From the IMG/VR virus record IMGVR_UViG_3300043640_000023, positions 1 to 22,762 of that record: DNA of 22,762 bases. The stretch is one strand, 5' to 3'. A program made the translations under genes and the position numbers. The notes under the pieces are model-generated. The model saw only the letters and a program-made list of their open reading frames with translations, was not told where the DNA came from and did not search any database. Of the stretch, positions 1 to 22,762 are shown one piece after another. The stretch comes from a virus. Every line of letters starts with the position of its first letter. Position 1 is the stretch's first letter.

Positions 1-6
1 TGATCA

Positions 7-171
7 ATGGAAAGCGCAATGACCCGCCTCCGCCTCTTCTTCCGCCGCCACCAAGACGCCTTTGTCAGCGTGACAGCCATCCTCTGCGCCGTCATCGGCC
101 TGTGCCTGTGCACGGGCGTTGTCGGGCCGACGCTTGATGCGCGGGCCGCGTCGCACAGTGCGCAACGTTAA
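7..171 (+). CDS. Small single-pass membrane protein, unknown function
   Basis: This short ORF encodes 54 residues. It has a basic N-terminus (several Arg between residues 7 and 14), one hydrophobic segment at about residues 19-40 rich in Val, Leu, Ile and Cys, and a short polar tail. This is the pattern of a small inner-membrane protein with its N-terminus in the cytoplasm. A TGA at positions 1-3 may be the stop of an upstream gene. A second in-frame ATG at 19 could also be used. The stop lies 15 nt before the exonuclease start, so it probably belongs to the same early operon. I recognise no family. The gene call rests on position, the hydrophobic segment and the tight spacing. Confidence 0.5.
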   Translation: MESAMTRLRLFFRRHQDAFVSVTAILCAVIGLCLCTGVVGPTLDARAASHSAQR

Positions 172-186
172 ATCCTGGAGAAAGCA

Positions 187-1164
187 TTGAACGCCATCAT
201 CGAACCCGTAAAGCTCGACCGCACCCGCTTCCTGGGCGGCACCGACATGGCTGCCCTGTACGGCGTCAGCAAGTGGAAGACGCCGCTGCAAGTGTGGGCA
301 GAAAAGACCCGCCGCGATGCGCACCGCGAGGAAGACCCCGCCAAGATGAAGGTGTTCAACCGCGGTAAGCGCCTTGAGCCGGTCGTGATCGACATGGTGC
401 GCGAGGACTACGGCCTGGAAGTCGTGCGCGTGAACGAGCGCTACCCCCATCCCGATCACAACTTCCTGTCCGTCGAAATCGATTTCGAATGGCGCGTGAC
501 CGAAGAGGCGCTTGCGACCTTCCCTTGGCTGGGCGATCTGGAAATCGGTTCGATCCAGAATGGCGAGGTCAAGACCGTGCACCCGTTCGTCGCACACGAA
601 TGGGGCGACATGGAAACCGACGAAGTGCCGATCTACTACGCGGCCCAGTCCATGACCGGACTGGCCGTCACGGGCCGGCAGGTGTGCCTCTACGCCACGC
701 TGGTGGGCACCGACGATCTGATCTTCTATGCCGTGCAGCGCGACCAGGAAACCATCGACGCCATGATGATCAAGGCGGTGGACTTCTGGACGAACTACGT
801 CATGACGGATACGCCGCCCGACCCGGAGACGTTCGAGGATCTGAAGTTCCTGTACGCGCGCGACAACGGCGAACAGGTCGAAGGCACGCCGGAAGTGCTC
901 GAAAAGCTGGCCGAATTCCGGGCGCTGACCGAAACCGCCAAGGACATAGAAGACCGCCGCGACGTTCTCAAGTTCGACATCCAGGCATTCATGGAGCCGA
1001 ACGCCATCTTGACCGACCACGGCAAGGCAGTGGCCACATGGAAAAGCCAATCGTCTGACCGCCTGGACGGCAAAGAGCTGGCCGAGGCTATGCCGGAAGT
1101 CGCCAAGCAATTCCGCAACATCATCGAAACCCGGGTTTTCCGCCTTAAAGGAACGAAGAAATGA
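187..1164 (+). CDS. YqaJ-type phage exonuclease (recombination nuclease)
   Basis: The 325-residue protein matches the YqaJ viral recombinase family, a lambda-exonuclease-like fold of the PD-(D/E)XK superfamily. These enzymes resect double-stranded DNA ends to give single strands for a RecT/Bet partner. Visible motifs are the N-terminal RTRFLGGTDMAALYGVSKW region (residues 12-30), Glu64 in RLEP, Asp99 in SVEID, the catalytic E-x-K at 127-129 (GEVK), and a Gln-containing helix (AAQSMTG). The start is TTG at 187: GGAG lies 6 nt upstream (177-180), and the next ATG would cut into the conserved GGTDM motif. The stop overlaps the recT start by ATGA, which is typical for an exonuclease/annealase pair. 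The family assignment is firm; activity is inferred. Confidence 0.9.
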   Translation: MNAIIEPVKLDRTRFLGGTDMAALYGVSKWKTPLQVWAEKTRRDAHREEDPAKMKVFNRGKRLEPVVIDMVREDYGLEVVRVNERYPHPDHNFLSVEIDFEWRVTEEALATFPWLGDLEIGSIQNGEVKTVHPFVAHEWGDMETDEVPIYYAAQSMTGLAVTGRQVCLYATLVGTDDLIFYAVQRDQETIDAMMIKAVDFWTNYVMTDTPPDPETFEDLKFLYARDNGEQVEGTPEVLEKLAEFRALTETAKDIEDRRDVLKFDIQAFMEPNAILTDHGKAVATWKSQSSDRLDGKELAEAMPEVAKQFRNIIETRVFRLKGTKK

Positions 1165-2201
1165 GCGCGTCCCAATTGAAAGCCGTAGCCACCGGACAGG
1201 CCGAACAGCAGCGTGTCGCCGACATGAAGCCCAAGGAGAAAATCTCCTACATGCTGGAAAAGCGTAAGGGCGAGATTCAGAAGATGCTGCCGAAGCATCT
1301 TTCGGCCGACCGCCTCTTGAAGGTCGCGCAGATCGCCGCCACCACCACACCGGGCCTAGCGGAATGCGACATCCCGTCCCTGGTGGGCGCCATTGGTCAG
1401 TGCGCGCAGATGGGCTTGGAGCCCAATACCGTACTGGGCCATGCCTATCTCGTCCCCTTCAATACGAAGCGCAAGGATGCCGCCGGCAATGAGCGGTGGG
1501 TGAAGTCGGTGCAGGTAATCGTGGGCTACAAGGGCCTGATAGATCTGGCGCGTCGGTCCGGGCAGATCGTCAGCATTGCCGCGCACGAGGTGTGCAAGAA
1601 CGATAAGTTCGACCTTGTGTATGGGTTGGATGAAAAGCTCGAGCACCGGCCCTCCATGGATGAGCGTGGGGACACCATCGGCTTCTACGCCGTCGCCAAA
1701 CTGGTGGGCGGTGGCCACGCCTTCGAATTCATGTCGGTACATCAGGTGCACGCCATCCGCGATTCCTCGCAGGGCTACCAGCAGGCCAAGAAGTACAAAA
1801 AGGAAGCGGCGCACCCTTGGGGCGCCCACTTCATCGAAATGGGCCGCAAGACGGTTATCCGGCGCCTCGCAAAATTCCTGCCGCTGTCCATCGAATTCCA
1901 GACCGCTACCGTCCTGGATGAAATGGCCAGCCAGGACCGCGATCAGCGCCTTGACGAAAACACCATCGACGGCGATTTCATCTTCGCGCAGGGTGGCGAT
2001 GAGCATGGCGACCAGAACGAAGGGCGTGAACCAGAGCAGATCGGTTACGACCCGGCGCCAGTGTTGGGGAGCATCGCGGCGGCCATGTCTATCGAGGCGC
2101 TGGACCTGATCGGCGACCAGTTGCGCGATGCACCCGACGAGCACTACGACGCGCTCAGCGCCGCGTTTAACGCTCGGCGCGCCCAGTTCCAACCCGAATG
2201 A
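1161..2201 (+). CDS. recT: RecT family single-strand annealing protein
   Basis: The 346-residue protein is a clear RecT homologue. RecT proteins coat single-stranded DNA and promote annealing and strand exchange during phage recombination. The core runs from about residue 30 to 260 and contains typical family stretches: SYMLEKRKGEIQKMLP, LVGAIGQCAQMGLEPN, VQVIVGYKGLIDLARRSG and GRKTVIRRLAKFLPLS. The C-terminal third after about residue 270 is acidic and low in complexity, a region that varies in the family. The start ATG overlaps the exonuclease stop (ATGA, 1161-1164), so the two products are likely made together as an exonuclease/annealase system like lambda Exo-Bet. Confidence 0.95.
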   Translation: MSASQLKAVATGQAEQQRVADMKPKEKISYMLEKRKGEIQKMLPKHLSADRLLKVAQIAATTTPGLAECDIPSLVGAIGQCAQMGLEPNTVLGHAYLVPFNTKRKDAAGNERWVKSVQVIVGYKGLIDLARRSGQIVSIAAHEVCKNDKFDLVYGLDEKLEHRPSMDERGDTIGFYAVAKLVGGGHAFEFMSVHQVHAIRDSSQGYQQAKKYKKEAAHPWGAHFIEMGRKTVIRRLAKFLPLSIEFQTATVLDEMASQDRDQRLDENTIDGDFIFAQGGDEHGDQNEGREPEQIGYDPAPVLGSIAAAMSIEALDLIGDQLRDAPDEHYDALSAAFNARRAQFQPE

Positions 2202-2331
2202 CTTTCGGGCCACGCCAGCATCCGCCCGGGCCGGGTTGGGCTGGCGCTGTCCCAGGGCGGCGCTCCCATCAACCACCACGAATACCCGCGCCGCCCGCCT
2301 ATTTGCAGTCCCAACCACAACTGGAGTTTTT

Positions 2332-2799
2332 ATGTCTCGAATTTCTCCCACCATCGGCCGCATGGTCTATTACTACCCGTCGAATCTGGAAGTCCGGTTC
2401 AGCAAACTGCCCTTCGTGCTGCATGGCGAAGGCCCGCTTTCCGCCAACATCGCGCACGTCTTCAGCGACACCATGGTCAGCCTGTCGGTCATCGATTCCG
2501 ACGGCAATCAGCATGCACGCACGTCCGTTTCGTTCATCCCCGACGACACTCTGCCCGTGCCGGATGGCAATGCCTATGCGACCTGGATGCCGTTCCAGTT
2601 CGAGCAGGTTGCCCAGCAGGGTTTGGCATCGAAGATGGCGCAGAAGCAGCCCGGCGCCCAGTCCCATAATCAGTTCAAGACTGCGCCCACTTCTGGCGAG
2701 CCTGCGCCGTCGCTGTCTGGCGACGTCGGCGGCACCACCCAGACCGCCGATAGCGCTGTCGGTACGGCCGCCGCCGATCCCACCCAACCCGCAGCCTAA
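2332..2799 (+). CDS. Conserved phage protein of unknown function
   Basis: The 155-residue protein begins SRISPTIGRMVYYYP and has a compact N-terminal domain (about 1-95) with alternating hydrophobic residues suggestive of beta strands. A low-complexity Gln/Ala/Thr/Pro tail follows (about 100-155). I recall this N-terminal pattern from uncharacterised proteins of Burkholderiales phages but know no function. The start ATG at 2332 has GGAG 5 nt upstream (2323-2326). An upstream extension in the same frame back to 2128 overlaps recT and looks non-coding. The 130 nt between recT and this gene are GC-rich and I see no clear promoter there. Position next to recT suggests a DNA-metabolism or host-interaction role, but this is a guess. 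Confidence 0.75.
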   Translation: MSRISPTIGRMVYYYPSNLEVRFSKLPFVLHGEGPLSANIAHVFSDTMVSLSVIDSDGNQHARTSVSFIPDDTLPVPDGNAYATWMPFQFEQVAQQGLASKMAQKQPGAQSHNQFKTAPTSGEPAPSLSGDVGGTTQTADSAVGTAAADPTQPAA

Positions 2800-2849
2800 G
2801 CAGCAGCCGGCGGCGCTGTACGGCCGCTGGCCCATCACTGGAGAAACTC

Positions 2850-3191
2850 ATGACGAAAGAAGAATTGCAGGCCGCTGTCACGGTTGCGCGCAAGACGCTG
2901 GCCGACGCCGAGGACGCATTATTGGCCTTCGACGCGCTGCCCGAGAACAACGTGTTCGCATCGCTGTATGACGCTGAGGGTGCGCTTGAAGACCGTTTGC
3001 GCAACGAGGCATTCAAGGACTGCGAGGGCGCGGGCAACTGCGGCGACGACGAATACACGCAGGAATTCATCGTGGACGGCGTGCGTTACGTGGGAACGCT
3101 GTCCGTCGAATACAACCGCCACGACAAGACCTACTACTACATCGACAGCGCCGAGTTCACCTACGCCCCTGTTGATCAACCCGCAGCCTAA
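2850..3191 (+). CDS. Small acidic phage protein, unknown function
   Basis: The 113-residue acidic protein has an N-terminal Ala/Leu-rich helix (about residues 3-35) and a second half rich in Asp, Tyr and Thr that looks like beta strands (VDGVRYVGTLSVEYNRHD). GGAG lies 6 nt before the ATG (2840-2843). It stands alone, separated from the previous gene by 50 nt and followed by the long structured non-coding stretch. No enzymatic motif is visible. A small acidic early protein could be a DNA mimic or inhibitor of a host enzyme, but nothing in the sequence proves this. Confidence 0.7.
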   Translation: MTKEELQAAVTVARKTLADAEDALLAFDALPENNVFASLYDAEGALEDRLRNEAFKDCEGAGNCGDDEYTQEFIVDGVRYVGTLSVEYNRHDKTYYYIDSAEFTYAPVDQPAA

Positions 3192-3234
3192 CCCTAACCG
3201 CGACCTGGGCCGCGCACGCCTAGGGCCATGAAGC

Positions 3235-3354
3235 GAGGCGGTTGAGGTTTCTCTCGGCGGATCAGGGGGAGCCGAAACATCGGTGCAGGCGTGATGGGGG
3301 TGCACACCCTGACCGCCGTAAGTCTTTGGGGTTCGAATCCCCGGCAACCGCCTC
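3235..3354 (+). ncRNA. Cloverleaf-like structured RNA (tRNA-like candidate)
   Basis: A perfect 10-bp stem joins 3235-3244 (GAGGCGGTTG) to 3345-3354 (CAACCGCCTC). Three arms fit between. Arm 2 pairs GTTT 3247-3250 with AAAC 3275-3278, and CGGC 3255-3258 with GCCG 3271-3274. Arm 3 pairs GGCG 3288-3291 with CGCC 3314-3317, and GGGT 3298-3301 with ACCC 3306-3309 around a GCAC loop. Arm 4 pairs GGGG 3328-3331 with CCCC 3339-3342 around TTCGAAT, which is a canonical tRNA T-loop. The T-like arm abuts the closing stem as in tRNA. However, arms 2 and 3 are not normal D and anticodon arms and no anticodon or CCA is evident, so this is not a standard tRNA. Arm 3 has competing pairings (GTGCA with TGCAC). 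Expression is unproven. Confidence 0.45.
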
Positions 3355-3652
3355 TCTTGATGGTGAGCAGTACGCGCAGGCGATGCGCAAGAGACTAGGA
3401 CAGCGCGGAACCGACCACGGCGAGGCATCGCTCACGGTCAAAGGTGGCCCACCTGTAGGGCATGCAACAAGGTTCCGGGACCGTGTAGACGTGGCTGGTA
3501 GTTCCTGCGGGGAGCCACGCGCCTATCGCAACCAACATCTCGCGGCAGCAGGCCGGGTTCGCAGCCGGCCACCATCAATGAGTAAAGCCCGGTACGCAAG
3601 CCGGCAAGCGGGTGCAGAGCCCGCACTACCCAACCACCTGGAGATACCCAGA
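3355..3652 (+). other. Non-coding stretch with consecutive RNA hairpins
   Basis: No convincing gene is seen in these 298 nt. The frame of the downstream gene is open here, but its translation is Arg/Pro-rich and looks like shadow. Several inverted repeats occur in series: CACGGTC 3433-3439 with GACCGTG 3479-3485 (enclosing a smaller GGTG/CACC hairpin), CGTGGCT 3490-3496 with AGCCACG 3513-3519, GGCCGG 3551-3556 with CCGGCC 3565-3570, and GCGGG 3608-3612 with CCCGC 3620-3624. None is followed by a T-run, so they are not simple terminators. They may form the leader of the next gene or one larger RNA together with the cloverleaf upstream. The stretch ends in the GGAG (3640-3643) of the next gene. 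Confidence 0.4.
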
Positions 3653-4174
3653 ATGCAAAACCTGTTCTCGCTGGACCACCAGATCGTCACGCTGAAGGCG
3701 ATCAAGTTGCGCGCCGAATTAAAGGAGGAAAACGGCCTGCTCGATGTAGAACTGTTCTTCGTCGCACGCATGGGCAATGACGCGCTCGTGATGATTGCGC
3801 CCGATCTGCGCTCGCTGCTTTATAAGCGCGGCGAACAGATGACGACGGACAGCGACGAGCCCGGCCTGACCGAGCTTCGCATGCCTGAGCTGGAGGCGCT
3901 GAACATCAAGAAAGAGATTGTCGGCGCCGACGTGACGCTGCATTACGGTGTGGGCGAATCGAACGGTCGAAGCACGGATATCTCGCTGCCAGACACGAAG
4001 AAAATCGATACCTTCTATGTTTTGCCGATGCAGGGAGGGACCAACACCATCGGATGGCGCGTGTGCTGCAAGCCTCAGTTTGAACAGCTTGGCGACATTG
4101 GTCGGGTGCTGGGGCGTGAGGCGCCGCTGACCATCGTGACGCCCGAGGACAAGCAGGGTTCGTTGGGGGTATGA
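3653..4174 (+). CDS. Early phage protein of unknown function
   Basis: The 173-residue protein begins MQNLFSLDHQIVTLKAIKLR. It is predicted mainly as mixed beta/alpha, with an acidic central region (TDSDEPGLTELRMPELEAL) and a GGTNTIGWRVCCKP segment near residue 135. The start ATG at 3653 has GGAG 9 nt upstream. The same frame is open for about 410 nt further upstream, but that part is the structured non-coding stretch. The product follows the recombination genes, so a single-strand-binding or recombination accessory role is conceivable, but I see no OB-fold signature strong enough to call it. The last codon overlaps a tiny ORF by ATGA. Confidence 0.7.
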   Translation: MQNLFSLDHQIVTLKAIKLRAELKEENGLLDVELFFVARMGNDALVMIAPDLRSLLYKRGEQMTTDSDEPGLTELRMPELEALNIKKEIVGADVTLHYGVGESNGRSTDISLPDTKKIDTFYVLPMQGGTNTIGWRVCCKPQFEQLGDIGRVLGREAPLTIVTPEDKQGSLGV

Positions 4175-4230
4175 GCGTGGCCACCATGACGCCCGCCATC
4201 TGCGATAACCCAGCACAGGAGGTATCTTGA
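4171..4230 (+). CDS. Possible 19-residue leader peptide
   Basis: A 19-codon ORF starts in an ATGA overlap with the previous stop and ends with TGA at 4228-4230, inside the start region of the methyltransferase remnant. It spans the strong AGGAGG at 4217-4222. Its role could be to carry ribosomes to the next start by coupling. It may equally be chance; the only evidence is the overlap at both ends. Confidence 0.2.
   Translation: MSVATMTPAICDNPAQEVS
4217..4222 (+). promoter_or_regulatory. Strong ribosome binding site serving two overlapping starts
   Basis: A perfect AGGAGG lies 4 nt before a TTG (4227) and 8 nt before an ATG (4231) in another frame. The spacing favours the ATG, but protein homology favours the TTG frame (methyltransferase-like). 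It is the best Shine-Dalgarno sequence I noticed in the left arm, and it serves what appears to be a broken gene. Confidence 0.7.
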
Positions 4231-4592
4231 ATGGTCTGGCTCTATGTGCCGGGGTTGGCATGCTCGATGAAGGATTGCGATCCGCATGCCAGTTTCTTGG
4301 ACGCGAATACCGCACCGTTTGCTACGTGGAGCGGGAAGCCCCTGCTGCCGCGCAGCTTGTCACGCTCATGGAAAACGGCGCGATTGATCCGGCGCCTATC
4401 TGGTCTGACCTTCTCACCTTCGATGGCGCAGCGTGGCGCGGACGAACGAAAAGACGGAGCTTCCGTTTCTGCACTCGCCATCATCCCCAAAGGATAGACC
4501 ATGATCGATCTGGTACGCGCCATCGGCGTCTACATAGTCATCCCTGCCGGTGCTTTCGGGGTGCTAGCGCTATTCACTTATTTGGTATTTAA
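4227..4592 (+). pseudogene. Truncated C5 cytosine DNA methyltransferase (N-terminal remnant)
   Basis: From the TTG at 4227 the frame reads NGLALCAGVGMLDEGL (SAM-binding motif I of C5 cytosine methyltransferases), then CYVEREAPAAAQLV (motif II region) and PAPIWSDLLTFDGAAWRG (motif III region). Intact phage relatives continue into the catalytic loop with Pro-Cys-Gln. Here homology stops at about 4445 and the frame runs on as Arg/His-rich nonsense that is the shadow of the next small gene. The catalytic Cys, the target-recognition domain and the C-terminal motifs are absent, so it cannot methylate DNA. The +1 frame from ATG 4231 to 4497 (88 residues) is also open and better spaced from AGGAGG. 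That frame resembles a shadow commonly annotated over such methyltransferases. I read the locus as a deletion remnant. Confidence 0.7.
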
Positions 4593-4605
4593 GGACCTGA
4601 AATGA
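4501..4605 (+). CDS. 34-residue membrane microprotein
   Basis: The 34-residue ORF is almost entirely one transmembrane helix (about residues 8-30, IGVYIVIPAGAFGVLALFTYLVF in two parts: IGVYIVIPAGAFG and VLALFTYLVF) flanked by charged ends (Asp/Arg before, Lys/Asp/Lys after). AAGGA lies just upstream of the ATG, and the stop overlaps the next start by ATGA (4602-4605), which supports it as a real translated gene in the coupled early operon. Its function is unknown. Such early microproteins could act at the host membrane, for example in exclusion or in modulating a host membrane protein. Confidence 0.6.
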   Translation: MIDLVRAIGVYIVIPAGAFGVLALFTYLVFKDLK

Positions 4606-5789
4606 CCAGTCCCAACGAAAAGCAGGTTCTGACGGACCCCGAAATCATGGCCCTCTTGCCGGGCGCGGTGCGGCTACCGCCTGGATGGAAGCAGACCGCC
4701 CGCGCCATCGAGTGCGCCGTCACCGAGCGCATTGGCGGCATGCCGGCGACGGAGTGGCAGGATCAATTCCACTATCTCGCGGTCGGCTTGGTTGACGATG
4801 CAAATCGAGGTAAGGAGGCGCGCCAGAAGGCTTTCGACGCGCTGATGGAGCATGGAAAGGTACGCATCCTGCCTGACGCCAGCGAGGCCGGGGCGGTGGC
4901 GTGGCATGTCGTGGACACCGCCCAGGGGAAGACTTTCATCACGCAAAGCGCGATGGTGGCGGGGAAAGCGGTCGAAGGCGGCGTAAAGGTTCGGCCATTG
5001 GTATATGGCGATTCCGCCCCATCGGAAGCGCCCGACGTAACGCCAGGGGAGTCCAGGGATATTATGGGCCGCGAGGCATACGATGAGGAAGCCGATATGG
5101 CCGAGGTTGGCCGGGCGCTGATGAAGGCTATAGAGACGCACGCACCGAAAGGCTGGAATCCCAATGACTGCCCCAGCGAGATTGTGGGCGACTTGCGCAA
5201 CATGCTGGACGAAGCCAAGGCAGTTCCATCGGATGCGCCCGCGCAGCAGGGAATTCCGTTTGCTGGGTACGATACGAACTTCAATCCCGGCAGTAACCCC
5301 GAAAATCCACAAGAGGAACCCGAACCGGCTGCGCAGGGCGATGAGCGGGCAGCGGTAGATGCGTGGGTAGCAACGATGCGCGAATTCGCTCACCCGCCAA
5401 ACGTGGACGAAATCATGGCTTTCAGAGAGGGCTTTCAGGTCGCTCGCCAGCCGTCCGCCGCAGCGAGTGCGGAACTTCGCATCGGCGTGAGCGCCACCGA
5501 GCATGGCGCGACAGTCTGCATCATGCAGCCGCATGCGGACGGCAGCGCCACCGTGATCTATTCCGCAACGCATCCTACTGGCGATAGCATGGGCAGCGCC
5601 GCCCTGGTTGACCGCCAGAAGCGTGCGCAGGATGGGGCGGACGTATCCGAAATCTTGCGGGAAATAAAGCGGATTTGCCGGGAAAAGCCCACTGCCACGA
5701 ATGCTTATGGCATCAAATCGTGGGAAAAAATAGAAAGGCTCATCCGCGTCGCCCTTGCCGCCGCCAAGCCGGAAGGGGGTGCGGCATGA
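4602..5789 (+). CDS. Modular early phage protein of unknown function
   Basis: The 395-residue hydrophilic protein appears to be built of several short modules. These are an N-terminal region with PPGWKQTARAIECAVTERIG (residues about 27-46), a central part with EVGRALMKAIETHAPKGWNP and IVGDLRNMLDEAK, a linker rich in Pro, Glu and Asn (about 225-250), a helical segment AVDAWVATMREFAHPPNVDE, and a C-terminal region with EILREIKRICREKP. No catalytic motif, membrane segment or signal peptide is seen. Such mosaic hypothetical proteins are common in Burkholderiales phages and vary by module exchange. ATGA overlaps on both sides place it firmly in the operon. Confidence 0.75.
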   Translation: MTSPNEKQVLTDPEIMALLPGAVRLPPGWKQTARAIECAVTERIGGMPATEWQDQFHYLAVGLVDDANRGKEARQKAFDALMEHGKVRILPDASEAGAVAWHVVDTAQGKTFITQSAMVAGKAVEGGVKVRPLVYGDSAPSEAPDVTPGESRDIMGREAYDEEADMAEVGRALMKAIETHAPKGWNPNDCPSEIVGDLRNMLDEAKAVPSDAPAQQGIPFAGYDTNFNPGSNPENPQEEPEPAAQGDERAAVDAWVATMREFAHPPNVDEIMAFREGFQVARQPSAAASAELRIGVSATEHGATVCIMQPHADGSATVIYSATHPTGDSMGSAALVDRQKRAQDGADVSEILREIKRICREKPTATNAYGIKSWEKIERLIRVALAAAKPEGGAA

Positions 5790-6529
5790 ATACGCCCGGA
5801 ACCAATACCGGCCACGGTCATGTATGGGCGCGCCCTGATGGCCTGAAGGCGAGATGCGGCGGCCCTGCGTTATGCCGCGAGTGCGCGCGGGATACTGCTG
5901 CAATCGCCAAACCGAAGCAGGACGCGCCGACGGATGCGGAGATCACCTACGAGGTTTGGCAGAATGACATGATCGTTGCCACGTCCACCGATCTGGAGGA
6001 CGCCAGCCACTATGCCGCCGTCTATTCTCAGGATGGACCCGTGAAGGTTTATACGGTTCGGCGATCCAACTGGGAAGGACCGCAGGGTGGAATGGTCAAA
6101 GCCCCAGCCCAGGACGCCGAACAACCCGAGAACATCCGCACAGGCTATCCCTACGACGATCCGGCCTTCGAAGCCCTGGCCCGCGAGCATGATGTCTGGG
6201 GGCGTGCATCGGGTGCGCTATGTGCGGTGTTCTGGAGAGCGGCTAGGGTGTCCGGCGAGCAGGCCAGGGATGCGGCACTGAACGATCTACGCTTGGAACT
6301 GGCAGCGGCGCAAGCTAACGCCTCACACCTGTCAGGCATGGCGGACTACTGGCTGGCCCTGCGCGACGTGCCGGACGATCTACTGGGAGAGACGGGAATT
6401 CCGTGCGTCGCCGTATCTAGCGGACCGACAAGTGGCAGATATGTAAATGGCGAAGATGCCGAGGCTGCGGTGCGCGCCACGCTCGCCGCCCGCGCCCTGA
6501 AATCGACCAGCGCCGGGAAGGACGAATGA
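5786..6529 (+). CDS. Early phage protein with N-terminal Cys/His cluster
   Basis: The 247-residue protein starts in an ATGA overlap with the previous stop. The first 36 residues hold His10, His12, Cys24, Cys30 and Cys33 in HVWARPDGLKARCGGP followed by CRECARD, a spacing that could bind one zinc ion. The middle (about 52-95) reads as a small alpha/beta module (YEVWQNDMIVATSTDLEDA), and the C-terminal half is helical and Ala-rich. No enzyme family is recognised. The combination of a small Cys cluster with an unrelated C-terminal module suggests mosaic assembly. The zinc-binding proposal is inference from residue spacing only. Confidence 0.7.
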   Translation: MNTPGTNTGHGHVWARPDGLKARCGGPALCRECARDTAAIAKPKQDAPTDAEITYEVWQNDMIVATSTDLEDASHYAAVYSQDGPVKVYTVRRSNWEGPQGGMVKAPAQDAEQPENIRTGYPYDDPAFEALAREHDVWGRASGALCAVFWRAARVSGEQARDAALNDLRLELAAAQANASHLSGMADYWLALRDVPDDLLGETGIPCVAVSSGPTSGRYVNGEDAEAAVRATLAARALKSTSAGKDE

Positions 6530-6750
6530 TGGCCGTCCCTACGAACGAACACACCATGCGTTCGCATATCTTCGGGGACGGCTACGTCACCCTGACATGG
6601 CCGAAGAATCTAACCGTCGAGGATATCGACTTGGTGCAGTCCATCGTGCTGCTGCAACTCAATGTGTTCCGTAAGCATGCGCAGCGCCGTGTCAATGCCG
6701 ATCTGGAATACGAATCGTGGTTTCCGGTGAATGACGGGAAGGGGGAATGA
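6526..6750 (+). CDS. Small early phage protein, unknown function
   Basis: The 74-residue protein overlaps both neighbours by ATGA. It has a short strand (YVTLTWPKNL) followed by a helix (VEDIDLVQSIVLLQLNVFRK). Similar strand-helix small proteins recur in early regions of proteobacterial phages without known function. A second ATG directly follows the first (MM), so the exact start is uncertain by one codon. Confidence 0.65.
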   Translation: MMAVPTNEHTMRSHIFGDGYVTLTWPKNLTVEDIDLVQSIVLLQLNVFRKHAQRRVNADLEYESWFPVNDGKGE

Positions 6751-6986
6751 TGGACGATAAGACAATGCTCGCCCGCATCGCTGAACTGGAGGCAGCGCTG
6801 CGCGGCCTGTCCGACATGTACTCGCACGCGTGGGATCTGGTGGCAGGTGGATTGGTAATGCAGCCGCCTAGCATCCCCCGATTCGAGGAAGCCCATAGGG
6901 TGGCGCGTATCGCCCTGGGCCATCCTTTCGTTGGTGACGATGGCAGCGACCCTGATGCTGCCGCTGCGCTGGGAGAGAAGCCATGA
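6747..6986 (+). CDS. Small early phage protein, unknown function
   Basis: The 79-residue protein lies between ATGA overlaps. It opens with a helical, leucine-zipper-like segment (MLARIAELEAALRGLSDM, about residues 7-24), which suggests an oligomeric coiled coil. A short Pro-containing middle and a Gly/Asp/Ala-rich tail follow. No known domain is recognised. Confidence 0.65.
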   Translation: MMDDKTMLARIAELEAALRGLSDMYSHAWDLVAGGLVMQPPSIPRFEEAHRVARIALGHPFVGDDGSDPDAAAALGEKP

Positions 6987-7366
6987 AACTCAAATGGCTC
7001 GACCGCGACACCGTGCGCGCACCGTTCATGGCCCTCTGCCTGTCGGAACGGGAATACCTTGCTGCGGCAAAGCACTGCAAGATCGACCACCCCCACCAAT
7101 GGATGGAAGTCGAGCGCCATATGGGCACGACGCATACGTGGGAAAGCGGCGGCATTCTTACGTCCGTGGTGTGCCTGCACCCGGACGCCCTGCAAGCCGA
7201 TCCGATAGAGGTCGTATGCACGCTGGTGCATGAATCGGTGCATATCTTCCAGCGGCTATGCGACCGCATCGGCGAAGACGAGCCGAGCCGGGAATTCGAG
7301 GCGTATTCCATCGAACGGATTGCGGAGCGGCTGATGCGGGAGTTTGCGCGGAGGCTGGCCCCATGA
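6983..7366 (+). CDS. Putative zinc metallopeptidase-like phage protein (HExxH)
   Basis: The 127-residue protein carries VHESVHIFQ at residues 82-90, giving a perfect H83-E84-x-x-H87 zincin motif on a predicted helix. A downstream acidic helix (SREFEAYSIERIAERL, residues 102-117) offers Glu104, Glu106 or Glu111 as third ligand, as in gluzincin-type small phage peptidases. I have seen HEAVH-type relatives in Burkholderia-group phages annotated only as hypothetical. The protein is short for a protease, so it may act on a narrow target such as a host or phage regulator, or may bind metal without catalysis. Overlaps of 4 nt with both neighbours place it late in the early operon, just before xis and int. 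Confidence 0.6.
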   Translation: MKLKWLDRDTVRAPFMALCLSEREYLAAAKHCKIDHPHQWMEVERHMGTTHTWESGGILTSVVCLHPDALQADPIEVVCTLVHESVHIFQRLCDRIGEDEPSREFEAYSIERIAERLMREFARRLAP

Positions 7367-7431
7367 CCGACGAAACCGCCCTCACCCTGCAAGAGGCGGC
7401 TGAGAGGCCCCCATGCCTGTCCGCTACCTGA
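7363..7431 (+). CDS. Possible 22-residue peptide or HTH gene remnant
   Basis: An ATGA overlap opens a 22-codon frame reading TDETALTLQEAAERPP, and its end overlaps the first codons of the excisionase gene. LTLQEAAER resembles the first helix of MerR/AlpA-type DNA-binding proteins, where a LGxS turn normally follows. Here it breaks at the start of xis. It could be the stub of an older HTH gene replaced by the present xis, or chance. Confidence 0.25.
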   Translation: MTDETALTLQEAAERPPCLSAT

Positions 7432-7694
7432 CAATCGAGAAGGCCGCCGGCGAGACTGGCTATACTGCCGTCGCCATCCGCAGCAAGATCGCTGAAGGCG
7501 TGTGGCCGGAGAGCGACGTTTGGGTAAAAGCCCCGGACGGGCGGATCCTGATCGATATCGAGGGGTATAACGAATGGGCAAGCAGTACGATGGCGTTCGG
7601 GCGGCTTCAGAGTCGACAATCGAAATCGACTTCTACTATGCCGGTACCCGTTGCCGGGAAAGGGTCCGGCTCGAGCCCACCCCCGCTAATCTGA
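7413..7694 (+). CDS. xis: Excisionase (Xis-like, MerR-type winged helix)
   Basis: The 93-residue protein begins VRYLTIEKAAGETGYTAVAIR, then IAEGVWPESDVWVKAPDGR and ILIDIEGYNEWA. This is the winged-helix layout of phage excisionases: helix-turn-helix in residues 5-25, then a wing with the DGRI-type strand near residue 45. Excisionase bends attachment-site arms and directs the integrase toward excision. The conserved domain ends near residue 55. The Ser/Pro-rich C-terminal part (about 55-93) overlaps the integrase start by 122 nt in another frame, much as lambda xis overlaps int, and may be poorly constrained. Position directly before int supports the call. Confidence 0.8.
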   Translation: MPVRYLTIEKAAGETGYTAVAIRSKIAEGVWPESDVWVKAPDGRILIDIEGYNEWASSTMAFGRLQSRQSKSTSTMPVPVAGKGSGSSPPPLI

Positions 7695-8773
7695 AGCGGG
7701 CTGCGAATCACCGGGCCGGCGTGCTGGATGCCATCGCCCGCGGCACATTCGATTATGCAACCACCTTCCCGGATAGTAAGAAAGCGGCCAAGTTCACCCG
7801 GAAGGCCGCCCTCGGCACCGTGGGCCAATATCTGGAATCCTGGGTGGATAGCAAGGCCCCCACCATCAAGACCAGCACCGCCGAAGGGTACCGGAAGGCC
7901 ATAAGCGGGCGCTTGGTGCCCTCCTTGGGTGCCATTGGCTTGGCAGCCCTCAAGCGCCAGGAGGTGCGCGCCATGTGCGAGGCCATGGCCGTGTCCAATA
8001 AGCGGATTGCCAATGTCCTGTCGGTGCTGCGGACCGCCCTGGATGACGCCGTGGGCGACCAACTGATAGATGAAAACCCCATTGCCCATTGGACGTACGC
8101 CAGAAATGAAGCGCCCAAGGAAGAGGATGACGTGGACCCGTTTACCGCCGCTGAGCAGGATATGATCCTCAAGGCAGCGGACGGACAGGGGCGCAATTTC
8201 ATCCAGTTCGCCCTATGGACCGGCCTGCGCACCTCGGAATTGGTGGGATTGCGCTGGGATGACATCGACTGGCAGCGGGGCGAAATCAGGGTCCGGCGAG
8301 CCACCACACAGGCTGCCAAGGGCACAGCGGAGAAGCCGAAGACCGTCAGCAGCAAGCGCGCCGTCAAGCTGTTGGCGAAGGCGCGACAGGCGCTGGAAGC
8401 CCAGAAATCCCACACGCTCCTGCTGAACGGGCAGATTTTCATGAATCCCAGGACGGGTGAGCCCTGGACGGGCGACCAGCCTATCCGCAAGACGATGTGG
8501 GAGCCGGCGCTCAAGCGGGCCAAGGTCCGGTACCGGATTCCGTATCAAACGCGCCACACGTACGCCTCGATGATGCTGTCGGCCGGCGAGCATCCTATGT
8601 GGGTAGCCAACCAGATGGGCCACGCCGATTGGGGGATGATTCGGACCCGCTACGGGCGCTGGATGCCGGACGCCCAGCCCGACGCTGGCTCCAAGGCGGA
8701 AGCCCTATACGGCCCGGCCGATGGTCAGCTTTTAGCCAACATCTCTCCGAAGAACCGCATGAATACTGGATAG
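7574..8773 (+). CDS. int: Tyrosine integrase, tmRNA-targeting
   Basis: The 399-residue protein is a tyrosine recombinase that would integrate the phage at the tmRNA gene. The N-terminus (about 5-70, with IEIDFYYAGTRCRERVRLEP) matches the arm-binding domain common in proteobacterial phage integrases. A SAM-like core-binding domain follows (about 80-175) and a catalytic domain (about 185-380). Catalytic residues visible are Arg219 (WTGLRTSEL), a Lys near 256 (PKTVSSKR), Tyr324-x-x-Arg327 (PYQTRHTYAS; Tyr in place of the first His, as in many relatives), His350 (QMGH) and nucleophile Tyr360 (RYGRW). The gene starts inside xis. Its stop codon touches the putative attP core, so gene and site form a self-contained module. 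Confidence 0.93.
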   Translation: MGKQYDGVRAASESTIEIDFYYAGTRCRERVRLEPTPANLKRAANHRAGVLDAIARGTFDYATTFPDSKKAAKFTRKAALGTVGQYLESWVDSKAPTIKTSTAEGYRKAISGRLVPSLGAIGLAALKRQEVRAMCEAMAVSNKRIANVLSVLRTALDDAVGDQLIDENPIAHWTYARNEAPKEEDDVDPFTAAEQDMILKAADGQGRNFIQFALWTGLRTSELVGLRWDDIDWQRGEIRVRRATTQAAKGTAEKPKTVSSKRAVKLLAKARQALEAQKSHTLLLNGQIFMNPRTGEPWTGDQPIRKTMWEPALKRAKVRYRIPYQTRHTYASMMLSAGEHPMWVANQMGHADWGMIRTRYGRWMPDAQPDAGSKAEALYGPADGQLLANISPKNRMNTG

Positions 8774-8804
8774 TCGGGGGGTTCAATTCCCCCCGGCTCC
8801 ACCA
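8774..8804 (+). other. Putative attP core: 3' end of a tmRNA gene (ssrA)
   Basis: The sequence shows a tRNA-type T-arm, GGGGG 8777-8781 / TTCAATT / CCCCC 8789-8793. It is followed by a 7-nt acceptor strand CGGCTCC (8794-8800), the discriminator A and CCA (8802-8804). A 5' strand GGGGCCG would pair with it, as at the start of beta-proteobacterial tmRNA, and GGCTCCACCA is the usual tmRNA ending. The rest of the gene is absent because int occupies the upstream side. Many tyrosine integrases use such 3' fragments as the attachment core because recombination then restores the host RNA gene. A tRNA with the same end cannot be fully excluded. The core is flanked by int and, on the other side, by late genes, as expected for attP. 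Confidence 0.75.
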
Positions 8805-8834
8805 GAATCCGCAATGAAATCAGTACGTTATAAG

Positions 8835-8865
8835 ATGGCCAGCCTAAAAAGTTGGCCATTTTTTT
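8835..8865 (+). terminator. Rho-independent terminator downstream of att core
   Basis: ATGGCCA (8835-8841) pairs with TGGCCAT (8853-8859) across an 11-nt loop and is followed by a run of seven T (8859-8865). It ends rightward transcription of the early operon and int in the phage form. After integration at the tmRNA end it would lie downstream of the restored tmRNA gene instead of int. Confidence 0.8.
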
Positions 8866-8884
8866 GGGCTGTTTCAGGTCGTTC

Positions 8885-8903
8885 GGTCAGCTTTTTGGTC
8901 AGC
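8885..8903. repeat. Tandem GGTCAGC direct repeats, possible integrase arm sites
   Basis: GGTCAGC occurs at 8885-8891 and 8897-8903, a 12-nt period separated by five T. A related GGTCG sits at 8876-8880. Short direct repeats about 100 nt from the core fit arm-type binding sites for the integrase N-terminal domain. The repeats are seen; the function is inferred. Confidence 0.45.
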
Positions 8904-8924
8904 ATTGGGTTTGGGCAATACACT
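8895..8924 (+). promoter_or_regulatory. Weak sigma70-like promoter candidate
   Basis: TTGGTC (8895-8900) and TACACT (8919-8924) are separated by 18 nt, a plausible but weak sigma70 match. It would drive the small Cys-rich gene at 8953 from the prophage as well as from the phage, because it lies beyond the terminator. It overlaps the GGTCAGC repeat, so integrase binding could affect it. Confidence 0.25.
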
Positions 8925-8952
8925 GGATAGCCGCACAGTACCCGAGCGCGCC

Positions 8953-9168
8953 ATGTCCCAATATTTCACCCCCGAAGAACCCCGCCCCGGCGGCTGCTGG
9001 ACCTGCACCCATTGGCACGGCGAGACGGCGGGTGGCGGACGGCATGCAGTCTGCCGCAAGGATGCCCAGCCGCTCATTCTGGGCCAGCCGGATTATGGAT
9101 GTTCGGCCTGGGAGCGCGAGCCGGGGGCCGATGATGAGATTCGGTTGGCGGATGATTGTCAGTGCTGA
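8953..9168 (+). CDS. Small Cys-rich, zinc-ribbon-like protein
   Basis: The 71-residue protein has Cys15-x-x-Cys18 (GGCWTCTHWHGE), Cys34 and Cys50 (PDYGCSAWEREPGADDE), plus Cys69 and Cys71 at the end. The first four Cys could bind one zinc ion. Related GCWTCTHWHG proteins occur in Burkholderiales phages, often alone at module borders; their function is not known to me. ATG 8953 is chosen because the conserved part begins there; the frame is open to a TTG at 8905. The gene is isolated on the + strand next to att, behind its own possible promoter, so it could be expressed from the prophage (a moron). Its last 10 nt overlap the end of the convergent Rz gene. Confidence 0.65.
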   Translation: MSQYFTPEEPRPGGCWTCTHWHGETAGGGRHAVCRKDAQPLILGQPDYGCSAWEREPGADDEIRLADDCQC

Positions 9169-9647
9169 ATGGCCGCCACGTAGCCCTGTAGGCCCGTCAC
9201 TTGATCAGCGAGCCGCCCAGCATAGTTGACCACCGCTTCATATCGCCCTGCGCACTCTCCGATAACGCCGATGAAGTCAGGGGCGGCGGCTGCATGAGTT
9301 CCGCCGCCGGCTGCGGGATGCGCGGCGGCTCGGGCGGTTTGCAGGTCGGCGAGTTGGCGGCGCAACCCGTCAGCAGCATGATCAAGATCAGCGGTATGAG
9401 CCTGGGCCGCCAGGACTTGGCCACGGTATTTCGCATAGTTCGCCTCGGCTTCGGTTTGGGCGGCAGCTTCCTGCGCCCGGTACTGTTCGGAAATCTTCTG
9501 CGCCGCGGCGGCGGCCCGGAGTTGCTCGTAGGCGATACCAGCGTTATAGCGGCCATGCCCGTACCACCAGACACAGCCGACGACGAGCGCGCCGGCTAGA
9601 ACTCCGGCCAGCACAGGGGCGATGATCTTCATTGCGGCTTTAAGCAT
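9159..9647 (-). CDS. Rz: Rz-like inner-membrane spanin subunit
   Basis: The 162-residue protein has an N-terminal transmembrane segment (about residues 8-27, IIAPVLAGVLAGALVVGCVW). A long Ala/Gln/Glu-rich periplasmic coiled coil follows (about 40-115), then a C-terminal region with ECAGRYEAVVNYAGRLADQV. This is the architecture of an i-spanin, which with the outer-membrane partner Rz1 fuses the two membranes in the last step of lysis. The start ATG at 9647 has AAGGGAG 5 nt upstream. An alternative ATG at 9632 forms an ATGA overlap with the endolysin stop, the pattern seen elsewhere in this phage. The Rz1 gene is wholly embedded in another frame, which strongly supports the call. Confidence 0.85.
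   Translation of the reverse strand: MLKAAMKIIAPVLAGVLAGALVVGCVWWYGHGRYNAGIAYEQLRAAAAAQKISEQYRAQEAAAQTEAEANYAKYRGQVLAAQAHTADLDHAADGLRRQLADLQTARAAAHPAAGGGTHAAAAPDFIGVIGECAGRYEAVVNYAGRLADQVTGLQGYVAAIQH
9197..9436 (-). CDS. Rz1: Rz1-like outer-membrane lipoprotein spanin, embedded in Rz
   Basis: The 79-residue protein lies entirely inside the Rz gene in a different frame. A basic start and hydrophobic stretch (PRLIPLILIMLLTGC) end in a lipobox with Cys25 as the lipidation site. The mature part is Pro-rich (CKPPEPPRIPQP, MQPPPL), the hallmark of Rz1 o-spanins. The mature chain would reach from the outer membrane to bind the periplasmic domain of Rz. The ATG at 9436 is chosen because it gives a standard type II signal peptide; the frame is open further upstream to 9574, but that portion is Pro/Arg-rich and looks like shadow. 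Confidence 0.85.
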   Translation of the reverse strand: MRNTVAKSWRPRLIPLILIMLLTGCAANSPTCKPPEPPRIPQPAAELMQPPPLTSSALSESAQGDMKRWSTMLGGSLIK

Positions 9648-10123
9648 AGCCACTCCCTTGCGTCAGCCCGGTTTACCAGCCCCTGAAGTTGCACCTTCTT
9701 GCCGTTGATCGTCGTCATTACCCACAGCCGGTACTCCAGGCACGATCCCGCATAATCCTCGGCGTTCAGCCGCATCAGCAGCGTGGAGGTAGCCAGCGCA
9801 CGCGGGCCGACGTTATAAGCGAAATCGATGAGCGCAGCCTTCTGGAAGTCCGTCACCGGAACCTTCACCAGCCGGTCTACCGCTTTCTCGGCCCTCGCCA
9901 CATCTTTGATCTTGAGGGCGTCGCACTCTTCCGCCGTGTAGGTCTTCTGCGGATCCACGTCCTTACCGGTATGGCCTTCGCAGACCGTCCATATACCGGC
10001 AGCATCCTTGTAAGGCGTAAGCTCGCGCCCCTCGTACCAGCCGACCAGAACATAGGCGATGGCAACTGCCCCGCCGCCCTGCGCGGCCTTGGAGAGCAGC
10101 CTCTTGAGTCCGCCAGGAATCAT
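9629..10123 (-). CDS. SAR endolysin, lysozyme of glycoside hydrolase family 24
   Basis: The 164-residue protein is a phage muramidase that cuts the glycan backbone of peptidoglycan. The catalytic triad of the T4/R21 lysozyme type is visible: Glu31 (WYEG), Asp40 (PYKDAAG) and Thr46 (IWTVCEGHTG). The N-terminus (about residues 14-29, AQGGGAVAIAYVLVGW) is a weakly hydrophobic, Gly/Ala-rich signal-anchor-release segment. The enzyme would therefore be exported by Sec and held inactive at the membrane until depolarisation releases it. Cys48 near the active site and a Cys in GSCLEY and another in WLCLKPQ could take part in disulfide control; this is inference. It overlaps holin and Rz starts, forming one cassette. 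Confidence 0.92.
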   Translation of the reverse strand: MIPGGLKRLLSKAAQGGGAVAIAYVLVGWYEGRELTPYKDAAGIWTVCEGHTGKDVDPQKTYTAEECDALKIKDVARAEKAVDRLVKVPVTDFQKAALIDFAYNVGPRALATSTLLMRLNAEDYAGSCLEYRLWVMTTINGKKVQLQGLVNRADAREWLCLKPQ

Positions 10124-10389
10124 CGAAAGAACCCTACCGACTTAATCGCCGTCCACAAAGCAGCAATGGCGGCGCCAGCACCTGCGATACGCCAGACGGG
10201 TTTAGCCAGCGCGCCTAGACCGTTCAACACCTTGAAGCCGCCTGATAGGGCCTGGAATGTCTCCACGATGTCTTTGGTGTTCGACTCAATGCGCTTGGTC
10301 GCCTCGGTGTTCTCTTTCAGGTGGCCCTCCAGCGTGTCCACACGCTTGCTCAGCGCCAGAAAGGCATCCTTCGATATTTCTTCTACCAT
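10120..10389 (-). CDS. Putative holin (pinholin-type partner of SAR endolysin)
   Basis: The 89-residue protein has an N-terminal amphipathic helix or coiled coil (about residues 8-45, LALSKRVDTLEGHLKENTE) and a single C-terminal transmembrane segment (about 67-85, IAGAGAAIAALWTAIKSVG) with a short basic end. This resembles one-membrane-segment phage holins of the XhlA-like layout. Position directly upstream of the endolysin with an ATGA overlap is the main argument. With a SAR endolysin the holin only needs to depolarise the membrane, so small pores would suffice. The sequence alone does not prove hole formation. Confidence 0.75.
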   Translation of the reverse strand: MVEEISKDAFLALSKRVDTLEGHLKENTEATKRIESNTKDIVETFQALSGGFKVLNGLGALAKPVWRIAGAGAAIAALWTAIKSVGFFR

Positions 10390-10412
10390 TGCTGTTTCCC
10401 AGTTCTAGAAAT

Positions 10413-10434
10413 GACAAAACCCGCCGAAGCGGGT
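10413..10434 (-). terminator. UUCG-capped terminator between fibre-assembly gene and holin
   Basis: On the minus strand ACCCGC and GCGGGT (10419-10434) form a 6-bp stem around a TTCG tetraloop, followed by a short T-rich tract (TTTTGT). It would reduce read-through from the tail operon into the lysis cassette. The T-tract is short, so termination may be partial and set lysis-gene levels. Confidence 0.65.
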
Positions 10435-10455
10435 ATGGATATGCTGAAGAGGTAA

Positions 10456-10608
10456 TTAAGCGACTGGCTGCGCCGTATTACCTTCTGCGACCCACGCTAG
10501 ATATGCTAGATAGTCGACATTTCCAATGTCGGGCGGGATAAATGCCCCATCCGTCGTCCGGTAGACCATCGTCACATTTCCGTCGCTATCCGTGTAGATC
10601 ATGTACAT
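10456..10608 (-). CDS. Small tail-fibre-assembly-like protein
   Basis: The 50-residue protein begins MYMIYTDSDGNVTMVYR and ends IGNVDYLAYLAWVAEGNTAQPVA. The closing DYLAYLAWVAEGNT pattern is common at the ends of phage tail-fibre assembly proteins and small proteins encoded directly downstream of tail fibres. It starts 7 nt after the tail fibre stop with GAGG upstream. It may be a chaperone for fibre trimerisation or a short subunit of the fibre. Function is inferred from the motif and position. Confidence 0.6.
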   Translation of the reverse strand: MYMIYTDSDGNVTMVYRTTDGAFIPPDIGNVDYLAYLAWVAEGNTAQPVA

Positions 10609-10615
10609 GCGAACC

Positions 10616-12016
10616 TCATAAAGATGCGTTCAGGGCAATCCCTGGGAGGGTCCATGCAGCAGAACCCAGCGCCGTAACCGTTGCGAATAGCCCAAGTGAA
10701 TTCGTCGTGGTAGTTGAAATGGTGAGATTTGAAGCGTTCGTATACGCTGGAGACAATAGAAACGTTCCGGTGGGCGCGACCCTCATTTCAGATATGGCCA
10801 AAGAGAAACCCACGGGACCACCGGCCGATGAATACGCCCAACTGTTGACTGACCCTATCCGCTGGTAATAGCGCTGACAAAGGTCTAGTTCAAGCGCATA
10901 GGGTCGATCTTCAAAGGGGGTTGCTTGCGTGCCAATCTCTAACTGGGCCGATGCGAACTGTAGCGTCGCCGCGTTAGTGCCAACGAACCTCACGGAACCG
11001 GTTGTCCTTGTGGATTCAGACGTCAGCCATGTATCAGGAACTCCCTCGGAGGTGGCGCCGCTCCCCAAGTCGAATACAACCCGCATACCAACACCAGTAC
11101 TCCTATTCCAATTGGCGAGCCCAGACTGATCAATGGGCACCGTGACTGATTTAAGCTCCCATGCATTGGCGACATCAACCGTGTAATTCGATATGTAGGA
11201 CCTGAATCCTGGGCTTCCGCTATTTAGGAACGCTACGCTATACGTTCCCGCAATAGAAGACTTCACCCAAAAACTATAAGTGAAGGATCCGCCCCACAAT
11301 GACCCCAATGCAAGGCCCAATATATTCAGCCCCTCAATCGCCTGAGAGAACCTATTCTTATCGCCTGCCGCAGGAGTAGAAGCGGCATTGGATGTTATTT
11401 TTGCGATGTAAGCGCCGACCCTGGCCTGCCCATAGTCAGGACTTGAAAGTACCTGCGCAACAGTGAGCGATGCCGTTCCACTGGCTAATGCCTGCCAGCC
11501 ATCCGCCGTATAGGGGCTGGCGGACGTAATCGGCCCCACGCTGGCGCCACGCTGCCATATGCTGAACGAGCCGTTCATTATCTTGTTGCGGTAGGAGTAC
11601 GCCCCGCCCCCAAATCCCATGGAATAGTCCGACACATACGCAGTGCCATTCCACGAGAATATCCCTTGGCCCGCCAAGTACACGGGCCCGGTATCGATAG
11701 ACGGAAGTGCTGTTACGACAGCGATCTCGCCACCAGCAGAACTACCGCCTGCAATCGAATCCTGCGACCAGATCAGCGCATCCTGAGCGTCATGCAGGAC
11801 GAACGTGTACGACTGGTTTTCAGTCAGGAATATGACTGCCTCACCACGCCCATCGAGAATGATCGGATTGGTGTTATTGATCGTTCCTGCCGCGTCCTGA
11901 AACGTCGCTTGCGGCGTGGTCGTGGTGTTAGCATACGTGTACAACTTCCCACCAACGAGCGGATTTCCGCTTGCGTCGATAGCCTGGAATCTGGGCGATA
12001 CGTAGGGAACTGGCAT
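10616..12016 (-). CDS. Tail fibre / receptor-binding protein
   Basis: The 466-residue protein starts with a virion-anchoring domain found in many podophage fibres (residues about 1-90: VSPRFQAIDASGNPLVGGKL, NPIILDGRGEAVIFL, SYTFVLHDAQDALIWS). A Gly/Ser linker leads to a beta-rich C-terminal part. This begins RNKIMNGSFSIWQRGASVG with TADGWQ and ends near LQFASAQLEIGTQATPFEDR and LCQRYYQRIG. The latter pattern is known from carbohydrate-binding-like fibre domains. It would recognise the host surface, probably a glycan. The nucleotide composition of the distal part looks more AT-rich than neighbouring genes, which fits exchange of host-range modules. No depolymerase active site is evident. Confidence 0.85.
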   Translation of the reverse strand: MPVPYVSPRFQAIDASGNPLVGGKLYTYANTTTTPQATFQDAAGTINNTNPIILDGRGEAVIFLTENQSYTFVLHDAQDALIWSQDSIAGGSSAGGEIAVVTALPSIDTGPVYLAGQGIFSWNGTAYVSDYSMGFGGGAYSYRNKIMNGSFSIWQRGASVGPITSASPYTADGWQALASGTASLTVAQVLSSPDYGQARVGAYIAKITSNAASTPAAGDKNRFSQAIEGLNILGLALGSLWGGSFTYSFWVKSSIAGTYSVAFLNSGSPGFRSYISNYTVDVANAWELKSVTVPIDQSGLANWNRSTGVGMRVVFDLGSGATSEGVPDTWLTSESTRTTGSVRFVGTNAATLQFASAQLEIGTQATPFEDRPYALELDLCQRYYQRIGSVNSWAYSSAGGPVGFSLAISEMRVAPTGTFLLSPAYTNASNLTISTTTTNSLGLFATVTALGSAAWTLPGIALNASL

Positions 12017-12097
12017 TTAGGCCTCGGCTAGGAAAACCAATATGGATTGGATGCACGCAGCAGCAGCGGCGCTCGGTGTTTCGTTCTGGAGCTTCAT
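12017..12097 (-). CDS. Possible 26-residue peptide upstream of the tail fibre
   Basis: The 88-nt gap between the ejection protein and the tail fibre contains one small frame beginning MKLQNETPSAAAAAC. Its TAA stop directly abuts the tail fibre ATG. AAGGA sits immediately before its ATG, too close for a good start. It could be a coupling leader, or only a spacer; evidence is weak. Confidence 0.2.
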   Translation of the reverse strand: MKLQNETPSAAAAACIQSILVFLAEA

Positions 12098-12104
12098 CCT
12101 TGGG

Positions 12105-14810
12105 CTACTGGAACGGCGCGCCGCCCGCAATGCCGCCCGCAATTGGCAGCGGCGCCAGCGATTCCAGCAGGCGATTGCGAGTGGCGGGCGACATCTTGGC
12201 CGCCTGTGCGGGCGCTTGGCCTTTAAGCGCCGCGGCCGCAGCCAGTTCGTTCTGGTACGCCCTAACTTGCCCTGGGATGATGCGTACCCCCGGGAGCCGT
12301 CCGAAGCTGCCGAGCATCTGCGTAAATAGGTTCGCCACTGCTGACGCGGAGTTGCTATTGTTGACGGCAGCACCCGCGGGCTGAGTCGTAATGGCCCCGG
12401 CTACACGCCCAAGCCTCTCCATGCGCTGAATTTCATCAGGGCTGAACAGTACCCCCAACTTATCCCGGCCAAGCTTCGCCAGCGCGTTCTGGTAGCTGGC
12501 AACTGCCATGCCCTTGTCGCCAGTCGGGTTCGCCCTGAACGCTGCTTTGCGCAGGTATTCAGCGACCTGAGCACGGGCCTGCTGAACGGCGGTATCGTCG
12601 TTCGCCAGGGCCGTCCGGAGGGCGCCCATTTCGTTCGTGGTAGCACCGATCACGTACTTCTGAACGAACTTATCGGGGTCTTCACCCTCGAGCGCGGCCT
12701 TGAGCGCAGGGGACGCCTCTTGCTTGGAAAATCCTACTCGAGCAGCCACCCGGGCCGCATCGAACGCGCCTTTTGCGTCCGCGCCGGCAGAAGATGCTAC
12801 GGGGGCCGAGTTCAGCGCGTCACGCACCGCGCCGATCGCCTTCGCTCCTGCGGCATCGCCCTGACGATTCGCGGCGCGCTGTGCCTGCGACATAACACTG
12901 TCGATCTGTACGGCCGTATTCACGTTGAACGGCGTCTTGCCGCTGGAAATGTCATTCATCAGTCCGCGCACGCTCTCCGGCAGGAAGCGGCCGAGCATCT
13001 GGCTATCCAGGGCATCGTTGGCCTTGCTGCTGAACGCAGGAACGTCCATTTCTGCATGGCGTCCAGCGCTGTCGCGTGCCGCAGCGTACAGGTGATTTAC
13101 GGCTTCCTTGTACGGCGCATAGCTATCTTGCAGGCTCTTGATCAGCAGGTTGCCGGCTTGGTATTGATCCAATGCGCCGGGTGCGCCCATCCGATCAAAC
13201 TCGCCCGTCATCTGCTGATTCTGTCGGGCAAACCGATCCGCCAGCGCATTCTGGCCACCACCGAGGTCCACCCCGCGCAAGTTCTTCTCGCGGGCGAACT
13301 GCATAGGATCTCGGGTAACTTGACCAGTCGTAGGCTCAATACCAAGGGAATCGAAGTCGGCACGTCGAGCAATTGCGGCGGCATCGGGCACCTCTCCCGA
13401 TTGCATGGCGCTCTTGACCTGATCCCGAACGCCGTTGAGCGCCTCCTCCGGGATGCTGCTCAAGTCCTTTATGTCGGCCTGCGGGTCAGCCTGCCGAAGC
13501 GCGGCGAGGATCTGGGCATCTATATCCGCCTGCGATGCATTGCGACCCTTTAGACGCTGCGCAATGGAGGCGACCTTATCGCCAAGATAGCCGACCACCT
13601 TGGCAACTACGGGCGTCAGCACTGCGCCAGCAGCGGCACCGCCCAGGACTTGAGCCGCCTTCGATGATGCGAAGTCATCCTGATTGTTGATAACGGGCTG
13701 AATTGCCGCCGTGGCGCCCCCCGCGAGCGCACCGCGGCCTGCCAATTGAGCGGCGGTGCTGGCGCCCTTCAGCAGCCGGGCAGCAGGAAGATTGGCGGGA
13801 CTCAGGACATTACCGGCGAATCGGGCAACATCCATACCATCGCGGCCGTCCAGCACCTTCGATTGGTCGTATTCCTGATTGGCCGTCCGCACCTGACGGT
13901 CAACATCGGCGACCTGTTGGTCCATGAAGTTACGAGCGGACTCTCCGCCCAGGGCATCGGGTATAAGCCCCGTCACGCTGCGCACGCCCCGGGTAAGCAG
14001 TTGCGCCCCGCCGTCCAGAGGGTCGCGGATGGCGCCCATGAACAGGCCGCCACCTACGCCGCCCTTTAGTTCGCTCGGCGAGGTGTTTAGAGGAAGCTCA
14101 GGCTTGCCAGGAGATGCGACATGGGCCATGTGTAGCTCAAGCGCGCCGTCCGGCTCCCTTGACTCCGTAACTGGTGGCTGTAAGCCCAGGTGACTGTACA
14201 CATCCGCATCGCTGTAGCCAGCAGACTTGGCCTGCTGCAACTTGGCGGAGAAATCCTGAGATTGCCCAAGGTGCTGCGCGATTTCAGCATCCGAGTAGCC
14301 TGCATCGCGGGCAGCCTTGATCTTGGCCGATAGATCCGAGCCCGAAGCGGCCTGAGCGGACGGTAGCACGGCGCCTGCGACCTGATCACCCACGCCGCCG
14401 GAGCCCCTCAGTTGGCCGACTATCTTATCCACGTACGGCACCGTTTCCTGTGGCTTGGGGAGATACGACATCCAATTGGGATCGCCTTTCGATTGCGCCG
14501 CGGTGAGCGCCTTGTCCAGATTTCCCGGGCCAGCGTTATAAGCAGCTAGGGCCTTTCGCACGTCTCCGCCATAGTTCTGCACCAGAGCGGTCAGATAGTC
14601 GCGCCCCACCCGCGCACGCTCGCCCAGGCTGTTATCGGCAGCAGGGGCCACGCCATAACCGGGGTTCGCATTCGTCGCGTCCATGACCTGCATGCTCCCC
14701 TTGGCGCCTACCGGAGACGTGACTACGCTTCCATCCGCGTTAAGGTCCCTGCCCCCGCTCTCCGCGCCGGATACGAGGCGCACCAGATCATCGATAGTGG
14801 GTGCGGCCAT
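12105..14810 (-). CDS. Ejection protein with N-terminal lytic transglycosylase domain
   Basis: The 901-residue protein is the largest in the window. Residues about 1-135 form an SLT-type lytic transglycosylase: catalytic Glu17 (GAESGG), the GSMQVM motif (38-43) and AYNAGPG (90-96). Two copies of a 22-residue helical repeat follow, at 161-182 and 188-209, each with AGYSDA(E/D) and HLG. The middle has Gly/Ala-rich hydrophobic stretches (about 350-410) that could insert into membrane. The C-terminal half is helical and Gln/Ala-rich. It would be carried in the virion and enter the cell envelope ahead of the DNA, locally opening peptidoglycan, like P22 gp16 or T7 gp16. Position as last of three ejection-type genes supports this. 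Confidence 0.85.
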   Translation of the reverse strand: MAAPTIDDLVRLVSGAESGGRDLNADGSVVTSPVGAKGSMQVMDATNANPGYGVAPAADNSLGERARVGRDYLTALVQNYGGDVRKALAAYNAGPGNLDKALTAAQSKGDPNWMSYLPKPQETVPYVDKIVGQLRGSGGVGDQVAGAVLPSAQAASGSDLSAKIKAARDAGYSDAEIAQHLGQSQDFSAKLQQAKSAGYSDADVYSHLGLQPPVTESREPDGALELHMAHVASPGKPELPLNTSPSELKGGVGGGLFMGAIRDPLDGGAQLLTRGVRSVTGLIPDALGGESARNFMDQQVADVDRQVRTANQEYDQSKVLDGRDGMDVARFAGNVLSPANLPAARLLKGASTAAQLAGRGALAGGATAAIQPVINNQDDFASSKAAQVLGGAAAGAVLTPVVAKVVGYLGDKVASIAQRLKGRNASQADIDAQILAALRQADPQADIKDLSSIPEEALNGVRDQVKSAMQSGEVPDAAAIARRADFDSLGIEPTTGQVTRDPMQFAREKNLRGVDLGGGQNALADRFARQNQQMTGEFDRMGAPGALDQYQAGNLLIKSLQDSYAPYKEAVNHLYAAARDSAGRHAEMDVPAFSSKANDALDSQMLGRFLPESVRGLMNDISSGKTPFNVNTAVQIDSVMSQAQRAANRQGDAAGAKAIGAVRDALNSAPVASSAGADAKGAFDAARVAARVGFSKQEASPALKAALEGEDPDKFVQKYVIGATTNEMGALRTALANDDTAVQQARAQVAEYLRKAAFRANPTGDKGMAVASYQNALAKLGRDKLGVLFSPDEIQRMERLGRVAGAITTQPAGAAVNNSNSASAVANLFTQMLGSFGRLPGVRIIPGQVRAYQNELAAAAALKGQAPAQAAKMSPATRNRLLESLAPLPIAGGIAGGAPFQ

Positions 14811-14811
14811 A

Positions 14812-16014
14812 TCAGTTCCCGAAGATGTCTTTCAGGCTAGGGCGCCCAGCAGGCGCGCCAGGCGAGTTACCACGGAAAGCGGCCGGGACTTCGGCCTGAA
14901 TGCCTTGCACCGCCAGGCGCCGGTTGGCGGCCTTCTGCGCGATCACCTCCGGGCTATCGCCGATAGCAGGGAAGTACTGCTTCTTGGCGTTGTCGAATTC
15001 GCTCGGCGCGATCGCTGCGCCAGACTCCCGGCGAAGCACCGCATTGACGAAATCACGCTGCGCCTGCTCTACCTGCTGCTGTTTCGGGCTGGGGGTGACC
15101 AGGCTAGTCAATTGGCCGACGCCTGGCACTTTATTTAGTCCTGATGCGGCATTAACCATCGTTCCAAGTGCATCCCCAACATACGGAACTGCCTCCGCAA
15201 TGCCCTTCACTGTGCTGGGTCGATCAACCCCTTGCTGAGACATGTCTTCAAGAATCCGATCAGCCTCGGCCGCACGCGTCCCGAACAAGTTTGCCTTGGA
15301 TTGGCTGTCGTTCATCGTGCCATTCTTGGGCGGCAATGGCGCACCGCCCATCGTTACCGACTGCGCAGCGCCGGTCCGGTTGTTAACCACCACCGGACCA
15401 TTAGCCGTATCCAGCGGCGTCAACTGAGGATTGGCCTGCGTGTATTGCTGCTGGCTGCGAGCCAGATCAAGGCGTGTATCGTCGTTCTGCTGGGTGTGCA
15501 TCTTGTACTGCTGGTCGAACTGCTCGGCCGCCGTCAGTGCCCCCTGCTTCGCCTGCGCCACCCAATTCGGGTCATAGGTCGGCGGCAGTTGGTTCACGTC
15601 GCCACCGTATTGCGCATACATCTGCTTGGCGCGCTGGTAGCTGGCGTCGTCGGTGACCGTGCCGAGGATCTGGGCTTGCAGTTGAACGTGCTGGCGCGCC
15701 GCGTCCATCGTCGCTTTACCTTGAGCCGCGGTCGCCGTGTCTTGCTGGTTGATGAGTTGCGAGTAGGCGGGGACGGAGGTCGGCGATGCCTGGGCTACCC
15801 TCGGGATGGCTGCGCGGCTAAGGTTTCCGCTGGCGTCGAATGAAGACGGATCACGCAGGACCGCGGCGAGCGCGTTCTTTTCAGATGCGCCCTGCTGCTG
15901 TTGGTCAAGGCCAAGTTGTGCCGACTTCAGCTTGATAGCGTTCGCCAGGATGTTTTGCGGGGAATCCAGTTGCGGGCCGCGAACCTGCAAAGGAATGGAA
16001 GCGTCGAGGGCCAT
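14812..16014 (-). CDS. Internal virion / ejection protein
   Basis: The 400-residue protein is rich in Gln, Ala and Asn and predicted mostly helical. It contains GLDQQQQGASEKNALAAVL near residue 35 and a C-terminal block with RDFVNAVLRRESGAAIAPSE and YFPAIGDSPEVIAQKAANRR (about 325-370). This C-terminal pattern recurs in phage virion proteins annotated as internal or DNA-transfer proteins. The gene lies between two other ejection-type genes and ends one nucleotide before the start of the transglycosylase protein. By analogy with P22 gp20/gp7 it would form part of the DNA-translocation conduit. The exact counterpart is not resolvable from sequence. Confidence 0.75.
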   Translation of the reverse strand: MALDASIPLQVRGPQLDSPQNILANAIKLKSAQLGLDQQQQGASEKNALAAVLRDPSSFDASGNLSRAAIPRVAQASPTSVPAYSQLINQQDTATAAQGKATMDAARQHVQLQAQILGTVTDDASYQRAKQMYAQYGGDVNQLPPTYDPNWVAQAKQGALTAAEQFDQQYKMHTQQNDDTRLDLARSQQQYTQANPQLTPLDTANGPVVVNNRTGAAQSVTMGGAPLPPKNGTMNDSQSKANLFGTRAAEADRILEDMSQQGVDRPSTVKGIAEAVPYVGDALGTMVNAASGLNKVPGVGQLTSLVTPSPKQQQVEQAQRDFVNAVLRRESGAAIAPSEFDNAKKQYFPAIGDSPEVIAQKAANRRLAVQGIQAEVPAAFRGNSPGAPAGRPSLKDIFGN

Positions 16015-16023
16015 GTTTATCCT

Positions 16024-17142
16024 TTACTGATATTCCACACGCGAGGAAGCATCGCCGTACATCGAGCCATTGGCCAGATTCGACGGTGCGCCATTTTGCG
16101 GTGCGGCGCCGTATCCTGATTGCGATTGTTGATTCAACAAGTAGTTCGAAAGCGCATTTGTGCCGGTACCGATGGCTTGGTTTGCGGCATTCGCTTGCCC
16201 GACCGTCCCCGCCGCTGCGGCGTTCCCGGCCTGCAAATCATTGCTGCCGACCTGATTGGCGTAATTATTTCCCACGCCCGCCAATGCCGATGCTGACGAT
16301 TGGCCAATACCCGTCACCGCCGCCAGCTTGTTGAACAGGTTGTTCTGCGACGTGTTGTAGGAGTTGAAGCCAGTCGTATAGTCGTTGTTGTAGCGGTTGT
16401 AGGCCTGCTGGTATTCCTGGGATGCTGACCCCTGGTTGTAGTCGTTCAGGGCCTTCAGGGCGCGGCCGGAGTTAAGGCCGCCAGTTGATGCAGCAGCCTG
16501 CTTGATCTGCTGATCGCCCTGGTCGAGCCGGAACTGATAGCCTGGGTCTACTTGGAAGTCGTCAGCGCTGAACGGCTTGTAGGCTTGGTACGGGTTCAGC
16601 AGGGAACCGAAGTCGGCATTCCCTGGTTGTCCGGCCTGCCCTTGCTGCGAAACCGCTTGGGACTGCTGCGCCAATTGGTCGTTGATGGCCTTCTGTAAAC
16701 CGGCCTCATCGATAACCTGCTCGGACTGCGGCGCTTGGTAGTCAGGGTTCGGCACGTAGCCATACGACGTTCCCGCGTCTCCGCCGCCCCATTGGCTGTA
16801 GATGAACTGTGGAACATCCGGCGTCGTCGTTTTGGTAGACGTGTATTGGGGTAGCAACTGCTGACGTATCTGGTCGGCAGTCTGCTGCGGGGCGACCGGC
16901 GCACCATTGGCACTTCCGCCAAGGCCGAGCCGGTACAGCAGCGCATTCAGCCCGGCATTGCCCGCCTGTAGATACGGCTGGAAATTCTGCGTGTTCTGAT
17001 CGTAAATCTGCTTCTGGAGGGCGTTTGCATCCTCGGCGGACTGCTCCTGCTGATCGGACGCCTTACCGGCCGCGCCCGAGGATATGGCGGCACCAGCGAC
17101 CCCCGAGACGGCAATCCCTGCTCCTACTGCGGCAGCTACCAT
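16024..17142 (-). CDS. DNA transfer protein, P22 gp7-like ejection protein
   Basis: The 372-residue protein begins with a Gly/Ala-rich hydrophobic segment (residues about 2-27, VGAGIAVSGVAGAAISSGAA). A Gln/Asn-rich body follows. A conserved core (about 190-290) reads FSADDFQVDPGYQFRLDQGD, AAASTGGLNSGRALKALNDY and YNRYNNDYTTGFNSYN and ends NLFNKLAAVTGIGQ. This core is typical of phage DNA transfer proteins, and the hydrophobic N-terminus resembles the cleaved leader of P22 gp7; cleavage here is speculative. It is the first of three ejection-type genes and follows the GNAT gene by one nucleotide. Confidence 0.8.
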   Translation of the reverse strand: MVAAAVGAGIAVSGVAGAAISSGAAGKASDQQEQSAEDANALQKQIYDQNTQNFQPYLQAGNAGLNALLYRLGLGGSANGAPVAPQQTADQIRQQLLPQYTSTKTTTPDVPQFIYSQWGGGDAGTSYGYVPNPDYQAPQSEQVIDEAGLQKAINDQLAQQSQAVSQQGQAGQPGNADFGSLLNPYQAYKPFSADDFQVDPGYQFRLDQGDQQIKQAAASTGGLNSGRALKALNDYNQGSASQEYQQAYNRYNNDYTTGFNSYNTSQNNLFNKLAAVTGIGQSSASALAGVGNNYANQVGSNDLQAGNAAAAGTVGQANAANQAIGTGTNALSNYLLNQQSQSGYGAAPQNGAPSNLANGSMYGDASSRVEYQ

Positions 17143-17143
17143 T

Positions 17144-17599
17144 TCATTCCCCTAGCATCTTGCTGTACGTGGTTTCGACATGCTCGAAGCCCTTGGCCTC
17201 GAACAGTCGAGAGATATCCTTGTGCGCCTTGGTACCCATGAACCAGCGCTTGACGCCGCGGCGCTTCAATTCGGCTTCCAGGGCGTCCATAAGCTTCAGC
17301 CCACCCAATGCCCCGCGCTTATCGGGACGTAGGTACAGGATGTCCATATGGCACGTCAGGCACGTTTGGTAGTGCAGCCCAGGCGCGACGAACCCGACGA
17401 AATAGCCGACCAATTCACCCCGGTCCCTCAGCGTCAGGAATACAACCTGCCCGGCGGCGTCACGACGCAGGTATTCGGCGTATTGAGGATCAAGCGGAAC
17501 CTTGTCCTTGTTCAAGGCCAGCTCTTCCCAATGCAGCGGGAAGAGCGGCTTCATTTCCTCAAGACGCTCGGTAAGGGATTCGACCTGGGCGGTAAGCAT
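17144..17599 (-). CDS. GNAT family N-acetyltransferase
   Basis: The 151-residue protein has the GNAT layout. An N-terminal helical part is followed by central beta strands (QVVFLTLRDRGELVGYFVGF), then strand beta4 and the acetyl-CoA pyrophosphate loop in MDILYLRPDKRGALGGLKLM. A helix (DALEAELKRRG) and a final strand-helix with ISRLFEAKGFEHVETTYSK, a typical GNAT C-terminus, complete it. It would transfer an acetyl group from acetyl-CoA to an unknown amine, perhaps a virion protein or host protein. Its start overlaps the hydroxylase stop by one nucleotide (TAATG), so both are made together in the late operon between tail and ejection genes. Confidence 0.85.
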   Translation of the reverse strand: MLTAQVESLTERLEEMKPLFPLHWEELALNKDKVPLDPQYAEYLRRDAAGQVVFLTLRDRGELVGYFVGFVAPGLHYQTCLTCHMDILYLRPDKRGALGGLKLMDALEAELKRRGVKRWFMGTKAHKDISRLFEAKGFEHVETTYSKMLGE

Positions 17600-18180
17600 T
17601 ACCGGCTCGTCCGTATGTCAACGACCATCGAAATCCGGTCATCGGCGCTGTTATTGGTCACTTCGTGGACGACGCTGTTGTTGAACCAAAATACGTCGCC
17701 GCTGACCATGTTGATTTGCTCGTCTCCGCACTTGATGACGGAGCCGGGCAGGCTGTGCAGCACGACGTGAAAGCGGGTGTAGTAACGCGTTTGCTCTGGC
17801 GTATCAGCGTGGGCGAATATGCGGCCACCAGGAACAATCTTGTTGATCATTACGCGGCCCAGGCGCTCACCCTGAACCCGAGTCATCAGGTTCATGACCA
17901 GCGGCCGAGCTTCGTGCAGAATCTTGTAGGCCGGATAGTCTATTGCCTCGTATTGGTCGTGCCCGGCAAGTTGGTTTTTCTTGTACGCCTCGATCTGTTC
18001 TTTGCTTAGCCCCTCAACTTTCTCCGGGAAGCGCAGCATGATCGACTCCATCTGCTCAAACGGCCCTTGTGGGTAGTGGCGCAGGAAAGTATCTTCCTGC
18101 CACAAGTCGGGGCGACGGCGGATCGCCATTACCAGCGGATTGACATCAATGCCGTGCGCGAGGAAATGGAAGTTATTCAT
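17599..18180 (-). CDS. Aspartyl/asparaginyl beta-hydroxylase-like 2OG-Fe(II) dioxygenase
   Basis: The 193-residue protein is a double-stranded beta-helix dioxygenase of the Asp/Asn beta-hydroxylase type. Iron ligands are visible as His124-x-Asp126 (FAHADTPEQ) and His172 (NNSVVHEVTNNS), and Arg182 (DRISMVVDIR) is the likely 2-oxoglutarate anchor. The FHVVLHSLPG and GDVFWFNN stretches are typical for the fold. The N-terminal 90 residues are extra and helical (IEAYKKNQLAGHDQYEAIDY). It would hydroxylate an Asp, Asn or similar residue of a protein using oxygen and 2-oxoglutarate. Its place among tail and ejection genes suggests a virion or host-envelope target. ATGA and TAATG overlaps with its neighbours show tight coupling. 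Confidence 0.85.
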   Translation of the reverse strand: MNNFHFLAHGIDVNPLVMAIRRRPDLWQEDTFLRHYPQGPFEQMESIMLRFPEKVEGLSKEQIEAYKKNQLAGHDQYEAIDYPAYKILHEARPLVMNLMTRVQGERLGRVMINKIVPGGRIFAHADTPEQTRYYTRFHVVLHSLPGSVIKCGDEQINMVSGDVFWFNNSVVHEVTNNSADDRISMVVDIRTSR

Positions 18181-18554
18181 CGATTGAATGTATTGATAGT
18201 TGGGGCGACCGTATAGGTCAATACAACCTGATCGCCGGGGTTCAGTTCTATCAACTGGCCTACGGATGCGACGGCTACCGGAATACCGAAGCCGTTACGC
18301 ACAAAGGTGAGCGAGTTGACCGTCCCGCCTCGGATGTGAAACGCCATACGTGAGGCGGCGGTGAATGTCATGGGGGATGCGGCCGTAAACACCGGAGTGA
18401 TGGCACCCGGACTTGAATATGCCGCATCGATGGCGTTCCCGATGTTGCGAAAGAAGTTCAGCAACTCACGGGTCATAAATCCGTAGCTGGCGACTGTCCC
18501 GGCGCGATCACTCACAACCGCCGCAGTCGCGCTCAAAAGCTTCAGGAGGGCCAT
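18177..18554 (-). CDS. Small virion-associated protein, unknown function
   Basis: The 125-residue protein has an N-terminal helix (ALLKLLSATAAVVSDRAG, residues about 2-19) and a beta-rich C-terminal part with RMAFHIRGGTVNSLTFVRNG and IELNPGDQVVLTYT. This resembles a small jelly-roll-like decoration or tail protein, but I recognise no family. It overlaps the gp10-like gene upstream (TAATG) and the hydroxylase gene downstream (ATGA). It could be a substrate or partner of the modifying enzymes encoded next to it; this is a guess from position. Confidence 0.65.
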   Translation of the reverse strand: MALLKLLSATAAVVSDRAGTVASYGFMTRELLNFFRNIGNAIDAAYSSPGAITPVFTAASPMTFTAASRMAFHIRGGTVNSLTFVRNGFGIPVAVASVGQLIELNPGDQVVLTYTVAPTINTFNR

Positions 18555-19987
18555 TACATAGGCCCTACGGTGCCATCGGCGTAGGCAGCTAGGATCACCA
18601 CCGTCACAGGGTCGGTAACGCTGACCTCGAACACGCGGTTACGACCTGCACCCAATCGGCTGAAGCGGGTCCGATAGGCGTACTGTCCAATGCGTCCCAT
18701 CGAGGCGGTACGGCGGTTGCTCCACGTATGGCCGCCATCGTCGGAATAGCGCAGCATCATGCGTGGTGTCTGGCCCTGGCCTATGGCCGTCCCTACGCCA
18801 GTCTGGCCATCAACCTGCATTGAGGCAAAGAACTGCTTCTTCTGGGCGCTATTGACGCACTGCGTAGCACGCAGCCTCATCATGGCGTCGCCATCATCGG
18901 TGGGGTTGCTCAGGTCGAAGTAGTAGATGTAGCTGCGCTGATAGTCGCCAATCACATGCCAGCCGTTGAATAGCGCGTGGCAGTTGCCGCGGTGGCGATG
19001 CAGATCTCCCGTCGCTGAATCCAGATAGGCCCGCTCGTGCCAGGACTGCGAGGCCACGTCGTACACCCAAGTCGCATCGCCGGACGGGAACGTGATTACG
19101 TAGAAAAGGTGGCCTTCCTGCTGGTAGGCATAGGCGATCGCATCGTCAATACGGGAGTACTGCGCAATGGCGTACTCGATACCGTGATTGGACACGCGTA
19201 CAGGGCTTGCGCCGCCGCGAACCTGCCAGATGACGCCCTGGCCTAGCTCGTCCTTGCCCAACCACATGATGCTGTTATCGATGCTGGCGGGGCTGAATGC
19301 AGCAGCGCATCCGGTCTGGATGAAGGTATTGCCGGACCGGGTGAATCCTTGCGGATCCGAGACGAATATTTCGGTAGTCGTCTCGCCGAACAGGTAAAGC
19401 TCCCGGTGATCGGCGATGTGCGAGACGATGTTGTCAGGGCCGCCCTCGGCGCTGGCAAAGTTCAGGCCTGGCCATACCCGTATATCGCCCAGATCGGACC
19501 AAGAGAACTGCTCCGACTGCGGATCCTCGGCGATAAACGAGCCGTCGATATACGACAAGCGCTTTGCGCCGGTCGGGAAGGCTGCATCCGTGATCTGCCC
19601 GAAGGTTAGCGATGGAAAGTCATAGAAATAGCCCAGCACGCCATCAACGATGCCAAGCTGTGTCTCGTTCTGGGCGATGGATACCGGCCCCGCGCTGGTT
19701 GCCAGCTTGCCAATGATCGTCGCAACAAGCGCAGACGTTACCGAGAACAGCGTATTGCCGGACACTACCCATAGGCTACCCTTGAAAACCTGCATGCCGC
19801 GTATCTCGGCCTGACCGGTCGGCATCTGAAGCAGGCGCGTCAGGCCCGGCGCGTTGAATAGCGCCTGCGGATCCTTCGCACCCGCCGCGCCGACCTCCAG
19901 AAACAGGTTCACGCACCGTTGCGCGCTGAAATTCAAACTTCGGGACTGGTATGCAGCCCCAACGAACGGTATCGGGAAGCGCTGCAT
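18554..19987 (-). CDS. P22 gp10-like tail / packaged DNA stabilisation protein
   Basis: The 477-residue protein begins QRFPIPFVGAAYQSRSLNFS followed by AQRCVNLFLE, the classic opening of P22 gp10-type tail hub proteins. Further family-like stretches are SYIDGSFIAEDPQSEQFSWS, HRELYLFGETTTEIF and RMMLRYSDDGGHTWSNRR. In P22 this protein closes the portal channel after packaging and connects gp4 to the needle. The protein is beta-rich throughout and of normal family length. The ATG at 19987 overlaps the gp4-like stop (TGATG), so the preceding GTG codon is not needed. Together with the gp4-like gene and the coat it defines the phage as P22-like short-tailed. Confidence 0.9.
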   Translation of the reverse strand: MQRFPIPFVGAAYQSRSLNFSAQRCVNLFLEVGAAGAKDPQALFNAPGLTRLLQMPTGQAEIRGMQVFKGSLWVVSGNTLFSVTSALVATIIGKLATSAGPVSIAQNETQLGIVDGVLGYFYDFPSLTFGQITDAAFPTGAKRLSYIDGSFIAEDPQSEQFSWSDLGDIRVWPGLNFASAEGGPDNIVSHIADHRELYLFGETTTEIFVSDPQGFTRSGNTFIQTGCAAAFSPASIDNSIMWLGKDELGQGVIWQVRGGASPVRVSNHGIEYAIAQYSRIDDAIAYAYQQEGHLFYVITFPSGDATWVYDVASQSWHERAYLDSATGDLHRHRGNCHALFNGWHVIGDYQRSYIYYFDLSNPTDDGDAMMRLRATQCVNSAQKKQFFASMQVDGQTGVGTAIGQGQTPRMMLRYSDDGGHTWSNRRTASMGRIGQYAYRTRFSRLGAGRNRVFEVSVTDPVTVVILAAYADGTVGPM

Positions 19988-20682
19988 CACTGGCCCGAGA
20001 AGATATTGAACCGGCTATGCACAGGGACGCCAATGGGCATCTGGAGCGTCGGCGTGATGCGGTTCACCCGCTTGACGTTGCGCCGCGCCATGGAAGCCGT
20101 GCGCGTCACCTGTCCGGGCACGTCAGCGATGCCGGGCGACACCTCTTCAGCCAGGGAGTAGCCAAGAGCGCGCTCATAGCCGGGCGGAAGCTCGTACTCG
20201 GTATTCAGGTCGGCAAAGGACGATAGCGGCGACCAGACTGGCAAATGAAGCTCCAGCGCAGTTGCGGGAACTGGCCAGAAATAGAGCGTGCCGAACGGAT
20301 ATGCGCGGTTGTAATACACCATATCCGGGTAGGTCGATCCCACCGTCTTGATGATGATGGCAGCGTACGATTCTCGGTCACCCTGAGGCACGGGATAGTC
20401 CATGTTCCCGTTGCGCACGAACACCGAATCCTCGATGTTCAGGGGCACAGGAATGTCGATCTGCTGCCCAGGGCCGACCGTCACCGTCTGCTGATTCGCA
20501 GCTAGCGCGTAGACCACCTCGTTGATCTGGTAGACGAAGAACTCTTCCGTGCGCCATGAGTCGATCATGGTGTTCAGAACGTCGAGAGCGTCTACCTCAA
20601 GCGTGCCGTCTACGGCCTGCCCAGGATCCTTGATCCCGAGCAGGGTATAGGCTCGGTTGATCAGCTTAAGCGCTGTGGTCAT
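19987..20682 (-). CDS. P22 gp4-like tail accessory factor
   Basis: The 231-residue protein begins TTALKLINRAYTLLGIKDPG and continues ALDVLNTMIDSWRTEEFFVY, the helical pattern of P22 gp4, the first tail factor to bind the portal ring. A beta-rich middle (QTVTVGPGQQIDIPVPLNIE) and a C-terminal helix region with GYERALGYSLAEEVSPG follow. In P22, gp4 also has muralytic activity, but I cannot assign that here. It lies upstream of the gp10-like gene as in P22 and overlaps the preceding small gene by 17 nt. Confidence 0.85.
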   Translation of the reverse strand: MTTALKLINRAYTLLGIKDPGQAVDGTLEVDALDVLNTMIDSWRTEEFFVYQINEVVYALAANQQTVTVGPGQQIDIPVPLNIEDSVFVRNGNMDYPVPQGDRESYAAIIIKTVGSTYPDMVYYNRAYPFGTLYFWPVPATALELHLPVWSPLSSFADLNTEYELPPGYERALGYSLAEEVSPGIADVPGQVTRTASMARRNVKRVNRITPTLQMPIGVPVHSRFNIFSGQ

Positions 20683-20905
20683 CGATGGCCTTTTGCAGCC
20701 GCTTGACGCCCCAACGTGGGCCGGTTTCTATGCCGAGTTCCTGACACTTTTCGATCAACTCTTCGCGGTTATCCGTGTCGGGTTGATCGTCTTCGTCCAG
20801 AAATGCAGCAGGCGTATCCGCCCACCCATCTTTCAGCGCTGCATCCACATCGGAATCCTCGAACACCTTTGCAGGCTTCGATTGGTGATAGAGCCATGTA
20901 GCCAT
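20666..20905 (-). CDS. Small acidic protein upstream of tail genes
   Basis: The 79-residue protein begins MATWLYHQSKPAKVFEDSD, has a strongly acidic middle (FLDEDDQPDTDNREELIEK) and a basic C-terminal helix (GPRWGVKRLQKAIDDHSA). The N-terminal WLYHQSKPAKVF pattern is seen in short proteins placed between head and tail genes of several phages. The C-terminal part resembles a SAP/HeH-like small DNA-binding helix pair (LIEKCQELGIETG, then LQKAI), which is only suggestive. It shares 17 nt with the gp4-like gene and has AAGGAA upstream. Confidence 0.7.
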   Translation of the reverse strand: MATWLYHQSKPAKVFEDSDVDAALKDGWADTPAAFLDEDDQPDTDNREELIEKCQELGIETGPRWGVKRLQKAIDDHSA

Positions 20906-20939
20906 GATCGTTCCTTGAGTTATGGTTCCTGCAAGCCAT

Positions 20940-21416
20940 TTACACGGCAGTCGGCACGAAGGCTGGCGCGTTAAACAGCACCTGAAAGCCCGTGCTATTG
21001 ACCACGATGACCGATGTGGACATGGGACCGCCGACTTTCTGCGCGGTCTGGTTGCTGTAGAACAGATGGATATCGAACTTGGGCGACAGGTTGACGAAAT
21101 ACAGGAGGCGCCAATCAGACGCCGTGAGCATCATCGTCGCCGTGATGTCGTTGTTCATCGATCCGTCGACGATCAGGACATCCGGCAGAGTGGTGTCGTC
21201 ATAGCCTTCGCCGGCATACGTTTTGTAGACCGACACGCTCTTACCCGTTGCGGCCTGCGGACTGACAATCTTGCTATCGACGTATGCCTCAGTGGCGATA
21301 ACGGGACTGCCTGCCGTAGCCGAGAACGGGAAGTACCGCTTGTCGGTAGATCCAACCAGTTTGCCCAGCACTAGTGGGCCTACCAGCGGCGCTCGGTCAT
21401 CCTGCTGGCTGCCCAT
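20940..21416 (-). CDS. Virion protein of unknown function (head region)
   Basis: The 158-residue protein begins GSQQDDRAPLVGPLVLGKLV and contains KRYFPFSATAGSPVIATEAY, DVLIVDGSMNNDITATMMLT and STSVIVVNSTGFQVLFNAPA. Small-residue and beta-prone composition suggests a structural protein. The start at 21416 follows the stop of the head-fibre-like gene by two nucleotides; the same frame stays open upstream to 21725, but that part is the shadow of the head-fibre gene. It may be a decoration or head-completion protein; no known family is recognised. Confidence 0.7.
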   Translation of the reverse strand: MGSQQDDRAPLVGPLVLGKLVGSTDKRYFPFSATAGSPVIATEAYVDSKIVSPQAATGKSVSVYKTYAGEGYDDTTLPDVLIVDGSMNNDITATMMLTASDWRLLYFVNLSPKFDIHLFYSNQTAQKVGGPMSTSVIVVNSTGFQVLFNAPAFVPTAV

Positions 21417-21418
21417 TT

Positions 21419-21841
21419 CTACGCTCCGTCCGGATCGGCAAGGTCGGCAATGGCCTGAAGGACGGCTTGCAACGTTCCGGCGGCGATCACCGTGCCGCCC
21501 GCCGTCGTAATGGCGGCAATTTGGAGGGCGCTGGAAGCCGGCAGTGCATGCACATGGTCGGAACGTGCCGCAGTCGTCGCCGTTCCAGCCGCCGCGCTCG
21601 CAGCCAGGGGCGCACCTGCGGTCGATCCAACCGAGAGCAACGCCGTATTTCCCGCCATCGCGGTCGAAGCGGTGGCGCCGATGGCGGGCGGGAAGGTGGT
21701 GGGCTTGCTGGTGATATCGGCCCAATCGACGGAGCCGCCGGGGCCAGTAGAGCCAACAAAATCAGATATCTCATCAAGTGAGATTCCTCCCAAGCCCTGA
21801 CCTTCCGACACGTAAAGTTTCTCTTTCCCGGTCAATTCCAT
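21419..21841 (-). CDS. Head-fibre-like structural protein
   Basis: The 140-residue protein has an N-terminal attachment part (MELTGKEKLYVSEGQGLGGI) and then low-complexity Ala/Gly/Thr stretches. These include TTAARSDHVHALPASSALQ, the DHVHALP signature common in trimeric phage fibres and head fibres. The C-terminal part (GTLQAVLQAIADLADPDGA) resembles the small domain of phi29-type head fibre proteins. Its place directly after the coat gene fits a capsid decoration or head fibre. AGGAG precedes the ATG at 21841. Assignment rests on the motif and position. Confidence 0.7.
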   Translation of the reverse strand: MELTGKEKLYVSEGQGLGGISLDEISDFVGSTGPGGSVDWADITSKPTTFPPAIGATASTAMAGNTALLSVGSTAGAPLAASAAAGTATTAARSDHVHALPASSALQIAAITTAGGTVIAAGTLQAVLQAIADLADPDGA

Positions 21842-21853
21842 ATCAGTTCTCCT

Positions 21854-21879
21854 GCCGCGCCCCGGTTAAGGGGCGCGGC
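21854..21879 (-). promoter_or_regulatory. 10-bp hairpin between coat and head-fibre genes
   Basis: GCCGCGCCCC (21854-21863) and GGGGCGCGGC (21870-21879) form a perfect 10-bp stem around a 6-nt loop. No T-run follows on either strand, so it is not a standard terminator. Located 10 nt after the coat stop, it may attenuate read-through, protect the coat mRNA from 3' exonucleases, or be an RNase site that uncouples coat from downstream expression. Confidence 0.7.
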
Positions 21880-21888
21880 GTAGGTGCA

Positions 21889-22762
21889 TCAGTTGGGGAC
21901 GCGGACAGCCCACTCGGGCCGTAGCGCAGCGAAACCAGCCAGGATGTCGAAGCGGCACAGGCGCTTGTTGGCCACGATGTCGTAGCCACGCACGAAGCGC
22001 ATCGACACGCCATCCACGGACATGCGGGAAGCCATGTCCATGTTGCGGGGCAGCGGCATATCAACCGTCACCAGCGTGAATGCATCCTTGTGATGCAGGA
22101 TGTTCTGCGCGGTGGATTGAGCGGCCGTGCCAATGACGGTGATGGCAGCGTTATCGGCCGCCACGTTGGTGACCGTCGCATACGCACCGCCGACAATGAT
22201 GGCGGGCGAAATGGTGACGGTCGCAGCACCCGAGGAAGACGATGACGCATCAGCACGCACCACGAACTGTTGCAGCAACCCGGTAGACATCTTGTTTTCC
22301 GGATTGGCAGCGAACACGCCCGCGATGGTGAAAACGTCGCCTTCGGTCAAACGCAGGCCCGCAGCAGCCGTCCAGCCGTCCGTAACCAGGGCGGTTGTCG
22401 AGGCATACGGGTTGTCCGTAGCACCCACAGCGACAGTCCCTTGGTTCGCGCCGTTGACCAGCGGCGTTCCACCCAGAGGGCCGACCGTGTGAGTCGGCAG
22501 GTTCTGGGACATCTGGAAGTCCATGCCCAAGTTGGTCTTCATCAGACCGGTGCGCATCTGCTTGCCCTGCGTGGCCTGGTCGTTGAACAGACCGGCCATG
22601 CCGCCGACCACCTTGGAATTCGCCAAGGGGGTCATTGCCATCGTGCGGTTGTCGTCGCGGGGGCACGCGCTGTTGTCCAGATACACGGCAGCATCCAGTA
22701 GAGCCTGCGCCGTTGCCGGAGGCGTACCGGGCACACCGGAGAAGTTCGCCACTTGCGAATAC
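21889..22762 (-). CDS. P22-like major coat protein (5' end outside window)
   Basis: The reading frame stays open through the right edge (Tyr-Ser-Gln before VANFSGVPGTPPATAQALLD), so the N-terminal part of the gene is missing here. The 290 or so visible residues match the C-terminal two thirds of P22-type coat proteins. They include NSACPRDDNRTMAMTPLANS (the equivalent of the RDMG..YFNP region), a beta-rich insertion with LRLTEGDVFTIAGVFAANPE and GAATVTISPAIIVG (compare P22 MKRGDKISFAGV), and the ending RLCRFDILAGFAALRPEWAV. It forms the icosahedral shell. A GTG near 22752 is not a plausible start. Portal and scaffold genes would lie beyond the edge. Confidence 0.88.
   Translation of the reverse strand, partial: YSQVANFSGVPGTPPATAQALLDAAVYLDNSACPRDDNRTMAMTPLANSKVVGGMAGLFNDQATQGKQMRTGLMKTNLGMDFQMSQNLPTHTVGPLGGTPLVNGANQGTVAVGATDNPYASTTALVTDGWTAAAGLRLTEGDVFTIAGVFAANPENKMSTGLLQQFVVRADASSSSSGAATVTISPAIIVGGAYATVTNVAADNAAITVIGTAAQSTAQNILHHKDAFTLVTVDMPLPRNMDMASRMSVDGVSMRFVRGYDIVANKRLCRFDILAGFAALRPEWAVRVPN

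Follow-up and report, generated by a model that had tools for sequence, protein, structure and literature searches.

What does a phage encode between two small genes where the sequence can be drawn as a tRNA cloverleaf? The question arises at positions 3235-3354 of the window, i.e., the whole 22,762-nt stretch of viral DNA that was analysed (IMG/VR record IMGVR_UViG_3300043640_000023), for which the original prediction offered a tRNA mimic, a processing signal in the early transcript or a decayed tRNA. Our analysis shows that this sequence is one arm of a larger, modular structured RNA of about 420 nt, extending approximately from 3204 to 3624.

Results

The source is a temperate phage, since an integrase gene (7574-8773) is present together with YqaJ-like and RecT-like genes, the latter two located upstream of the RNA. 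The RNA takes up the interval 3192-3652, flanked by two small genes downstream of recT (Table 1), and no promoter-like or terminator-like site was seen in 2700-3800 of the window. No relatives of the proteins encoded at 2128-2799 and 3653-4174 were found in the viral contigs searched. The stretch 3242-3652 is non-coding, because it lacks a gene-like codon-position G+C content (0.71/0.59/0.60 vs 0.61/0.37/0.76 downstream) and nearly every frame has stops in the related RNA regions. An open reading frame (3242-4174) opens at TTG 3242, stays open across the RNA and continues in frame as the gene that starts at 3653, which may mislead gene callers.

Table 1. Positions of the RNA modules and neighbouring genes in the window
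Feature	Sequence	Positions	Strand	Remark
RecT-like annealing protein gene		1161-2201	+	Upstream, operon context
Head hairpin	CCTGGGC-CGCGCAC-GCCTAGG	3204-3224	+	Read directly; same layout in PHB04
S1, outer 5' strand of arm	CCATGAAG	3226-3233	+	Complementary to S2 except for one mismatch
Arm: 10-bp stem, long central arm (3251-3322) and T-arm-like hairpin		3235-3354	+	
Perfect 10-bp stem	GAGGCGGTTG / CAACCGCCTC	3235-3244 / 3345-3354	+	From sequence
T-arm-like hairpin of arm	GGGG-TTCGAAT-CCCC	3328-3342	+	Abuts 3' strand of 10-bp stem
S2, shared strand	CTTGATGGTG	3356-3365	+	3' strand of arm and 5' acceptor strand of domain
tRNA-like domain: S2, D-arm-like hairpin, variable insert, T-arm-like hairpin, S3		3357-3578	+	
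D-arm-like hairpin of domain	GCGC-AGGCGAT-GCGC	3374-3388	+	Aligned to H1 of model R3
T-arm-like hairpin of domain	GGCCGG-GTTCGCAG-CCGGCC	3551-3570	+	Abuts S3; aligned to H2 of model R3
S3, 3' acceptor strand	CACCATCAA	3570-3578	+	9 bp, perfect, with S2 (3357-3365)
Conserved core, two hairpins (52 nt)		3577-3628	+	Shared with other phages
Core hairpin 1	CCGG-TACGCAAG-CCGG	3589-3604	+	
Core hairpin 2	GCGGG-TGCAGAG-CCCGC	3608-3624	+	
Downstream gene, 173 aa		3653-4174	+	No family match; start 25 nt past core

The predicted closing stem and the T-like arm set against it are both present, and CCA is indeed absent from 3235-3354. The stem is the longest Watson-Crick stem within 3192-3655, and the 120-nt fold reaches -59.3 kcal/mol (z = -3.15), a value equalled by none of 200 dinucleotide shuffles. 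A descriptor combining T-stem, T-loop and an abutting acceptor matched once in the 464-nt region, compared with 0.05 matches expected from shuffles, and the TTCGAAT loop with its 10-bp acceptor is the only descriptor match of that kind on the + strand of the window. The stem itself stood; its supposed end at 3235/3354 did not, as pairing is prolonged outward by 3226-3233/3356-3363, the whole forming an inverted repeat of 19 nt (3226-3244/3345-3363) with 89% complementarity. The two further arms, presumed to be the D and anticodon arms, fold instead as the single long central arm, and the view of the element as a self-contained unit gave way to the wider extent set by its conserved neighbours. 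The sequence 3235-3354 is the inner part of an arm closed by S1 and S2 and lies upstream of a tRNA-like domain. Among the relatives found, none could be aligned to it at the nucleotide level, and a search with the exact T-arm and stem pattern found nothing; Bordetella phage PHB04 has the same two-tier layout in another sequence. A likeness of the arms to integron attC sites was dropped on reading, as neither the strand order nor the box sequence agrees with such sites. A permuted tRNA-like arrangement of hairpin, S1, arm and S2, on the pattern of the permuted tmRNA of PHB04, was also considered.

By the usual tests the element is not a tRNA. ARAGORN predicted none, and the Rfam comparison that the original prediction had proposed was run and gave no family match, RF00005 included. 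An anticodon arm with a 7-nt loop is absent, its place being taken by the long central arm or, in the domain, by a long insert.

The only match to a known phage, limited to 3565-3624, was to PHB04, where it falls within an RNA cluster. In that phage (L002), tRNA-Met, tRNA-Asn and tRNA-Pro genes and a permuted tmRNA (tag ANDDYIRAAA) lie at 1305-2619, outside its annotated features. Its head hairpin, CCTGGGC-CGCGTAAGT-GCCCAGG at about 2162-2185, differs in the stem by one G-C to G-U change. Pattern scans for the core added an AT-rich phage (L004), a Caballeronia contig (L044) and the contigs L053 and L055-L058, and BLAST with the L044 region led to the Burkholderia Lessievirus phages CSP3, BcepIL02, DC1 and BcepMigl, in which the RNA is located between the DUF2303 gene and the SSB gene. 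Hypothetical gp12 genes are placed on the minus strand over or just after this RNA (L050:2697-2963, L052:2670-2951, L051:2467-2556), and the gp12 genes annotated in BcepIL02, BcepMigl and DC1 may be spurious. A model of the core further identified L060 and a genome that carries the RNA as two prophage copies. These two copies of the same array (L097 and L106; G153:C1, 1271786-1274837 and 1322531-1325582) are about 51 kb apart, each followed by tRNA-Met. A lone core (L054:1556-1607) occupies the short interval that separates two genes, with a start codon immediately after it; its surroundings look like a structural region.

The core consensus is CCGG-TACRCAAR-CCGG followed by GCKGG-TGCRGAG-CCMGC, and the loops of both hairpins in the window fit it. 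Compensatory changes from C-G to A-U and from G-C to U-A occur; in the alignment of 11 sequences 96.7% of cells are paired and three pairs show double-sided changes, a result reached by 5 of 500 shuffles. Model R1 scores the window core at 70.2 bits, the window being part of its training set. Matches to a loose pattern (TACGCAAG..AAGC..GCAGAGC) were mostly due to chance and were discarded by sequence context. Burkholderiaceae matches to the core model at 25-30 bits were likewise set aside, L101 because it read as coding and the others by score, and an order-wide search gave no further relatives.

The two-hairpin head motif was found in 40 viral contigs. In the form CCGC-AAGATTGA-GCGG, GCTGG-AACTCGTAA-CCAGC it stands alone in many AT-rich phage contigs (L059-L095), usually preceded by a stop codon and followed by a T-rich terminator-like hairpin (e.g., L061:525-573); some of these contigs measure 200-340 kb, with L085 at 340 kb. 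Several members share the order head, S1, arm, S2, domain, S3 and core, often followed by a second S1'-arm'-S2'-domain' series. The S words match each other inside one phage and differ from phage to phage. About 60 nt within one arm are near-identical between PHB04 (L002:2859-2935) and the metagenomic phage L053, where the arm lies on the minus strand between head (4916-4964) and core (4719-4770), with differing S words, which suggests that arms are exchanged as cassettes. In L056 the array is followed, at a distance of about 1.5 kb, by an int-alpA RNA (RF02996; 8520-8593). Judged by these comparisons, unrelated phages share the modules, and covariation is seen in the stems of acceptor, core and head.

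The tRNA-like domain is widespread. With L060 as the BLAST query, 177 phage records gave a match to some part of it, and the arrangement of S2, hairpin, hairpin and S3 is found repeatedly among them, with HK620, HK633, mEp460 and Klebsiella phages as carriers; a pattern scan of viral contigs gave at least 120 matches. Relatives are present in more than 100 phages and prophages; the copy of HK620 (about 16094-16187 of NC_002730), located in the late leader between pR'/qut and tQ, is carried by 108 E. coli genomes. The upstream neighbours include repressors (10/40) and Q-like antiterminators (6/40), and a holin or endolysin gene often follows. Many relatives hold a single domain of about 126 nt; the variable insert has a median of 74 nt and no conserved sequence, and CCA is present in 5 of 59 related domains. 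No Rfam family matched the domain family. In the same slot, canonical D-arm/T-arm structures occur in L044 (813-885), L097 (1430-1503), L004 and L057, and real tRNAs or a permuted tmRNA stand beside the RNA in PHB04, L044, L056, L058 and L097.

Across 35 aligned examples, 98.2% of cells in the acceptor, D-like, T-like and loop-loop helices are paired vs 85.6% after shuffling. Double-sided changes affect 12 pairs and 86 cells (0/500 shuffles as high), most of them in the acceptor, for whose pairing the sequences had partly been chosen; the D-like stem is invariant because the search pattern fixed it. A cleaner test, in which S3 was picked by the T-like hairpin alone, gave 359 of 371 S2:S3 pairs over seven positions, compared with 256 in shuffled data (maximum 285). 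Pairing falls sharply beyond pair 7 and is chance-like by position 9; as read from sequence, the acceptor of the family is 7 bp long, the length of a tRNA acceptor. Changes in the loop-loop helix are few: L189 (one aligned sequence), L056 (GCCGA:TCGGC) and the window, where GCGA of the D-arm-like loop is complementary to TCGC of the T-arm-like loop in 3551-3570.

Covariance model R3, built from the 35 phage sequences with the window left out of training, has its best window match at exactly 3357-3578, boundaries that agree with those already deduced from the core. The match is weak (13.6 bits, E 0.014), with a chance-like match elsewhere at 12.4 bits, and the window copy has a longer insert and additional bases ahead of the D-like hairpin. 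The window domain is thus probably a diverged member of the phage family.

In the window, either S1 or S3 can pair with S2, hence the arm and the acceptor stem are mutually exclusive. Within-unit duplex energies of S1:S2 and S2:S3 were better than all 20000 reassignments, and S3 pairs the 7-mer of S2 more strongly than S1 does in 13/13 hand-listed units; the S words in these energy comparisons were chosen manually, and several of the units are related to one another. Folding 3203-3626 without kissing loops favours the arm state (-185.5 vs -180.7 kcal/mol, P(S1:S2) 0.99), and S3 would displace S1 only with the help of kinetics, the elbow or a protein. In the wider family a complementary run of at least 10 is found in 23 of 84 cases (8.6 expected). 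A strand switch is possible for the arrays and is not a family-wide rule, because S1 is limited to a subset.

Discussion

The structure and the family are well supported. From the structure and its genomic place we infer that the RNA is recognised by host tRNA enzymes, RNase P in the first instance. A precedent among phage leader RNAs is the C4 precursor of P1 and P7, on which RNase P acts (Hartmann 1995, cited in PMC11143913). Taken together, we propose a leader RNA of tRNA-like modules that is read by these enzymes and possibly gated by strand exchange, and put the probability of this reading at roughly 40%. During transcription, the S1:S2 arm, with 3235-3354 inside it, would form first and occupy S2; S3, once made, would displace the imperfect S1 and complete the tRNA-like fold, which would then be recognised by host tRNA enzymes, above all by RNase P at the 5' end of S2. 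The outcome could be cutting of the phage transcript or the release of a stable tRNA-like RNA that occupies host tRNA enzymes, with the element serving as a leader or intergenic RNA of the recombination operon. The earlier idea of a tRNA mimic or processing signal thus survives in part: the family does have tRNA-like domains, with canonical D- and T-arms in the same slot of relatives, but the conserved domain is the adjoining 3357-3578, and 3235-3354 competes for its acceptor strand.

The likeness to tRNA and to the tRNA-like domain of tmRNA lies in the 7-bp acceptor of the relatives, the 5-bp T-arm-like hairpin stacked on it, the 4-bp D-arm-like hairpin with an 8-nt loop containing GG, and the canonical T-loops that replace the slot in some phages. 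Unlike tRNA (RF00005), the phage domain stays below detection by ARAGORN and Rfam, has no anticodon arm and mostly no CCA, builds its elbow as a loop-loop helix and contains a variable insert. Phage T4 has the stable RNAs C and D, non-tRNA RNAs of unknown function within its tRNA cluster. In P22-like late operons (phage L, Sf6), tRNA genes stand at the 5' end between Q and the lysis genes (PMC8022706), the same genomic slot as that of the HK620 relative; those score as true tRNAs, whereas the phage domains do not. The M3 RNA of phi80, an RNase P substrate, was rejected as a counterpart, being homologous to oop and encoded on the opposite strand close to cII; phi80 also gave no match to R3.

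A cis-acting transcription element is the best of the other explanations, although we consider it unlikely. The core and head would act on RNA polymerase by antitermination or pausing, the tRNA-like parts being spacers. The put sites of HK022 act on RNA polymerase in this manner. Relatives at operon starts, after repressor or Q-like genes and ahead of holin or endolysin genes, would suit such a role, as would the position of the HK620 copy; moreover, core and head each consist of two tandem hairpins with conserved loops, and heads in AT-rich contigs directly precede T-rich terminator-like hairpins. On the other hand, the window has no terminator-like or promoter-like site around the RNA, and a covarying acceptor, an elbow pairing and an abutting T-arm would be unneeded.

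Debris of a tRNA array would be a still weaker explanation. Here the modules would be recombination-shuffled remnants and no switch would exist; S1 would once have served a lost upstream domain as its 3' acceptor strand. Canonical tRNA features without usable anticodon arms in L044, L097 and L057, the adjacent real tRNAs and the very different 3' modules that Lessievirus phages carry after the same head are in keeping with it, but the compensatory covariation is strong across many phages and the core loops are near-identical between AT-rich and GC-rich phages. The same covariation, strong in the acceptor stems, is why a decayed tRNA, one of the three original suggestions, is disfavoured for the family.

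Slightly less probable again is a source of trans-acting small RNA like C4 (presumably RF01695, an antisense RNA of phages P1 and P7) or the prophage Pas RNAs, with the tRNA-like fold merely setting the ends. The variable insert is not conserved, no intrinsic terminator follows the element in the window, and Rfam gave no C4 match in the window or relatives and no STnc100 match; nor was target pairing of the C4 kind seen. Precedents for such processing exist: the prophage RNA PasA arises by processing of a longer transcript, PasD is located close to Q genes (PMC13192938), and the C4 precursor, likewise a phage leader RNA, is an RNase P substrate according to the passage of PMC11143913 that cites Hartmann 1995.

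The least probable reading, a large ornate RNA of the GOLLD or ROOL kind (which we take to be RF02032 and RF03087) assembling by loop-loop contacts, has in its favour a large, structured, phage-borne RNA near tRNA genes with complementary loops, but there is no GOLLD or ROOL match by sequence or covariance in the window or relatives, and the element is modular, varies widely in module number and length among phages and can be as small as the single-domain relatives. GOLLD and ROOL themselves form cages and are often located close to tRNA islands (PMC12286853).

Returning to the leader RNA of tRNA-like modules, no description of core, head or tRNA-like domain was found in Rfam 15 or in the open-access literature searched. 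Mimicry of tRNA as such is known; the present family, in which one strand is shared between arm and acceptor, looks like a novel form of it. A broader proposal, which we regard as doubtful, is that of an undescribed class of leader RNAs in many tailed phages, in which an upstream arm contests the acceptor strand of tRNA-mimic domains and transcription times their display to host tRNA enzymes or tRNA-targeting defences.

If the family does mimic tRNA, it would provide a testable case of viral tRNA mimicry in bacteria that includes well-studied lambdoid phages, and its strong covariation supplies ready-made mutants for such tests. The finding bears on the cutting of phage transcripts, on the clustering of tRNA-like sequences between Q and the lysis genes, and on the encounter of phages with tRNA-targeting defence.
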